NCBI GenBank assembly: GCA_013288555.1
Contig: JABDBQ010000007.1
Coordinates: 1-64,000, forward strand
DNA length: 64,000 nucleotides
Source: Bacteroidota bacterium
GTDB taxonomy: Bacteria; Bacteroidota; Bacteroidia; CAILMK01
Reading direction: 5' to 3'
The position numbers were made by a program, and so were the translations under genes. The notes under the pieces were generated by a model that made no database searches, was not told where the DNA came from, and worked only from the letters and a program-made list of their open reading frames with translations. Positions 1 to 64,000 of this stretch are shown piece after piece; positions within the stretch are counted from its first letter, which is position 1, and each line of letters opens with the position of its first letter.

Positions 1-1175
1 TCAATTTTGGTTGTGCTCTGTCCTTCTGAATAGAACCTGAGATCACACAGGTCGCCTTCAATAACCAAAGTTGGAATTCCCAGTTTTTCAGTAATTCTCT
101 GTGGCATTCCAAATCTTGAATTAGAATTGTTTGCACAGGTTTTGGCGTCATGAAATATCATACCGTCAATAGCAAAATCCTCAACAAGATGTGCGAGAAT
201 CCTTTCCTTTGCTGCTTCGCTCCGGTTAATGAAAATTTCGGCATAAGCTCTGGCAGACGATTCGAAAGGATATTGAGGATCAAATGAATCAAATACCCAG
301 CTATTGCAATAAGTTGAAGCAACAACAGCAGTATTATTGGCTATAAAAAGATCAGACAGGTTTCTGAGTTTGCCCCAAATTGGCATACCATCCCAATAAA
401 GTCTTACTTTTTCATTTTCAAGAAAACCAACGTTGTTTTTGACGTTTTCTGTTAACTCAGCAAGAAGTGCGGTATAATAATCCCAAGCTGCCTGGGTACC
501 TCTCAAGACTACAATCGGTCCCATATGAATAGTTGCATCAAAAAAACTGATTGGTGAGGGAGTAGACCTTGCCGTCCATAATACCTGTTTCCAAAGATCT
601 GTTGCTTCTTTACTAAGCCTCAGTGTTTCCCTGAAACGATCAATATCGAATTTCATCCCGCTTATCTGTTCGCAAATTGGAATCATTCTCTTGTACTGGG
701 CAGAAATATCATCAATAATTTCCTGGGTTATTTCATCAAGATGGCGAGGTGGTGTAATTCCCAAAACCGGGACATTGAATTCAGTTCCAAAATAATTAAA
801 CCAGTCCTGCACTTCACGGCATTGATTGGTAGAATATACAATAAGGTCAGGCCTTGGCGGGCCGGCCAGTCCATAATGGTCTGATAAAGGTGTCTGGTTT
901 TTAAGATATGAACCTATATCTGCAGTGAGGTATGAACAGATATCGTTGGAATACCCAAGTTTTGAAGATTCGGGAATCAGATCGCCGGCAGTTCTTGTTG
1001 CTCCCAATAGTGCACCGTGATTTTCAGGAAAATGAACTTCAAATCCAAAGGAGCGTAATAGTTCTGCAGGACCAACGCTTGTGCACCACACGATTTTCTT
1101 ATTTGAGTCTTTCATTCCCTGGAAATAATTATTCATCACTTCCTTCAATAGCCTGGATGTTTGTATTTTATACAT
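1..1175 (-). CDS. 2-hydroxyacyl-CoA dehydratase / benzoyl-CoA reductase-family subunit (HgdB/BzdO-like), 3' end cut off
   Basis: I translated this from the minus strand: 391 full codons from ATG at 1175 to the window edge, with no stop, so the C-terminus lies outside. The protein starts MYKIQTSRLL and carries WCTSVGPAELL near residue 30, a CREVQDWF segment near 120 and DAKTCANNSNSR near 350. This layout fits the D-component family (2-hydroxyglutaryl-CoA dehydratase beta, BzdO), whose cysteines bind a [4Fe-4S] cluster. It is clearly distinct from the BcrB and BcrC upstream, so it is a second catalytic subunit; its usual alpha partner would be expected just outside the window. The gap to the acyl-CoA synthetase gene is 24 nt, so it is probably the last visible gene of the bcr operon. 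The substrate cannot be told from sequence. Confidence 0.85.
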   Translation of the reverse strand, partial: MYKIQTSRLLKEVMNNYFQGMKDSNKKIVWCTSVGPAELLRSFGFEVHFPENHGALLGATRTAGDLIPESSKLGYSNDICSYLTADIGSYLKNQTPLSDHYGLAGPPRPDLIVYSTNQCREVQDWFNYFGTEFNVPVLGITPPRHLDEITQEIIDDISAQYKRMIPICEQISGMKFDIDRFRETLRLSKEATDLWKQVLWTARSTPSPISFFDATIHMGPIVVLRGTQAAWDYYTALLAELTENVKNNVGFLENEKVRLYWDGMPIWGKLRNLSDLFIANNTAVVASTYCNSWVFDSFDPQYPFESSARAYAEIFINRSEAAKERILAHLVEDFAIDGMIFHDAKTCANNSNSRFGMPQRITEKLGIPTLVIEGDLCDLRFYSEGQSTTKI

Positions 1176-1199
1176 GGTTATGAATACTATTTATTTTTT

Positions 1200-3326
1200 T
1201 TAAATTTTAATTCTTGCATCAACGACATAGGCGGCATTTTCGAATGCAATGACAGGATTCAGGTCCATTTCCTTTATATCAGGATTATCCTGAATCAATT
1301 GAGACAATCGCAAAAGAATTTCTATCACTTTATTTTTATCAATCGGTTTTTCGCCTCTCAGGCCATCCAATAGTTTTGACATCCTGATTCCGGTTATCAT
1401 TTCCCCGGCTTCGACTTCAGTGATCGGCACAATTTTGAAATTCACATCTTTGAGGGCTTCTACATAAATTCCACCCATGCCAAACATGATAAGATGCCCC
1501 AGTTCCCGTTCGGCATTTATACCAGCTATCAATTCTTTACCACCCGGAAGAAATTTCTGCACTAAGAATTTAAGGTCAGGGGGATTGAATTTGTTTTTCA
1601 TCCCTATTACTGCATTTCTTACCTCATCATCATTTTTTAAATTTATGGCGACACCACCCAGATCACTTTTATGCACAAGGGTTTCAGAATCAGCTTTTAT
1701 AGCAACCGGGTAACCGATTTCATAAGCCGCTGAGATTGAGGTAGAAACATCATTCGAAATCCTCCATGACGGAACCGGAATTCCATATAGTGATAAGAGA
1801 TAATAACATTGTGCCGCTGTCAGAAATTCTTTTCCTGAAGATTTTGCTTCACTAATTATAGCTGCCGCCTGTATTTGATCAACGTCGTCAAAAACGACAG
1901 GTAATCCTATTTCTCTTTCTTTTAGTTTATGATATTTATAAAGGGCTCCCAGTGCCTTGGCTGCGGCAGTAGGGAAGGGGTAACAGGGAACCCCTCCATC
2001 CTGAAGTATTTTTGCTGTAACCTGAAAACGTTCCAGGCTCATGTTGGTCATAAAATTGCAAACTATGGGCTTGCGCTTCAGTTTATTAACTTCTACGATC
2101 TGGCGGGCCACCTCATCCGTGTCCGTAAAAGGAGCAGAAACAAAATTGATATATATACTATCTATCTGGTCTTCATTTAATAATACCTCCATTGCACTTC
2201 TGAAATGTTGCCCGCCTCCGGTGGCAACTACATCTATGGGGTTACTAATTGTTGCTTCAGGAAGCATGGTTTCTTTCAGGATATTTTTAGCCCGGTCACT
2301 CAATGCCGGTATCTGTAATCCGGCACTTACAAGTTCATCTGTAGCAATAACAGCCGGTCCTCCCGTATTTGTAATGATTCCAACACGATTCCCTTTTGGG
2401 ATTGGCTGGGTAGCAAATACCATTGCAGCCTTGCACATATCTTCTTCATCACGAAAAGCGAGTATTCCCGTCTTTTCAAAAATCAACTCTGTAGCTATAT
2501 CAGCTCCAGCCAATGACCCCGTATGTGAAGCTGCGGCTTTTGCACCTTCTTCCGTACGTCCGGCTTTCATTGCAAGTATTGGCTTTTTACGGGCAACGAT
2601 TTTTGCAGTTTCCATGAAATCCCTTGGGTCTGCAAATCCTTCAGTATATAATATAATAGCTTTTGTCCCTTCATCTTCACCGTAATAGCGAATAACTTCA
2701 GGAATAGAAACATCACAGGCATTGCCATTTGATGCATACATGCGCATACCAATATTAAGGTCGAAAAGGCTTTGCATGATGAATGCTCCGACACCACCAC
2801 TCAATGCAGCAATGGAAATGCCCCCCGGTTCTGGGAAGGTGAAGGTAAAGTCACAATATGCTTTCAGAGCCGGGTCTGTATTGATAATTCCCTGGCAGTT
2901 GGGTCCGAAAATCCGTACGCCATATTCTTTCGCTTTAGCCAGAAATGCATTCTGCAAAGCCATTCCTTCTTCGCCCATTTCGCTGAATCCAGCGGAGTTA
3001 ATGATCACCGCTTTAATGCCTTTTTTTCCGCAATCTTCTATGATCTGAGGTACAAATTTTGATGGGATGATGACATGTGCAAGATCGATCTCCTCAGGTA
3101 CGTCGAAGATTGTTGGATAGGCCTTTAAGCCCCGAACTTCAGGTTCTTTAGGATTGATGGGATAGATGGAGCCAGTATATCCGTAGTATAACAGGTTTTT
3201 AATAATGACATTGCCAATGGACAGTTCTTTAGTAGAAGCGCCGATAATGGCAATTGACCTTGGTTTAAAGAGTGCATCAAGTTCTGATATTTTATTTATT
3301 GATGCTTTATCTACGTCTATTTCCAT
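1200..3326 (-). CDS. Acyl-CoA synthetase, ADP-forming (fused alpha/beta ACD)
   Basis: The 708-residue protein fits the fused ADP-forming acetate/acyl-CoA ligase family, which interconverts acyl-CoA + ADP + Pi with acid + CoA + ATP. An N-terminal CoA-binding Rossmann domain (FKPRSIAIIGAS, residues 20-31) is followed by succinyl-CoA-ligase-like domains with the family's phospho-histidine in ASHTGSLAG (His268), then a C-terminal ATP-grasp domain (about 480-708). It sits 37 nt after bcrD and 24 nt before a second dehydratase-type subunit, so it is in the bcr operon. It could activate an aromatic acid, or recover ATP from an acyl-CoA product of ring degradation; sequence alone does not decide. The ATG at 3326 directly precedes the conserved start of the CoA-binding domain. 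Confidence 0.9.
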   Translation of the reverse strand: MEIDVDKASINKISELDALFKPRSIAIIGASTKELSIGNVIIKNLLYYGYTGSIYPINPKEPEVRGLKAYPTIFDVPEEIDLAHVIIPSKFVPQIIEDCGKKGIKAVIINSAGFSEMGEEGMALQNAFLAKAKEYGVRIFGPNCQGIINTDPALKAYCDFTFTFPEPGGISIAALSGGVGAFIMQSLFDLNIGMRMYASNGNACDVSIPEVIRYYGEDEGTKAIILYTEGFADPRDFMETAKIVARKKPILAMKAGRTEEGAKAAASHTGSLAGADIATELIFEKTGILAFRDEEDMCKAAMVFATQPIPKGNRVGIITNTGGPAVIATDELVSAGLQIPALSDRAKNILKETMLPEATISNPIDVVATGGGQHFRSAMEVLLNEDQIDSIYINFVSAPFTDTDEVARQIVEVNKLKRKPIVCNFMTNMSLERFQVTAKILQDGGVPCYPFPTAAAKALGALYKYHKLKEREIGLPVVFDDVDQIQAAAIISEAKSSGKEFLTAAQCYYLLSLYGIPVPSWRISNDVSTSISAAYEIGYPVAIKADSETLVHKSDLGGVAINLKNDDEVRNAVIGMKNKFNPPDLKFLVQKFLPGGKELIAGINAERELGHLIMFGMGGIYVEALKDVNFKIVPITEVEAGEMITGIRMSKLLDGLRGEKPIDKNKVIEILLRLSQLIQDNPDIKEMDLNPVIAFENAAYVVDARIKI

Positions 3327-3363
3327 TACTTATAATATCAATATAATTTACAGCTATTCAATA

Positions 3364-4209
3364 TTATGCTTCACTAATTACCAGTTTTTTTTCGAGCAAT
3401 TTCAAATGCCTGTATCCACCCCATAATGCCGCACCGATTGCTCCGGCATAGCTACTGTCAGGATGCGATTTTATTTCAAATGCCTTGCCGGTTTCTTTCA
3501 ATTGTTCTTCCATTGCCTGAATTAAACCCTTATTCATAGCCATTCCTCCAGTCAGAATGATTGGTGATTCAGCCCGTAAAGAACTTAATAATTTAATGAC
3601 ACGGCTGGCAATAGAAAGATGTATCCCTTTAATAATATTCGGAGTAGATATTCCTCTTGATACCATGTTAATAACATCTGTTTCAGCTAATACAGCGCAA
3701 ATACCTGATGAAACCTCAGGGTCATTGGATTGTAATGATACTTCGCCAACTTCTTCAATGGAAAGCCCAAGATATCGTGAGATATTTTCGACAAACTGTC
3801 CGGATCCAGATGCACATTGTCCGGTCATTTTATAATCCTGAACTCTTGCTCCATCGGTAATTTTTATGGCCCTTACATAAAATGCACCGAGGTCAAGAAC
3901 GGTCCTTGCATCCGGGTAAAAGAAATTTGCCCCTCGTGCATGTGTTGTCATGCCATAAAAATGACCTCTCTTTCTTTTAACAAGATCGCCTTCTCCGGTT
4001 GATGCAAGATACGCCACGTCTTCATACTTGAGGTTTTGCTTCTCAAGCATGCTATTTATCATTTCATCTGCAAGTTGCGTAGGATTTCGTTTTCGGATCT
4101 TTTCTGTTTGTTTGTCTAAAAGTTTCGGATCGTCTGAATAATCCATCAACACAAGTTTGATAAAATTGCTTCCTACATCGATGCCCATTGTATAAATTGG
4201 GGTTTCCAT
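3364..4209 (-). CDS. bcrD: Benzoyl-CoA reductase ATPase/activase subunit BcrD
   Basis: A 281-residue member of the BadF/BadG/BcrA/BcrD ATPase family (ASKHA fold). The phosphate-binding motif GIDVGSNF is at residues 9-16. The two cysteines that provide half of the subunit-bridging [4Fe-4S] cluster are in TGQCASGSGQF (Cys132) and SGICAVLAETD (Cys171). Length and motifs match BcrD/BadG rather than the shorter single-subunit dehydratase activases. With BcrA it would hydrolyse ATP to drive electrons from ferredoxin onto the BcrBC catalytic pair. It lies 18 nt after bcrA, in the same relative position as in the known bcrCBAD clusters of betaproteobacteria. Confidence 0.93.
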   Translation of the reverse strand: METPIYTMGIDVGSNFIKLVLMDYSDDPKLLDKQTEKIRKRNPTQLADEMINSMLEKQNLKYEDVAYLASTGEGDLVKRKRGHFYGMTTHARGANFFYPDARTVLDLGAFYVRAIKITDGARVQDYKMTGQCASGSGQFVENISRYLGLSIEEVGEVSLQSNDPEVSSGICAVLAETDVINMVSRGISTPNIIKGIHLSIASRVIKLLSSLRAESPIILTGGMAMNKGLIQAMEEQLKETGKAFEIKSHPDSSYAGAIGAALWGGYRHLKLLEKKLVISEA

Positions 4210-4227
4210 ATCTTTTTATTTTAAAAC

Positions 4228-5655
4228 TTAAATTTCTTCTACTTCTGCTTTGGCTTTTTTCGCTGATGGGAGATCAGCCTTAATGTTTCTTCTGGCGAAC
4301 ATAGCTCCTCCCAAAGCACCCATAAAAATGGAATCGTGATGAATATTTATTTTGATCTGATCACCATAGTTTTCTCTTACGAGTTGAGACAGGTATTTTA
4401 CAACAGCTGGGTTCCTTGCAACACCACCTGTAAATGTAAATTCATTGAATACACCGCCTGAACGTGCAATAAGCGACATAGCCCTCAGGATAATGGCTTT
4501 ATGCAATCCGCCAAGGATATCTTCACGTTTTTCACCGAGGTTGGTTAATTCCCTTAATTCTGCTCCAGCGAAGACTGTACATGTAGAACATATCGTTACT
4601 TCTTTTTCGGCCTGCATGGCCATCGGTCCAAGCTCATTAAGAGATATGCTCATTTCATCTGCGATATATCCGAGGTATCTGCCACAACCTGCTGCGCATC
4701 GGTCATTCATCTGAAAACTGGTTACCAGTCCGTATTTATCCACCTGTATAGCTTTAGTGTCCTGTCCTCCAATATCAAGAACTGTTCTGGTTTCAGGGAA
4801 TACTGCATGAGCACCAAAGGCATGGCACAGAATTTCAGAGCGGATGCAATCTTCAGGGAATGGCAATAAGGCTCTGCCATAACCGGTTCCGGTCATATTG
4901 GCAATATTGAATTCAAGATTGGCAACTTCATCTATATGTTCACGAAGCGTTTCAGATACATTCCTGAAATTACCTTTTAGAAGGTTCATTTCAGCATCGA
5001 AATTGATGCTTTTATCTCCTGCTGCAACCTCTGGCAGTTTTTCATATTTTTCAGCAAGAATATCCATTGCCTCATGGATCAATTCCCCGAAATTGAAGTC
5101 AATGACAACATTCTCAGCAACTGTGATGCTTTTGTCCCATACCGTCATAAGTGGCTCAAATAAAGCCATGTCCAGTTTTGAAACTTCTTCATTGTACTTT
5201 TCTGAAACGATATCGCGGAAGAACTGATTTTTAGAACCCAGGTTACCGAAAAGATATTCATTCTTAATAAGTGGTTCTATGGTCTGAAAGATATGTTTTA
5301 CTTTATCCTTGACGCGTTCGATTTGTTCACCATGAAAATAGCTTTCAATGGCATTCATCATTTCGCCCTTCAGGTTGTCAAGGCGTTTTTTAAATTGTTC
5401 ATATTGAAAGACCGTTTCAAGATCATCAATGTAACGCCCATATTCAGGCTTAAGATTTATTTCCGCCTCAAGTTTTTTCTTCATAATGGAAAAGCGAGCG
5501 TTGTAAATGGCTTCCATTCTTGCGATTTCTGTTGCAACAGAATAGTTTGCTCTTGTGTTCGTGATTCCGCGACCTATAATCTCATCATCTTCATTAATAA
5601 TCACAGCTTTTGAAGTAGTTGAGCCTAAATCTATACCGATATAATATTTATTCAT
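4228..5655 (-). CDS. bcrA: Benzoyl-CoA reductase ATPase/activase subunit BcrA
   Basis: The 475-residue protein has the ASKHA phosphate-1 motif GIDLGSTTSK (residues 7-16). A long insertion follows (about 45-255), characteristic of the larger BcrA/BadF subunit and absent from simple dehydratase activases. The ATPase core then resumes with LDIGGQDTK. Cysteines in NDRCAAGCGR (Cys320, Cys324) and ICSTC (Cys356, Cys359) fit the cluster-binding sites. It should pair with BcrD to form the ATP-hydrolysing electron activator. The gene is 21 nt downstream of bcrB. The ATG at 5655 is the only sensible start because the phosphate motif begins within ten residues. Confidence 0.93.
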   Translation of the reverse strand: MNKYYIGIDLGSTTSKAVIINEDDEIIGRGITNTRANYSVATEIARMEAIYNARFSIMKKKLEAEINLKPEYGRYIDDLETVFQYEQFKKRLDNLKGEMMNAIESYFHGEQIERVKDKVKHIFQTIEPLIKNEYLFGNLGSKNQFFRDIVSEKYNEEVSKLDMALFEPLMTVWDKSITVAENVVIDFNFGELIHEAMDILAEKYEKLPEVAAGDKSINFDAEMNLLKGNFRNVSETLREHIDEVANLEFNIANMTGTGYGRALLPFPEDCIRSEILCHAFGAHAVFPETRTVLDIGGQDTKAIQVDKYGLVTSFQMNDRCAAGCGRYLGYIADEMSISLNELGPMAMQAEKEVTICSTCTVFAGAELRELTNLGEKREDILGGLHKAIILRAMSLIARSGGVFNEFTFTGGVARNPAVVKYLSQLVRENYGDQIKINIHHDSIFMGALGGAMFARRNIKADLPSAKKAKAEVEEI

Positions 5656-5676
5656 AATTCTTTGAATTTTATATAT

Positions 5677-6984
5677 TTATGCAATTGCTTCTGAAGTTTC
5701 CTGTGCCAGAATAATTTTACGTTGTTCAAGCATCTGGAAATAAGATTCAAGCCGGTTTTTAATGTTTGCATATGAGAAATATCGTGGATCAACCAGGTCA
5801 CTTTCTATGAAGCCAACGGGTACACCGAGGCGTTGTTCAATTTCACGCATGATCATTAACTGTCCTGCAGAGAATGAGTTACAGCTTTTTATGGAATTGA
5901 TTAAAAAACCATCTGCTTTATATTCCGTCACATAATCGGCTAAAAGATTTACCCGTTGTGGAAGATTTAAATTGGTATAGCATCCCATGCAGTATTTTGC
6001 AAGACTTTCCAGCGGATGTTCAGGGTCATGCCTGAATCCGAGATCATAAACACCTCCAACTTTAGTGTAGGATGATGCTACAATCACAGCACCCATGTCA
6101 TAGAATATTTTCCAGAATTCACGGAAGTTGGTCCAGTTTGGAGGACCTTCTACAACCAGCCTGAATTTTTCTTCTCTGAGCTCGCCTTCAGGGGTTATCG
6201 GGCCCAGGCCCAATCGCATCCGTTCCTGGACTTCGTTCCAGAGCTCAGTATAGTATTCTACGGCTTCCTCTGTTCCTCTGAAAGCGGTAAAAATTGGTCC
6301 TATATAATATACACCTGCAAAGTAGGCATCTATAGGACTTGGCACATGTTTGGCGCTTTCCAGAACTTTAACAAGAAGATCTTCCGCTTTGGCAGAATTT
6401 ACCATCATTTTGGAAAGCCTTTCAGGATCATATTTTTTACCCGAAACCATTTCCATTTTCGGTATCACATCAGTTTCCATCTGTTTAACCATATATGTTA
6501 TCTGGTCTTCGGTTATTTTGCCATCTTCCTGGTAGGGCGTATGCAACATGGCCACAGGCACATTTGGATATAATTTTTCCAGGTTTTCAAACCATTTCAT
6601 AAAAGTGAAACAGCCTGTATAGCTGAGTAACAGAAGATCAGGCTCAGGCATTTTTTCACCTGTCGGACCAATATTACCATTGAGCATCATGCCGATATCG
6701 CATTTGACATAAGTGCATACATCCTCTGAAAAACCTATTTTTTCTGCATCACGGATATAGGATGCTGATTTTTTCCGCATACCGCTTTGCAATGCATTGA
6801 TTTCAGGATAAACAGGTAGCATGTCGAATGACAAAATCAATTCAGTCACATTACCAGGTACAAAAGTGTAAACCACTTTTTTACCGTTTTCTTTAGCAGT
6901 ACTTAATTCGGTAAACAGCTTTGCAAGCATGTCTTTCTGGATTATCATGCTTTTTTCTTTTATCGCCTCTTTCGGATTGCTCAT
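5677..6984 (-). CDS. bcrB: Benzoyl-CoA reductase catalytic subunit BcrB (class I)
   Basis: The 435-residue protein agrees along its length with what I recall of the Thauera aromatica BcrB sequence: SFVPGN-like start (TFVPGN, 40-45), EDVCTYVK (Cys90), SYTGCFTFMKWFE (Cys125), VEGPPNWTNFREFWK, ASSYTKVGG and SIKSCNSFSAGQL. Such agreement points to a true class I benzoyl-CoA reductase and not to a generic 2-hydroxyacyl-CoA dehydratase. With BcrC it binds [4Fe-4S] clusters and reduces benzoyl-CoA to cyclohexa-1,5-diene-1-carbonyl-CoA, coupled to ATP hydrolysis by BcrAD. The gene starts 39 nt after bcrC. No frameshift or lost cysteine was seen, so the enzyme looks intact. Confidence 0.95.
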   Translation of the reverse strand: MSNPKEAIKEKSMIIQKDMLAKLFTELSTAKENGKKVVYTFVPGNVTELILSFDMLPVYPEINALQSGMRKKSASYIRDAEKIGFSEDVCTYVKCDIGMMLNGNIGPTGEKMPEPDLLLLSYTGCFTFMKWFENLEKLYPNVPVAMLHTPYQEDGKITEDQITYMVKQMETDVIPKMEMVSGKKYDPERLSKMMVNSAKAEDLLVKVLESAKHVPSPIDAYFAGVYYIGPIFTAFRGTEEAVEYYTELWNEVQERMRLGLGPITPEGELREEKFRLVVEGPPNWTNFREFWKIFYDMGAVIVASSYTKVGGVYDLGFRHDPEHPLESLAKYCMGCYTNLNLPQRVNLLADYVTEYKADGFLINSIKSCNSFSAGQLMIMREIEQRLGVPVGFIESDLVDPRYFSYANIKNRLESYFQMLEQRKIILAQETSEAIA

Positions 6985-7023
6985 ATTTATTTCATTTTTA
7001 GGTTTTTACGTCCTGTAATTATG

Positions 7024-8187
7024 TTAAGCCCAGAGTTTTATTGAATCTGAAAACGTACCTGCCTGTTCTTTAATGACTTTAAACTGGCCTGTATTTTCGT
7101 GATATTGAAAGTTTATATGCGGTATTCCAGCGGCATCACAGGCTTTTTGCAATTCAGGACGATCTAGCAAAGCGGGGTCGCAAAAACTTGCGGCACTAAA
7201 TATTACGCCGTCTGCATTTCTTCTATGAACCTGTTCTACAAGACGTGCACCTTTCGGATTTCCAACATCATAAACCGATGAAGAAAAAGTGCTTTGATTA
7301 AGGAAAGCTGTAACCATTGCTTCTAATGGATCATCAGTATTGTCATCGATATCTCCAATTGTCCATCTTGATCCAAGCAATAAGTCATCATCAACAATAT
7401 AGCAGCCAGCCATCTCGATAGATTTGATCAATCCTACAGGGGGTTGTTCACAAAATGAACCATTGATAACCACCCTGATATTATCCATTGGCTCGCCCCG
7501 TTCTTTTTGTAACTGATCAAGAACCTGTTCAAGCATTTCATTGTGTTCTTCAACCGGGATTACCATACCCGCTCTCAGGATATAATAAGTTTCAAGGGCT
7601 GACAAGCGCCATGGAAATTCCTGCCTGATAGCATAAATTTCCTCGATAAGTCTTCTGTTTATATTGAAAAGTCTGATGGAATTATTCAGATCTTCAATTG
7701 AAGCATGTTGTCTATTGATTTTGCGGATGTCCTCCATCACTTTATCGAGTTCCTGTCGATAGAATATCCCGCCTACCTTAGAATTAAAATTTTGAGGGTA
7801 ATCAAAATATCTTTGAAAGTTGCCTTTGCCGGCAAGTTTGAACATGCCTGAAAGATTTCGGATACAATCGCAAGTGGCAGGGAAAACAAATCCATCAAAT
7901 TCGTTCAGACTTCCGTCGAGTCCCATTTCAATAATGCCACGTGGGAGGTGACATATATATGATTGATAATAGGCATCTCCGCGTATAATTTGTTTGCGGT
8001 CACCGGCTCCGAAAATTCCAACTGCCAATCCATTCATAGCATGAACTATTTCCCTGGGGAAATAGATGGGGAGGTACCCAACCAATACTCTGTATTCATT
8101 TTTTGATTTCCAATGCTTTGCGTATCTGAAATTTAGGTCGAATGCAAGGTTTGAACATTTATCAGTGATCTCGTTAATTGTTTCCAT
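7024..8187 (-). CDS. bcrC: Benzoyl-CoA reductase catalytic subunit BcrC (class I)
   Basis: This 387-residue protein is the first gene of the operon. Landmarks of BcrC/BadD are present: VGYLPIYFPREIVHA (36-50), RGDAYYQSYICHLPR (Cys79), CDCIRNLSGM (Cys106, Cys108), FCEQPPVGLIKSIEMAGCY, FSAASFCDPALLDRP, and the C-terminal ENTGQF...EQAGTFSDSIKLW. The cysteines would hold the [4Fe-4S] cluster of the catalytic pair with BcrB. The gene order C-B-A-D is the same as in Thauera. Upstream lie two FNR-like sites with -7 elements, giving a leader of roughly 30 nt. Ferredoxin and the ring hydratase/hydrolase genes that normally accompany bcr are not in this window. Confidence 0.95.
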   Translation of the reverse strand: METINEITDKCSNLAFDLNFRYAKHWKSKNEYRVLVGYLPIYFPREIVHAMNGLAVGIFGAGDRKQIIRGDAYYQSYICHLPRGIIEMGLDGSLNEFDGFVFPATCDCIRNLSGMFKLAGKGNFQRYFDYPQNFNSKVGGIFYRQELDKVMEDIRKINRQHASIEDLNNSIRLFNINRRLIEEIYAIRQEFPWRLSALETYYILRAGMVIPVEEHNEMLEQVLDQLQKERGEPMDNIRVVINGSFCEQPPVGLIKSIEMAGCYIVDDDLLLGSRWTIGDIDDNTDDPLEAMVTAFLNQSTFSSSVYDVGNPKGARLVEQVHRRNADGVIFSAASFCDPALLDRPELQKACDAAGIPHINFQYHENTGQFKVIKEQAGTFSDSIKLWA

Positions 8188-8223
8188 CCCTTTTTATATT
8201 TTTATCACGGCAGTAATTGATTG

Positions 8224-8267
8224 CAAATGAACCCACATTTATTCGCAAAAAGAATGATTCAAATCAT
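8224..8267 (-). promoter_or_regulatory. FNR-like site plus -7 element, proximal bcr promoter (P1)
   Basis: The palindrome ATGATTCAAATCAT (8254-8267) has ATGAT-N4-ATCAT form. On the minus strand the element TTCATTTG (8231-8224) resembles the Bacteroidota -7 box TAnnTTTG. The site centre (8260.5) lies 29.5 bp from the first base of the box, so near -41.5, the position used by class II FNR activators. The start site would fall about 30 nt before the bcrC ATG. The same 44-bp layout recurs at four other promoters in this window. Confidence 0.75.
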
Positions 8268-8289
8268 GTATTGCCCTGATTTAGATCAG
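8246..8289 (-). promoter_or_regulatory. FNR-like site plus -7 element, distal bcr promoter (P2)
   Basis: A second inverted repeat, CTGAT-TTAG-ATCAG (8276-8289), lies exactly 22 bp (two helical turns) upstream of the P1 site. Its own -7-like element TCTTTTTG (minus, 8253-8246) sits at the same 29.5-bp distance from the centre. This could be a second FNR-dependent promoter or a second dimer on the same DNA face that adds to activation of P1. The half-site arms extend to CCTGAT/ATCAGG (8275-8290). Confidence 0.6.
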
Positions 8290-8417
8290 GTTTATTGCTA
8301 TATTCAGAATTGGGTAGCATAACAAACAGTCCTTTAAAGCTGCTGGATTTATAGAGCTGAAGTTTGAAATAGATAGCTATTAATTTATCAATGATGTATC
8401 AATTAAGCCCCGGACAT

Positions 8418-9281
8418 TTATTGGTTTATAGATAGATTATTTTGTTTAATTATATCTTCAGAGAAGTCCCATAGCTCTTTTCCAATTCCAGGCAAATCTG
8501 CAATGGGATTATATCTGGCCTTTTTTTTTCTTACGAAATAACCGCCAGATATTTTTGTTAATTCAGGTGCCGTTGCCAGATATACAGGTGTTTCAGCTCC
8601 TTGCTCAACGGGGATATTGAACAAACATTTGATGCTCCAAAGAATCTTAAATAGTCCATTATTATCATTCATCCCAATATTTGTTACTACATCACCTGGA
8701 TGTGCTGCATTTATAGTTACGTTTGTCCCTCTAAGTCTTTTCTCAAGTTCTTTTGTAAAAATGACAGTCATTAATTTTGAATTGGAATAAGCCTGTAATC
8801 CATTGTAGATCCTGTTTCTGAAATCATAATTCCCAAGATCTATTTTACCTATTGATTGATTTCTTGAGGAGACAATTATGATTCGTCCCTGATCTGCATT
8901 CATTAGTTTAACAAGAAGAAGATTAGTAAGATAAAACGGAGCAAGAAAGTTCACGGCATAAGTCATTTCAATGCCAGCTTCATTATATTGTTTTTTTAAA
9001 AAGAAATTGCCTGCATTATTGATTAATACGTCTATGTGCCCATAAGCTTTTCCAAGATTTTCTGTGAGTTGCCTTATCTGAATCAGTGAACTCAAGTCTG
9101 CAAGAAACAAGTCTATTTTATTTGACCCTGAAATTTCTTCAATTTCTTTTTTTGCTATTTGACCGCGCTGTTCATTTCTGCAAACCATGGCTATTCGCGC
9201 ACCTTTTGTGGCTAATTGCCTGGCTATTTCTTTACCAATTCCATTACTGGCACCTGTTATTACACAAATCTTATTTTTCAT
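8418..9281 (-). CDS. Short-chain dehydrogenase/reductase, candidate 3-ketosphinganine reductase
   Basis: A 287-residue classical-to-extended SDR resembling retinol-dehydrogenase-type enzymes. It has the nucleotide motif TGASNGIGK (residues 9-17), the structural motif NNAG (about 88-91), a catalytic Ser in IIIVSSRN and the YxxxK pair in AYSNSK. It is the third gene of a minus-strand group after the serine palmitoyltransferase and a GNAT-type acyltransferase, 66 nt behind the latter. Reduction of 3-ketosphinganine is the next step after serine palmitoyltransferase, and eukaryotic enzymes for that step are SDRs. That role is inferred from context only; another lipid or alcohol substrate is possible. 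Confidence 0.8.
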   Translation of the reverse strand: MKNKICVITGASNGIGKEIARQLATKGARIAMVCRNEQRGQIAKKEIEEISGSNKIDLFLADLSSLIQIRQLTENLGKAYGHIDVLINNAGNFFLKKQYNEAGIEMTYAVNFLAPFYLTNLLLVKLMNADQGRIIIVSSRNQSIGKIDLGNYDFRNRIYNGLQAYSNSKLMTVIFTKELEKRLRGTNVTINAAHPGDVVTNIGMNDNNGLFKILWSIKCLFNIPVEQGAETPVYLATAPELTKISGGYFVRKKKARYNPIADLPGIGKELWDFSEDIIKQNNLSINQ

Positions 9282-9346
9282 TTTTCAGATAAATGCAAGG
9301 AGATCCAAAAGAACTTAAAAAGGATATAAAATACTACAAATGAGGA

Positions 9347-10462
9347 TCAGATTTGCTTTATATAGCATCTTCTGCGTTTGTGTTTTCTGCTGTCAAAATA
9401 ATTCCACAAAGACTGAACTCTTGTATTATCTTCAAGTTCATGATGAGCCTCCGCTACTTTTATTCCGCTTTGCTGGCATTGTTTGGTAAGTTCAACCATA
9501 AGTAAGGAGTTTACGCCTTTGTTCTGGTATTTTGGATGAACACCAATGAGGTACAAATCAAGTCTGTCATTTTTTTTCATTGCTTTCATCAATCTTAAAA
9601 ATCCGAATGGAAATAGCTTGCCATTAGATTTTTTGAGCGCATATGATAAACTAGGCATTGATATACCAAAGGCTACTAATTTTTTATTCTCATCAACAAC
9701 CAGTATGACAAATTCATGTCGAATAAATCCGAAATATTGTTTGATGTATGATTCTATTTGGGATTCTGTTAGTTCTGTAACCCCATAAAGATGTGCATAA
9801 GTGATATTGAGTAAATCAAAGATCTCGTGTGTATATGGCAACAGGTCTTTGCGTGATTTGGTTTTGACAACCTCTAGTTTGTATTTTGATTTAACAATTT
9901 CGGCAATGCGAGTTACTTTCTCCGGAATTTCAGTAGGTACCTGAACCTCAAATTCAATCCAGTCCGTATCTTTTTTATAATTCAACTTGTCAAAATGATC
10001 CTGGTAATAAGCATAATTATAAATCGAAGCCATATTGCCAATTTCCTCGAACCCGCTGATGAGCAGACCTTCAGGATCCATATCTGTAAAACCTAATGGA
10101 CCGTGTATTGCTGTCATTCCTAAAGACTTTGCCCAGCTTTCAACAGTTTCTGTCAACGCTTTTGAGACTTCTGGATCATCGATAAAATCAATCCAGCCAA
10201 ATCGAACATATTTATTTTTCCACTTTTCAATATAATGATGATTCGCAATCGCTGCAACACGGCCAACAATTTCATCATTTTTGTAGGCAAGCCAATACTT
10301 TGCGTCACAAAATGCAAATGCCGGGTTTTTGTTTTTGCTTAACATATTCATTTCGTCAAAAACAAGATTTGGAACCCAATACTTACTTCCTGCGTAAAGT
10401 TTGTGGGGATAGAGAATAAATTTTTTTAGGTCTGACTTGGTCTTAACTTCCTTAATTTCCAT
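9347..10462 (-). CDS. GNAT-fold N-acyltransferase, candidate bacterial ceramide synthase
   Basis: The 371-residue protein ends in a GNAT acyl-CoA-binding region: LIGVHPKYQNKGVN (about 312-325) is the V-x-P-x-x-Q-x-x-G type loop. An N-terminal half with a GPLGFTDMDPEGLL segment precedes it. This size and type of GNAT-like protein is conserved in Bacteroidota. It lies 30 nt downstream of spt, and in Caulobacter a GNAT-like acyltransferase encoded near spt was reported to act as ceramide synthase. I therefore infer N-acylation of a sphingoid base as the likely role, but orthology to the Caulobacter enzyme has not been tested. The safe annotation is GNAT-family protein. Confidence 0.75.
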   Translation of the reverse strand: MEIKEVKTKSDLKKFILYPHKLYAGSKYWVPNLVFDEMNMLSKNKNPAFAFCDAKYWLAYKNDEIVGRVAAIANHHYIEKWKNKYVRFGWIDFIDDPEVSKALTETVESWAKSLGMTAIHGPLGFTDMDPEGLLISGFEEIGNMASIYNYAYYQDHFDKLNYKKDTDWIEFEVQVPTEIPEKVTRIAEIVKSKYKLEVVKTKSRKDLLPYTHEIFDLLNITYAHLYGVTELTESQIESYIKQYFGFIRHEFVILVVDENKKLVAFGISMPSLSYALKKSNGKLFPFGFLRLMKAMKKNDRLDLYLIGVHPKYQNKGVNSLLMVELTKQCQQSGIKVAEAHHELEDNTRVQSLWNYFDSRKHKRRRCYIKQI

Positions 10463-10491
10463 GGATTGTGTAATTTGACAGGCTCAAAGAG

Positions 10492-11751
10492 CTATTCCAG
10501 AATTCCCAATTGATTAGATAAATTATAGATTATATTAATTGCTTTATCAATCTGATCTTGAGTATGGGTAGCCATGAGGCTTAATCTGATCATACAATCC
10601 TGTCTTGCTACAGCCGGCGAAGTAACAGGATTTACGAAAACACCGTTTTCAAGTAGCAATTGCGAAAGAATAAACGTTTTAGCTTCGTCCCTTATATATA
10701 TTGGAATAATGGGAGTTTCGGTTTGCCCGATTTCAAAACCGAGTTCCTTCAAACATTTTATTGTATACCATGTATTAGCCCAAAGATTTTCAATACGTTC
10801 AGGCTCATCACGCATTACATCCAAAGCCGCTATTACGCTTGCAGCATTTGCAGGAGACATACTGGCACTGAATATTAATGACCGTGCATTATGTTTTAGA
10901 TAGTCAATGGTCTGGGAGTCTGAAGCGATAAAGCCTCCTACGGAAGCCAGAGATTTACTGAATGTACCCATAATCAGGTCTACTTCATCGGTTAAGCCAA
11001 AGTGAGCTGCGGTACCTTCTCCATTTGGTCCGAATACACCAATTGAATGAGCATCATCTACCATTACATTAGCATTGTATTTCCTGGCCAGCTTTACTAT
11101 TGACGGAAGATTGGTAAGGTCTCCTTCCATACTGAAAACACCATCAACAACTATTAATTTTATGCGATCATCAGGAAGCTTTTTCAATATATTCTCTAAC
11201 GAATTCATATTGTTATGCCTGAATTTCAATGTCTTTCCAAAAGAAAGTCTACTTCCTTCTATGATAGATGCATGGTCATGCTCATCTAATAAAATATAAT
11301 CATTGCGCCCACCCAGTGCTGAAATTACACCCAGATTAACCTGGAATCCTGTACTGAATACAATAGCAGCTTCTTTTTTTACAAAATCAGCCAGTTTCTC
11401 TTCGAGTTCCATATGGATTTTGGAAGTACCATTCAGCATTCTCGATCCGGCGCAGCCAGTGCCATATTTCTCAATGGCTTTTTTTGAAGCTTCTTTGATC
11501 CTGGGATGATTAGTGAGACCCAAGTAACTGTTTGAGCCAAACATGAGGACTTTTTTTCCGTTAATTTCAACTTCGGTATCCTGTGCTGATTCAATTACTC
11601 TATAATAAGGATACACTCCGGCTCGTCTTATTTTATCTGCCTTGTCGTATGATAAAATCATTTTGTGCAAAGGACTAACACTTTTCATGGTTTCTATTTC
11701 TACGACCATTTCCCGGGTATTGTCTTTTACACGCTCCAAATAGTTATTCAT
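10492..11751 (-). CDS. spt: Serine palmitoyltransferase
   Basis: The 419-residue PLP enzyme belongs to the alpha-oxoamine synthase family and agrees closely with bacterial serine palmitoyltransferases of Sphingobacterium in segments such as VLMFGSNSYLGLT (68-80), YGTGCAGSR, DEHDHASIIEGSRLSF (stacking His160), VDDAHSIGVFG (Asp/His232-235) and GTFSKSLASVGGF (PLP-Lys266). It condenses serine with palmitoyl-CoA to 3-ketosphinganine, the committed step of sphingolipid synthesis in the cytoplasm or at the inner membrane. The N-terminus is about 25 residues longer than I recall for Sphingobacterium. Glycine C-acetyltransferase (Kbl) and BioF are the alternatives, but the CAGSRMLNGT and NHARSLIFSAS-type context favours SPT. 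An FNR-like promoter lies upstream. Confidence 0.9.
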   Translation of the reverse strand: MNNYLERVKDNTREMVVEIETMKSVSPLHKMILSYDKADKIRRAGVYPYYRVIESAQDTEVEINGKKVLMFGSNSYLGLTNHPRIKEASKKAIEKYGTGCAGSRMLNGTSKIHMELEEKLADFVKKEAAIVFSTGFQVNLGVISALGGRNDYILLDEHDHASIIEGSRLSFGKTLKFRHNNMNSLENILKKLPDDRIKLIVVDGVFSMEGDLTNLPSIVKLARKYNANVMVDDAHSIGVFGPNGEGTAAHFGLTDEVDLIMGTFSKSLASVGGFIASDSQTIDYLKHNARSLIFSASMSPANAASVIAALDVMRDEPERIENLWANTWYTIKCLKELGFEIGQTETPIIPIYIRDEAKTFILSQLLLENGVFVNPVTSPAVARQDCMIRLSLMATHTQDQIDKAINIIYNLSNQLGILE

Positions 11752-11813
11752 CTGTTTTTAAATTTGACTTAAGGATATGCTTAAGGGTCATTATCTGATC
11801 TTAAATCCAGTTG

Positions 11814-11857
11814 CAAAGTATAAATTCTTAGAAGGGACAAACCATGATTCTAATCAT
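11814..11857 (-). promoter_or_regulatory. FNR-like site and -7 element of the spt operon
   Basis: ATGATTCTAATCAT (11844-11857) gives ATGAT-N4-ATCAT. On the minus strand ATACTTTG (11821-11814) follows with TTTG exactly where the other modules have it; its first two bases depart from TAnnTTTG. The predicted start is roughly 60 nt before the spt ATG. If functional, sphingolipid base synthesis is oxygen-regulated. Confidence 0.6.
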
Positions 11858-11981
11858 CGCTGAAACTGTTTCACATCATAAAAAAATGAAGAATATAAAA
11901 ATTGATTATTATTATTAAAAGAGCAAATAGCTTGACTGAAATCAATTTGATTCCGGTAGTTCGGCTAATTATTTTCAAAAC

Positions 11982-12025
11982 ATGATTTAAATCATGTTAT
12001 TTACCTTACTACCCATATAATTTTG
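11982..12025 (+). promoter_or_regulatory. FNR-like site and -7 element of the queD-fnr operon
   Basis: ATGATTTAAATCAT (11982-11995) is the core of a perfect 20-bp palindrome spanning 11979-11998. TAATTTTG (12018-12025) is an exact TAnnTTTG element starting 29.5 bp from the palindrome centre. Because the regulator gene is the second gene of the operon, this would be an autoregulatory promoter. It leaves a leader of about 100 nt before queD. Confidence 0.75.
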
Positions 12026-12070
12026 CGGATGTCATATCCATTTCAGGAATAGGATAATAAGGACGTGACA

Positions 12071-12121
12071 ATGGATAAAATCAAAAAAATGATTTGCGGT
12101 AGAACATCAATGGATATATAA
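12071..12121 (+). CDS. Possible leader ORF upstream of queD (16 codons)
   Basis: An ATG-started reading frame MDKIKKMICGRTSMDI ends in TAA at 12119-12121, twelve bases before the queD start, inside the predicted leader of the FNR-controlled transcript. It may be chance, or a short translated leader that helps the weak TTG start of queD. There is no homology evidence. Confidence 0.2.
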   Translation: MDKIKKMICGRTSMDI

Positions 12122-12132
12122 AATTTCACTTT

Positions 12133-12585
12133 TTGAACCATATAAGCATAACAAAGATTTTCAGTTTTGAAGCTGCACACGCTTTAAGAGATTATGATGG
12201 ACCTTGCCGCAGTATCCATGGGCATTCTTATAAATTATGGGTTACAATTAAAGGTGAAGTTGATCCTAAATCAGGAATGATTCTTGATTTTGGTGATTTG
12301 AAAAGAATTGTGAATGAGGTAATTATATTTAGATTTGATCATAGCCTGATTCTAAATGAAGAAGATGAAAAAACAAATCTTAAGTCTGGTACTTTATTAG
12401 ATAATCTTGAGGTATTGCCGTTCAATCCATCATCTGAAAATCTGGTGGTTTATTTTTCTGATCTGTTAAGAGCTGCATTGCCTGATAAAATTGAGCTTCA
12501 TAGCCTTAAATTATATGAAACGGAAACCTCTTTTACGGAATGGTATGCGGGGATTGATCATAAAATGGAAAGTTTTAAAAATTAA
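12133..12585 (+). CDS. queD: 6-carboxy-tetrahydropterin synthase / 6-pyruvoyl-tetrahydropterin synthase family (QueD)
   Basis: A 150-residue PTPS-fold protein. Zinc ligands His16 (FEAAHAL), His29 and His31 (IHGHSY) and the QueD-type catalytic Cys25 in CRSIHGH are visible, and the C-terminal LYETETSFTEW carries the substrate-anchoring Glu. QueD turns dihydroneopterin triphosphate into 6-carboxytetrahydropterin for queuosine; tgt, the later enzyme of that path, is at 57.7 kb. The start is a TTG: an in-frame stop at 12100-12102 with no ATG after it leaves no better option. The gene lies 11 nt upstream of the FNR-type regulator gene and shares its promoter. Confidence 0.85.
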   Translation: MNHISITKIFSFEAAHALRDYDGPCRSIHGHSYKLWVTIKGEVDPKSGMILDFGDLKRIVNEVIIFRFDHSLILNEEDEKTNLKSGTLLDNLEVLPFNPSSENLVVYFSDLLRAALPDKIELHSLKLYETETSFTEWYAGIDHKMESFKN

Positions 12586-12596
12586 GTTATAATAAA

Positions 12597-13307
12597 ATGT
12601 CTAATAGAATTGCATTTCCGAATTGCGTAGATTGCAATATGAGGCGGGGTTCAATATTTTGCAACCTAAGTACAACAGAAGTTGAAAAACTGGATTACCT
12701 GAAAGATGCCAGCCTGTACCGAAAGGGTCAGGTTGTTTTCCAGGAAGGCACCCACCCCAAAGGTATTTATTGTGTCTTTTCAGGGAAAGTGAAAATATTT
12801 AAACTCGGTCCCGGTTATAAAGAACAGATTGTGCGCTTGGCCAGATCCGGAGATGTTCTCGGATACCGTTCCCTGTTATGTCATGACAGATATCGTGCTT
12901 CCGCAGCAGCAATAGAAGATTCAGTTATCTGCTCTATTCCGCATGAACAGTTTTTTAAAATATTGGACGACAATGCCCTTCTTTCCAATAACCTGATGAA
13001 ATTGTTGAGTCAGGATCTGGCCATCGCAGAAAAGAAAATGGTAGATATGATGCAAAAGCCTGTTAGAGAACGTATGGCAGAGGGACTGATCTTATTAAAA
13101 GAAATGTTTGGATTTACAGAGGATGGTAAAACGCTAAATATTACAATGACGCGTGAAGATATAGCAAGTTTCATTGGCACTACTGCTGAAACTGCTATAA
13201 GAACTTTATCAGATTTTAATTCTGAGCGCATTATTTGCCTGGATAAAAAAGAAATCAGGATTGAAAATTTTGCAAGGCTTTTGCACGAAAGCCATATCAA
13301 CGACTAG
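12597..13307 (+). CDS. FNR-type Crp-family regulator with four cluster-ligand cysteines
   Basis: The 236-residue protein has the Crp/Fnr plan: N-terminal cysteine motif, cNMP-type sensor barrel (about 28-120), dimer helix (about 121-150) and winged HTH (about 155-225). Cys10, Cys13 and Cys22 (C-x2-C-x8-C) with Cys112 in SVICSIPHEQF match the E. coli FNR ligands Cys20, Cys23, Cys29 and Cys122, so an oxygen-labile [4Fe-4S] cluster is likely. In the recognition helix (TTAETAIRTL) Glu198 and Arg202 correspond to FNR Glu209 and Arg213, but Ser212 is replaced by Ile201. It is the probable reader of the ATGAT-N4-ATCAT sites around it, including that of its own operon. Confidence 0.88.
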   Translation: MSNRIAFPNCVDCNMRRGSIFCNLSTTEVEKLDYLKDASLYRKGQVVFQEGTHPKGIYCVFSGKVKIFKLGPGYKEQIVRLARSGDVLGYRSLLCHDRYRASAAAIEDSVICSIPHEQFFKILDDNALLSNNLMKLLSQDLAIAEKKMVDMMQKPVRERMAEGLILLKEMFGFTEDGKTLNITMTREDIASFIGTTAETAIRTLSDFNSERIICLDKKEIRIENFARLLHESHIND

Positions 13308-13429
13308 CTCAAAAAGTCCGTTTTGAATACCGATTAAAGCCAAAAAAGGCAAAGATTTACATTGGTTTCAAAAATCACAATCGTTTTAGTTATAAGAACG
13401 TGATTTGTTAATACATATCATTTTATGAT

Positions 13430-13473
13430 ATGATGGGGATCATGGTTTAAGCCTTTAAATGCCTTTACTTTTG
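13430..13473 (+). promoter_or_regulatory. FNR-like site and -7 element of the truncated FNR-like gene
   Basis: ATGATGGGGATCAT (13430-13443) is followed by TACTTTTG (13466-13473), an exact TAnnTTTG element at the shared 29.5-bp distance. The start site would be near 13478-13480, giving a leader of about 15 nt before the GTG at 13493. Confidence 0.7.
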
Positions 13474-13492
13474 ATCATTATTTGTATCACAA

Positions 13493-13951
13493 GTGAAAAG
13501 CGAATATACTCATAGCAGTTGCGCCAAATGTAAGGCATACCATCAATCCATTTTTTGCACGTTGGCAAAAGATAAGTGGATCAATAAGAAGAAAGTCAAA
13601 TTTGAAAAGAGTGACATTCTTTACGCCGAAAATGAATTGATTAAAGGTTTATTTTGCATCAAAACGGGACAGGTTGCTCTTATGAAGAGAGATATGATGA
13701 ATTCCGATCGGATCATCGGAATTATTCGTCCGGGTGAAATACCTGGGGCTGCATCATTATTACGGCCGGCTCAAAGATATACTACTTCTGCACAGGCTAT
13801 TCAGACTGTCGAAGCCTGTTTTATCAGAAAGACGGATATGCTACTCCTGATTAATTACAATCCAAAAATTGCGATTAATTTTCTTAAAATGCTGGCTGAA
13901 AAACTTTCTGATCAGGAGCCTTATCTGAGGCAGTCTATATTAAGTCACTAA
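13493..13951 (+). CDS. FNR-like sensor and dimer-helix protein lacking the HTH domain
   Basis: This 152-residue protein keeps the FNR sensor part but stops before any DNA-binding domain. Cys10, Cys13, Cys22 (again C-x2-C-x8-C) and Cys109 (TVEACFIRK) align with the four ligand cysteines of the neighbouring full-length FNR homologue. A cNMP-type barrel follows, then a terminal helix (about 122-150) that corresponds to the dimer interface. Only 80 nt separate its stop from nadA, and I saw no HTH-like continuation, so this is not a simple frameshift. It starts with GTG. It may form heterodimers with the full regulator and damp its activity, or act as a separate redox sensor; this is inference. 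Confidence 0.8.
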   Translation: MKSEYTHSSCAKCKAYHQSIFCTLAKDKWINKKKVKFEKSDILYAENELIKGLFCIKTGQVALMKRDMMNSDRIIGIIRPGEIPGAASLLRPAQRYTTSAQAIQTVEACFIRKTDMLLLINYNPKIAINFLKMLAEKLSDQEPYLRQSILSH

Positions 13952-13954
13952 AAC

Positions 13955-13998
13955 ATGATTTGAATCATGAAATTCGGGGTAATTGAGGGGTAATTTCG
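13955..13998 (+). promoter_or_regulatory. FNR-like site and -7 element of nadAB
   Basis: ATGATTTGAATCAT (13955-13968, flanked to CATG...CATG) is followed by TAATTTCG (13991-13998), one base off TAnnTTTG, at the common 29.5-bp distance. The inferred start near 14003 leaves about 30 nt before the nadA ATG. Confidence 0.7.
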
Positions 13999-14031
13999 TG
14001 AGAAAATTAACCTTTTATCAAGTTACGGAAG

Positions 14032-15096
14032 ATGAATTTAATGAGCCCGGCAATAAAAAGTAACCAAAATGCAGCACTAAAATATAGGGATCGTATTAAA
14101 AGTATGACCAATCAATATGGTAATGCTTATCTGGAATCAATAGTGCCGATTGTAAATGAAATCAGGCAGTTAAAAAAAGAAAAAAATGCCGTGGTTCTTT
14201 CCCACTATTATATGTCACCTTTGTTACAGATATCAGAGGATCAGGGTGGTATTTCTGATTTTGTAGGAGATTCACTAGGGCTTAGCCTGGAAGCAAAGAA
14301 TGTGAAAGCCGATAATATCGTTTTTTGTGGTGTCACTTTTATGGCTGAGACGGCATATATATTGAACCCGAAGAAAAATGTGTATATACCCGATATGGAT
14401 GCAGGCTGTTCATTGGCATCAAGTATTACCGCTGCAGATGTTGAAAAGCTAAGATTAGAATACCCGGGGATTCCTGTTATAGCTTATATCAATACCTATG
14501 CTGAAACAAAAGCGGTTTGTGATATCTGTTGTACATCGAGGAATGCTGTAAAGATTGCTTCTTCTTTCGATTCCGACAAAATTATTTTTATCCCGGATAA
14601 ATTCATGGGAAAAAATCTCTCAAATAGTTTTAAATCAGCATTGAATAAAGATTTTATCATATGGAATGGCAGGTGTGAAGTGCACGAACAGTTTTTAGAA
14701 AATATTGATAGCCTTATGACAACATACCCTGCTGCTGAAGTGTTATTGCACTGGGAGGTTCCTGATACAACTGTTGATATGGCTTTAGCAAAAGGGCATG
14801 GAATTGTTGGAAGTACCGCTGATCTGATAAAACATGTCCAGGATACAGATATCAAACAGTTTATTCTTGCTTCAGAATGTGATCTTGGTGCCACCATGAA
14901 GGGTATGTTTAAAGATAAGCAATTTATAACACCTTGTATAACTTGTAATTATATGAAAAAAATAAATCTTCAAAACACATTGGATACGCTAAGAGCCATA
15001 GGAACCGAAGATGAATATAAGTATATGATTTCATTAGATCCTTCAATTATGGAAAAAGCCGCAATACCTATTAATAAAATGATTGAAATGAGCTAA
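14032..15096 (+). CDS. nadA: Quinolinate synthase NadA
   Basis: The 354-residue protein is a [4Fe-4S] quinolinate synthase that condenses iminoaspartate with dihydroxyacetone phosphate. Cluster cysteines are placed in VFCGVTFMAE (Cys99), CDICCTSRNA (Cys163-167) and PCITCNYM (Cys302/305). HYY near residue 58-60 and SECDLG near 281 are typical substrate-site segments. It is followed by nadB 66 nt downstream and preceded by an FNR-like promoter; the enzyme's cluster is oxygen-sensitive, which fits such control. nadC is not in the window. A second in-frame ATG at 14041 is possible, but 14032 is used. Confidence 0.95.
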   Translation: MNLMSPAIKSNQNAALKYRDRIKSMTNQYGNAYLESIVPIVNEIRQLKKEKNAVVLSHYYMSPLLQISEDQGGISDFVGDSLGLSLEAKNVKADNIVFCGVTFMAETAYILNPKKNVYIPDMDAGCSLASSITAADVEKLRLEYPGIPVIAYINTYAETKAVCDICCTSRNAVKIASSFDSDKIIFIPDKFMGKNLSNSFKSALNKDFIIWNGRCEVHEQFLENIDSLMTTYPAAEVLLHWEVPDTTVDMALAKGHGIVGSTADLIKHVQDTDIKQFILASECDLGATMKGMFKDKQFITPCITCNYMKKINLQNTLDTLRAIGTEDEYKYMISLDPSIMEKAAIPINKMIEMS

Positions 15097-15162
15097 TTAT
15101 ACTTTTTATTTTATTAAAATGAATCAATTTGAATTTCAGTCTTTTTTTATATATTTCAGCTT

Positions 15163-16749
15163 ATGGACGCCCCGGATTTTCTAATAATAGGCAGCGGGAT
15201 AGCCGGATTGTCATTTGCTTTAAAAGCTTCGCAACTTGGCAATGTTATTATTGTTACAAAAAATATTGCCAGTGAAACCAATACAAGAATGGCCCAAGGA
15301 GGAATCGCTTGTGTAATGAACAATGATGATAACCTTGAACTCCACGTAAAAGACACTCTCGAAGCGGGAGCGGGGCTGTGCGATGAAAATGCTGTTCGTA
15401 CTATGGTGTCGGAAGCAAGAAAATGCATTGACGAATTAATTGAAATAGGTGTATCTTTTTCAGGATCGGTCGATAAAATGGATCTTGGACTTGAAGGCGG
15501 ACATACTAGAAACAGGATAGCACATGTGAAAGACTTTACCGGCCGTGAAGTTGAAAAAGCACTTTTGGCAGCAGTCAGAAAAAATCCAGACATAACAATT
15601 CTTGAAAATCATATGGCAATTGATCTCATTGTTACAGGTGAGAAAAATAAAAGATCCTGTCTGGGAGTAGAAATATTAAATGAGAAAACGGGGGAGATTC
15701 AATCTATATATTCTTATAAGACAATTTTATGTACCGGTGGAGCAGGGCAGGTTTATCAACATACTACCAATCCGGCAATTGCAACAGGTGATGGTTTAGC
15801 AATGGCATACAGGTCAGGCGCAAAAATAAAAGATATGGAATTTGTACAATTCCATCCTACTGCTTTATACTTTCCAGAAAAGCCAGTTTTTTTAATTAGC
15901 GAAGCCTTAAGAGGTGCAGGCGCTATTCTTAGAAATAAATGGGGTGTTTCATTTATGGAAAAATATCATCCCCTTGCTTCTCTGGCGCCAAGAGATATTA
16001 CTTCACGTGCTATAATAAATGAAATGCGGGATTCTGATAGCGATCATGTTTCCCTTGATGCAACACATATTCAGGCTCAACATCTTATAAGCTTGTTCCC
16101 CAATATTTATGAGAATTGTTTGAATCTTGGAATAGATATTACTGTAGACCAGATACCTGTGGTCCCTTCAGCGCATTTTATGTGTGGAGGGATCGCTACG
16201 GATATCAATGGTCGCACAAATATTAATTCGTTATACGCCTTTGGTGAAGTTGCGTGTACAGGAGTTCATGGTGCAAACAGACTCGCGAGTAATTCACTTC
16301 TTGAAGCAATGGTTTTTTCTAACAGGGCCTTTTTAGACATAAACCTGCATTGGAAAGAAAATCAGTTGTCTAATCCTTTTCCTGGCAAAGAAAAGCACAC
16401 TAATTCTCAAGGGAATAAGAAACCTGAGATAAATAAGATAAATAATTTACTTCAGGATATCAGGCAATTAATGAGTCAATATGCAGGAATTTTAAGGCTC
16501 CCGCATGAAATGGAATATGCGTTTGAAAAGTTAATGGCACTTGAGTCAGAAGCAAAAGATTTATTTCTCCAATCCAAAAATACCAAAGAGGTTATTGAAT
16601 TATACAATATAGCCATTACAGCGCGATTAATTCTTACAGCAGCCATTAGAAGAAAAATAAGTATAGGGGCACATTATTTAGAGCATATACCCTTTCAGGC
16701 TGATTTTAAGATTGATCATATTCATGCTGCCTCCATCGAAGTCAGGTAG
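15163..16749 (+). CDS. nadB: L-aspartate oxidase NadB
   Basis: The 528-residue flavoprotein of the succinate dehydrogenase/fumarate reductase family starts with the FAD motif IIGSGIAGLS (residues 8-17) and has RMAQGGIA, EFVQFHPTAL, the APRDI active-site segment and GANRLASNSLLEA. It oxidises aspartate to iminoaspartate for NadA; it can use oxygen or fumarate as electron acceptor, so it can serve anaerobic growth. It is co-transcribed with nadA judging from the short gap. The C-terminal helical domain (about 420-528) is complete. Confidence 0.95.
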   Translation: MDAPDFLIIGSGIAGLSFALKASQLGNVIIVTKNIASETNTRMAQGGIACVMNNDDNLELHVKDTLEAGAGLCDENAVRTMVSEARKCIDELIEIGVSFSGSVDKMDLGLEGGHTRNRIAHVKDFTGREVEKALLAAVRKNPDITILENHMAIDLIVTGEKNKRSCLGVEILNEKTGEIQSIYSYKTILCTGGAGQVYQHTTNPAIATGDGLAMAYRSGAKIKDMEFVQFHPTALYFPEKPVFLISEALRGAGAILRNKWGVSFMEKYHPLASLAPRDITSRAIINEMRDSDSDHVSLDATHIQAQHLISLFPNIYENCLNLGIDITVDQIPVVPSAHFMCGGIATDINGRTNINSLYAFGEVACTGVHGANRLASNSLLEAMVFSNRAFLDINLHWKENQLSNPFPGKEKHTNSQGNKKPEINKINNLLQDIRQLMSQYAGILRLPHEMEYAFEKLMALESEAKDLFLQSKNTKEVIELYNIAITARLILTAAIRRKISIGAHYLEHIPFQADFKIDHIHAASIEVR

Positions 16750-16959
16750 AAATAAATTAGGGTTTATCATTCCTATTCGATTTTTTAAAAAGTTTAGTGA
16801 CATTATAATTTTTTAAATAACAAGGTCCATTTTTTGATGGAATCGGCCCCGTATATTCCGTATCCTGTTAAATTGTAGTGAAAACCAATGCCTGATTGTA
16901 TTTGAAAGATATGGCTAATGGAATAAATATTATAAATTGTCCCATATTTGGCTTTATTA

Positions 16960-18993
16960 ATGAGAAAAAGAGTCTATTTGGTCATATTAGGTTTCATGTT
17001 ATGTGCCGGAGGCTGCAAACTAAGTGACAAGCAGTGGGACATTAACATGCTTGTGCCTATTGCACATGCTGATTTGACGATCAGCAATATGATTCAGGAT
17101 ACATCTCTTAAAAAAAACGCTGATAGTTCTCTTTACCTGGTAAATGTTCAGCAGCTGAATTCACTGAATATCAGTAGTCTATTAACAGTACCTGATACCA
17201 ATTTTGAAAAGACTGTATCCTTGAAAACGATTACTTTAGGACAACGCACTATCAAGCATAACGTATCATTGGGTGAGGTTATCAGTAAAGCCTATGGTAT
17301 ACCTGCCGGGATTCTTCAAGGACAGAGGATACCCATCAAACCCATAAACAGTCTTAGTTTAGGCTCAACAACAATTAATGCACAAAGCCTTTTTACCAAC
17401 GCTACTTTTATTGGCGGAACCTTGCAATTGAGCATTTATAATGGTTTCCCTATTGAAATAACCAACATACATTATCAATTGCTTAATCAATCAAGCGTTG
17501 TAATAGATGATACTATTAACAGCATTATGCCAAATGCTACCCACATTTCCACTTATCCACTCGCAGGCAAAACGCTGAGTGCAAGTCTGACATTTAACGT
17601 CATTAATATGAGTTCACCTGGAACTAATGGTGATAGTATTAAAATTGATACCGGCGCTTTAATAAAAATTGTTCTCACCGGAAGCAATATGCAGGTTTCA
17701 GCAGCCACAGCCGTATTCCCCGCTCAAAACCTTGTAAATGATAATGTTGATGTTAATTATAATCTTCGCGGACCACTCTTCAAATCTTTTATAATTCGGT
17801 CTGGTGAAATCGATTTCAAAACTACGAGTTCTATCCAGGATACTATTCATATGACATATTCCATTCCGGGAGCAACGAAAAACGGTCAGTCAATTAAAGA
17901 ATTTCTTAATGTCCCCCCTGCGGGCGCAACGAGCATTACCATATATGATTCGTTTAAGTTGAATGGCTATAATGCTGATCTTACGGGTCAGCATAAAGAT
18001 AGCTTTAATACATTTTTTAATATTTTAACAGCCAGAATTGATTCAACAGGTAAACTGGAATCACTTTCGCTTGCAGATAGTATTTATATTTATTACGGCT
18101 TATTTCACGTAATACCCGAATATGCGCAAGGTTACCTTGGAACTAAATCATATACCGTTGGACCCCAGACAGCTCCGTTTAATTTTTTCAAAAATCTTTC
18201 TGCAAATAAATTAACCATTCCTCAGTTGAATGTAAACCTGCAGATCAGCAATGGGATCGGAGCGCCTGTTTCAGGAGTCATAAAATCTATAACTGCTTTT
18301 AATTCAAAGACAAATCAATCTGTCCCGCTGAAATGCAGCAAATATATCAATGTTCCGATTAATATTCCTGCAGCAAAAGATACCAATTCTCAAAGTGTTA
18401 TAGAAATACCCCTTAACAATCTGAATTCCAATATAAATAACCTCCTTGAAATAATGCCCGACAAACTTTTATATCTTCTGAGTTTCACAGTAGACCCAAA
18501 TGGAAATACCTCAAATTATAATGATTTCATTTACTATGGTAGCACAGTTGCTGCAAATCTAAATATTCAGTTGCCATTGCAGTTTGGAGCAGATGGGTTA
18601 TTGCTGGAAGACACGATGACTGCGAATCTGATAAATAATGTTGATGTAAGTAAAGTACAAGACGGAACCTTACATTTGAATATTTCAAATGCCTATCCAC
18701 TGTCAGCCAAAATCCAGTTATATGTTTTGGATAACACTAATAAAATCACCGATTCGCTACTTGTCAATACTTCGAATACGATTCCTGCAGGCTCACCGGT
18801 TGTGGGGAATAATATGCCAGGAATAGGAAATATTGATATATTCCTGTCGCAAAAACAATGGCAGGAAATTGCTGATAAAAAGCGCCTTATCCTGAAGGTT
18901 TTACTTAATACCTATAATAAACAGGTTGTTAAAATATATAGTAACTCTCATTTTGTCACGAAATTGACAGCAAATTTCCGTTATCGAAATTAA
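16960..18993 (+). CDS. Predicted surface or periplasmic lipoprotein, unknown function
   Basis: A lipoprotein signal (MRKRVYLVILGFMLCAGGC, lipid-attachment Cys19) is followed by about 655 residues rich in Asn, Ser, Thr and Ile with repeated beta-strand-like segments. No catalytic motif is recognised. An upstream TTG at 16948 would only add MALL, so ATG 16960 is the better start. The next gene begins 8 nt after its stop and encodes an outer-membrane-like protein, so the two probably form an operon and a lipoprotein/barrel pair in the outer membrane. Function is unknown. Confidence 0.75.
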   Translation: MRKRVYLVILGFMLCAGGCKLSDKQWDINMLVPIAHADLTISNMIQDTSLKKNADSSLYLVNVQQLNSLNISSLLTVPDTNFEKTVSLKTITLGQRTIKHNVSLGEVISKAYGIPAGILQGQRIPIKPINSLSLGSTTINAQSLFTNATFIGGTLQLSIYNGFPIEITNIHYQLLNQSSVVIDDTINSIMPNATHISTYPLAGKTLSASLTFNVINMSSPGTNGDSIKIDTGALIKIVLTGSNMQVSAATAVFPAQNLVNDNVDVNYNLRGPLFKSFIIRSGEIDFKTTSSIQDTIHMTYSIPGATKNGQSIKEFLNVPPAGATSITIYDSFKLNGYNADLTGQHKDSFNTFFNILTARIDSTGKLESLSLADSIYIYYGLFHVIPEYAQGYLGTKSYTVGPQTAPFNFFKNLSANKLTIPQLNVNLQISNGIGAPVSGVIKSITAFNSKTNQSVPLKCSKYINVPINIPAAKDTNSQSVIEIPLNNLNSNINNLLEIMPDKLLYLLSFTVDPNGNTSNYNDFIYYGSTVAANLNIQLPLQFGADGLLLEDTMTANLINNVDVSKVQDGTLHLNISNAYPLSAKIQLYVLDNTNKITDSLLVNTSNTIPAGSPVVGNNMPGIGNIDIFLSQKQWQEIADKKRLILKVLLNTYNKQVVKIYSNSHFVTKLTANFRYRN

Positions 18994-19001
18994 ACAAATG
19001 A

Positions 19002-20276
19002 ATGGCTTCGAATCGAGCATATAAATATATCCTGGTTTGCCTTTTGGTTTTGCCTTTAGGTGCAAAATCTCAGATATTCAGCGATCCGATATTTAACATT
19101 CAGCTTGATTCTGCTGATAAAGCAAAGACCCTGGATATAGGAGCAGTATATAACATTGGTTCTGATGCTATTACAAATAAGTTATTTAATACGATTGTTA
19201 ATTCCTCTTTTATTGGTGATGATGCAAAACAATCTGTTTTGCCTTATTTAAAATCAACAAATAACAGTGCAGGTGGCTATGCAAATGGCAATATTTTTTA
19301 TTGCTGGATACCTGAGGGCAGGGAGGAACATTTTTTTATAAATCTATCGTCCCGCATTCAATATTCTGTGCTTTTTAGCAGAGATGCATACAAGTTGGTG
19401 GCATTTGGCAACAGCCAGTTTGCGGGTCAAACTGCTGATGTCAGTGGTCTCAAGTTTTCTCATTATGCTTATCAATCATTGCAGTTTGGTTTTTATACCT
19501 TCAAAAAGAAAATGGATAAAAGCCTTTTATTTTATGGTGGCGGATTAGCATTGGTTTCTGGCTCAGGGTATAATAATTTATTCATATCGAAAGGAAGCTT
19601 GTATACATCTCCTACGGGAGACAGCCTTTCGCTCAATGCTAATGTTTCTTCAAAATCTGTTAATTCAGCCAATATGATTTCCGATGTTAATGGGCTTGGG
19701 GCTTCCATTAACGGTTTTGTTGGAATTAGATTTCCTGTTAAAGACGAATTGCGCTTTCAGATTGCTGATCTTGGTTTTGTCGACTGGTTTAAAAATACAG
19801 GTAGCTTTAACATAAATAGGCAATTCAATTACACAGGTGAAAAAGTCAGTATTATAAATGGAAAGGCTTCATATACAAATTATTACCTTACATTGGATAC
19901 AATAGCTACCCAGGCGGGACATCCTCCTGTAGGAGGGAATTTTGTATCAGGCTTACCATTTCAGATTCGTGTGAACTATACCAAATATCTTGGTTCAGAT
20001 TTGTCATTATCTGGTGGTATAGAATATATCAATGATAATATGAAAATTCCGGAGCTTGATATTTCTGCAAAAAAGTATCTTACAAACAACAAGTTAGCTT
20101 TATGCGTTGGAGTTTCCCTTTTTGGTTATAGCAATTATGGTATTACCGCAGGTATAGAATATAAGCTTAGAAATAGATTTTTAATAATGCTTGGAACACA
20201 ACATCTGGAAGGCGTTATTCATGATTATGGTATCCTGGGTCAAGGATATTTTGCAAACCTCAAGTTGACATTATAG
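19002..20276 (+). CDS. Predicted outer-membrane beta-barrel protein (DUF5723-like)
   Basis: The 424-residue protein has a signal peptide (ILVCLLVLPLGAKSQ, cut near residue 24). The mature part is rich in aromatic beta-strands and ends in AILGQGYFANLKLTL-like terminal strand geometry, typical of Bacteroidota outer-membrane proteins. It resembles DUF5723-type proteins in general plan (signal, DPIFNI start, long barrel-like body), though I cannot verify the family. It is tightly coupled to the preceding lipoprotein gene and ends 10 nt before the convergent GH3-family gene. Confidence 0.65.
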   Translation: MASNRAYKYILVCLLVLPLGAKSQIFSDPIFNIQLDSADKAKTLDIGAVYNIGSDAITNKLFNTIVNSSFIGDDAKQSVLPYLKSTNNSAGGYANGNIFYCWIPEGREEHFFINLSSRIQYSVLFSRDAYKLVAFGNSQFAGQTADVSGLKFSHYAYQSLQFGFYTFKKKMDKSLLFYGGGLALVSGSGYNNLFISKGSLYTSPTGDSLSLNANVSSKSVNSANMISDVNGLGASINGFVGIRFPVKDELRFQIADLGFVDWFKNTGSFNINRQFNYTGEKVSIINGKASYTNYYLTLDTIATQAGHPPVGGNFVSGLPFQIRVNYTKYLGSDLSLSGGIEYINDNMKIPELDISAKKYLTNNKLALCVGVSLFGYSNYGITAGIEYKLRNRFLIMLGTQHLEGVIHDYGILGQGYFANLKLTL

Positions 20277-20286
20277 AAAACAGGTT

Positions 20287-21807
20287 CTAATATTTCTCAC
20301 CGGCAAATTCTAAAATGTCGTCCACAAATTCCCTTGAATTCGATAATCTTGGAACTTTATTCTGACCACCAAGTTTACCTCTTTTTTTCATCCATTCGTA
20401 GAAAGTGCCCTTGTTTAGCTTTCTGACTATTGGCCTCTGTAAAGCCATGTCTTTAAATCTTTTGGCTTCATAATCTGAATTAAGTCTTTTCAAGGTTTCG
20501 TCAAGGTGCCTGATGAATTCCTGGAAATCCTGTGGGTCTTTTTCGAACTCAATCAGCCATTCATGAGCACCATTCCCATCTCTTGAAAAATATACGGGGG
20601 CTGCAGTAAAATCTGTAACGATACTGTTGGTATGTTCACAAGCGAAAGCCAGCGCCTTTTCAGCGTTTTCTATCATCAGTTCTTCACCAAAAGCATTTAT
20701 GTAATGCTTCGTTCGCCCACTGATTTTGATCCTATAGGGATCCTTTGAAGTAAAACGGATCGTATCACCGATTTTATATCTCCACAGTCCGCTGTTAGTG
20801 GTAATGATCAAGGCATAATTTTTATTCAGTTCCACATCTTCGAGTGAAACAGCATTTTCAGCTTGCTTTAACGTGCCATCTACAGGAATAAATTCATAAA
20901 ATATACCATAATCAAGCATAAGGAGCATGTCATCAGCTCCAGGGCTATCCTGAATCGCAAAAAAGCCTTCTGACGCGTTATATGTTTCCATATAATGCAT
21001 ATTCCCGTTAGGGAGTAGTTCCTTAAAAAGATTTCTATATGGATTAAAACTCACACCTCCATGAACATATAGTTCCAGCATCGGCCATATTTCAGATATA
21101 TTATTCTTTCCGGTCATATCCAGCAATCGCCGGAATAGGATGGTTGTCCATGTTGGGATACCAAGAACATTTGTAACCTTGTGTTTAAGAATGGCTTTGG
21201 CCATTTTTTCAATTTTCTCTTCCCAGTTATCCATCAGAGCTATTGACAGCACAGGAACTCTTTTTGCTTCAGCCCAGATGGGAAGATTCTGCATCAATAC
21301 GGCCGATAGATCACCATAATAACTGTTCTCATTGAGTTTATTCACCTGGTGACTCCCTCCAAGTACAAGGCTTTTACCGTCAACAAGATTCGCATTAGGA
21401 TATTGATTGTAATACATGGCATACATATCCTTGCCCGCTTTGTAATGACAGTCCATCATGGATTCTTTGCTTACAGGAATAAATTTGCTTTTATCATCTG
21501 TAGTGCCTGACGATTTTGCAAACCAATTGACATCGGTAGGCCAGATCACGTTTTGCTCACCCTTCATCATTCTTTCAATGTAGGGTTTCAAACTATTATA
21601 ATCCTGTAATGGTACTCTTTCAGAATATTCAGAATAATTTCTGATTGATTTATAATCGTAAATTTTGCCCCACTCTGTATTGGACGCATTTTGCAACAAG
21701 GTATTCATTAACCTTGTTTGTTTGGCATTCGGATTTTTGCTGAAATCATCAATTTCTTTGATGCGCTCCAGGATGATCCATTTGAATATATTATTTAGTA
21801 CGCCCAT
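20287..21807 (-). CDS. GH3-family acyl-acid-amide synthetase-like protein
   Basis: A 506-residue member of the GH3 auxin-responsive family, an adenylate-forming enzyme group. Visible landmarks are WFAKSSGTTDDKSKFIPVS (about residues 89-107, P-loop-like), YNASEGFFAIQ, WRYKIGDTIRF and HYINAFGEELM. Plant members join amino acids to acyl acids; in Bacteroidota the substrates are not known. The gene stands alone on the minus strand and diverges from rsmE with only 53 bp between starts. Confidence 0.88.
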   Translation of the reverse strand: MGVLNNIFKWIILERIKEIDDFSKNPNAKQTRLMNTLLQNASNTEWGKIYDYKSIRNYSEYSERVPLQDYNSLKPYIERMMKGEQNVIWPTDVNWFAKSSGTTDDKSKFIPVSKESMMDCHYKAGKDMYAMYYNQYPNANLVDGKSLVLGGSHQVNKLNENSYYGDLSAVLMQNLPIWAEAKRVPVLSIALMDNWEEKIEKMAKAILKHKVTNVLGIPTWTTILFRRLLDMTGKNNISEIWPMLELYVHGGVSFNPYRNLFKELLPNGNMHYMETYNASEGFFAIQDSPGADDMLLMLDYGIFYEFIPVDGTLKQAENAVSLEDVELNKNYALIITTNSGLWRYKIGDTIRFTSKDPYRIKISGRTKHYINAFGEELMIENAEKALAFACEHTNSIVTDFTAAPVYFSRDGNGAHEWLIEFEKDPQDFQEFIRHLDETLKRLNSDYEAKRFKDMALQRPIVRKLNKGTFYEWMKKRGKLGGQNKVPRLSNSREFVDDILEFAGEKY

Positions 21808-21848
21808 CTCGATTTTATACTTTTACAAAAATCCGCAAAAAAATGAAC

Positions 21849-21856
21849 TAATTTTG
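21849..21856 (+). promoter_or_regulatory. -7 promoter element close to the rsmE start
   Basis: TAATTTTG matches the Bacteroidota -7 consensus TAnnTTTG and ends only 4 bp before the rsmE ATG at 21861. The transcript would therefore have almost no leader. No convincing -33 TTTG is seen at the ideal distance. Confidence 0.5.
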
Positions 21857-21860
21857 GCTA

Positions 21861-22574
21861 ATGAATTATTTTTTTCACTCTGAGAATCTTTTACATGGAT
21901 CACGATTGACACTTTCTGAAGATGAGGGCCGGCATGCTATAAAAGTATTACGTTCATCGATAGGAGATTCGATTCATATTATTAATGGTAAGGGCCAATT
22001 AGCAGAAGCTGTTATTACAAATATTAAGGGCAATAATGTTGAAGTAGCCATTGAAAATGTAAAGTTTGAAAATAAGCCGGGATATGAATTGGTTATCGGA
22101 CTCGCTATTCTTAAAAAACGCGACAGGCTGGAATGGTTCGTAGAAAAAGCCATTGAGCTGGCGGCAAACCGGATCATCCTGTTTAATTCACAGTATACAG
22201 AAAAGACCCATCTTGATACAAAAAGACTTCAAAAAATCGCTATCAGTGCGTCAAAGCAATCAGGAAATTTATGGATGCCTGAAATTTCGTGCAGCATTGA
22301 CTTTCATAAAGTTATTTCTGAAAATTTCTCAGGTGAAAAATATATCGCCCACTGCCGTGAGGATGGTCGTAAGCAATTGTTAAACCAGGCATACAAGTCT
22401 TCTGAAAGCGCCCTGGTTCTCATTGGACCAGAGGGAGATTTTTCAGAATCGGAAATCAGGAACGCCTTAGAAAATAACTTTTACCCTGTAAGTCTTGGAA
22501 ATCTAAGGCTTAGAGCTGAAACTGCGGCTTTAACGGCACTGATGATGCTGCAAATTGCAAATCAGGACAAATAA
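21861..22574 (+). CDS. rsmE: 16S rRNA (uracil-1498-N3)-methyltransferase RsmE
   Basis: The 237-residue SPOUT methyltransferase has an N-terminal PUA-like domain (HAIKVLR near residues 25-31) and the knotted C-terminal domain with LIGPEGDFSESEI (about 189-201) and SLGNLRLRAETAALTAL (about 213-229), the diagnostic AdoMet-binding segments. It methylates U1498 of 16S rRNA. Its stop is 9 nt from the convergent dnaA stop. Confidence 0.95.
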   Translation: MNYFFHSENLLHGSRLTLSEDEGRHAIKVLRSSIGDSIHIINGKGQLAEAVITNIKGNNVEVAIENVKFENKPGYELVIGLAILKKRDRLEWFVEKAIELAANRIILFNSQYTEKTHLDTKRLQKIAISASKQSGNLWMPEISCSIDFHKVISENFSGEKYIAHCREDGRKQLLNQAYKSSESALVLIGPEGDFSESEIRNALENNFYPVSLGNLRLRAETAALTALMMLQIANQDK

Positions 22575-22583
22575 TCTAAACTC

Positions 22584-24014
22584 TTATTTGAAGTTAACGT
22601 TGATAAGCTTCTCAAGCTCTATCACTTTGTTTTTAAACCGTGTATCTGTCTGCATCAGGTCCTGAACCGTCTGGCAAGCATGAATAACAGTCGAGTGATC
22701 TCGTCCACCGAAATGTTTCCCAATATTTGACAGAGATGATCTTGTGAAATTTTTTGCAAAATACATGCTTATCTGCCTTGCCTGTACAATATGGCGTTTG
22801 CGGGTTTTGGATTTTAATAAATCAACAGGCATTTCAAAATGATCGCATACAAGTTTCTGTATATGTTCTATGGTAAGTTCCTTTGTAGTCTGCTTTACAA
22901 AGTTTTTGAGGATATCTTTAGCAAGCTGGAGATCAATTTCTTTCCGGGTCAGTGACGAATGAGCTAATAGTGAGATCAATGCACCTTCAAGTTCTCGGAC
23001 ATTACCAGTCATTGTGTAAGCGACATATTCTATAACATCTTTGCTAAGCTCAATTCCATCGGCATACATCTTATGCTCCATGATGGCATATCTTGTCTCA
23101 AAATCCGGAATCTGGATATCTGCTGACAGCCCCCATTTGAAACGGGAAAGTAATCTTTCTTCCAATCCCTGCAGATCTTTGGGTGGCCGGTCTGAAGTAA
23201 GAACCAGCTGCTTTCCGTTTTGCTGCAGGTGATTAAATATATGAAAGAAGATATCCTGTGTTTTATCTTTATTGGCGAAAAACTGAACATCGTCAACAAT
23301 AAGAAGATCAATGAGTTGATAGAAATTTACAAAATCATTGATTGAATTGTTTTTGATGGATTCCACAAACTGGCTTGTAAACTTTTCGGAAGTAATATAT
23401 AGTACAGTTTTGTTTTTGAGATTTTCTTTTACCTGGTTGCCTATCGCCTGGGCAAGATGCGTTTTGCCAAGCCCTACACCTCCATATATAAAGAGAGGAT
23501 TGAATGATGTTCCACCTGGTCTCGCTGCAACTGCCTGACCTGCAGATCTTGCAAGTCTGTTGCAATCGCCCTCAATGAAATTACTGAAACTATAAGCAGC
23601 ATTGAGCTGAGAATCTACATTTACTTTTTTTATTCCCGGGATGATAAATGGATTCTTGATAGAAGTTCCGCTGGTTGGAATAGAAATTTCAAGATCGTCA
23701 TCGCTTTTGTTCCTTTGCGTAGGAACCTTAATGGTATGAGGTTTAGTACCTCCGGAGCTATTTTCCACGATAATATTATACTCAAGTTTTGCACCTGGGC
23801 CCATTTCTTTTTTTATGGTTTTTTTCAGAAGACTCACATAGTGTTCTTCCAGCCATTCAAAGAAAAACAGACTTGGTACCTGAATGGTTAATATCTTTCC
23901 TTCTAGCTTTACAGGAACAATGGGATCGAACCAGGTTTTGAAACTTTGCGTATTAACATTGTCCTTGATAATAGCAAGACATTTTTCCCATATTTCCTGA
24001 TGTGTCGAAGTCAT
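22584..24014 (-). CDS. dnaA: Chromosomal replication initiator DnaA
   Basis: The protein has all four DnaA domains: N-terminal domain (WEKCLAIIKDNVN...FKTWF), linker, AAA+ core with Walker A GGVGLGKTHL and Walker B LLIVDDVQFF, and C-terminal HTH with GGRDHSTVIHACQ. ATG at 24014 (MTSTHQEIW) is preferred; an in-frame ATG at 24020 would add only MF. A -7 element lies a few bases upstream. I did not see a cluster of DnaA boxes next to the gene, so an adjacent origin is not supported. Confidence 0.97.
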   Translation of the reverse strand: MTSTHQEIWEKCLAIIKDNVNTQSFKTWFDPIVPVKLEGKILTIQVPSLFFFEWLEEHYVSLLKKTIKKEMGPGAKLEYNIIVENSSGGTKPHTIKVPTQRNKSDDDLEISIPTSGTSIKNPFIIPGIKKVNVDSQLNAAYSFSNFIEGDCNRLARSAGQAVAARPGGTSFNPLFIYGGVGLGKTHLAQAIGNQVKENLKNKTVLYITSEKFTSQFVESIKNNSINDFVNFYQLIDLLIVDDVQFFANKDKTQDIFFHIFNHLQQNGKQLVLTSDRPPKDLQGLEERLLSRFKWGLSADIQIPDFETRYAIMEHKMYADGIELSKDVIEYVAYTMTGNVRELEGALISLLAHSSLTRKEIDLQLAKDILKNFVKQTTKELTIEHIQKLVCDHFEMPVDLLKSKTRKRHIVQARQISMYFAKNFTRSSLSNIGKHFGGRDHSTVIHACQTVQDLMQTDTRFKNKVIELEKLINVNFK

Positions 24015-24020
24015 AAACAA

Positions 24021-24767
24021 AAATTAAAACAAATGTAAACAGATCCCTGGCTTTTTAGAAAGGGTCGGTAAAATTGGACATAAATTCTTTCCCAAAAAAT
24101 TTTTTCTTGCTTGTCAATTTCAAATCTTTTACAGGTAATTCAAAAGGCCAATTTTCCTCTCTCTCATTCCAAAAGTAGTTCTATTTTTTTTTAGATACCA
24201 AATTTATTTTGAGTTTTTTTTAAATAGTGTGCTAAACAAACGGTTACGATGTAATGTTTAGTATTTCAGTCATTTAACTTAAATAACCCGCTCTTATAGC
24301 GCGTACTGTAAGAAATTTAAAACTAATATTAAGCCTGTATTATGCTCTCGTGATACTGTGAACGCTGTTTAAGATTTTTTAATATGGATTCACGTTGAAA
24401 CACGAATGTTTTTCTCATCAAAGTTTCACGAAAATTTCAGTTGACAGGAATCTTTCAACAGATTTACATTTGGAATCAGCGAGAAGAGAAATTTTTCAAA
24501 AGGATAGGAGAATGATCTCCATTGTTCATCTTTATTTCCGGAAAGCAATCGCATCAGTTTATACCTTATTTATATGTTAGTAAAATGTGGCTGTCTTTAT
24601 AACGTTACCATGATCCTAAGTTGGGAATATCCCTGGTCCAAATGGCAAGACCCAAATCCGATCCCGAACACTGGGGACTCAAATTCCTTCATGATCTCAT
24701 GATTCACGAGCATTTGCCGATTTGCATATTTGCATAACTTGTCCCGACTTATTCGGGATTTGCACAT
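24021..24767. other. Gene-free stretch upstream of dnaA
   Basis: About 750 bp without a convincing gene. It holds the dnaA -7 element (24030-24037), an A/T-rich part with T-tracts up to about 24240, and from about 24711 words of the type atttgcat followed by a small TCCCGA...TCGGGA hairpin (24742-24758). A 61-codon frame at 24395-24580 has no recognisable features. Confidence 0.6.
24030..24037 (-). promoter_or_regulatory. -7 promoter element of dnaA
   Basis: On the minus strand TACATTTG matches TAnnTTTG and lies about 16 bp before the preferred ATG at 24014. No clear -33 TTTG was found at the usual distance. Confidence 0.45.
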
Positions 24768-25055
24768 TTATCCTTCCTCCCCCTTCAACGCCGCCAGTTT
24801 GCGGGCCGCTTCTTCTGAAACTGGAATGTCGTCCCGAGACTTAACGATACTGATTAAAATGACATAAAACTCTTTTTCAATTTCAACCAGCGCTTCCGGG
24901 GTATAGGTTTTGGTTTTATCGTCCTTGTCAAAGTACAAATCGGGCGTGGCAGCATACCACATGATCGTTTTGACGGGCATATACATATAGGCAGGCAAAT
25001 TTGATCTTTTGCCAATGAAATAGTCTTTCAGAAATTTTAGTTTTTCGTTTAACAT
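24768..25055 (-). CDS. Hypothetical protein, 95 residues
   Basis: A small, charged protein (starts MLNEKLKFLKDYF, ends with a helix ARKLAALKGEEG) with no family I recognise. It lies on the same strand and 120 bp downstream of a DUF5681-like small gene, with an 8-bp tandem repeat between them. Similar pairs occur in phage-derived or accessory regions. A short TCCCGA/TCGGGA hairpin follows the stop but lacks a T-run, so it is weak as a terminator. Confidence 0.55.
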   Translation of the reverse strand: MLNEKLKFLKDYFIGKRSNLPAYMYMPVKTIMWYAATPDLYFDKDDKTKTYTPEALVEIEKEFYVILISIVKSRDDIPVSEEAARKLAALKGEEG

Positions 25056-25070
25056 GTTTTTTTAATTATT

Positions 25071-25118
25071 AGACAATGAGACAATTAGACAATGAGACAA
25101 TGAGACAATGAGACAATG
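25071..25118. repeat. 8-bp tandem repeat, six copies
   Basis: Six consecutive copies of AGACAATG (one reads AGACAATT) between two small minus-strand genes. It belongs to a set of 8-bp-period repeats found in several gaps of this window (34172-34250 and 51902-51925 are others). Confidence 0.9.
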
Positions 25119-25175
25119 AGGCTATTCGGATTGCTTTCATTTCCAAATTTCCAAATTTTCAAATTGCCTCATAGT

Positions 25176-25460
25176 TTACTGGTTATGAATACGTTTGATC
25201 ATGTCATCCACTTGTTCTTCCGACAGGTTGTCAAGGTTAAGCTGTGGCGGACGTTCTGTGTACCTGGGTTCGGTATGTTTCAGGAGTTGGATGAATACCC
25301 GAAGCCTGTCTTTCACATTTAACGTATCAATATCTGTAAGAACTTCCGAAAAATTCGCTTTGATGAACTCGTAAAGCATGGTACGAATATCGTCCTGGTG
25401 TTCCCTGATTGATTTTGGCCGCCCCTCCGGGTTGCCGCTGATTCCTTTTTGAAATGGCAT
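25176..25460 (-). CDS. DUF5681-like small protein
   Basis: The 94-residue protein starts MPFQKGISGNPEGRPKS, the glycine-asparagine-proline rich start typical of DUF5681 proteins, which are often found near phage terminases. The reading frame is open upstream to 25511, but that extension comes from intergenic repeat-like sequence, so ATG 25460 is chosen. The remainder is a helical, acidic segment ending EEQVDDMIKRIHNQ. No terminase is present here, so it may be a leftover of a lost phage or a small mobile island. Confidence 0.65.
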   Translation of the reverse strand: MPFQKGISGNPEGRPKSIREHQDDIRTMLYEFIKANFSEVLTDIDTLNVKDRLRVFIQLLKHTEPRYTERPPQLNLDNLSEEQVDDMIKRIHNQ

Positions 25461-25552
25461 AAAATTAAAAGATTGTGATTGGTGATTTGAAATTTGAACC
25501 CGAAGGCTCACGTTAGTAAATTGGTGATTTGGGCTTCGCGCGCGTCAGCAAA

Positions 25553-25598
25553 CTCCCCTCCTTTAGTAAGGAGGGGTGGCCTTTAGGCCGGGGTGGTT
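25553..25598. repeat. REP-like double-hairpin element
   Basis: CCCCTCCTT (25555-25563) pairs with AAGGAGGGG (25568-25576) around a 4-nt loop, followed by GGCCT-TT-AGGCC (25578-25589) and GGGGTGGTT. This arrangement of an AAGGAGGGG stem followed by a GGCC stem is a repeat type I know from many Bacteroidota genomes. Confidence 0.8.
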
Positions 25599-25720
25599 CG
25601 GTCGATAACCACAAATCGCTATTCTGAGACACCGGCCCTGATAAATTTTCAAAAACCTCCTTCCCATTGCTTTCCTATTGATAAATTCCTAAAAACCCTC
25701 TTTTTGACCATTCTGGATTG

Positions 25721-25738
25721 ATCCCGAGTGCTCGGGAT
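25721..25738. terminator. Hairpin with downstream T-run, terminator-like or repeat
   Basis: ATCCCGAG-TG-CTCGGGAT is a perfect 8-bp stem followed on the plus strand by TGTTTTTC and further T-tracts. No plus-strand gene ends nearby, so it may be a dispersed palindrome rather than a working terminator. Confidence 0.45.
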
Positions 25739-26060
25739 TGTTTTTCAATTTTTTTCATTTTGTAACATGTTGATTTTAAAATACATACTCGTAACTCGTT
25801 GACGATTATCAATAGATAACAATAAAAGATCAATAGGAAATGGCTTTAAAGGCCGGTTTATCTTTTTCATTTTGTATTTTTTTTCGCAAGCCACTTACGC
25901 CTTACCCCTTATGCCTTACGCCTTTTTATAGTACATATATAGCGAACCCCCAAAGTGGGTGGGTAGTTTTGAAAATAAATTTTCAACTTGAATGATATCA
26001 ATTAGTTATAGACGAAAATATTTTTCAAAATGTTTTACTTTTTCGAAATGCAAAAAAATA

Positions 26061-26230
26061 GCTCCAGAGGAGCCCACTGTTTGTAGAAAAAAATAAACAT
26101 GCGATTTGAGCTCCGGCGGAGCGACCTGTTAAACCAGCTATGCATATCTGCACCGTCAAAACAGGCCTCGCCGCCGGAACTTGCTGGAAATTGCCCTGAT
26201 TTTGCTACAAACAGTGGGCTCCGCTGGAGC
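26061..26230. mobile_element. 170-bp inverted-repeat (MITE-like) element
   Basis: The 26-bp ends at 26061-26086 and 26205-26230 are inverted copies with a single mismatch. Each end itself folds (GCTCC-AGA-GGAGC on the left, GCTCC-GCT-GGAGC on the right), and a third copy of the same hairpin (GCTCC-GGC-GGAGC, 26110-26122) followed by a related CTGTT lies inside. It has no transposase gene and no obvious target-site duplication. Confidence 0.75.
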
Positions 26231-26344
26231 AAATTAACCTGAATAGCTTTTATGTAATAAGGTTTTTCAACCAATACTCCAAGGTTTCCAAAACTCGCAA
26301 AGGCTGCAGGTTATATTACTTTAGACAACTGGCCAAAATCTTTA

Positions 26345-28090
26345 TTAAGTTTTTAAAAGAGACTTGTATAATTCCTCTATTGGAAATTCTGAAAAAGTTG
26401 ATTTGAATTTTATTACTGCAATCCCATAGCTTTTTAAATACTGCCCTACAGATGCATATGGCTCTTTTGTTTCCATATTAAACACGCTATAATACTCCTT
26501 TCCCACTTTGTTTGAATTGATAACTGGGTTAATTTGGGCGCTTTCAGGAGATACTACAAGTGTTGCGACTCTAAATTCTTTATTATCCTTCAACCTTACA
26601 GTTTCAAACATCGGGTAAGGTTTAATTTTTGTACCTGGAAGGCAATCTCCAATTATAGCAAGCGCAACAAAAATTGGTTTAGCAAAATTTACAAAATTTG
26701 AAAGTTGTGTTAGTTCACTGTTGAGATTTTGTACTACAATTTTATTTTGTGCTGAATCGAAAATTAATTTCATATCAAAGAATCTCATATCTCCTTTAGG
26801 AAAGGTTTGCAGTCCTATAGAGACTATTATAATATTATCATTATAGGCTCTGACCCAAATTGATCTGATCCACTCACTTGATTCACCATTATCAATTTCA
26901 ACCCAGTTCGGTATTTCCAAGGCTGAGAATTCAAAATGTAGATTAAAATTTTCATTTGAAAAAGGATTGGTAAGTGCATCGGGAGAAAAGCTAAGGCCAG
27001 CATTTAACCATAAAAGCCTTTCATGCCACTTTCCGCTTTCAACGGGGGGGCAATTATAAAACAATGGGCTAGCTAAAAGAATTGGGAGCGCTCGCTCATA
27101 TGCTTCCTTATCTTGATCAGAAATATATTGATTTGGATATATTAGAAGCGGAGCAAGAGCTATTTGTTGATTCAGCACACTATTAAAGTATTGGTCATTC
27201 AAATCCAATTTAAGATGATAATATTTAGTAACTGGTAGCGAAGGGACTGCTGCCATTTTCCCTTCCTTTGAATAGCCAGCAAATAAATATGGAGTTTGTA
27301 GAAACCTTTTATACCAGTCATCATCATCTGGAGATGGAAATAAAACTGATGTGTTTAAATCATTAGTTAGGATACTTAAATAAGTTGGATCAATTTCGAC
27401 TGGTGGACAAACTAAGAATTTAGTTAAGTCTCCATCTTTGTCTTTAGGATCACAATAGGCTAAACAAGCATCTTGGACAGATAACCGAGTTGCATTTTTA
27501 AATACATTAGGGGCTTCATTTAAAACATCAACTATCTCTCCATGTGTTCGTGTAAGTTTACCTTTGGCCTCTGGAAGGTCAAATATATAAAGCCATCCAT
27601 TGTGATTAGTTGGCTTATATCCAACTAATTCACTTTGCATCACTATATCTGTATTTAACATTTCTCCAGGTTGACCGGAATAATTGAAATAAGTCGTTCT
27701 TTCAATACAATTAAATGCAAACCATAATGCGACTTTTAAAGAGTGAGTCAAATCTAAATATTCTGTACCAGGTCCATAATGCTGAGACAGTGCTTTAACC
27801 CAAAAATAAAATATTTCGAAATCATTAACGTTATCGATTGATTTTATGGATGATGGTTCCTTAGATCCTTCCTTGTTAAGTAGGTATTCGACCACAAGTC
27901 CGCAATAAAAATTCCACTGGTTTCTTCTTTCAATTTTAACATTTCTATGGGCGGAAGCTTGTACCGTGTCACGTTTTTGAGTTTGCCCTCTGTATACACG
28001 TGTGAAACCTTTTTCAACTTTATTTAGGGATTTTAAAAATTCACGAAGCCGTTTAGGGCTTTGAATGGGAATAGCATTACTTGAAATCAT
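26345..28090 (-). CDS. FRG-domain protein
   Basis: The 581-residue protein has an N-terminal FRG domain: YRGQTQKR (residues 33-40) and, after a gap, WVKALSQHYGPGTEYLDLT with LKVALWFAF (about 97-126). The domain is named for its conserved F/Y-R-G motif; its chemistry is not settled, and FRG proteins often sit in accessory or defence-type loci. The remaining 350 residues (from about 230) match nothing I recognise. No transmembrane segment is apparent. The gene stands alone between two ~170-bp inverted-repeat elements and reads more A/T-rich than its neighbours, consistent with acquisition. Confidence 0.78.
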   Translation of the reverse strand: MISSNAIPIQSPKRLREFLKSLNKVEKGFTRVYRGQTQKRDTVQASAHRNVKIERRNQWNFYCGLVVEYLLNKEGSKEPSSIKSIDNVNDFEIFYFWVKALSQHYGPGTEYLDLTHSLKVALWFAFNCIERTTYFNYSGQPGEMLNTDIVMQSELVGYKPTNHNGWLYIFDLPEAKGKLTRTHGEIVDVLNEAPNVFKNATRLSVQDACLAYCDPKDKDGDLTKFLVCPPVEIDPTYLSILTNDLNTSVLFPSPDDDDWYKRFLQTPYLFAGYSKEGKMAAVPSLPVTKYYHLKLDLNDQYFNSVLNQQIALAPLLIYPNQYISDQDKEAYERALPILLASPLFYNCPPVESGKWHERLLWLNAGLSFSPDALTNPFSNENFNLHFEFSALEIPNWVEIDNGESSEWIRSIWVRAYNDNIIIVSIGLQTFPKGDMRFFDMKLIFDSAQNKIVVQNLNSELTQLSNFVNFAKPIFVALAIIGDCLPGTKIKPYPMFETVRLKDNKEFRVATLVVSPESAQINPVINSNKVGKEYYSVFNMETKEPYASVGQYLKSYGIAVIKFKSTFSEFPIEELYKSLLKT

Positions 28091-28426
28091 ATTAAGCTTG
28101 TTAATATTTCAATATCATTAACAGTGAGACTCAAGGAGGAAGATAAAAAGAAAATCCAAAAGCCTACTAATTTTTATTTATATCAATTAACAAACCTATG
28201 CACACCCTTTAACTTACCATCAGAGTCTCCCCAGGAACTATCTTGGCGAACCACAAATCGATGGTGACTCTGATGTATACTCGGAATCAGACACGCGCTA
28301 GAAATGTGATTGCGTTCGCATATGCATCAGAGTCCCTCATGGGCGTTTTATGGTTCGGGATTATGGTGCAGTGAGGAGACTCTTATGGAAAAACAATCAA
28401 TCCCTAAATTTTCAATTTATTAAACT
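28091..28426. other. Gene-free stretch upstream of the FRG gene
   Basis: About 336 bp containing the FRG gene's presumed promoter region (A/T-rich, 28091-28210) and a 172-bp inverted-repeat element (28217-28388). No coding frame is supported. Confidence 0.6.
28217..28388. mobile_element. 172-bp inverted-repeat (MITE-like) element
   Basis: The ends CCATCAGAGTCTCCCC (28217-28232) and GAGGAGACTCTTATGG (28373-28388) are inverted copies matching at 14 of 16 positions. Two more copies of the core lie inside: GACTCTGATG inverted at 28266-28275 and CATCAGAGTC direct at 28325-28334. Non-coding, with no transposase. Confidence 0.6.
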
Positions 28427-28879
28427 CTAACTATTAAACTGCCTGAGGTGATGGTCGGCATGTTTGTAAGCCAACTGCCCGATCTGTTCGTTGGTCATCT
28501 TCCCAAAAAAAGAATGTACAAAACCTTCATTTGAAAAATGGGAATAGGCCTCAGTCTGTGCAATCCATTTTGACTTTTCAGCGGAAAAATCAATGTCTTT
28601 TTTCAGGTTTTCGATTCTGAGTTCAGGAGTAGTAGGTGTGTTTCGACCCAGGGGACTTTCATCTTTCAGAATATTTTTCAATGCTATTTTACCAAACAAG
28701 CGACCAATAAATGCCTGCGTGTTTTTTTCTTTTGCTGATACCCAGTAATTCCATTGGGTATTATGGTTCATCATCTGGTTGACATTCATTTTGCCCCATA
28801 ACGCTATACTATTCTCATTCAGCGTGTTGATTCTTCGAATCAATTCATCTCTTGTTTCTTTATCGAATACTGTTTTCAT
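28427..28879 (-). CDS. DUF1569 / DinB-like protein
   Basis: The 150-residue protein matches the DUF1569 pattern: WGKMNVNQMMNHN near the N-terminus and GQLAYKHADHHLRQF at the C-terminus, giving the spaced histidines of the DinB-like four-helix fold that usually bind a metal. The substrate or function is unknown. It is a single gene; its upstream side holds dispersed repeats up to the mutase gene. Confidence 0.8.
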   Translation of the reverse strand: MKTVFDKETRDELIRRINTLNENSIALWGKMNVNQMMNHNTQWNYWVSAKEKNTQAFIGRLFGKIALKNILKDESPLGRNTPTTPELRIENLKKDIDFSAEKSKWIAQTEAYSHFSNEGFVHSFFGKMTNEQIGQLAYKHADHHLRQFNS

Positions 28880-28912
28880 AATTCTGGTAATTTACACTCT
28901 TTCTTCTTTCTC

Positions 28913-28934
28913 GGTCCCTGAGCTTGTCGAAGGG
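28913..28934. repeat. Dispersed palindromic repeat of the CCCTGAGC-TGTCGAAGGG type
   Basis: GGTCCCTGAGCTTGTCGAAG plus GG is an imperfect palindrome that I recognise as a widely dispersed intergenic repeat in many bacterial genomes. It is followed to about 29005 by further G/C-rich imperfect palindromes, unlike the A/T-rich surroundings. Confidence 0.6.
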
Positions 28935-29076
28935 TCGCTCTCCCGAGGGGCTGCATCCCTCGCTGATATATTGCGCCCCTTGCTCCACCGCTAAAGCTAA
29001 GGCGGCACGCGGTCAGGGCTTTAATTCTATAAGTTTCTCTCCCAATTACTTACCACTTACGACTTATCACTTACCA

Positions 29077-30627
29077 CTACGCCCGGTATTCCCCAAACAC
29101 TTCCCGCATGGCATCAGCTATTTCTCCAAGGGTAGCATATTGTTCTACGGCTGATATAATAAGCGGCATCAGATTTTGATCGCCTTTGGCTGCTGCTTTT
29201 ATTTCAATCAGACAATTGATGACAGCTTCATTATTTCTCGATGCTTTCAATTTATTTAAGCGGTCTATCTGGTCTTGCCGAATGGAATCATCGATCCTGA
29301 ACAGATTGATCTGAGGTTCTTCTGATGTCTGGAATTTATTCACTCCGACTATGACCTTTTTACCATCTTCTATATGCTGCTGGTAATGATAAGCCGAAGT
29401 AGCAATTTCATCCTGGATAAATCCCTGCTCAATGGCAGCGACCGAACCACCCATGGCATCAATGCGTTCAATATATTTGAGCGCCAGTTTTTCTATTTCA
29501 TCTGTCAGGTTCTCAACAAAATAGGAACCACCCATCGGGTCAGCTGTATCAACAATCCCACTTTCAAAAGCAATGATCTGTTGCGAGCGCAATGCAATCT
29601 GTGCTGCCTGTTCTGTAGGCAAAGAAAGCGCTTCATCATACCCGTTGGTGTGCAAAGATTGCGTTCCACCCAATGCTGCCGCCATAGCCTGGATGGTCAC
29701 ACGGCTGATATTATTCATGGGCTGCTGAGCCGTAAGTGTTGATCCTCCTGTTTGGGTATGGAAGCGTAACATTTGTGCACGCTCATCTTTTGATCCGAGT
29801 TCGCGCATCATTTTAGCCCACATCCGACGTGCAGCCCTGAACTTCGCAATTTCTTCAAAGAAATTGTTATGCGCATTAAAAAAGAAGGAGAGTCGTTTGC
29901 CAAATACGTCGATATCAAGGCCTTTGGCGAGTGCGGCTTTCACATAGGCTTTGCCGTTTGCCAGCGTAAAAGCCAATTCCTGAACCGCGGTTGATCCCGC
30001 TTCCCGGATATGGTATCCTGATATGGAAATGGTATTCCATTTGGGAGTTTCCTTGCTGCAGTATTCAAAAATATCAGTTATAATCCGCATGGAAGCTTTG
30101 GGTGGATAGATATAGGTTCCCCGTGCGGCATATTCTTTAAGGATATCGTTCTGTATGGTCCCTGAAATTTCAGCAATATTTACGCCCTGCTTTTTGGCAA
30201 GTGCTATGTACATGGCCAGCAGGATAGAGGCAGTGGAATTGATGGTCATGGAAGCGCTGATGTCCTTAAGGCTAATGCCTTTAAATAGCATTTCCATGTC
30301 TTCAAGTGAATCAATAGCTACACCGGCCTTGCCTACTTCCCCTTCAGAAAATACGTGATCAGAATCATAACCGATCTGGGTAGGTAGATCAAAAGCAACA
30401 GATAATCCGGTGGTACCCTGCCCTAATAAATAATGGTATCTCTTATTAGATTCTTCGGCGGTAGAAAAGCCGGCGTATTGGCGCATGGTCCATACCTTAT
30501 CCCGGTACATATTGGGATGCACCCCCCTGGTAAATGGAAATTTACCCGCATCTTCTATTTCGTGCTGCAGTGAAGCATAGATTCTTTCGATCTCTATTCC
30601 TGAATCGGTAGAATGATTATTTCCCAT
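29077..30627 (-). CDS. Methylmalonyl-CoA mutase, catalytic subunit without B12 domain
   Basis: The 516-residue protein is the TIM-barrel part of an acyl-CoA mutase. [10 protein letters not shown] carries the tyrosine equivalent to Tyr89 of the Propionibacterium enzyme, and [10 protein letters not shown] the arginine equivalent to Arg207, both diagnostic for methylmalonyl-CoA (isobutyryl-CoA mutases have Phe and Gln). The protein ends where the cobalamin-binding domain would begin, so a separate B12 subunit must exist outside the window. It interconverts methylmalonyl-CoA and succinyl-CoA. The stop codon lies inside a run of cttac-type repeat words. The upstream gene ends 11 nt before its start. 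Confidence 0.92.
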
Positions 30628-30638
30628 TTTTGTTGAGG

Positions 30639-31166
30639 CTAAAATAATTTCTGTGCTTCCTCTTTCAGATACAACAATGCTCTGTGTGTAGATTCCATAT
30701 CTTCACTCATGCTGTTTTCAAATAATAATTTGCTCAGTTCAACTCCGGTGGCTCCAGCCGGTAAGGTGCTGAAACATACGTGAATCTGCCTGGTAATGGC
30801 CTCTTTTGCATTAATTACATTCTGCCAGGCCTCATGTGAAACATAAATCTGTTGTGATAAATTGTGGTCATATTCTGCACGGATCTCATTCACAAGGGTT
30901 GCCTGCAGATCAGCGGCTGACATTCCCGGCCTTCTGACACGTGCAATGAGGTTATTAATAGAAAGCCTTTCCAGCAGGAGGGATAATCTTTCATAAGCCT
31001 GCAGTCTTATCGGAAGTGAAATTTTCTGGTTGTTAACCCGAAGATCAAAGAATCGTTTCTTTTCTTCATTAGCGAAAAAGTTTCTTAATACCACATATAC
31101 AGCACCAAGCACCAGGCCTGCCGGAATGAGTGCCTGTAATACTCCTATCCAAAATGAATCATTCAT
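30639..31166 (-). CDS. Conserved hypothetical membrane-anchored protein (DUF7935-like)
   Basis: The 175-residue protein begins with a single transmembrane helix ([22 protein letters not shown], split here as residues 5-26) and continues as a helical cytoplasmic domain. I associate this type with Bacteroidota, where it often precedes the mutase gene, but the name DUF7935 is from memory. It is probably co-transcribed with the mutase (11-nt gap). Function is unknown. Confidence 0.7.
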
Positions 31167-31247
31167 ATTAATAATATTAGCTTTGCTTTGTTTTAGCTTT
31201 AAGGTGCAAAATTCGGTTAATTTTAAATAAGTATATCTAAAATATAC

Positions 31248-32483
31248 GTGTTTGCCTTTTTTGAAAATATTGCCATCGGTTTCTCTGCTATTCGTATGAA
31301 TGTGCTAAGGGCTATTCTTACGATCTTTATAATAGCTTTTGGCATTATGTCACTAATCAGCATGCTTACGGCTGTTGACGGAATAAAAAATGCACTCTAT
31401 GACAATTTTGCGTCTGTAGGCTCAAACTCTTTTAACATCGGGAACCGTGATGCCATGGAAAACATGAACCGGGGAGGTATCAGGGAAAAGGAAAATCCAC
31501 CCATCAGGTATTCAGAAGGTTTGGCATTTAAAAGACGCTTCGGGAGCCAGGCAAACATCTCCATAAGCGTAAATGCGGCTATGGATGCTGTAGCAGAATA
31601 CGGGTCTGTTAAAACTTCCCCGAAGACACAAGTCCTGGGTGCTGATGAAAATTACCTCAGCTTATCAGGACTTCAACTTAGTGAAGGCAGAAATTTTTTC
31701 CCGACTGATATTGATGATGCTTACAAATGTGCAATTATCGGGGCATCTTTAAAAAATGATTTATTCGGAAGTGGTCCTGCAGCAGGTAAGTATTTCCAGA
31801 TTAATAATCAGAAGTACCTGGTTGCAGGTGTCTTGCAAAAAAAAGGGAGTTCTTTCGGACAAAGCCAGGATGATATGATCATTATTCCGGTCACTGCAGC
31901 ACAAGACCAATTTATAGTGAGTAATGTATCTTATAATATAGATGCAAGAATTAAGGACATTAATAAAATGGATGTGTCCATTGATGAAGCAACCGGATTG
32001 CTGAGGGTTATCCGAAAACTCAAAATTAACGAAGACAATAATTTCTTTATAACCAAAAGCGATAGTATGGCAGAAACACTTATAGGTACAGTTGCCGTAG
32101 TGAGGGTATTTGCCTTTGTAATAGGGCTGATAACACTGCTCGGAGCCTCGGTTGGACTGACCAATATCATGCTTGTGTCGGTTAAGGAGCGTACCAGGGA
32201 AATAGGAGTAAGGAAAGCATTAGGGGCATCATTCAAAAATATACGCAATCAATTTTTATGGGAGTCTGTTGTAATTACCCAGATTGGGGGTATTTTTGGA
32301 ATAATAGCCGGTATTCTACTTGGAAATGTAGTGGCGCATTTTATCAGTGGCAGTTTTATTATCCCGTGGGTCTGGATAATAACCGGCTTCATTTTATGTA
32401 TTGTTGTTGGTATCTTTGCAGGGCTTTATCCTGCGATAAAAGCAGCAAAGCTGGATCCTATAGAGTCTTTGAGATACGAATAA
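31248..32483 (+). CDS. MacB/FtsX-type ABC transporter permease
   Basis: A 411-residue protein with one N-terminal membrane helix (about 14-36), a periplasmic MacB-PCD-like domain (about 40-270) and three C-terminal helices of the FtsX domain, including VKERTREIGVRKALGAS (about 313-329) and GLYPAIKAAKLDPIESLRYE at the end. Such permeases work with a separate ATPase in lipoprotein or small-molecule efflux; none is adjacent. It starts with GTG because no upstream ATG is available and the first helix needs these residues. Confidence 0.9.
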   Translation: MFAFFENIAIGFSAIRMNVLRAILTIFIIAFGIMSLISMLTAVDGIKNALYDNFASVGSNSFNIGNRDAMENMNRGGIREKENPPIRYSEGLAFKRRFGSQANISISVNAAMDAVAEYGSVKTSPKTQVLGADENYLSLSGLQLSEGRNFFPTDIDDAYKCAIIGASLKNDLFGSGPAAGKYFQINNQKYLVAGVLQKKGSSFGQSQDDMIIIPVTAAQDQFIVSNVSYNIDARIKDINKMDVSIDEATGLLRVIRKLKINEDNNFFITKSDSMAETLIGTVAVVRVFAFVIGLITLLGASVGLTNIMLVSVKERTREIGVRKALGASFKNIRNQFLWESVVITQIGGIFGIIAGILLGNVVAHFISGSFIIPWVWIITGFILCIVVGIFAGLYPAIKAAKLDPIESLRYE

Positions 32484-32502
32484 AGTTAATACCGGAAACC
32501 AA

Positions 32503-33528
32503 ATGATGAATCCTGTTCTAGTAGAAAGATACCGTGGCGAAACACTTGAGAGTTTTCATCGTGGGGCAATATGCATGGTGGATGTTGATAATAAAGTAAT
32601 TTTTTCCGTGGGTGATATTCAACAGGTCTGTTTTCCAAGGTCTGCTCTCAAACTTTTCCAGGTCATTCCGCTACTTGAAAGTGGTGCTGTTCAGGAATTT
32701 GGCTTTACCCTTGAAGAAATTGCGATCATGTGCGGGTCGCATAATGGTGAGGCCGAGCATTTGCGTGTCGTGAATAGCATTCTCAAAAAAATAGGCCTTG
32801 ATGATAAAAAGCTGCATTGTGGCCCACAGTATCCAACATTGAATGAGGACAGAAATACCATGATTAAAAATGATCTGGCCCCCGATGATATTCATAACAA
32901 CTGTTCGGGAAAACATTCTGGTTTTTTAGCCTACTGTGTTTATCACGAACTTGATATTGATACTTATTATAAGCCTTCGCATCCTTTGCAACAGGCTATA
33001 AAGAAAATCACGGCCGAGATGAATGAATATCCGGAAACGCAGATACATACAGCAATGGATGGATGCTCAGCCCCTATTTTTTCTTTGCCTGTATATAACC
33101 AGGCGATAGGTTACAGAAACCTTGTAGCTCCCGAAAAATTCGGTGAACAAAGAATGAAATCATGTCAGACCATAGTAGAGGCAATGGCAAAATACTCATT
33201 TATGGTGGCGGGGCATAAAAGATATTGTACTGAAATGATGAATATATGCGGCAGCAGAATTATCGGCAAAACAGGTGCGGATGGTGTCTATTCACTTGGA
33301 TTCATTAATGAAAAGATTGGCTGCACCATCAAGATTGATGATGGATTGATGGGCCCTCAATACAGCGTTGCCCAGGAAATTATTGAAAAATGTGGGATTT
33401 TCCCAAAAGAGAAGCTTGCTCCCTTATATCATTATATTGAATCACCAATTGTGAACTGGAATAAATATACGACCGGTTTGCAGAAAGTGAATGAAGAGGT
33501 TTTATCTGGCTTGCCTAATATTGGTTGA
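32503..33528 (+). CDS. Class 3 (Rhizobium etli type) L-asparaginase
   Basis: The 341-residue protein belongs to the asparaginase II family related to R. etli ReAV and not to the E. coli enzymes. The active-site pair SxxK is in FPRSALKLFQ (about 45-54), a second serine in GSHNGE, and the metal-site residues in NNCSGKHSG and DGCSAPIF. It hydrolyses asparagine to aspartate and ammonia in the cytoplasm. It begins 19 nt after the permease stop, so the two may be co-transcribed without an obvious functional link. Confidence 0.85.
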   Translation: MMNPVLVERYRGETLESFHRGAICMVDVDNKVIFSVGDIQQVCFPRSALKLFQVIPLLESGAVQEFGFTLEEIAIMCGSHNGEAEHLRVVNSILKKIGLDDKKLHCGPQYPTLNEDRNTMIKNDLAPDDIHNNCSGKHSGFLAYCVYHELDIDTYYKPSHPLQQAIKKITAEMNEYPETQIHTAMDGCSAPIFSLPVYNQAIGYRNLVAPEKFGEQRMKSCQTIVEAMAKYSFMVAGHKRYCTEMMNICGSRIIGKTGADGVYSLGFINEKIGCTIKIDDGLMGPQYSVAQEIIEKCGIFPKEKLAPLYHYIESPIVNWNKYTTGLQKVNEEVLSGLPNIG

Positions 33529-33535
33529 TTTACAT

Positions 33536-34162
33536 TCAACCTAAATACACTACAGCCTTTGTTTTAAAAAACGCCTCATCAAAATAATGCGAGAGTGGAT
33601 ATACTTGTGCACTTTGTCCAAAGGGAGCAAGCTCATTTTCCAGATCTCCACCTTTCAGATATAAAATTCCATTAGGGAGACCGTTTTGCTGTGTCTTTTT
33701 AATCTTTCGCCTTACCCAGCCATAAAATGCATTCATTTCCGTGACAGCACGTCCTGTTATAAAATCAAAATTGCCTTTTATTTCTTCTGCCCGGGCATGG
33801 TAAGCCTGAACATTCTTTAAATCAAGAGCCTTTGCAATTTCTTTTACGACCATTATCTTTTTCCCTATGCTATCAACAAGGGTAAATTGAACCTCAGGGA
33901 ATAAAATGGCAAGAGGAATTCCGGGCAATCCGCCTCCTGTTCCCACGTCAAGTATGGAACTCCCTTCGGAAAAATTGATAACTTTAGCGATGCCCAGGGA
34001 ATGAAGGATATGCTTTTCGTAAAGGAATTCAATGTCTTTCCTGGAAATGAGATTTATTTTTTCATTCCATTCCTGATAAAGTTGCCCAAGTCTGTTGAAC
34101 TTGCTTTTCTGCTCTTCGCTTAGGTTTTGAAAGTATTTGAATATGATATCAGCGGAATCCAT
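33536..34162 (-). CDS. rsmG: 16S rRNA (guanine-527-N7)-methyltransferase RsmG
   Basis: A Rossmann-fold methyltransferase of 208 residues with LDVGTGGGLPGIPLAI (motif I), RAEEIKGNFDFITGRAV and a C-terminal YLKGGDLENEL segment typical of RsmG. The frame is open to a TTG at 34177 that lies in an 8-bp tandem repeat; the ATG at 34162 (MDSADIIFKYF) is the better start. The stop is 7 nt from the convergent asparaginase stop. Confidence 0.93.
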   Translation of the reverse strand: MDSADIIFKYFQNLSEEQKSKFNRLGQLYQEWNEKINLISRKDIEFLYEKHILHSLGIAKVINFSEGSSILDVGTGGGLPGIPLAILFPEVQFTLVDSIGKKIMVVKEIAKALDLKNVQAYHARAEEIKGNFDFITGRAVTEMNAFYGWVRRKIKKTQQNGLPNGILYLKGGDLENELAPFGQSAQVYPLSHYFDEAFFKTKAVVYLG

Positions 34163-34171
34163 TAAATAATT

Positions 34172-34250
34172 AGGCAATTAGACAATTAGGCAATTAGACA
34201 ATGACGCGATATGCAAATATGCAAATATGCGAATGTGCAAATATGCAAAT
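34172..34250. repeat. Two adjoining 8-bp tandem repeat tracts
   Basis: Four copies of AGGCAATT/AGACAATT (34172-34203), then five copies of ATGCAAAT with small changes (34211-34250). Both have an 8-bp period. They fill the gap upstream of rsmG and resemble the tracts at 25071 and 51902. Confidence 0.85.
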
Positions 34251-34339
34251 GAGGCAATTGAGCATTTTATCGGTACGCTTCCGAATGGCCAAATTTCAAA
34301 TTTCAATTTTCAATTTTTGATATAATTCGTAATTAAATT

Positions 34340-35464
34340 TTACCAACGTCTCTTTTTCCTGCGGAAAAGAGCAATAAATCCGAATATCGGATAATAAACC
34401 AATTGATAAATAATATCCAGAACAGGTGTAAGATACCAGAGATTACCCATCTTGAGTTTTTTAAGGCTTATTGACATGATAATAATCTGGATTATCATTC
34501 TCAGACCCAAAACAGCAACGCTTATCCACCATGGTTTTATAAAAATGATCCCGAGGGTTACTGCGGCATAAAACAATAAATTAGATAACCAGATCAGACT
34601 CAGCCACGCTCTGTGATTTGATTTATAATATTTGCCAGTACTCATGTGGCGTCTTTTCTGCCTGATCCAGTCTGACCATGTTTTTTTCGGTTTGGAAACA
34701 ATGAAACTATCGGGATGCAACTGGATGGCAACATTTTGTGGCGTTGCATTGTGGTTTACAAAAAGATCATCGTCTCCGGAACTTACCTTCAGAAAAGGAG
34801 CAAAACCTTTGCTCTTGAAAAATAAAGATCTTTTATAAGAAAGGTTTCGACCAACTCCCATATATGGCATACCTGCCAGCGTAAATGAAAAATATTGGAG
34901 CGCTGTAAAGAAAGTATCAAAACGGATAAAAAGGTTTATCAATGATGATTTTACTTTGTAAGGAGAAAATCCCAAAACAATTTCTGTTTCCTGATTTGAA
35001 TAAGGTTCAACCATTTTTCTGATCCAATCCCTGGTGACAGGTTCGCAATCCGCATCCGTAAACAACAGTATTTCATACTGCGCGGCCTTAATGCCAAGTG
35101 TTAAGGCTAATTTTTTTCCGGCAAACTCATTTATATGTTCTGTTATGGTTACTACTTTCAGCCGGGGATAAACCAATTGCATTTCTTCGAGCAATTCGCG
35201 GGTTCCATCTTCGCTTTGATCATCAATAACGATCACTTCAAAATCAGGATAATCCTGGTCTAGTATTATGGGAAGAAATTTGGTCAAATTCCGTGCTTCA
35301 TCCCTTGCGGCAACAATGACACTTACTGGAAGTAAAGCCCCGTGCTTGGGTTCAGGCTGCTTAAAGGCAGCTAACCTTCTGAATAATAAAAGGTAAATAA
35401 GGGCTTGGATCAGAAAGAAGAAAGAAAGAGCCCAAAAAAGAGGGTTCAGGTAAAATTCAGGCAT
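34340..35464 (-). CDS. Family 2 glycosyltransferase, membrane-bound
   Basis: The 374-residue protein has an N-terminal membrane helix (about 7-28), a GT-A domain with VIDDQSEDGT, LLFTDADCEP (the metal-binding DxD-like motif), GDDDLF and RQKRRH near the acceptor site, then two to three C-terminal helices (about 290-365). It would transfer a sugar from a nucleotide donor to a lipid or polysaccharide at the inner membrane. Donor and acceptor cannot be told. It diverges from trhO with about 150 bp between. Confidence 0.88.
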   Translation of the reverse strand: MPEFYLNPLFWALSFFFLIQALIYLLLFRRLAAFKQPEPKHGALLPVSVIVAARDEARNLTKFLPIILDQDYPDFEVIVIDDQSEDGTRELLEEMQLVYPRLKVVTITEHINEFAGKKLALTLGIKAAQYEILLFTDADCEPVTRDWIRKMVEPYSNQETEIVLGFSPYKVKSSLINLFIRFDTFFTALQYFSFTLAGMPYMGVGRNLSYKRSLFFKSKGFAPFLKVSSGDDDLFVNHNATPQNVAIQLHPDSFIVSKPKKTWSDWIRQKRRHMSTGKYYKSNHRAWLSLIWLSNLLFYAAVTLGIIFIKPWWISVAVLGLRMIIQIIIMSISLKKLKMGNLWYLTPVLDIIYQLVYYPIFGFIALFRRKKRRW

Positions 35465-35581
35465 CCGTATAACTAAAACGTATTTTTCGGGGCAAAGGTA
35501 ATAAACCGTTGACAGTTATTTTCCACAATATCTTTCAGCAAGTCTAAAACCCGCATTATCCGTCATTTCCTACTGTTTTCG

Positions 35582-35589
35582 TACCTTTG
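35582..35589 (+). promoter_or_regulatory. -7 promoter element of trhO
   Basis: TACCTTTG matches TAnnTTTG and lies 21 bp before the trhO ATG at 35611. No good -33 TTTG is visible. Confidence 0.5.
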
Positions 35590-35610
35590 CAATAAATTAG
35601 CTTTATAAAA

Positions 35611-36549
35611 ATGTCCTGGTCAAGTCCATATCTCGCTGTTGCCTTCTATAAATATGTACCCATTGAGGAAGCCGAAGTATTTGCGGTTAAGCATCTCAAA
35701 TATTGCCAGAGACTTGGCATTTTTGGAAGAATCATTGTGGCTGATGAAGGACTGAACGGACAACTGAGTGGCACAGTAGCTCAATGCGAACAATATATGT
35801 CTGATCTTATATCAGATGAGAGATTTAGCAAAACTGATTTTAAAATCGACGAAGCAGATCGCCTGGCTTTTCAGAAAATACATGTCAGGTACAAACCCGA
35901 GATCGTTCATTCGGGATTGAAGGGAATAGATCCGGCTCATAAAACCGGAAAGCACCTCAGTGCCGAAGAATTTAAAGAACTAAAGAAAAAAGATAATGTC
36001 GTTATTGTTGACATGCGCTCTAATTATGAGCATCATGTAGGCCGTTTCAAAGGTGCTATTACCCTTGATATAGAGAATTTCAGAGACCTGCCGACCAAAA
36101 TGAATGAATTGGCAGAACTGAAAGATAAAACCGTGATTACTTATTGTACAGGTGGTATCAAATGTGAAAAAGCATCTGCCTATCTGTTAGAAAACGGTTT
36201 CAACGATGTTTATCAGTTAGATGGGGGCATCCTGAAATATGCAAAAACAGGCGGCGGAGAAGACTTTGAAGGTAAATGTTATGTATTTGACGGCAGGGTG
36301 GTAGTAGATGTCAACACGGTAAACCCTGTTCTGGTTTCTTCATGCATCCATTGCGGAACACCTTCTGCGCGTATGATCAACTGCGTGAATGAGCTTTGCA
36401 ACAACCAGATCGTTATGTGTGAATCATGTGGATGGGAATGGGATGGCGCCTGCTCTGAAGCTTGTAAGCATGAAGCGAAACGAGCCTATGATGGGACGGG
36501 GTATTATACGAAATCCAGTCATCAGTCAACGGTCATCAGTCAGCAGTAG
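35611..36549 (+). CDS. trhO: tRNA uridine-34 hydroxylase TrhO (rhodanese family)
   Basis: The 312-residue protein starts with the TrhO acylphosphatase-like domain (VAFYKYVPI, IIVADEGLNGQLSG), followed by a rhodanese domain with the catalytic Cys in TYCTGGIKCEKAS and a C-terminal segment with four or more Cys (CIHCGTPSARMINC, CNNQIVMCESCGW) that may bind zinc. TrhO makes 5-hydroxyuridine at position 34 of tRNA in an oxygen-independent way. The last eleven or so residues come from a 15-bp-period gtcatcagtca repeat that runs to the stop codon, so the natural terminus may have been extended. Confidence 0.9.
   Translation: MSWSSPYLAVAFYKYVPIEEAEVFAVKHLKYCQRLGIFGRIIVADEGLNGQLSGTVAQCEQYMSDLISDERFSKTDFKIDEADRLAFQKIHVRYKPEIVHSGLKGIDPAHKTGKHLSAEEFKELKKKDNVVIVDMRSNYEHHVGRFKGAITLDIENFRDLPTKMNELAELKDKTVITYCTGGIKCEKASAYLLENGFNDVYQLDGGILKYAKTGGGEDFEGKCYVFDGRVVVDVNTVNPVLVSSCIHCGTPSARMINCVNELCNNQIVMCESCGWEWDGACSEACKHEAKRAYDGTGYYTKSSHQSTVISQQ
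36515..36546. repeat. Short repeat forming the 3' end of trhO
   Basis: CAGTCATCAGTCAAC followed by GGTCATCAGTCAGCAG: an imperfect 15-bp duplication ending at the trhO stop codon. It resembles the intergenic word repeats found elsewhere in the window. Confidence 0.6.
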
Positions 36550-36555
36550 AGAGAG

Positions 36556-37137
36556 TTAAATTGCACGCTTTCTCTCAATTTCATCAAAAACTTCCTTTGC
36601 TGGTCTAAATTCCTGTTTTAGTTGGCTGTCAAAAAAAATCTTCAAATCTACGTATTTATAGTTTTTAGTCCACATAATATTACGTGGAAAGTTATGAGGA
36701 AAATTCTCTTTTAAATACTCATAATCTGTTACTTGATACAAAAAAGGAAGAATATATTTTTCCATATTGTTCCTTATTTCCACAAGATTAGTCATTAATT
36801 GATCTGATGAAATATCCAAGTGAAATAGTTTAGTGCATTCTGGTATCGAAGTGATTAGATTTAGACGTAGAATCATTTGCTCATACCTTCCATCAAATTG
36901 CCAATCATAGGACGGATATGTTTTTCTCTTTTTTCCTACTAATCTGTCAAAGTAGATACCAAAATTCAGGTAAAAGTCAGGCCCCATAGCTGATTTTTGA
37001 AAATTTACCAATACCAGAACATCATTCGGATTTCTTAAAAACCAGGTATTCGCTCTTTTCTTAAAACCTTTCGGCTTCAAAAACTTATCTAACATATCGA
37101 ATACTTGCTTTTGATTTATTTGAACTAACTCATCCAT
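36556..37137 (-). CDS. DUF4304-type hypothetical protein
   Basis: The 193-residue protein (from MDELVQINQKQ) resembles DUF4304: KPKGFKKRANTWFLRN near the N-terminus and LVNFQKSAMGPDFYLNFGIYFD in the middle. Function is unknown. The frame is open to 37170, but those eleven extra codons are read from the repeat words at 37147-37180, so ATG 37137 is preferred. It converges on trhO with a 6-nt gap. Confidence 0.75.
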   Translation of the reverse strand: MDELVQINQKQVFDMLDKFLKPKGFKKRANTWFLRNPNDVLVLVNFQKSAMGPDFYLNFGIYFDRLVGKKRKTYPSYDWQFDGRYEQMILRLNLITSIPECTKLFHLDISSDQLMTNLVEIRNNMEKYILPFLYQVTDYEYLKENFPHNFPRNIMWTKNYKYVDLKIFFDSQLKQEFRPAKEVFDEIERKRAI

Positions 37138-37183
37138 AAAATTTTCATTCCCAAATTCCCAAATCCTCAAATTCCCAAATAGT

Positions 37184-37963
37184 TTATCTCCCCTTAAACT
37201 CCGGCTTTCTTTTTTCTATAAAAGCACTCATACCTTCTTTCTGGTCTTCTGAGGCAAAGAGCATGTAGAAGTTTTTGCGTTCAAATGAGAGACCTTCCTG
37301 GAGGGAAGAGTCATATACTTTATTGACTGATTCTTTGGCAAGTTGAACTGCGATTGGTGACATTTCAGCAATTTCTTTGGCCAGTTTTACAGCCTCTTGC
37401 AAATACAGTTCTACAGGTACAATTTTATTAATGAGCCCAAACTGAAAAGCTTCTTCAGCTGAAATAAATTTCCCGGTTAGAACCATCTCCATAGCCCTGG
37501 CTTTGCCTACGGCTCTGGTTAATCTTTGTGTTCCACCTGCGCCTGGCATTACGCCTATTTTGATTTCAGGCTGTCCGAATTTTGCGGTTTCTGATGCAAC
37601 GATCATATCACAAAGCATGGACAGCTCGCACCCTCCTCCCAAAGCAAATCCCGAAACAGCTGCAATAATAGGTTTCCTTGTTTTTCGGATGCTGTCCCAG
37701 GTAGAAAACTGGTCAATCTGCAACATGTCAATGGCCGATTTATCAGACATCTGTTTAATATCAGCGCCGGCAGCAAATGCTTTTTCGTTTCCGGTTATGA
37801 TGATGACACGCACATCATTATTATCATCCAGCTCTTTAAGAGCATCACGAAGTTCACCCATGAGCTGTAGATTGAGGGCATTGAGCTCCTTTGGCCTGTT
37901 CAGGCGAACTAAAGCGATATGAGGTTGATATTGAGGTTCAGAAATGATAAATTCAAAAGACAT
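37184..37963 (-). CDS. Enoyl-CoA hydratase/isomerase (crotonase family)
   Basis: The 259-residue protein has the crotonase oxyanion-hole segments AFAAGADIKQM (about 67-77) and GFALGGGCELSMLCDM (about 105-120), with Glu in the GQPEIKIGVMPGAGGTQRL region expected for hydratases (both glutamates are present). It likely hydrates 2-enoyl-CoA to 3-hydroxyacyl-CoA in fatty-acid or amino-acid breakdown. It stands alone. A role in aromatic degradation is possible but not indicated by context. Confidence 0.9.
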   Translation of the reverse strand: MSFEFIISEPQYQPHIALVRLNRPKELNALNLQLMGELRDALKELDDNNDVRVIIITGNEKAFAAGADIKQMSDKSAIDMLQIDQFSTWDSIRKTRKPIIAAVSGFALGGGCELSMLCDMIVASETAKFGQPEIKIGVMPGAGGTQRLTRAVGKARAMEMVLTGKFISAEEAFQFGLINKIVPVELYLQEAVKLAKEIAEMSPIAVQLAKESVNKVYDSSLQEGLSFERKNFYMLFASEDQKEGMSAFIEKRKPEFKGR

Positions 37964-38154
37964 ATAATATCAATTTTAGACCGGGCAAAGATAAACATGG
38001 TATGTATGCTGACAAAGAAGAACAGGAATAAAAGATATCCGGATATTTCAAAACCAGTTATGTTTCAGTCCATTTTAAACAATAACCCACATTTGATGTT
38101 AATCGCTATATATATAACATATATATGTTCAACTTTAAATCAAATAACACTCAA

Positions 38155-38718
38155 ATGAAGAGCAAAAACATCCTAATGCTAATGTTATCAACAGGTTTAT
38201 TCATTGCAGGCTGCAATAATGGGGTTAACAGCACTGATGCCAAAAAACAGGCAGATGCAGAAAATAAAAAAGCAAATGTTATTGATAATGCCGATGCTAA
38301 ATTCATGACAAGTGCAGCAAGTGGCGGTCTTATGGAAGTCCAGGCTGGCAATATCGCTTTACAAAGAGGTATAAGCCAGGAAGTGAAAGATTTTGGTCAG
38401 TTAATGATAACAGATCATGGGAAAGCAAATGACGATCTTAACGCAATGGCGACCTCAAAAAATGTGGTATTACCTGCTGTAGTGAGTAATGACGATCAGA
38501 AAAAATTAGACAAGCTTAACAAAGTGGATGCTAAGGATTTTGACAAAACCTATATTAATATGATGATTGAAGACCATAATGCAGCTATTGACATGTTTCA
38601 AAAAGTTGTAGATAATCCCAAAGATGCAGATGTAAAGGCATGGGCCCAAAATACACTCCCTACATTGCTTCATCATCTTGAGCAGGCAAAAGCAGATAAA
38701 ACTATACTTGATAAATAG
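38155..38718 (+). CDS. DUF4142 lipoprotein
   Basis: From ATG 38155 the protein starts with a lipoprotein signal ending in LFIAGC (Cys20) and continues with a DUF4142 domain of helices (AKFMTSAASGGLMEVQAGNIAL, DFGQLMITDHGKANDDL). The domain has a ferritin-like four-helix look but no clear metal site. The longer frame from 38125 would place non-signal residues in front and is rejected. Function is unknown; it is likely in the periplasm or outer membrane. Confidence 0.85.
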   Translation: MKSKNILMLMLSTGLFIAGCNNGVNSTDAKKQADAENKKANVIDNADAKFMTSAASGGLMEVQAGNIALQRGISQEVKDFGQLMITDHGKANDDLNAMATSKNVVLPAVVSNDDQKKLDKLNKVDAKDFDKTYINMMIEDHNAAIDMFQKVVDNPKDADVKAWAQNTLPTLLHHLEQAKADKTILDK

Positions 38719-38741
38719 GGTTTAGACTAAACAACACCATG

Positions 38742-39344
38742 TTAGTCGTGTAAATCACCTTTCTGTTCCATTTCTAAATCAAGATCTATTTTCATGATAT
38801 TTTTACAGGAAGCGGCCAATATTGTACCAATCATAGATCCAATAATGGCACCACAGATCACATCTAAAGGAAAATGAACGCCGACATATACCTGGGCAAA
38901 AGCTATTGAAAACGCCCATGTGAGCAATAAGGGTTTAAGCCATTTAATGCTATGTGGCATGATGGAAATGAGAAAAACGGCTACAGTAAAATGATTGGCT
39001 GCATGGTTTGAAGGGAAGCTGAACTGTCCACCGCAGCTGCTTAAAAGCAATCGCACCTGACCAGTTAGATCGGGATCATAACAAGGCCTGAGACGATGAA
39101 CAAACGGCTTTATTAATGAAGCACAGAACTGGTCACATACCAAAACAGCCAATGCGCCGAATAATATAATATATAGTCCTTTAAGTTTGAAATTATAGAC
39201 GAGGAATACTCCGAAAAACACATACAATGGAATCCATATAGGCCCGAAGCGAATAAGTGGCATAATCAAATCAAAAAAACTATTTGAAATGCCTGAATTG
39301 AAAAAACGGAAAAGCGAATGGTCAATTGAAATGATCTGGTTCAT
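38742..39344 (-). CDS. PAP2-family phosphatase, membrane-bound
   Basis: The 200-residue protein has about five membrane helices and the PAP2 motifs: KPFVHRLRP (motif 1), FPSNHAANH (motif 2) and FAQVYVGVHFPLDV (motif 3). In motif 3 the common Arg is replaced by Gln, while the catalytic His and Asp are kept. It probably removes phosphate from phosphatidic acid, undecaprenyl pyrophosphate or a related lipid. It converges on the DUF4142 gene. Confidence 0.85.
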   Translation of the reverse strand: MNQIISIDHSLFRFFNSGISNSFFDLIMPLIRFGPIWIPLYVFFGVFLVYNFKLKGLYIILFGALAVLVCDQFCASLIKPFVHRLRPCYDPDLTGQVRLLLSSCGGQFSFPSNHAANHFTVAVFLISIMPHSIKWLKPLLLTWAFSIAFAQVYVGVHFPLDVICGAIIGSMIGTILAASCKNIMKIDLDLEMEQKGDLHD

Positions 39345-39498
39345 GCTAAAGTAATGTTGATAACATTAATTGACATATAATCATGGATTGTTTGCCTTAC
39401 TAAAATTATCAGTCGCAAAAATAGCAACCAATCCATCAAAGAAGACACAATAGGGGAATATAAATACAAGATTAGGGTGCTTTAGGATTCAAATGCGC

Positions 39499-39526
39499 TT
39501 TGAAGCGAGGTTTCTACCTATCTTTG
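39499..39526 (+). promoter_or_regulatory. Promoter of glmM
   Basis: TATCTTTG (39519-39526) matches TAnnTTTG; TTTG at 39499-39502 lies 16 bp upstream, slightly short for a -33 element. The glmM start is 28 bp downstream. Confidence 0.5.
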
Positions 39527-39554
39527 CATAAATTATAATAAAAAAGGAAACGTT

Positions 39555-40934
39555 TTGACATTGATAAAATCAATTTCAGGTATCAGGGGAACCATAGGTG
39601 GTTTGAGCGGTGACACACTAGCGCCTGAAGATATCGTGGAAATTACATCATCCTATGCCTTTTGGCTTAAGCAAAGATCAGCCCAACATAAAGTAGTTAT
39701 TGGCCGAGATGCCCGTATTTCCGGAGAAATGGTAAAAAGTATCGTTCAGGGAACGCTTATGGCGAGCGGCATTGACGTTATAGATACAGGTTTATCAACT
39801 ACCCCTACCGTGGAAATGGCGGTAGTAGAAGAAAATGCCGGAGGAGGAATTATTATTACAGCAAGTCATAACCCAAGGAACTGGAATGCATTAAAACTCC
39901 TGAATGAAAAGGGCGAGTTTATTTCGGCCGAGGACGGGGAAGAAATTCTCAGAATCGGAAAAGAAAATGGGTTTGAATACGCAAAAGTAGAAAATCTTGG
40001 TCAATATATTCCAAAAACAGAATACATTGATATCCACATTGAAAAGATACTTGAATTACCATTGGTAGACGTAAAAGCTATAAAAGCAAAGAAATATACA
40101 ATCGTTGTTGATTGTGTGAATTCAACCGGTGGTATCGCAGTTCCCCGTCTTCTGAATGCATTAGGCGTGGCGAAAATCCATGAATTATATACTGAACCTG
40201 ATGGAAAATTTGCCCACAACCCTGAGCCGCTCCCTGAGAATCTGGGTGCCCTTAGTAATGAGGTAAAATTTCATAAAGCAGATCTTGGCATTGCGGTAGA
40301 CCCGGATGTCGACCGGTTGGCCCTGGTTTCTGAAGATGGAAGTTTTTTCGGAGAAGAGTATACACTTGTTGCTGTTGCAGATTATGTGCTACAAAATCAG
40401 CCGGGAGATACGGTTTCAAATTTATCTTCGTCAAGAGCATTAACAGATATTACAGAAAAACATGGTCATCAACACTTTTGCTCAGCAGTAGGAGAGGTGC
40501 ATGTTGTGAATAAAATGAAAGAAGTAAATGCCATAATAGGAGGCGAGGGCAATGGCGGCGTTATTTACCCTGAACTGCATTATGGCAGAGATGCTCTTGT
40601 TGGAATTGCTTTATTTTTATCTCATTTGGCAAAAAGCAATAAGAGCTGCTCTCAACTCCGAAGTCAGTACCCAAATTATTTTCTTTCAAAAAACAAAATT
40701 CAACTGGACGAAAGAACGGATATTGGTAAGGTGTTTGAGAAAATTAAATTGAAATACAAAAAATTCCCGATCAATACTGAAGATGGTATCAGGATTGATT
40801 TTGACAGAGATTGGGTACATCTTCGAAGGTCAAATACAGAACCAATTATTCGTATTTACTCCGAAAGTCAAAACCAGACTACCGCAGAAAACCTGGCGGA
40901 AAAAATGGTTCTTGATATAAAAAGTTTGTTATAG
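39555..40934 (+). CDS. glmM: Phosphoglucosamine mutase (phosphohexomutase family)
   Basis: The 459-residue alpha-D-phosphohexomutase has the phospho-serine loop ITASHNPRNWN (Ser104), the metal loop DPDVDRL, the sugar-binding loop GGEGNGG and the phosphate-binding RRSNTEPI. This Bacteroidota-type enzyme is normally assigned as GlmM, making glucosamine-1-phosphate for UDP-GlcNAc; the SNTEPI rather than SGTEP form means a phosphomannomutase role is also possible. It begins with TTG at 39555 after GGAAACG. The cysteine desulfurase gene follows 18 nt after its stop. Confidence 0.87.
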   Translation: MTLIKSISGIRGTIGGLSGDTLAPEDIVEITSSYAFWLKQRSAQHKVVIGRDARISGEMVKSIVQGTLMASGIDVIDTGLSTTPTVEMAVVEENAGGGIIITASHNPRNWNALKLLNEKGEFISAEDGEEILRIGKENGFEYAKVENLGQYIPKTEYIDIHIEKILELPLVDVKAIKAKKYTIVVDCVNSTGGIAVPRLLNALGVAKIHELYTEPDGKFAHNPEPLPENLGALSNEVKFHKADLGIAVDPDVDRLALVSEDGSFFGEEYTLVAVADYVLQNQPGDTVSNLSSSRALTDITEKHGHQHFCSAVGEVHVVNKMKEVNAIIGGEGNGGVIYPELHYGRDALVGIALFLSHLAKSNKSCSQLRSQYPNYFLSKNKIQLDERTDIGKVFEKIKLKYKKFPINTEDGIRIDFDRDWVHLRRSNTEPIIRIYSESQNQTTAENLAEKMVLDIKSLL

Positions 40935-40952
40935 CTAAATATTTCCGAGTTT

Positions 40953-42095
40953 ATGAGTCGTATCTACTTTGACAATGCTGCCACTACTCCATTGGATTCA
41001 GAAGTAAAACGCGTTATGTGTGAAACTATGGATTTGTTTGGAAATCCTTCCTCAATACATAATGAAGGCAGGCAAGCAAAGACAATAATTGAAAAATCGA
41101 GAAAAACTATTGCAAGTCTTTTAGGGGTCGCTCCCGGGGAAATCATATTTACAAGTTGCGGAACTGAAGCCGATAATATGGCCATCAGGAATTGTGTAGA
41201 AGACCTGGGTGTCAAACACATAATTTCATCCAGAATTGAACATCATGCTGTTTTGCATTCTCTTGATTACTGTGAAAATAAAGGCATAAGAATCAGTTAT
41301 GTCAATCTTTTGGACAATGGTCATGTGGATATGGCCGATCTTGAAAAAAAGCTTGCGCAAAGCAGCGATAAAACCCTTGTTAGTCTGATGCATGCTAATA
41401 ATGAAATAGGGAATCTTCTGGATTTGGAAAATACCGGCGAATTATGTCATAAATACAACGCTTATTTTCATTGCGATGCTGTACAAACCATCGGGCATTT
41501 ACCTATCGACATAAAAAAATCCAGAATCCATTTTTTAGCTGCTTCTGGGCATAAATTTAATGGACCTAAAGGCATCGGTTTTATTTATATTGATGAAAAT
41601 GTAAAGATAAAGCCAATGATATTTGGTGGATCTCAGGAGCGGAATATGCGTGGAGGCACCGAAAATATTTATGGTATTGCGGGAATTGCAAAAGCGCTTG
41701 AAATAGCATACACCCAAATGGATCAGCAACAAAAACACATACTGGGTATAAAGGAACATTTAATTGCATTGCTTCTTCAAAACTTTGAAGGGGTCAGGTT
41801 TAATGGCGATTATAACGGAACTGCATTATTTACGATTTTAAATGCGGCATTCCCGGCTACATTATTTTCTGATATGATTCTATTTAATCTTGATATTGAA
41901 GGCATTTCAGTTTCAGGAGGCAGCGCCTGCACATCAGGCTCTGATCAGGGTTCACACGTACTCAGGGAATTAAAATTGACAGAGAATTATCATTCTGTAC
42001 GGTTTTCATTCGGGAAAAGTAATACCAAAGAGGAAGTGGAGGAAGTGATAGTCAAACTTAAAACCATTTATGAGCCTCAAAAAATTAGCCTTTAA
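40953..42095 (+). CDS. Cysteine desulfurase (NifS/IscS family)
   Basis: The 380-residue PLP enzyme starts YFDNAATTPL and has the cofactor His in RIEHHAVLHS, PLP-Lys201 in SGHKFNGPKG and the persulfide Cys326 in SGGSACTSGSDQ. It releases sulfur from cysteine for Fe-S clusters and tRNA thiolation. It may share the glmM transcript. No iscU or other scaffold gene is adjacent. Confidence 0.9.
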   Translation: MSRIYFDNAATTPLDSEVKRVMCETMDLFGNPSSIHNEGRQAKTIIEKSRKTIASLLGVAPGEIIFTSCGTEADNMAIRNCVEDLGVKHIISSRIEHHAVLHSLDYCENKGIRISYVNLLDNGHVDMADLEKKLAQSSDKTLVSLMHANNEIGNLLDLENTGELCHKYNAYFHCDAVQTIGHLPIDIKKSRIHFLAASGHKFNGPKGIGFIYIDENVKIKPMIFGGSQERNMRGGTENIYGIAGIAKALEIAYTQMDQQQKHILGIKEHLIALLLQNFEGVRFNGDYNGTALFTILNAAFPATLFSDMILFNLDIEGISVSGGSACTSGSDQGSHVLRELKLTENYHSVRFSFGKSNTKEEVEEVIVKLKTIYEPQKISL

Positions 42096-42150
42096 ACATT
42101 ATTTAAAAAAGATGGTATTCAATTTTTGGTAAAATTTTAAATAATTAGTC

Positions 42151-43080
42151 ATGAATAAAAAATCCATTTTATTTATTGCTTGTTCCATGTTGGTGACAGG
42201 TTTGGCAAATGCTCAAACCCATAGCTCTCCGGACTCATTGCATTATTGGAAAAGTTCCGGGATTACTCAAATTGCTTTCAACCAGGTTGCGCTGAGCAAC
42301 TGGCAGGGAGGAGGGCAAAACACAATAGCAGTGTCAGGTTTTTTACACGCATTTGCAAATTATGACAGTGGGGCCAATCAGTGGTATAATAAACTTGAAG
42401 CCGGTTTAGGTATTGTGAGATTGGGCGATAATAACCAGCCATTTGAAAAAAGCGATGACGGACTGGAAATCAGTTCTGTCTATGCCCGAGACCTTTCAAA
42501 TGATAGTGATATATCCAAACACTGGGCTGCGACACTAGGAGGTGATTTTAAAACAACTTTCGCACCGGGGTACAAATATGGTACTGATGCAAATGGGAAA
42601 ACGGTGCAGGAACAGTTGCTTTCAAAATTTATGTCTCCTGGTTATATATTGATTAACACGGGTATAAAATATAAACTAAAGGATGTTTTTTATGCAATTG
42701 CATCTCCTGTAGCAGTAAGAATGACAATATTATCAAATGATTCTATGGCAAGGGTGGGTTCATATGGCGTGCCTCCTGGTCAGCATCTGCGCATTCAGGC
42801 TGGCGAATCATTTACTTTTGGTATGAAAATACCAATCATGCAAAATGTGGTATTTGAAACCAATCTGAGTATGTTTGCAGATTATAAACGTCTTGAACAG
42901 CAAGCGGTTGACTGGACTGCAAGTCTCACTTGCAAAGTTAATAGTCTAATCACTGCAAATGTGGGGACCCATTTGATTTATGATCAGGATATAGCAGTAA
43001 CAAGAGCAAATGGCTCGGTAGGCCCTGCGGTTCAGTTTAAAGAAGTGATTGCGCTTGGAATCCAGTATAAACTTTATTAA
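42151..43080 (+). CDS. DUF3078 outer-membrane protein
   Basis: The 309-residue protein has a signal peptide (cut after LANAQ) and the DUF3078 start WKSSGITQIAFNQVALSNWQGGG, with later NKLEAGLGIVRLG and a beta-rich body ending in GIQYKLY, typical of outer-membrane barrels. Its precise role is unknown. Confidence 0.85.
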   Translation: MNKKSILFIACSMLVTGLANAQTHSSPDSLHYWKSSGITQIAFNQVALSNWQGGGQNTIAVSGFLHAFANYDSGANQWYNKLEAGLGIVRLGDNNQPFEKSDDGLEISSVYARDLSNDSDISKHWAATLGGDFKTTFAPGYKYGTDANGKTVQEQLLSKFMSPGYILINTGIKYKLKDVFYAIASPVAVRMTILSNDSMARVGSYGVPPGQHLRIQAGESFTFGMKIPIMQNVVFETNLSMFADYKRLEQQAVDWTASLTCKVNSLITANVGTHLIYDQDIAVTRANGSVGPAVQFKEVIALGIQYKLY

Positions 43081-43165
43081 TGGTTTTTTGCTTTTCCCGG
43101 CAGACATCCCATAACAGTTATATTTCGTCTGTATGTTATTTGACAAAAAGAAGAAACTGAAGGAA

Positions 43166-44293
43166 ATGAAAAAAGTAAACCTTTTAATTGCTTTATTATT
43201 AATTGTTTGCCAGAATACTGCGCAATCTCAGAACTCAGAAACAGATCCTGATTATGCAAAAGGACTACAGATTTATTATTCGGGAGAATACACTATTGCA
43301 GTTCAGTCTTTTACAAAAGCAATTGCTTCAAATCCTAAAAATTATGAAGCTTATTTATACAGAGGGAACTGTTATGCATTCCTGCATCAGTTTAAACTCT
43401 CGGAACGTGATTTCAATAAAGCCAGGGAACATATGAAAAATAATGCAAAACTGGATTTTGGATATGGATACCTGTACAATGAAATGGGTAATTATAAAAA
43501 GGCGATAGAATACCTGGACAAGTCCATAGAACTCGATTCTAAAGATGCCCTTACTTATAATACTTTAGGGGTCTCTTATCAAAGAATAGGCAATCCCAGA
43601 AAAGCGATTGAGAATTATACTATGGCGATAAAATATGATTCAACTCTTGGGGTAGCATATAGCAATAGGGGAACTGCCATATATGAAAATCAGGATATTG
43701 CCCCTGCAACAAGTTATGATATTAAAACAGCCATAAGAGACTTTGATAAAGCGCTTAAATTCAGACCTGGGTTATGCCTTGCCTGGAGAAATCGTGGACT
43801 GGCCTACAGCTTCATTAAAAAATATGATCAGGCTCTGAGCGACCTTAATCAAGCTATCAAATGCAGCAATAATGACCCCATCTATTATATAAACAGGGGA
43901 ACATTATTTACCACCATGGGAAGATATCCTGAGGCCATTGAAGATCTTAAATATGCCATAAGCATCAATAAAAATCTACCACAGGCCTATATACTCCTAG
44001 GTGAGGCATTTTTCAAAAACAACCATACACAGGATGCTGTTTCTTATGAAATGGAAGCTGCGATTATTGACAAAAGTTATTCAGGAATTGCAGATTACAA
44101 TATCGCGCGATATTATTGCGTTTCAAAAGATAAAGAATTAATGATGAAGTATTTAAAATTAGCAAAAAGGAATGACTACTTCAAACCCATAGATAATCTT
44201 GCCAATTTTTTAAAGGACGCTGAATTTCTTCGATTCAAACAGGATAAGGATTTTGATGAATTCAGGCAATCTGTCAGAGGAAACAGGCTTTGA
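43166..44293 (+). CDS. Secreted TPR-repeat protein
   Basis: From ATG 43166 (MKKVNLLIALLLIVCQNTAQSQ) the protein has a signal peptide followed by about eight tetratricopeptide repeats spanning most of its 375 residues (for example EAYLYRGNCYAFLHQF, TYNTLGVSYQRIGNPRKAIE). An upstream in-frame ATG at 43133 would put a charged stretch before the signal and is less likely. It is a protein-interaction scaffold of the periplasm; the partner is unknown. Confidence 0.8.
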   Translation: MKKVNLLIALLLIVCQNTAQSQNSETDPDYAKGLQIYYSGEYTIAVQSFTKAIASNPKNYEAYLYRGNCYAFLHQFKLSERDFNKAREHMKNNAKLDFGYGYLYNEMGNYKKAIEYLDKSIELDSKDALTYNTLGVSYQRIGNPRKAIENYTMAIKYDSTLGVAYSNRGTAIYENQDIAPATSYDIKTAIRDFDKALKFRPGLCLAWRNRGLAYSFIKKYDQALSDLNQAIKCSNNDPIYYINRGTLFTTMGRYPEAIEDLKYAISINKNLPQAYILLGEAFFKNNHTQDAVSYEMEAAIIDKSYSGIADYNIARYYCVSKDKELMMKYLKLAKRNDYFKPIDNLANFLKDAEFLRFKQDKDFDEFRQSVRGNRL

Positions 44294-44370
44294 TTTCGTT
44301 TATTATCCGGTATTTTCAATCTGCCCAATTTCCGATCCTAATAATCTGCTTCATTTAATTCCAATATAAT

Positions 44371-45624
44371 ATGTCTGCCAGTACAATATTTTATCTTATC
44401 AATATCATTGTAATATTCAATTTTCTGTTAGGCAGGGTCTTGGATTATCTCAATAATCGTAGTTTCAGCCCTGAACTTCCACCGGAACTGGCATCTTTTT
44501 ATGATGCTGACAAGTATAAAAAATCATTGCTTTATCACAAAGAAAAAGAGCGACTCAGCACATGGGAAGAAATACTGGGATTTGCAGCTATTATGATCTT
44601 TTTGTGGCTGCACGGATTTGTTTGGCTCAATGATCTTTTAGAACCTCTTATCAGTAATCGTATTGTTCTGGCCCTTGCATATTTTGGTATTTTGTCTCTG
44701 GCTTCAGGTATTTTAAGTTTCCCATTCGGCATTTATAACACTTTCGTCATTGAAGAAAAATTCGGCTTCAACAAAACAACTGTAAAAACATATATAACAG
44801 ACAAAATCAAAGGTATTATCCTGGCCACATTGCTGGGTGGAGGGCTGGGTTATCTTTTTATATGGTTGATGATTAGTATTGGCCCGAATTTCTGGATTTA
44901 CACCTGGGCTCTGGCTATTATTCTCACTCTGTTTCTGAATATGTTCTATACTTCCCTTATTGTTCCTGTTTTCAATAAATTAACACCATTATCTGCCGGC
45001 GAACTCCGGGATAAAATAGATGAATATGCTCTTTCGGTACAGTTCCCGGTTAAGAATATTATGGTCATTAATGGCTCAAAGAGGTCGGCAAAGGCCAATG
45101 CTTTTTTTTCCGGAATGGGTAAAGGCAAAAAGATTGTTTTGTACGATACGCTTATTGACAATCATACCACTGATGAACTGGTAAGCATCCTGGCTCATGA
45201 AGTCGGGCATTATAAAAAGAAACATATCATTCAAGGTATGTTTATAAGCTGGATTCAGATCGGGTTTATGTTATGGTTGCTGTCAAGGTTCGTTTTTAGT
45301 GACATAATCTCTTCCGCATTGGGTGCTTCTCATATGGAAATTCATATAAACCTGATTGCATTCGGAATATTGTTTGAGCCGATTTCTCTGGTTATTGGTA
45401 TATTGATGAATCTGTTATCACGGAAAAATGAATACGAAGCTGATGCTTTTGCTGTACAAACTGCCCAAAAGCCTGCTTTTATTAATGCACTGATCAGGTT
45501 GTCAACCGATAATCTATCAAACCTCAGACCGCATCCTGCTTATGTGTTTTTCCATTATTCACATCCTACACTTCTTCAAAGAATTGAGGCAATCCAAAAG
45601 TATAGGGTTTTTCGGTCTGAATAG
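44371..45624 (+). CDS. M48-family membrane zinc protease (Ste24-like)
   Basis: The 417-residue protein has about seven hydrophobic segments and the zinc motif HEVGH (His276-His280) with the third ligand in NEYEADAFA (about 361-369). This fits CAAX prenyl protease 1/Ste24-type membrane peptidases, active at the inner membrane in quality control. It stands alone in the forward direction. Confidence 0.92.
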   Translation: MSASTIFYLINIIVIFNFLLGRVLDYLNNRSFSPELPPELASFYDADKYKKSLLYHKEKERLSTWEEILGFAAIMIFLWLHGFVWLNDLLEPLISNRIVLALAYFGILSLASGILSFPFGIYNTFVIEEKFGFNKTTVKTYITDKIKGIILATLLGGGLGYLFIWLMISIGPNFWIYTWALAIILTLFLNMFYTSLIVPVFNKLTPLSAGELRDKIDEYALSVQFPVKNIMVINGSKRSAKANAFFSGMGKGKKIVLYDTLIDNHTTDELVSILAHEVGHYKKKHIIQGMFISWIQIGFMLWLLSRFVFSDIISSALGASHMEIHINLIAFGILFEPISLVIGILMNLLSRKNEYEADAFAVQTAQKPAFINALIRLSTDNLSNLRPHPAYVFFHYSHPTLLQRIEAIQKYRVFRSE

Positions 45625-45741
45625 GTTTTTATGGATTCCCTGGTTTAGTTTGATTTGTAGAATCCATATTATCTTTACAGCGGGAATTCACATCTCAGAA
45701 ACTTATTCAATGGCATTGTCTTAGAAATACCTTTTAAAAAG

Positions 45742-47157
45742 ATGTTGTTCAATTCCATACAGTTTCTCGTCTTTTTTCCGGTAGTTACCATCCTGTATTT
45801 CCTGCTGCCTCATGCTTTTCGATGGGCTTTGCTTTTAACGGCAAGTTGTGTATTTTATATGGCCTATGTGCCCTATTATATTCTTATTCTGGCTTTTACA
45901 ATTTGTGTGGATTATATTTCAGGAATAAGTATTGAAAATGCCTCAGGGCATCGTAAAAAGGTATTTCTGATCATCAGTCTTATTTCCAATATTGGGATTC
46001 TGTCTTATTTCAAGTATTTCAATTTCCTGAATGATAATCTCATTGCATTGGGGCATTTGATACAACAGCCCATTGGCTTCAGGCATCTTTCCATATTATT
46101 GCCTATTGGCCTATCTTTCCATACATTCCAGGCGATGAGTTATAATATTGAAGTATACAGAGGCCATCAGAAAGCGGAGCGCCACTTTGGTCTTTTTTCA
46201 TTGTACGTTATGTTTTACCCACAATTGGTTGCAGGTCCTATTGAGCGCCCTCAGAACCTGCTGCACCAGTTTAGAGAGAAGCATATTTTTAAATATGAAG
46301 AAGTTGCAGACGGGTTGAAACTGATGCTCTGGGGCTTCTTCAAAAAAATAGTTGTTGCGGACAGGCTTGCCAACTATGTCGATGAGGTATATAATCACCC
46401 GGGTGCATATCATGGTTTGCCTGTTGTGATTGCTACCATTTTCTTTGCATTTCAGATTTATTGTGATTTTTCAGGCTATTCAGATATCGCCATTGGAGCT
46501 GCCCAGGTAATGGGTTTTAGACTGATGGATAATTTTAACAGACCTTATTTTTCAGCATCTATTTCCGAATTCTGGAGACGCTGGCATATATCCCTTTCAA
46601 CCTGGTTTCGAGATTATTTTTATATCTCGATCGGTGGCAACAGGGTGAGCATTCCCAGGTGGTATTTTAATTTATTTCTCACATTTCTGGTTAGTGGATT
46701 ATGGCATGGGGCCAACTGGACATTTATAATCTGGGGCGCATTGAATGGAGTCTATATTGTCCTGGAAATAATTATTAAGCCAATTACTTTAAAGTTTCCG
46801 AAGCTGATAAATTTCAGAGTCTTGAATGTGCTGATAACATTTATACTAATCGATTTTGCATGGATATTTTTTAGAGCCTCATCCGTTCAGAATGCAGTCA
46901 TTTTGATTCGGAATATGTTTGTGTTTTCTAACGGGGGACTAAAATGGGCTTTATTTGATACTTATGATTTCTGGATATGTGTCATTTCCATTTTGTTTAT
47001 GGAATGGGTTCATTACATGGAGCGACACAATAAAATGCGTCATTTTTTCAATGACAGACCGCTGATTGTTCGTTGGGCTATGTATACTTTCCTTGTTTGG
47101 GCCATATGGATATATGGTGTTTTCGGTGCCCGTGAATTTATTTATTTCGTATTCTGA
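45742..47157 (+). CDS. MBOAT-family O-acyltransferase (AlgI-like)
   Basis: The 471-residue protein has about ten membrane segments and the MBOAT motifs: HTFQAMSYNIEVYRG near residues 128-142, an invariant-type FWRRWHISLSTWFRDY, and the catalytic His in SGLWHGANWTF. Such enzymes pass acetyl groups to the periplasmic side for modification of exopolysaccharides or cell-wall glycans. Its stop codon overlaps the start of the next gene by one base, so the SGNH partner is translationally coupled, as in other AlgI/AlgJ- or PatA/PatB-like pairs. Confidence 0.92.
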   Translation: MLFNSIQFLVFFPVVTILYFLLPHAFRWALLLTASCVFYMAYVPYYILILAFTICVDYISGISIENASGHRKKVFLIISLISNIGILSYFKYFNFLNDNLIALGHLIQQPIGFRHLSILLPIGLSFHTFQAMSYNIEVYRGHQKAERHFGLFSLYVMFYPQLVAGPIERPQNLLHQFREKHIFKYEEVADGLKLMLWGFFKKIVVADRLANYVDEVYNHPGAYHGLPVVIATIFFAFQIYCDFSGYSDIAIGAAQVMGFRLMDNFNRPYFSASISEFWRRWHISLSTWFRDYFYISIGGNRVSIPRWYFNLFLTFLVSGLWHGANWTFIIWGALNGVYIVLEIIIKPITLKFPKLINFRVLNVLITFILIDFAWIFFRASSVQNAVILIRNMFVFSNGGLKWALFDTYDFWICVISILFMEWVHYMERHNKMRHFFNDRPLIVRWAMYTFLVWAIWIYGVFGAREFIYFVF

Positions 47158-48068
47158 TGCAGGTTAAGAAATTCATATCAGGCGCATTTTTGTTTATCGG
47201 AATAAACATCTTAGTATTACTAATAAGTTTCCGCATTATTCATTATTTTGAACATTGCTATCAATACCATAACTGGGAAACCGATTCTGATTTATTGATT
47301 ATTCCTCAAAATAAATCTGTTGATCTGTTGATTATGGGCTCTTCTCATGCCCGGATATTTACCAGGGACAAGAATCATCTTCGCGTTGAAAATATTCTCC
47401 ATAAAAGCCTGATTGATATCGGAAAGGGTGGTGGCGAAGGAGGAATTGTTACCAATCTTGTTATGCTCAATTATTTTTATGACCAGGGAGATACTGCGAA
47501 ACAGATCATTTATTTTATAGACGCCTGGCCATTTTTTAGTAGCAAATGGAATGAGAAAAGCTATTTTCTAACAAATGAACCCATAAATGCAGATTTATTG
47601 AGGTTATGCTTTCAATATCATGTTGACCATGATGTTATGTTAAATTATTTCAAGTCAAAATATACTATCGATTGGTTAGAACGCAAACCTAAATCGCGGG
47701 AAATTAATAATGATGAGTTGCATGACATAAGTAGAGAAGCCATTGAAAAAAGACTGGCTTCACTTTATATTGAGCCTTATGACGTAAATGTTTTCAATCA
47801 TTATGCATTCCTGATGGAAGAAGTCATCCAATTGGCTCGGGCACATCATGCCAAACTGACATTTATTTTCCCGCCAACTTTGCTGGATGACAACCGCGGG
47901 AAAGACAAAGTTTTGAAACTTCTTTCTGGTTTTAAAACAAAATATGGAACGGATTATTACGATTATTCTAATGTAATTCAGGATTATACGCTGTTTTACA
48001 ACCATGATCACCTCAATACAAAGGGAGTTGCTTTTTTTACGGACAAGTATCTGGCACCACTGCTCTAA
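47157..48068 (+). CDS. SGNH-like partner of the MBOAT protein
   Basis: The 303-residue protein has an N-terminal membrane anchor (about 9-27), a block I-like LLIMGSSHARIF (Ser near residue 59-60), and a block V-like NHDHLNTKG near the C-terminus that places Asp and His for an SGNH/GDSL-type triad. I infer it carries out the periplasmic transfer step of O-acetylation together with the MBOAT protein, whose stop overlaps this start. Confidence 0.78.
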   Translation: MQVKKFISGAFLFIGINILVLLISFRIIHYFEHCYQYHNWETDSDLLIIPQNKSVDLLIMGSSHARIFTRDKNHLRVENILHKSLIDIGKGGGEGGIVTNLVMLNYFYDQGDTAKQIIYFIDAWPFFSSKWNEKSYFLTNEPINADLLRLCFQYHVDHDVMLNYFKSKYTIDWLERKPKSREINNDELHDISREAIEKRLASLYIEPYDVNVFNHYAFLMEEVIQLARAHHAKLTFIFPPTLLDDNRGKDKVLKLLSGFKTKYGTDYYDYSNVIQDYTLFYNHDHLNTKGVAFFTDKYLAPLL

Positions 48069-48158
48069 CAGGATCTGGCATACATTGTGTTAAAAAAGAA
48101 AACGTACTTTCGTTGAGAAATATATAATTTAGCACCATAACTTTAAATTTATAAAGCT

Positions 48159-48746
48159 TTGAAAACAAGAAACATCGTTATTATTGCAATCCTCGCCCTA
48201 ATTGTTATTTTGGGAGGATGTACTTACAATTCCTATAATGGTTTGGTAAGAAATGACCAGAATGTACAGAACGCCTGGAGTAATGTGGAAACCAATTATC
48301 AGCGTCGTACGGATCTTTACAACAGTGTGATCAAAGTAGTTCAGGGATCGGCAAACTTTGAAAAATCAACTTTGACCGATGTCATCGCAGCAAGATCAAA
48401 AGCGACAAGTATCAGCGTGAATATCAATGATCCCGCAACACTTAAAGCATACGAGCAGGCTCAGTCACAATTTCAGGGCTCTTTCAGCAAATTAATGGCT
48501 GTAGCAGAAGCATATCCGAATTTAAAGACAACCCAGGCATTCCAGGATTTCCAGGTTCAGATTGAAGGAACAGAAAACAGGATCAACATTGCCCGGCAGG
48601 ATTTTAACAACACTGTGAACAGCTACAACCTGTCGGTCAGAACTTTCCCGGGAAATATTTTTGCGGGCATGTTTGGCTTTAAAACCAGGGATTATTTTCA
48701 GGCTAAAGCTGGAACGGATTCACCTCCTGATATAAACTTTAAATAA
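48159..48746 (+). CDS. lemA: LemA-family protein
   Basis: The 195-residue protein has the LemA form: short cytoplasmic start, one membrane helix (VIIAILALIVILGGC), the SYNGLVRNDQNVQNAWSNVE segment and a long helical coiled-coil body. It begins with TTG. LemA genes are commonly next to TPM-domain genes, as here (1 nt gap to the next gene). The molecular function is unknown; membrane or envelope homeostasis is likely. Confidence 0.92.
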   Translation: MKTRNIVIIAILALIVILGGCTYNSYNGLVRNDQNVQNAWSNVETNYQRRTDLYNSVIKVVQGSANFEKSTLTDVIAARSKATSISVNINDPATLKAYEQAQSQFQGSFSKLMAVAEAYPNLKTTQAFQDFQVQIEGTENRINIARQDFNNTVNSYNLSVRTFPGNIFAGMFGFKTRDYFQAKAGTDSPPDINFK

Positions 48747-48747
48747 T

Positions 48748-49209
48748 ATGTTTTCAATATTTCTTAAAAAAGCCATCAATTACTTTTCAGATTCTGAAAA
48801 GGAGAAGATACGAACTGCCATACAGGAGGCTGAAAAAAGCACAACCGGAGAGGTGCGGATTTTTGTGGAACACTATTGCAAACACGGGAATGCAGTCGTA
48901 AGGGCTGCAGAGGTTTTTCATAATTTGAAGATGGATGAAACCGCCGACCGGAATGGCGTATTGATCTATATTGCATTAAGCCACAAACGAATGGCCATAT
49001 ATGCTGATTCAGGGATGTATTCAAAAGTTGAACCCGGGTTCTGGGATGAAATGCTTCATAAAATGCAGGGCCATTTTAAGAAAGAAAAATTTGCTGAAGG
49101 CATCATTTCAGCTATCCATGACATCGGCTTAAAATTAGCCGGGTTTTTCCCGGACGGTTCTTTAGAAAAAAATGATAAGCCTGATGAGTTGGTTTTCGGC
49201 AAGCGATAG
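48748..49209 (+). CDS. TPM-domain protein (first of two)
   Basis: The 153-residue protein consists of a TPM/Psb32-like domain: EKIRTAIQEAEKSTTGEVRIFVE, NGVLIYIALSHKRMAIYAD and the C-terminal KEKFAEGIISAIHDIG. No signal peptide or membrane helix is apparent, unlike the next gene. It is coupled to lemA. Function is unknown. Confidence 0.85.
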   Translation: MFSIFLKKAINYFSDSEKEKIRTAIQEAEKSTTGEVRIFVEHYCKHGNAVVRAAEVFHNLKMDETADRNGVLIYIALSHKRMAIYADSGMYSKVEPGFWDEMLHKMQGHFKKEKFAEGIISAIHDIGLKLAGFFPDGSLEKNDKPDELVFGKR

Positions 49210-49252
49210 TGGTTATAAACTCAACCCGATTCTTATCTTTTAAATAAACAAA

Positions 49253-50029
49253 ATGAAACGATATATTTTATCAATAGCTTTATTGTTAATGGCTTGGTTT
49301 ACTCAGGCACAGATACTGCCAAGGCCAGCTAATGCAACACTGGTCACTGATAATGCTCATGTATTAAGTAATGAGCAGGCTCATGCTTTGGAAAGCAGAT
49401 TGGTTGCACTCGATGACAGCACTTCCAACCAGATAGCTATTGTCACTATTCCGACACTTAATGGATATGATGTTGCTGACTATGCCAATAAATTATTGAG
49501 AGAATGGGGTATTGGTTCTAAGAAGAAGAACAATGGAATATTAATTCTTGTCGCTGTTCAGGATCACAAAGTAAGAATTGAAACCGGATATGGCCTTGAA
49601 GGCGCTATTCCTGATGTGACGGCCAACAGCATTATTGCCAATGATATAACGCCGAATTTCAAGGCAGGTAATTATTATCAGGGCCTGGATCTGGCCGTAA
49701 CATCATTAGGAAAGGCGGCGGCCGGCGAGTATAATATCAAACGTACCGATAATAAAAAAGGTCATTCGGTAGGTGGCTGGTTTTTTGCCATATTTTTTGT
49801 TGTCATCCTCATATTGAGTATCATAAGAGGTTCCGGCGGTGGAAAAGGCGGAGGCATGATCAGCCGGAGAGGCAGTGGCTTTATTGCACCATTCCTTTTA
49901 GGATCACTCCTTGGCGGAGGCTTCGGTGGCGGAGGCGGTGGAAACAATGAAGGTTTTGGTGGCGGCGGCGGCTTCGGCGGTTTTGGCGGCGGAAGCGGCG
50001 GTGGCGGCGGTGCCAGCGGCGGATGGTAG
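49253..50029 (+). CDS. TPM-domain membrane protein with glycine-rich tail (second of two)
   Basis: The 258-residue protein has a signal peptide (cut near residue 19), a TPM domain (about 25-150; NQIAIVTIPTLNG, NNGILILVAVQDHKVRIETGYGLEG), one membrane helix (WFFAIFFVVILILSI, about 175-190) and a Gly-rich cytoplasmic tail, a layout shared with YgcG-like proteins. It is the third gene of the lemA-TPM-TPM group, 43 nt behind the second. Confidence 0.9.
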   Translation: MKRYILSIALLLMAWFTQAQILPRPANATLVTDNAHVLSNEQAHALESRLVALDDSTSNQIAIVTIPTLNGYDVADYANKLLREWGIGSKKKNNGILILVAVQDHKVRIETGYGLEGAIPDVTANSIIANDITPNFKAGNYYQGLDLAVTSLGKAAAGEYNIKRTDNKKGHSVGGWFFAIFFVVILILSIIRGSGGGKGGGMISRRGSGFIAPFLLGSLLGGGFGGGGGGNNEGFGGGGGFGGFGGGSGGGGGASGGW

Positions 50030-50085
50030 ACCTAAATGGCCATTAAATTTTCAGATTCGGGTATTTACTTAATTGATTGAAAAGT

Positions 50086-50322
50086 ATGGTGACTAAAAGA
50101 AAGAACGCCGCAATTTTGCAGGCATTTATTGAAATGAGTTTTATCGTATTCCTTTTTTATTCAAACCTGTTGATGGGAGAATTTACCCAGTCTAAAATTG
50201 ATGGCGGTAGAAAATTCTGGCCTGCATTAATGGATATTTTCTCAATCTATAATTTCTTTATTGCCATTGTGGCAAGCATCATTGGCTATTTTGTATTCAG
50301 TTTCCTCAGGAAAAGGGTATAA
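50086..50322 (+). CDS. Small membrane protein, two predicted helices
   Basis: From ATG 50086 the 78-residue protein has two hydrophobic stretches (IEMSFIVFLFYSNLLM and FFIAIVASIIGYFVFSFL) with a basic start and end. No family was recognised. It follows the TPM genes by 56 nt and may belong to that group. Confidence 0.55.
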   Translation: MVTKRKNAAILQAFIEMSFIVFLFYSNLLMGEFTQSKIDGGRKFWPALMDIFSIYNFFIAIVASIIGYFVFSFLRKRV

Positions 50323-50445
50323 ATTTCGTCTCCTTTGCAATCTTTGCGTGAAATGTCCAGGAGAACACTTTCGTTTCTCACCAAATTTCAAATTTCCAAT
50401 TTCAGGTTTTCAATTTTCCCTAACTTGCCCTCTTAAAATCATTTT

Positions 50446-51906
50446 ATGAGCAACGAAATCAGAAACCTGGAACCCAAAGCATTGTGGAATAATTTTGCTG
50501 ACCTGAACGCTGTGCCGAGGCCATCAAAAAAAGAAGGCCGTGTCATTGAATTTATCAAAAAATATGGTGAATCACTTGGATTGCCAACATCGGTAGACGA
50601 AACGGGGAATGTCATCATTAAAAAACCAGCCAGCACTGGCATGGAAAACCGCGAAACGGTTTGCCTGCAAAGCCACCTGGATATGGTGCATCAGAAAAAC
50701 AACGATACCAATTTTGATTTCAGTACAGAAGGAATCCAGATGTATGTGGATGGCGACTGGGTCAGAGCCAAAGGGACAACCCTAGGCGCTGATAACGGTA
50801 TTGGCGTTTCAACCATTATGTCTATCCTGGCTTCAAAAGATATTGTCCATCCCGCTTTAGAGGCGCTGTTTACTATAGATGAAGAAACTGGTATGACGGG
50901 AGCATCCGGATTGAAAGGCGGGTTGTTGAAAGCGGGAATATTATTGAATTTAGATACAGAAGATGATCATGAGTTGACGATAGGCTGTGCCGGTGGGGTA
51001 GATGTAACGGCAAACGGAAATTATTATGAAGAATCTATTCCAGCGAACACTGTAGGCTATCTGCTTACCCTTAAAGGCTTAGCTGGCGGACACTCTGGTA
51101 TGGAAATACATTTGGGTAAAGGGAATGCCAATAAACTTATCAACAGGATATTGCAGCAGGCTTCTGAAAGTTTTGGGATTAGAGTGAGTTCTATTGATGG
51201 TGGTGGATTGCGCAATGCAATCCCACGGGAATCAAAATCAGAACTGGTTGTACCCAAAGAGAATGAAGCAGCTTTTAAAAAATTTGTTGAATCAGAAGGA
51301 GCGGTTTTAAAGCAGGAATATGCAACTACCGATCCCGGATTGCAAGTGATACTTGAGCCAAAAGAAATAAGTGGAAAAGTATTATCAAAGGAGTTTCAGG
51401 ATACCCTTTTGAGAGCTATTTATGCTGCACCGAACGGTATCTTCCGGATGAGCCCGGATATCAAAGATCTTGTACAAACCTCTAACAATGTGGCACGTGT
51501 ATTGGTGAAGGACTCACTATATACCATTCAAAACCTTACAAGAAGCTCCGTAGATTCCGAAAAAATGGACCTTGCCAGAGAAATCCGCTGCACATTTGAA
51601 CTAACCGGTGCCAAAGTTGATTTCAACGGTTCTTATTCAGGCTGGACACCCAAACCTGAAACGCCTATTGTAAAACTCATGAGCGGCTTATATCGTGAGA
51701 TGTTCAAAACAGAACCACTCGTTGATGCCTGCCATGCCGGACTTGAATGTGGTATCATTGGCACCAATTATCCCAATATGCAAATGATCTCTTTCGGCCC
51801 TAATATCCTTGGCGCCCACTCACCTGATGAAAGGGTGCAGATAAGTTCTGTGCAAAAGTTCTGGGGATTTTTGATTGAGACGTTGAAGAGGGTGCCAAAA
51901 CAATGA
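50446..51906 (+). CDS. pepD: Cytosol non-specific dipeptidase (PepD, M20C)
   Basis: The 486-residue protein is an aminoacyl-histidine dipeptidase of family M20. Metal-site and catalytic segments are CLQSHLDMVHQKN (about 73-85), GTTLGADNGIGVS and TIDEETGMTGASG. It hydrolyses dipeptides in the cytoplasm with zinc. The stop codon TGA is the start of a triple AATGAGAT-type repeat. Confidence 0.93.
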   Translation: MSNEIRNLEPKALWNNFADLNAVPRPSKKEGRVIEFIKKYGESLGLPTSVDETGNVIIKKPASTGMENRETVCLQSHLDMVHQKNNDTNFDFSTEGIQMYVDGDWVRAKGTTLGADNGIGVSTIMSILASKDIVHPALEALFTIDEETGMTGASGLKGGLLKAGILLNLDTEDDHELTIGCAGGVDVTANGNYYEESIPANTVGYLLTLKGLAGGHSGMEIHLGKGNANKLINRILQQASESFGIRVSSIDGGGLRNAIPRESKSELVVPKENEAAFKKFVESEGAVLKQEYATTDPGLQVILEPKEISGKVLSKEFQDTLLRAIYAAPNGIFRMSPDIKDLVQTSNNVARVLVKDSLYTIQNLTRSSVDSEKMDLAREIRCTFELTGAKVDFNGSYSGWTPKPETPIVKLMSGLYREMFKTEPLVDACHAGLECGIIGTNYPNMQMISFGPNILGAHSPDERVQISSVQKFWGFLIETLKRVPKQ

Positions 51907-51925
51907 GGTAATGAGATAATGAGAT
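51902..51925. repeat. 8-bp tandem repeat overlapping the pepD stop
   Basis: Three units (AATGAGGT, AATGAGAT, AATGAGAT) begin two bases before the pepD stop codon. The 8-bp period is shared with the tracts at 25071 and 34172. Confidence 0.75.
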
Positions 51926-51980
51926 AATTCTTTTTTGACAGATGGATAGATGAGTTTATTGTGGAGCATTGGACTGAGCC

Positions 51981-52298
51981 TTATGACATTTCATGCTCCT
52001 TCGAATTGAAACGATACAATGCTACAGCTATCGTACCTATTGCCATTATAAGCGTCGCCATTGTAATAGACAAGTCGGAATTAGGATCGCTTAATCCATT
52101 TGCGGTTTCAGATGCTATTCCTTCATATTCAAAGGCTTCCTGATGCCGTGCTTTTTGATTACCAACTGCGTTATAGCCTGCGTTTTTTCTTAACCCTGCA
52201 TATGTAGCTTCTGCCTTAACCAAATTAAAGTTTGAAAAAGTTATGAGCAGGAATGCCAGCGCCAATGGCAATTTTTTTATAAATATTTTGGTTTTCAA
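51981..52298 (-). CDS. Small exported protein with C-terminal membrane helix, unknown
   Basis: The 105-residue product has a signal peptide (LPLALAFLLITFSNFNLVKA) and a terminal hydrophobic helix (ITMATLIMAIGTIAVALY) followed by a charged end. The middle part is short and without recognised motifs. It starts with TTG (no ATG alternative before the signal). It diverges from paaR. Confidence 0.5.
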   Translation of the reverse strand: MKTKIFIKKLPLALAFLLITFSNFNLVKAEATYAGLRKNAGYNAVGNQKARHQEAFEYEGIASETANGLSDPNSDLSITMATLIMAIGTIAVALYRFNSKEHEMS

Positions 52299-52472
52299 AG
52301 TGTTTGATTTTTAGGTTGCATTTAACAGCAATCATATAGACAATGAAAAAGCGTTCTTGTTTAATTATCTTTCATTTTTTTTCACGAATCCGGATAATTT
52401 CTTCGAATACAGGCTAAAATTGATCATAAATTAAATTTTTAAACTTTTTCTTGCGATATCCGGTTTAGTTAT

Positions 52473-52494
52473 TATCTTTGCTAACGAACGTTAG
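52473..52494 (+). promoter_or_regulatory. paaR promoter -7 element with adjoining PaaR-type operator
   Basis: TATCTTTG (52473-52480, TAnnTTTG) is directly followed by the palindrome CTAACG-AA-CGTTAG (52481-52494). This fits the CNAACGNNCGTTNG operator known for the TetR-type PaaR of Thermus thermophilus. The operator covers the expected transcription start, so a bound repressor would block the gene, which begins 7 bp downstream. Confidence 0.75.
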
Positions 52495-52501
52495 GTTTTA
52501 G

Positions 52502-53083
52502 ATGGAAACGACTTATATAAACCGTAAGGATCATATCAAACAGGTAGCCCAGCAGTTATTCCGCAAAAACGGGTACACTGCCACGTCTATGCGCAACCTT
52601 GCGGGTGAGATCGGTATAGAACCAGCCAGCCTGTACAGCCATATCAAGGCCAAAGAAGATATCTTACAACAGATATGTTTTGGTCTTGCCAATGATTTTT
52701 TCTCAGCTGCAAACCCTATATGTGATTCTTTAATGTCACCAGAAGAAAAATTGAGAAGGGCGATTGTGGCACATATCCAGGTCATAACAAACAATCTGGA
52801 TGCTTCGGCTGTTTTTTTTCATGACTGGAGGCATTTAGGTACGGAATCACTTAAAAAATTCAGAACTTTACGAAGTGAATATGAAGAATTGTTCCGTAGT
52901 ATTGTGAGAGAGGGAATGGCTGAATGCGTATTCCGTAAAGTGAATGAAAAGTTTATGGTACTCACCATATTTTCAGCGATGAACTGGACTTATGAATGGT
53001 ACCAACCGGGTACGAACCTGAACAGTGAAGTAATAGGTAACAACGTGGCTGATATGTTGATAAATGGATTAAAAACTATTTGA
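52502..53083 (+). CDS. paaR: TetR-family regulator, likely PaaR
   Basis: The 193-residue protein has an N-terminal TetR HTH (AQQLFRKNGYTATSMRNLAGEIG, with SLYSHIKAKEDIL) and a helical ligand-binding domain. It lies directly upstream of paaABC, and its own promoter carries a palindrome matching the PaaR operator of Thermus, where phenylacetyl-CoA releases the repressor. I infer the same role. Its stop codon falls in the first unit of a tgagaattt repeat. Confidence 0.8.
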   Translation: METTYINRKDHIKQVAQQLFRKNGYTATSMRNLAGEIGIEPASLYSHIKAKEDILQQICFGLANDFFSAANPICDSLMSPEEKLRRAIVAHIQVITNNLDASAVFFHDWRHLGTESLKKFRTLRSEYEELFRSIVREGMAECVFRKVNEKFMVLTIFSAMNWTYEWYQPGTNLNSEVIGNNVADMLINGLKTI

Positions 53084-53175
53084 GAATTTGAAAATTTGAG
53101 AATTTGGGAATGAAAGAATCTGATGATGTGATAATTACTTTTTACCTCTCACTTCTTACTTCTCACTCTTTACTG
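53081..53175. repeat. Low-complexity word repeats between paaR and paaA
   Basis: A tract of tgagaatttg words (53081-53110) and a tract of ctcacttcttact words (53146-53175) fill most of the gap. They resemble other intergenic tracts of the window. No operator copy was seen between paaR and paaA. Confidence 0.6.
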
Positions 53176-53205
53176 ATGACTGAATAACTGATAAACTGAA
53201 ATACT

Positions 53206-54192
53206 ATGTACGGAGGAGGATACACCGGTGAACCGGAAAAAAACCAACCGCAGGCGCAGGACGATCCTGTTTTACTCGCTGAATTCGAGGCTAAAATTGA
53301 CCGCGGCGAAAAAATAGAACCACGAGACTGGATGCCGGCGGATTACCGCAAGCAACTGATAAGGATGATTGAACAGCATGCGCATTCTGAAATTATTGGC
53401 GCTTTGCCGGAAGGGACTTTTATTACAAGGGCACCCGGTTTCAAGCGAAAAATGGCTTTAATGGCTAAGGTGCAGGATGAGATCGGTCATGGCCAGATGC
53501 TGTATAGCGCTGCTGAAACGTTAGGCAAAACAAGAGAGCAGATGTTCAACGATCTGCTCAGCGGGAAATCAAAATACTCCAATGTGTTTAATTATCCAGC
53601 TATTACCTGGGCGGATGTTACCGTTATTGGTTTTTTGATTGATGCAGCGGCTATCGTGAACCAGGTTATTAATTCCAAAGGTTCTTATGGGCCCTATTGC
53701 AGGGCTTTGGAACGTATATGTTATGAGGAAGCATTCCATCTTAAACAAGGACATGACGCTTTCGTAGCGCTTGCCGCAGGCAGTCCTATGCAAAGGCAAA
53801 TGGCCCAGGAATCCCTGAACAGGTGGTGGGAACCTATCATGCACTTTTTTGGCCCTTCGGATAAAATGTCGGTACACTCTGAAAGATTGATGCGCTGGAA
53901 AGTAAAATTGGCTTCAAATGATGATATGCGCCAGCAATTTCTCAATACTTATGTACCTAAGATATGGGAACTGGGTATGACCCTGCCTGACCCTAACCTC
54001 AAGAAAAACGCGGAAACAAAACAATGGGAATTCACCGAACCAAACTGGGATACTTTCTTTAAAGTCATCAATGGGGACGGCCCATGTAATAAAGAAAGAC
54101 TTGCTGTTCGCAAATGGGCCGAAGAAAAAGGCCGGTGGGTAAGACAGGCTCTTATAAATCCAAAAGAAAAATATACATTACCATACGCATAG
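53206..54192 (+). CDS. paaA: Phenylacetyl-CoA epoxidase catalytic subunit PaaA
   Basis: The 328-residue ferritin-like di-iron protein carries the metal-ligand segments [22 protein letters not shown] (about 84-93) and [13 protein letters not shown]. PaaA inserts one oxygen atom of O2 into the ring of phenylacetyl-CoA, the first step of the aerobic CoA-ester route. It heads the paaABC group; the gap to paaB is 3 nt. Confidence 0.95.
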
Positions 54193-54195
54193 ACA

Positions 54196-54576
54196 ATGAA
54201 AATAATAAGCTTAGACCCTCGTATCAGCCGTATTTCCGAACTGCCAGGGCAGGATGAAACTGTTATTGTTGATCACCAGGAAGGATGGATCACGTACGAG
54301 GTTTTTCATCAGAAAAAGACAGGAACACAACACACGCATGTAGGTATAGTACATGCTCCAAACGCAGAAATGGCCATCATTTTTGCAAAAGAATCTTTCG
54401 CCAGAAGGGGGGCAACCTCCAATATCTGGGTGGTAAAATCTGAGGATGTAACAGCGCTTGACTACACGGACTCAGATATATTTGATACCACAGCCGAGAA
54501 AACATACCGTGACGCATCATTTTATAAAACAAGGGACAAGATCGATCAACTAAAAGGAAACGAAGGACATGAGTAA
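54196..54576 (+). CDS. paaB: Phenylacetyl-CoA epoxidase subunit PaaB
   Basis: The 126-residue protein lies between paaA and paaC and has the PaaB features WITYEVFHQKKTGTQHTHVG and an FAKESFARRG segment. PaaB bridges PaaA-PaaC units in the epoxidase complex. The N-terminal about 30 residues are longer than the short E. coli form. It overlaps paaC by 8 nt. Confidence 0.92.
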   Translation: MKIISLDPRISRISELPGQDETVIVDHQEGWITYEVFHQKKTGTQHTHVGIVHAPNAEMAIIFAKESFARRGATSNIWVVKSEDVTALDYTDSDIFDTTAEKTYRDASFYKTRDKIDQLKGNEGHE

Positions 54577-55336
54577 TCCGGAATATTATAATGCTGTAAA
54601 AGAGCTGCTTTACAAAATGGCTGATGATGAACTGATTATGGGGCATCGCAATTCAGAATGGACGGGTATAGGGCCTGTTCTTGAAGAAGATATAGCTTTT
54701 GGAAGCATGGCACAGGACAAAGTGGGACATGCTTATAATTTTTATCAGTTGCTACATGAAATGGGTGAGGCTGATCCTGATATCATTGCATTCCAACGGG
54801 AAGAAAAAAAATTTAAGTGCTGCCACTTGGTTGAATTGCCCATTGGTGAATATGATTTTAGCCTTGTCAGGCATTTTCTATTTGATCATGCAGAGTATCT
54901 TCGTTTTGAAATGTTGAGTAATTCAACTTTTGAACCGCTGGCCAATCTTGCAAAAAAATATAAAGGAGAAATCAAATATCATGTATTTCATGCAAATACC
55001 TGGATTAAACAATTGATGAACGGTAGTGAAGAAAGCAAAGCAAGGATACAGCCTTCTTTCAATGAACTCTTTGCAACCGCCTACAGCATATTTGAACCGG
55101 GGCCTTTTGAAGATACCCTGGCCCGGGAGGGCGTTTTTGCCGGTGAAACAGTTCTGCAATCGAAATGGGAAGAGACAGTGAGTTCGATTTGCAGTGCAAA
55201 TGGAATAATTCTCGCACAGGTAAATGACAAGTCACTAGCTTATGGTGGAAGAAAAGGATATCATACAGAATACCTTAGTCCTTTACTCAATGAAATGACA
55301 GAGGTATTGCGTTCAGAGCCCGGCGCGATCTGGTAA
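54569..55336 (+). CDS. paaC: Phenylacetyl-CoA epoxidase structural subunit PaaC
   Basis: The 255-residue ferritin-like protein partners PaaA; segments such as ELIMGHRNSEWTGIGPVLEEDIAF and AQDKVGHAYNFYQLL are typical. PaaC is structural and helps bind the acyl-CoA. In most genomes paaD and paaE (the reductase) follow, but here the next gene is a histidine kinase, so those must lie elsewhere or be replaced. Confidence 0.93.
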   Translation: MSNPEYYNAVKELLYKMADDELIMGHRNSEWTGIGPVLEEDIAFGSMAQDKVGHAYNFYQLLHEMGEADPDIIAFQREEKKFKCCHLVELPIGEYDFSLVRHFLFDHAEYLRFEMLSNSTFEPLANLAKKYKGEIKYHVFHANTWIKQLMNGSEESKARIQPSFNELFATAYSIFEPGPFEDTLAREGVFAGETVLQSKWEETVSSICSANGIILAQVNDKSLAYGGRKGYHTEYLSPLLNEMTEVLRSEPGAIW

Positions 55337-55409
55337 AATACTAGATTCGTTTTTAATCAGGATTAACCCTGTTCCTTTGAATGGTATTGTGATTCTGATC
55401 AATAATTAT

Positions 55410-55417
55410 TATATTTG
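55410..55417 (+). promoter_or_regulatory. -7 promoter element upstream of the hybrid kinase
   Basis: TATATTTG matches TAnnTTTG and lies 36 bp before the chosen ATG at 55454. The palindrome TGATTCTGATCA (55390-55401) overlaps the region just upstream, but at another spacing than the FNR-like modules. Confidence 0.45.
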
Positions 55418-55453
55418 TTCTTTAGTTCAAATCCCAAAGAACAAAAGAAACCC

Positions 55454-57655
55454 ATGGCTAATAGTGCTTTCGGCGAATCAGAGCGCATAAATGAATTGCT
55501 TAATCAGGCATACACGAGCCGGGTTAATAATTTAACCCGCAGTGTAGAACTTGCTGAAGAAGCACTAAAATTCAGCCGGGATATTGATGATAAATCTTTG
55601 ATTGGGCGAAGTCTGAATCAGCTTTCCTTGTTTTTTATGATCCTGGGTGAATATGACCGATCTACCCAGACTTCAAAAGAAGCCATTCGGATTTTTGAGG
55701 AATTAAATGATGAGAAGGGGATTGCAGATGCCAAATATAACATTGCAGGCATCTATTATAAAACTGACAATTTTCATTTGGGACTCGCGTATCTCATTGA
55801 TTGCCTTAGTATTTATAAAAAATATAGTGATTACCATAACGAATCCAGGGCTGAAAAATCACTCGGAACTATCTATGAATATTTCGGAGATGTAAACAAT
55901 GCTATTCAGTCTTACCAGAACGCAATTGAGGCAGGTAAAAAGACAGGAGATCAAAACCTGGAATCAAATGTCTATAACAATCTGTCAGGCTTGTACCTGA
56001 AGCAGAATAAAATTGATGAGGCTTCAGAACTTATTGACAGATCCATTGAGATTAAAACAAGGACGGGTGATACGCGTGGACTTGCTTTTGCCATTTATGG
56101 TAGGGGTAAGGTTTATGCCGCAAAGAAACTTTATGCTAAAGCAGAAAGTGATTATAAGGAATCTTTGGCCATTCACGAATCTATGGGTGAGAAACTCGGT
56201 CTTGGAATGGCTTTGCGAAAATTAGGTGCTCTTTATATCGAGATGAAGAATCTTGATAAAGCCAGGGAAGTTATTCTCCGTGCCATTGAATTCGGCCACA
56301 TGCATAATATTGTGATCGTCAAATTTAAATGCGATTATCTTCTATATCAAATCTGTAAGATAGAAAATAATCCGGCAGGAGCGTTGGAATACCTGGAACG
56401 GCATTTTAAAGAAAAAGAAGCGGTTATTAATACCCAAACGTTAAAGGTTATTGAAAATTATGAATTGATAACCCGGATGAAAACGCTTGAAAAAGAGGCG
56501 GAAATGCAAAAGGAAAAGGCTGATATCATTGAAAAAAAGAACCGGGCCGAAGAATCTGCAAGAGTGCGGCAGGAATTTCTCTCAACTATGAGCCATGAAA
56601 TAAGAACACCCTTAAATGCTGTTATAACCATAACTTCTTTATTGGAAGAAAAAACCGACCCTGAAGAAAAGCAATTGCTTGATTCATTAAAATTTGCTTC
56701 TGGAAACCTTCTGAGAATCATTAATGATATTTTGGATTTTACAAAACTGGATAGTGGTAAGTCTAAACTGGAAACACACCAAACGCAGTTCAAAGTTCTT
56801 ATAGAAAATATTTGCCGCACTTATGACAGCCTTGCCAAGGAAAAGGGGTTAAGGCTGTCCTTAAAAATGGACGTGGATATTGCTGAATCATATTATGTTG
56901 ACGAAACCAAACTCACGCAGATTCTAGGTAATCTGATTAGTAATTCCATAAAATTTACAGATAAGGGGAATATTGATATTGTCGTGGAAAAATCAGGATC
57001 TAACCAGAAATCTGATAATCTCGTTTTCAAAGTTACCGATACCGGAGAAGGCATATCAGCTAATAACTTGGAAGAAATATTCAATTCTTTTTCACTGACT
57101 AAGCCAGTGACGACCCGGAAGCATGGGGGAGCCGGACTCGGGCTCGCCATAGTGAAAAAATTAATCGAGTTGCATGGCAGTGAAATAAAAGTATCGAGTG
57201 AATTAGGTAAAGGATCCACTTTTTCATTCGAATTGCAATTGTTAAAGGCATTATCTATCGGGAATTCAAATACGGATTTAACAAGTGCACTAAAGGGTAA
57301 AATGGCGCTCGTAGCCGAGGACAATGAAATTAATGCTTATGTAATTCGTAAATTATTAAAAAAATGGGGGATCGTTTCTGAGCACGCTTTGAATGGAAAT
57401 ATGGCGGTAGAAATGGCTAATTCAAAGATATTTGATTTTATTTTGATGGATATCCACATGCCGGAAATGAACGGTTTCGATGCGGCCCAGATGATCAGGG
57501 AAATTGATAATCTAAATAAAAAAACACCGATTTTTGCCTTAACAGCAGATATTACAGCCTCATCCCATGAGGAATATGTGCAATATTTTAATGGATTTCT
57601 ATGGAAACCGCTACAGATTGAAAAACTGTACGATGCTCTGGTGGGCACAAATTGA
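55454..57655 (+). CDS. Soluble TPR hybrid histidine kinase with receiver domain
   Basis: From ATG 55454 (MANSAFGESE) the protein has N-terminal TPRs (about 1-320), a coiled coil (KEAEMQKEKADIIEKKN), a HisKA domain with the phospho-His in FLSTMSHEIRTPLNA, a HATPase domain (NLISNSIKF, DTGEGI, GGAGLGLAI), and a C-terminal receiver with DFILMDIHMPEMNG. There is no membrane segment, so it senses an intracellular signal or partner through the TPRs. No output protein is adjacent. An in-frame TTG at 55415 would add thirteen residues and is less likely. Confidence 0.88.
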   Translation: MANSAFGESERINELLNQAYTSRVNNLTRSVELAEEALKFSRDIDDKSLIGRSLNQLSLFFMILGEYDRSTQTSKEAIRIFEELNDEKGIADAKYNIAGIYYKTDNFHLGLAYLIDCLSIYKKYSDYHNESRAEKSLGTIYEYFGDVNNAIQSYQNAIEAGKKTGDQNLESNVYNNLSGLYLKQNKIDEASELIDRSIEIKTRTGDTRGLAFAIYGRGKVYAAKKLYAKAESDYKESLAIHESMGEKLGLGMALRKLGALYIEMKNLDKAREVILRAIEFGHMHNIVIVKFKCDYLLYQICKIENNPAGALEYLERHFKEKEAVINTQTLKVIENYELITRMKTLEKEAEMQKEKADIIEKKNRAEESARVRQEFLSTMSHEIRTPLNAVITITSLLEEKTDPEEKQLLDSLKFASGNLLRIINDILDFTKLDSGKSKLETHQTQFKVLIENICRTYDSLAKEKGLRLSLKMDVDIAESYYVDETKLTQILGNLISNSIKFTDKGNIDIVVEKSGSNQKSDNLVFKVTDTGEGISANNLEEIFNSFSLTKPVTTRKHGGAGLGLAIVKKLIELHGSEIKVSSELGKGSTFSFELQLLKALSIGNSNTDLTSALKGKMALVAEDNEINAYVIRKLLKKWGIVSEHALNGNMAVEMANSKIFDFILMDIHMPEMNGFDAAQMIREIDNLNKKTPIFALTADITASSHEEYVQYFNGFLWKPLQIEKLYDALVGTN

Positions 57656-57657
57656 TT

Positions 57658-57689
57658 TTTGAGAGACTGCCCCGCGTTCATTACCTTTG
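57658..57689 (+). promoter_or_regulatory. Promoter of tgt with -33 and -7 elements
   Basis: TTTG (57658-57661) and TACCTTTG (57682-57689) are 20 bp apart, the ideal Bacteroidota spacing. The transcription start would be at or within a few bases of the tgt ATG (57697), so the mRNA is nearly leaderless. The -33 element starts right after the stop codon of the kinase gene. Confidence 0.7.
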
Positions 57690-57696
57690 CCCTTTT

Positions 57697-58827
57697 ATGA
57701 AATTTCAAATCCAGGCCAGTTGCGCTAATACCTCTGCACGTGCCGGTACTATAACTACAGATCGGGGGCAAATTCAAACTCCTGCGTTTATGCCGGTTGG
57801 TACTGTTGGCACAGTGAAGGCGATTCATTTACGAGAATTAAAACAGGACCTCGATGCCCCTATTATCCTGGGGAATACATACCATCTTTATGTCAGACCA
57901 GGTCTTGATGTCATCGAAAAAGCCGGTGGGCTCCATAAGTTTATCAATTGGGACCGGCCAATGCTCACTGATAGTGGCGGATACCAGGTTTATTCCCTGG
58001 CCGGTATCAGGAAAATAAAAGAAGAAGGTGTCCATTTCAGTTCACATATTGATGGAACAAAACTATTCTTCTCGCCTGAGTATGTGATGGATATACAAAG
58101 ATCCCTTGGCGCAGATATTATTATGGCTTTTGATGAATGTGTCTCATATCCAAGTGAATATAAATATGCTGACCTTTCGGTTGAAATGACACATCGCTGG
58201 TTGCAAAGATGCATCAACCGTTTGAATGAAACCGAGCCGAAATATGGTTTTGGACAAACGATGTTCCCGATTGTCCAGGGTAGCGTTTTTAAAGATTTGA
58301 GGGTAAGATCCGCTGAGTTTATTTCTTCGATGAATTGTGAAGGAAATGCTATCGGCGGATTGTCTGTTGGAGAACCAACTGAGAATATGTATGAGACCAC
58401 CGAACTGGTCTGTAATATCCTGCCCAAAGAGAAGCCAAGGTATCTCATGGGGGTAGGAAAACCTGAAAATATCCTGGAGTGCATAAGCCTTGGCATAGAT
58501 ATGTTTGATTGTGTGATGCCCACCCGGAACGGCCGCAATGGCATGATTTTTACAACTGAGGGAATAGTCAATATTAAAAATGCCAAATGGAAAGATGATT
58601 TTTCTCCTTTGAATCCTGAACCCCATAGTTTTGTTGACATGGATTACTCTAAAGCTTATCTTCGCCACCTGATTATGAGCGGGGAAAGATTGGGTTCGCA
58701 GATAGCCTCACTGGCCAATCTTAGCCTCTACCTATGGCTGGTGAAACAGGCGAGGGAACATATTATTGCAGGAGATTTTCATACCTGGAAACCTATGATG
58801 ATTGCTAAATTAACAACAAGATTATAA
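57697..58827 (+). CDS. tgt: Queuine/preQ1 tRNA-guanine transglycosylase
   Basis: The 376-residue TIM-barrel enzyme starts MKFQIQA and has LTDSGGYQVYSL (catalytic Asp), the nucleophile Asp in GIDMFDCVMPTRNGRNG, and an MGVGKPENIL segment. It exchanges G34 for preQ1 in tRNAs with GUN anticodons. The zinc-binding C-terminus normally C-x-C-x-x-C...H is not obvious here: the segment around NPEPHSFVDMDYSKAYLRHL carries His residues but lacks the usual cysteines. The frame extends to 57652, but ATG 57697 fits the family start. Confidence 0.93.
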   Translation: MKFQIQASCANTSARAGTITTDRGQIQTPAFMPVGTVGTVKAIHLRELKQDLDAPIILGNTYHLYVRPGLDVIEKAGGLHKFINWDRPMLTDSGGYQVYSLAGIRKIKEEGVHFSSHIDGTKLFFSPEYVMDIQRSLGADIIMAFDECVSYPSEYKYADLSVEMTHRWLQRCINRLNETEPKYGFGQTMFPIVQGSVFKDLRVRSAEFISSMNCEGNAIGGLSVGEPTENMYETTELVCNILPKEKPRYLMGVGKPENILECISLGIDMFDCVMPTRNGRNGMIFTTEGIVNIKNAKWKDDFSPLNPEPHSFVDMDYSKAYLRHLIMSGERLGSQIASLANLSLYLWLVKQAREHIIAGDFHTWKPMMIAKLTTRL

Positions 58828-58845
58828 TCTGGGAAATAAAAGGAC

Positions 58846-59925
58846 ATGTTTAAAATCCTTGATTTATATATCGCCAAAAAATTTATAGTTACCGTCGTGT
58901 ATATGATGGTGATAACTACTGTTATTTCTATCATTTTTGATATTTCAGAGAAAATGGGCGATTTTCTTAACAAGCATATTCCTATGCATGTTATTGTGTT
59001 TGATTACTACATCAATTTTGTTCCGAATATCATTAATCTTTTAAGCCCGATCATCATATTCCTTTCGGCCCTGTATTTTACATCTAGACTTGCAAATAAT
59101 ACTGAAATATTATCGATATTATCCAGTGGCATAAGCTATTATCGTATTTTGAGGCCTTATGTTATGGTGGCCATTCTTCTTGCTCTGATTGATGTTGGTA
59201 TGAAGAATTATATCATCCCCCGGTCTTATGCAAAACAAGTGAGTTTTGAAACCGGGTATATCGACACGAAATACAATAATACAGAGCATAATATCCACAG
59301 GCAGCTGGATAAAAACAGCTTTTTCTATGCCGAATCAGTAGACTACTGGAGCAGTAAAGCCTATCATTTTGCCCTGGAAAGGTTTAATGGCGGGAATCTT
59401 GTTTATAAGCTTTGGGGCGATGAGGCAATTTATAATAAGAAAGAAAACAGCTGGCACGTAATGAGGTATTATTCACGCACCATAAACGGCATGCATGAAA
59501 GCCTGGCTTTTGGAGATTCCACAGTGGTGAAGATCCCCATAACCATGGAAGATTTCAGCCATAAATTAAAGAGCATGCCAAGCATGACAACACCTGAGCT
59601 GAATGCCTTTATTGACAATGAAAAAGAAAGAGGGGAGGAGAATGTAAGTTTTTACCTGGTAGAAAAATACAAACGATTCTCTATGCCATTAGACATTATT
59701 GTTCTGGTACTTATAGCCGTTTCACTGGCTACTAGAAAAGTAAGAGGCGGTTTGGGGATGCACCTGCTCCTTGGCATTCTTATCGCTTTATCCCAGGTTA
59801 TGTTTGTCAGATTTTCAACCACATTTGCCACTAATTCTGATTTCCCACCCCAAATGGCTGTTTTTCTGCCAACCCTCGTTTATGGATTAATAGCCTTTTT
59901 ACTTATTAGGACAACTCCGAAGTAG
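58846..59925 (+). CDS. LptF/LptG-family permease
   Basis: The 359-residue protein has three N-terminal and three C-terminal membrane helices flanking a periplasmic jellyroll (about 130-260), the layout of YjgP/YjgQ. It begins LDLYIAKKFIVTVV, as the family does, and ILSSGISYYRILRP is the conserved coupling region. It would be part of the LPS export machine with LptB. It follows tgt by 18 nt, so both are likely co-transcribed. Confidence 0.9.
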   Translation: MFKILDLYIAKKFIVTVVYMMVITTVISIIFDISEKMGDFLNKHIPMHVIVFDYYINFVPNIINLLSPIIIFLSALYFTSRLANNTEILSILSSGISYYRILRPYVMVAILLALIDVGMKNYIIPRSYAKQVSFETGYIDTKYNNTEHNIHRQLDKNSFFYAESVDYWSSKAYHFALERFNGGNLVYKLWGDEAIYNKKENSWHVMRYYSRTINGMHESLAFGDSTVVKIPITMEDFSHKLKSMPSMTTPELNAFIDNEKERGEENVSFYLVEKYKRFSMPLDIIVLVLIAVSLATRKVRGGLGMHLLLGILIALSQVMFVRFSTTFATNSDFPPQMAVFLPTLVYGLIAFLLIRTTPK

Positions 59926-59940
59926 AGATTGGAAAATATT

Positions 59941-60267
59941 CTAATCCGCCTTTACATAGTCCTGCTCATCTCCATTGTCAGACAGAATTAATGATTCACT
60001 GGATATTTTTTGTATTGACATTCTTTTTTCAGCCTTGCCTTTTTGCTTAAATATGATTGTTTTGCCATGATCATCAAGTTTCCATGATCCTGTATTCAGG
60101 GAGTTTCGCTGCGCAAAAATAAATGTGGAATCCGCATTCAATTCAAGGGTGGCTTCATCGGTAATCATGCGCCATTTGTGCTGCATGGGTTTATAATGGT
60201 CTGTACTGCAGGATTGGAGCGTTGCTGTTGCCATCAATAATGTGATACCGTAAATAAATTGTTTCAT
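59941..60267 (-). CDS. Small lipoprotein, lipocalin-like
   Basis: The 108-residue protein has a lipoprotein signal ending in LQSC (Cys20) and a small beta-rich domain (WRMITDEATLELNADSTFIFAQ, GSWKLDDHGKTIIFKQ) of the lipocalin-like type often seen in Bacteroidota. Function is unknown. It converges on the LptF/G-type gene. Confidence 0.65.
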   Translation of the reverse strand: MKQFIYGITLLMATATLQSCSTDHYKPMQHKWRMITDEATLELNADSTFIFAQRNSLNTGSWKLDDHGKTIIFKQKGKAEKRMSIQKISSESLILSDNGDEQDYVKAD

Positions 60268-60377
60268 TATGATGTAATTTAAGGATTGAAACCCGGGTCA
60301 AAGATATTAAACCTCAAACCTTATAGCAAGTTTAATGCCGCTATATTTTTCTTTTAAGCAAGCAAAAAATGCCTGCT

Positions 60378-62675
60378 TTAAAAAGCGTAGTTAAGCGATA
60401 AGCTTGGCATAATGGGCAATTGGTTTACCCTTACATAGTTTATCCTGTCGAAATAAAACACGTTTGCTCTGTCATACGCATTGGTGGCCGTTGCGATCAC
60501 TTTAAAAATACGATGCCTTGTAAAAGTATATGTTTTGGTTACAGATACATCAAGACGGCTGTAATCAGACAACCTGCCACCGTCCAGGGCTGCATACTGG
60601 ACGCCAAGTGTACCATTTGAGTTGATATAATTTGTATTGACACCCTGCCCCTGAAAAGTCTGGTTTTCATACAATCCCTGTGTCTGGGTAAAAGGAAATC
60701 CTGAGCCATAAGTCCACCTGGCTGATACTTCCCAGGTTTGCTTTTTACCTATTTTATAGGCAGCTAATATATTTATAGAATTACGGCGGTCCCAAAAAGG
60801 CGGAAAAGTTTCAACGCCATCATTATAAGTGACTTTTGAATATGAGTATGTGACCCATATATAGTACGGGTTTTTGTCATAAGTAAGCAGGAAATCAACG
60901 CCATAGCTCTTTCCGGATTCGGTTAAATAATCAGGATCTGTATTGAACTGTTTGTATTCATTGATGGTAACAAGCTGCGGGAAATCCTTATAATATGGTT
61001 CAATGGAAAGGGTCGTATTCTTAGCAATATCAGCCTCAATGCCTCCTATAACATCCCATGATTTTTCAATTTTTGAAGCTACAACGTTACCATTAATGTC
61101 CTGGAGATCCGCCGGAGCCGTTAGGTATCCGTAAAACAGGTTTACGACATCCTGATCGCTTGTTGCAGCAAAAAGATTTTGAGAATACATACCGGCACCT
61201 CCTTTTAATCTTAATTTATCTGTCAAAACATATTTTAATCCAATGCGGGGTTCAAATGAAAATTCATTCAGGTCGGCATAGAATTGCATACGTACACTGG
61301 GATCTATAACAAGACGGCCAATGACTTTGTTATAATGTACATATGCCGAAAATGTAGTGGTATAACTATTTTGATCAAGCAATTGATTGGCAGAATTGAC
61401 ATAGTTAAAATCCGTCTGGCCACCATTTATTTCAAATCCATATTTCAAAAGGTCTTTGCCCGGGTAATAAGTAAAATCGAGCCCTGTTTGAAAACCGCCA
61501 ATATCACTGTTCCGCGGTGCATTTGATGGATCAGTTTGATGATCGGTATAATAAGAATACGAAAAATGACCTTCGATAACTGTTGATGATGAGGATGGGA
61601 GGAGTACAAATTTCCCGCCGAGGCCATAAGAGTTCCAGCTGTAAATTGTAGAACCTGGCAGATTGACCTGGTCATTAAAATTAAATCCAAACAAATCAAC
61701 TTTACTCCCCCCGGGGGCATTAAAGGTGAGTTTGCCATAGAAGTCAAGGAAATCATAAGGCAAGCCATTGGAACCGGCATAAGGGTAAAATACAGGAGCT
61801 GATTGAGCCAGGTATGAGCCTCTTACGGATAACAGGTATGATGAACCACCCTGGTCTTCTGTAAATTTACGCAAAGGGCCTTCAATTTCCAGTTTTGACA
61901 CAAAAGGGCTAATGCTAACATCTCCTGCCAACCGGCTCTGGTTGCCATCGCGTGTATTTACATCCATTACCGAAGAAATACGTCCACCATATGAGGCGTC
62001 AAATCCTCCTGTATATACATTAACATTCCGGATGATATCAGGGTCGAAAACAGAAAATAAACCAATAGAATGGAAAGCATTATAAATCGGCATACCATCC
62101 AGTAATACCAGGTTCTGTACGGGTGAGCCGCCTCTTATATATAGCTGGCCTCCCTGATCGCCGGTTGAAACCACACCGGGAAGTATTTGTAAGTATTGAG
62201 CCAGATCGGCTTCTCCACCCACAGAAGGCATGGTTTTGATTTGCTGCGGGGTAATATCTATTTTGCTCAAACCAACACGGGTCTCATTTTGACTCTTATT
62301 TTGCTCGATTCTAACCTCATTGAGACCTATTTCTACCTGGTTGAGATAAATATTAAGCGTTAATAATTTATTGGATTTTACATTGACAGTTGTTTTAAAT
62401 GTGTCGAAACCAAGTGCATTGCAGATTAAAGTATAGCTTCCTTCAGGTATTTTACTTATTGTGTATATACCGTTCTGGTCACTGTTTCCACCAATACCTT
62501 TGCCTAACAGCTTGACATGAGTATAAATCAAAGGCTCTCCGGAGCTTTTATCATAGATTGTTCCCCTGATTTCGCCGGTTTGGGCACTGGATTTCAGGCT
62601 TATCCCGAGAAAAACAATTACGAATAAATACAGTAATTCTGTCGCATTTATTTTGCGATGGCTTGATTTAGTCAT
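60378..62675 (-). CDS. TonB-dependent outer-membrane receptor
   Basis: The 765-residue protein has a signal peptide, a carboxypeptidase-regulatory-like domain (GEIRGTIYDKSSGEPLIYTHV, about 34-54 onward), a plug domain (SVGGEADLAQYLQILPGV, LYIRGGSPVQNLVLLDG) and a C-terminal 22-strand-type barrel ending with an aromatic residue (SLNYAF). It imports or senses a substrate that cannot be named from sequence. No SusD-like partner lies next to it. Confidence 0.93.
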   Translation of the reverse strand: MTKSSHRKINATELLYLFVIVFLGISLKSSAQTGEIRGTIYDKSSGEPLIYTHVKLLGKGIGGNSDQNGIYTISKIPEGSYTLICNALGFDTFKTTVNVKSNKLLTLNIYLNQVEIGLNEVRIEQNKSQNETRVGLSKIDITPQQIKTMPSVGGEADLAQYLQILPGVVSTGDQGGQLYIRGGSPVQNLVLLDGMPIYNAFHSIGLFSVFDPDIIRNVNVYTGGFDASYGGRISSVMDVNTRDGNQSRLAGDVSISPFVSKLEIEGPLRKFTEDQGGSSYLLSVRGSYLAQSAPVFYPYAGSNGLPYDFLDFYGKLTFNAPGGSKVDLFGFNFNDQVNLPGSTIYSWNSYGLGGKFVLLPSSSSTVIEGHFSYSYYTDHQTDPSNAPRNSDIGGFQTGLDFTYYPGKDLLKYGFEINGGQTDFNYVNSANQLLDQNSYTTTFSAYVHYNKVIGRLVIDPSVRMQFYADLNEFSFEPRIGLKYVLTDKLRLKGGAGMYSQNLFAATSDQDVVNLFYGYLTAPADLQDINGNVVASKIEKSWDVIGGIEADIAKNTTLSIEPYYKDFPQLVTINEYKQFNTDPDYLTESGKSYGVDFLLTYDKNPYYIWVTYSYSKVTYNDGVETFPPFWDRRNSINILAAYKIGKKQTWEVSARWTYGSGFPFTQTQGLYENQTFQGQGVNTNYINSNGTLGVQYAALDGGRLSDYSRLDVSVTKTYTFTRHRIFKVIATATNAYDRANVFYFDRINYVRVNQLPIMPSLSLNYAF

Positions 62676-62795
62676 TCTGGCTTAGAAAATAATATGCAAT
62701 AGTACTGCTTTTTTTATTCGTTGTTTTGATTAAGTCAGGACAAAATGATCTCGTTATCGAAAAAATGAAATTATAGATTTTTATCTTTTTCTCTT

Positions 62796-63797
62796 TTATT
62801 GGATGATAAGTTTCCTGGTTTCTACTGTCATCCCGCTTAAAACCCGCACCAAATATATTCCTTTTGGATAATCAGCGGTCTGAACCTGGAAATTTTGAAT
62901 GTCTTTGGATACCAATCCATTATAAACAGTGCTTACCGATTTGCCATTCAAATCTAATATGTCAATCTGAAGCATACACTCCGTAGCAGGCTTATAACTG
63001 ATGGTTATGTTTCCTTTAGCCGGATCAGGGAAAATGGAAATACCTGAATGGTTATCAGAAAATATATTAATTCCTGAGTTAGCAGTATAATTAAAAGTGT
63101 AAACCGTACCATTTGCCGGCATTCCACTCAGGCCATCATAGTCGGCAGATGGGTTCAGCGTAGGGCTGGAAGGGTTACCGGTCAGATAAAATGCTTTCAA
63201 TATCTTATTATTGTCTTTGTTTTTGGTACTTGCGAAAAACAGGCCTATTGGAGGTCCGGATTTACCATTCCCAAATGCAACATTGGGATCTTTTACCGAG
63301 CTGGCTCCAAAATGTACTTCATAGGTAGCATCTTCATAAAGCCACATCTGGAAATTTACATAATCCGAAGTGTCTCCATAGGCCAGACCGGTGTTTTTCC
63401 ATTCAAACTTAATAATGCGGTTTGGAGTGGTTCCATCTATTTCATAGTTCATTTCAGAATTCGATTTCGATTGGAGTGCAGTAAAAAAGCCGTCAAAATC
63501 AAAGTCAGTACTATCCGTTGGGCTTCCTCCGGCGAGTGTTCCTGCACCAAAAAGAAGGATCCCGTCATCTCCCTGACCATCAAAGGGCCAGCTTTGTCCA
63601 AACCAGTTAAATGTAGCATGAATATTTCCTTGAAGAAACAAAGAATCTTTCCAGCTGTTGGTAATCAGTGTTGGGTTTGAAAGAGGTGTATAAGTTTTCC
63701 CGAAAGCGCTGGATTCCGTATAGGTCTGGGCGTACAATGAGGAACTAATTAATAAGATTCCCGGTAATGAAATGGGTAAAAATTGCTTGATTTTCAT
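62796..63797 (-). CDS. Type IX-secreted protein with C-terminal sorting domain
   Basis: The 333-residue protein has a signal peptide (cut after SLYAQ) and a C-terminal type A sorting domain from about residue 255: ISIFPDPAKGNITI, then LQIDILDLNGKSV and YPKGIYLVRV ... RKLIIQ. The middle domain (about 30-245) is beta-rich with no recognised catalytic motif. It should be exported through the type IX system and either released or anchored to A-LPS. No secretion-machine gene is in the window. About 200 bp upstream to the window edge show nothing clear. Confidence 0.88.
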   Translation of the reverse strand: MKIKQFLPISLPGILLISSSLYAQTYTESSAFGKTYTPLSNPTLITNSWKDSLFLQGNIHATFNWFGQSWPFDGQGDDGILLFGAGTLAGGSPTDSTDFDFDGFFTALQSKSNSEMNYEIDGTTPNRIIKFEWKNTGLAYGDTSDYVNFQMWLYEDATYEVHFGASSVKDPNVAFGNGKSGPPIGLFFASTKNKDNNKILKAFYLTGNPSSPTLNPSADYDGLSGMPANGTVYTFNYTANSGINIFSDNHSGISIFPDPAKGNITISYKPATECMLQIDILDLNGKSVSTVYNGLVSKDIQNFQVQTADYPKGIYLVRVLSGMTVETRKLIIQ

Positions 63798-64000
63798 TGT
63801 TTTACAGGTTTTAAAATTTTAAATAATAAAGATTACAATAAGATTCATTTCCTGTTTTCACATTTTATACTGCAATACTATATTATTTCATGATTTTGCG
63901 AGACGCCTGACCCGGGACATTTTTTGTGGTTTATCGGAATAAAATGATACAGATACATATTGAATACAGTATTGGGTATCAGTTCAAATCTCATGATGTA

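Follow-up and report, generated by a model that had tools for sequence, protein, structure and literature searches.

An FNR-type protein without a DNA-binding domain encoded behind fnr in a Bacteroidota genome

FNR is the textbook oxygen switch, and we know of no natural FNR that has kept its sensor but lost its DNA reader; a search of the accessible literature likewise found no natural FNR with the sensor but without the DNA-binding part. Within the wider family, a natural Bacteroidota CRP protein that lacks the HTH and has a phenotype is already published: deletion of CrpR1a in Riemerella anatipestifer has a phenotype, and the gene had formerly been taken for a pseudogene in some strains (PMC13277301). 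Systems with two FNR proteins are known as well. For FnrN and FixK of Sphingopyxis granuli, the authors of the study propose inefficient heterodimers as a means of auto-modulation (PMC7713065). Here we analyse a short FNR-like gene in a stretch of 64,000 nucleotides (the window) from a Bacteroidota bacterium, and compare it with these systems.

Anatomy of the short protein and its neighbours

The short gene is situated between a full-length fnr gene (fnr1) and nadA. Coordinates of the genes, and of the parts of the short gene discussed below, are as follows.

12133..12585, + strand: queD-like 6-pyruvoyl tetrahydropterin synthase (Pfam PTPS), 11 bp upstream of fnr1
12597..13307, + strand: full-length FNR (fnr1), 236 aa, with C-x2-C-x8-C (Pfam cNMP_binding, HTH_Crp_2 and Crp)
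13493..13951, + strand: HTH-less FNR2-type protein, 152 aa, GTG start (open reading frame, Pfam and AF2 fold)
13520..13558, + strand: codons of Cys10, Cys13 and Cys22 (C-x2-C-x8-C), predicted cluster ligands (alignment A1, family motif)
13817..13819, + strand: codon of Cys109, predicted fourth ligand (invariant column; aligns with A. fischeri FNR)
13862..13945, + strand: predicted dimer (C) helix, residues 124-151 (AF2/DSSP), interrupted by Pro143 (13919-13921)
14032..15096, + strand: nadA, quinolinate synthase, downstream of the short gene (Pfam NadA, E 3.2e-91)
15163..16749, + strand: nadB-like FAD protein, L-aspartate oxidase by context (Pfam FAD_binding_2, Succ_DH_flav_C)

The genes queD and fnr1 probably belong to the same operon, and FNR1 scores 104.5 bits against the NCBIfam Fnr model, below its 228-bit cut-off. 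In a genome of the same family (G001, locus L036), a NorB-like oxidase gene precedes nadA-nadB instead of the fnr genes.

The sole Pfam match of the short protein is cNMP_binding (PF00027, E 3.7e-14), and the HTH profile that gives 118 bits on the neighbouring fnr1 finds no HTH in any of the six frames of 13301-14100. The stop codon coincides with the domain hinge and is followed by 80 bp to nadA. As in CrpR1a, a CRP domain is present and the HTH is absent from the open reading frame; the overlapping downstream small frame that encodes an HTH in the CrpR1a layout is absent here. The first-pass annotation had the product ending before the HTH, which these searches bear out, and had looked to a missed frameshift restoring the HTH as the counter-evidence. 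With no HTH similarity in six frames and nadA so soon after the stop, such a frameshift is very unlikely. As encoded, the protein cannot act on DNA in the manner of a classical regulator. Codon usage in frame 0 of the short gene is coding-like (+0.13 bits per codon, vs -0.12 to -0.44 across the remaining five), and no Rfam elements were found around it.

The AF2 model of the short protein consists of a beta-roll and the long helix 124-151 (mean pLDDT 82, lower at the helix end), and matches CRP/FNR structures in the PDB, including A. fischeri FNR; the single-domain cNMP protein 3mdp is also among the fold matches. The dimer helix, described earlier as kept, is predicted for most of its length, with L131, L134, L138 and L145 as retained hydrophobic positions, but it is interrupted by a proline found at that position in only one of 196 homologues, namely the short protein itself.

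The four putative cluster cysteines, which the same annotation had picked out as sharing the neighbour's spacing, are upheld by alignment. The spacing C10-x2-C13-x8-C22 is identical in FNR1 (CVDC-x8-C), and CxxCx8C recurs in about 15 fetched full-length homologues, mostly ending in SIFC, SVFC or SMFC. C109 is invariant in the 20-row alignment A1, and its profile column aligns with the cysteine of SMVCEIP in A. fischeri FNR; C109 thus stands at the position of the established fourth cluster ligand of FNR. All five conserved cysteines are kept in the short protein, against 15 of the 40 other positions conserved in FNR1, and the chance of such retention, calculated by hand as C(20,5)/C(45,5), is about 0.013. 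This pattern shows that the ligands were under selection while the protein diverged, though not necessarily once the HTH had gone. The short protein may bind a [4Fe-4S] cluster via the four kept ligands.

FNR-type promoters in the window and the genome

The following FNR-like sites and promoter elements were found around the short gene and its neighbours.

8254..8267, - strand: FNR-like palindrome upstream of the HGD-D dehydratase gene (7024-8187)
11844..11857, - strand: FNR-like palindrome upstream of the PLP enzyme gene (10492-11751)
11982..12025, + strand: perfect composite class II promoter of queD-fnr1, ATGATTTAAATCAT, then TAATTTTG
13430..13443, + strand: FNR-like palindrome ATGATGGGGATCAT upstream of the short gene, an exact match and part of a perfect composite promoter
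13466..13473, + strand: -7 element TACTTTTG (TAnnTTTG) of the short gene, 23 bp after the palindrome core (consensus from PMC9723704)
13955..13998, + strand: palindrome ATGATTTGAATCAT and TAATTTCG (one mismatch), between the short gene and nadA

Exact ATGAT-N4-ATCAT palindromes occur five times in the window vs 0.39 expected, all of them intergenic and all within 8254-13968 (5.7 kb), where they precede the HGD-D gene, the PLP enzyme gene, queD-fnr1, the short gene and nadA. There are zero exact TTGAT-N4-ATCAA sites in the window. Genome-wide, the bare ATGAT-N4-ATCAT palindrome is not enriched (19 vs about 17 expected). The composite TGAT-N4-ATCA-N23-TAnnTTTG, whose TAnnTTTG part is the flavobacterial -7 box of sigma-A (PMC9723704), has five perfect copies in 2.84 Mb vs 0.21 expected, and two of the five are the promoters of queD-fnr1 and of the short gene. 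Other perfect copies precede the gene for an XDH-like [2Fe-2S] protein and a hemerythrin gene, the latter divergent from pyruvate:ferredoxin oxidoreductase, and further perfect or near-perfect composites precede genes for a radical SAM protein and a NorC-like cytochrome. Together, the genes behind composite promoters look like an anaerobic regulon that includes the short gene, and the palindrome with its -7 box offers a concrete promoter rule for the FNR regulon of this genome.

If transcription starts about 6 bp after the -7 box, the centre of the palindrome lies near -42, the class II position. The FNR-like site claimed earlier for the short gene is thus confirmed, complete with its -7 box. 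Since the short gene and the fnr operon have a common FNR-type promoter, control of the short gene by FNR1 (a feedback topology) is plausible, and we infer that FNR1 itself binds the palindromes of the composite promoters.

Two further observations concern the palindromes themselves. Their cluster from 8254 to 13968 looks like a local anaerobic regulon, and a palindrome CTGATTTAGATCAG at 8276-8289, next to that at 8254 and likewise ahead of the HGD-D gene, is a possible tandem FNR site.

Tandem fnr loci and the descent of the short protein

A collection scan with a second alignment (A2), less diverse than A1, yielded 80 GTDB loci of CxxC FNR from Bacteroidota, Ignavibacteria and Calditrichota, of which 26 carry a further CRP-family reading frame, nearly always directly downstream and on the same strand; in many of these tandem fnr1-fnr2 loci, a TGAT-N4-ATCA palindrome separates both genes. 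The short gene of the window fits the fnr2 position, being on the same strand as fnr1, directly downstream of it and behind an FNR-like palindrome. Only one of the 26 tandem loci (in genome G173) is cleanly without an HTH.

Two other loci are unusual in their own right. In 'Chlorobi bacterium OLB5' (Ignavibacteria-type; L193, 3336-4029), fnr2 is split into a cNMP frame and an HTH frame in another reading frame, and is either a real pseudogene or a sequencing error. A Bacteroidota locus (palsa_971; L226, 2450-4930) has three CxxC-type FNR genes in tandem.

Orthologues of the same length beside fnr were the check proposed in the first-pass annotation, which had tied its reading to conservation outside this genome. 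None was found in 40 relatives, in 12 genomes of the same order or among the matches listed for 395 Bacteroidia genomes, and single-protein scans of GTDB contigs and IMG/VR gave no close relative. By the annotation's own standard this lack of conservation speaks against its reading, although close relatives of the source genome, a MAG (67.5% complete), are barely sampled and two other genomes do carry HTH-less FNR paralogues. Identity of the short protein is 27% to the neighbouring FNR1 and 31-34% to some FNRs of other families (34% best).

HTH-less FNR paralogues were seen in two other genomes. That of G173 (JAEUTH010000008.1; L107, 1892-5890) lies in the order fnr, palindrome, 136-aa HTH-less protein, palindrome, cytochrome c, nosZ, the same layout as in the window: full-length fnr, palindrome, HTH-less gene, palindrome. 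Of the three N-terminal cysteines only one survives in this protein, most of its dimer helix is missing, and it looks like a product of decay. The other, a 169-aa protein in G096 with CxxCx5C and the late cysteine, adjoins moeA; in G014 and G187, of the same genus, the protein is full-length and retains its HTH. Neither HTH-less protein was found in further genomes of its family or order.

To place the short protein, we generated a maximum likelihood tree of 55 rows comprising fnr1, fnr2 and HTH-less proteins. The short protein sits on a long branch outside the FNR1 clade, within a set containing fnr2 proteins (99/96). By the AU test, none of the following placements is rejected: as sister of the neighbouring fnr1 (p 0.17; lnL 19.5 lower when both are held together), inside the FNR1 set (p 0.30) or as a pair with the G173 protein (p 0.38). 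A common origin of all three HTH-less proteins is rejected (AU p 0.022); as they do not form one clade, the HTH has been lost at least twice. Because the window protein occupies the fnr2 position, descent from an fnr2, with loss of the HTH, is the best reading. The truncated copy of the neighbour implied by the first-pass annotation is the less likely origin on the tree, though the AU tests do not reject it. The recurrence of the fnr1-site-fnr2 locus across FCB phyla, together with recurrent HTH loss, suggests a two-tier anaerobic regulatory module.

Interpretation and comparison with known systems

Anatomy, absence of the HTH, promoter architecture and recurrent gene order are demonstrated, as far as sequence analysis goes. 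Taking anatomy, regulation and descent together, we consider it probable that the short protein is an HTH-less fnr2. It would then be an fnr2-type CRP/FNR protein, the second regulator behind a CxxCx8C FNR, whose DNA-binding domain was lost in a clean break at the hinge. From the class II FNR-type form of its promoter, expression is expected at low oxygen, under which FNR1 is active. The kept ligands would hold an oxygen- or NO-labile [4Fe-4S] cluster. With four ligands and most of the dimer helix kept, any function would be exerted through protein-protein contact, the simplest case being negative feedback, in which the short protein pairs with FNR1 and removes it from DNA. Whether the protein still functions in some way we judge to be evenly balanced. 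Constraint on the gene is suggested by its open frame, coding-like codons, perfect promoter and full set of conserved cysteines; against our best reading stand Pro143, a tree resting on long branches and an occurrence private to this genome. Given the proline, the long branch and the private occurrence, an oxygen-tunable dominant-negative brake, in which an FNR-activated, HTH-less fnr2 derivative titrates FNR1 into inactive heterodimers, is possible, but we regard it as rather unlikely. The first-pass interpretation, which included such heterodimers, is supported in part: for the kept ligands, the missing HTH and the FNR-type promoter, but not for the pairing. An HTH-less FNR beside fnr1 and behind an FNR-like site nevertheless makes a simple, testable feedback circuit.

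The descent from fnr2 may also have ended in a decaying remnant, where a recent deletion removed the HTH and the frame is still open but the protein inactive. Such decay has a substantial chance of being correct, if somewhat short of even: the short protein is private to this genome in our sampling and has a unique proline and a long branch, its G173 analogue is degenerate, the fnr2 of L193 is split, and few of the fetched homologues are without an HTH. A perfect promoter, all cluster ligands, an open frame, coding-like codon usage and a stop at the domain hinge are harder to reconcile with it. Descent from fnr1 itself, as a truncated tandem duplicate, would account for the adjacency and the shared CxxCx8C-SIFC motif, and the AU test does not reject a sister relation (p 0.17), but we find it doubtful: identity to the neighbour is below that to some FNRs of other families, and the tree places the protein in the fnr2 set at a likelihood cost if the two are held together.

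Other alternatives concern what the protein does, or whether it is real. A standalone single-domain cluster or redox sensor, acting as a homodimer or with a partner other than FNR1, has structural precedent in single-domain cNMP proteins (3mdp), and HTH-less CrpR1a has a deletion phenotype (PMC13277301). We consider this unlikely, since no partner gene is evident, nadA and nadB being metabolic and having their own site. An assembly or sequencing error hiding the HTH is conceivable on a MAG contig from an incomplete genome, but is very improbable, for the six frames contain no HTH and the gap before nadA is too small for a domain of roughly 70 aa.

An HTH-less fnr2 thus remains our preferred reading, and it can be set against the described systems. 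With E. coli and A. fischeri FNR the short protein shares the beta-roll sensor, CxxC and a third N-terminal cysteine, a late cysteine at the SMVC position and the C-helix, as well as an FNR-type palindrome at the class II position. It differs in lacking the HTH, in the proline of its dimer helix and in its third cysteine, which follows after 8 residues rather than 5; the half-site is ATGAT in the window and TTGAT in the E. coli and A. fischeri system. CrpR1a is likewise a Bacteroidota CRP/FNR-family protein without an HTH, with recurrent HTH gain or loss and a reported function. There, however, the HTH persists on an overlapping downstream small frame, its loss being due to a frameshift, whereas in the window it is wholly gone; cluster cysteines and FNR control are not among the features given in the accessible text (PMC13277301). 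FnrN and FixK of Sphingopyxis granuli resemble the window in being two cluster-type FNR proteins, but both have an HTH (PMC7713065). An fnr2 with an HTH and, as a rule, no N-terminal cysteine motif sets the tandem loci of Ignavibacteria, Calditrichota and Bacteroidota (L171-L241) apart from the short protein's locus; the arrangement is nonetheless that of the window, with a CxxC FNR followed by a CRP-family gene and often a palindrome between them.
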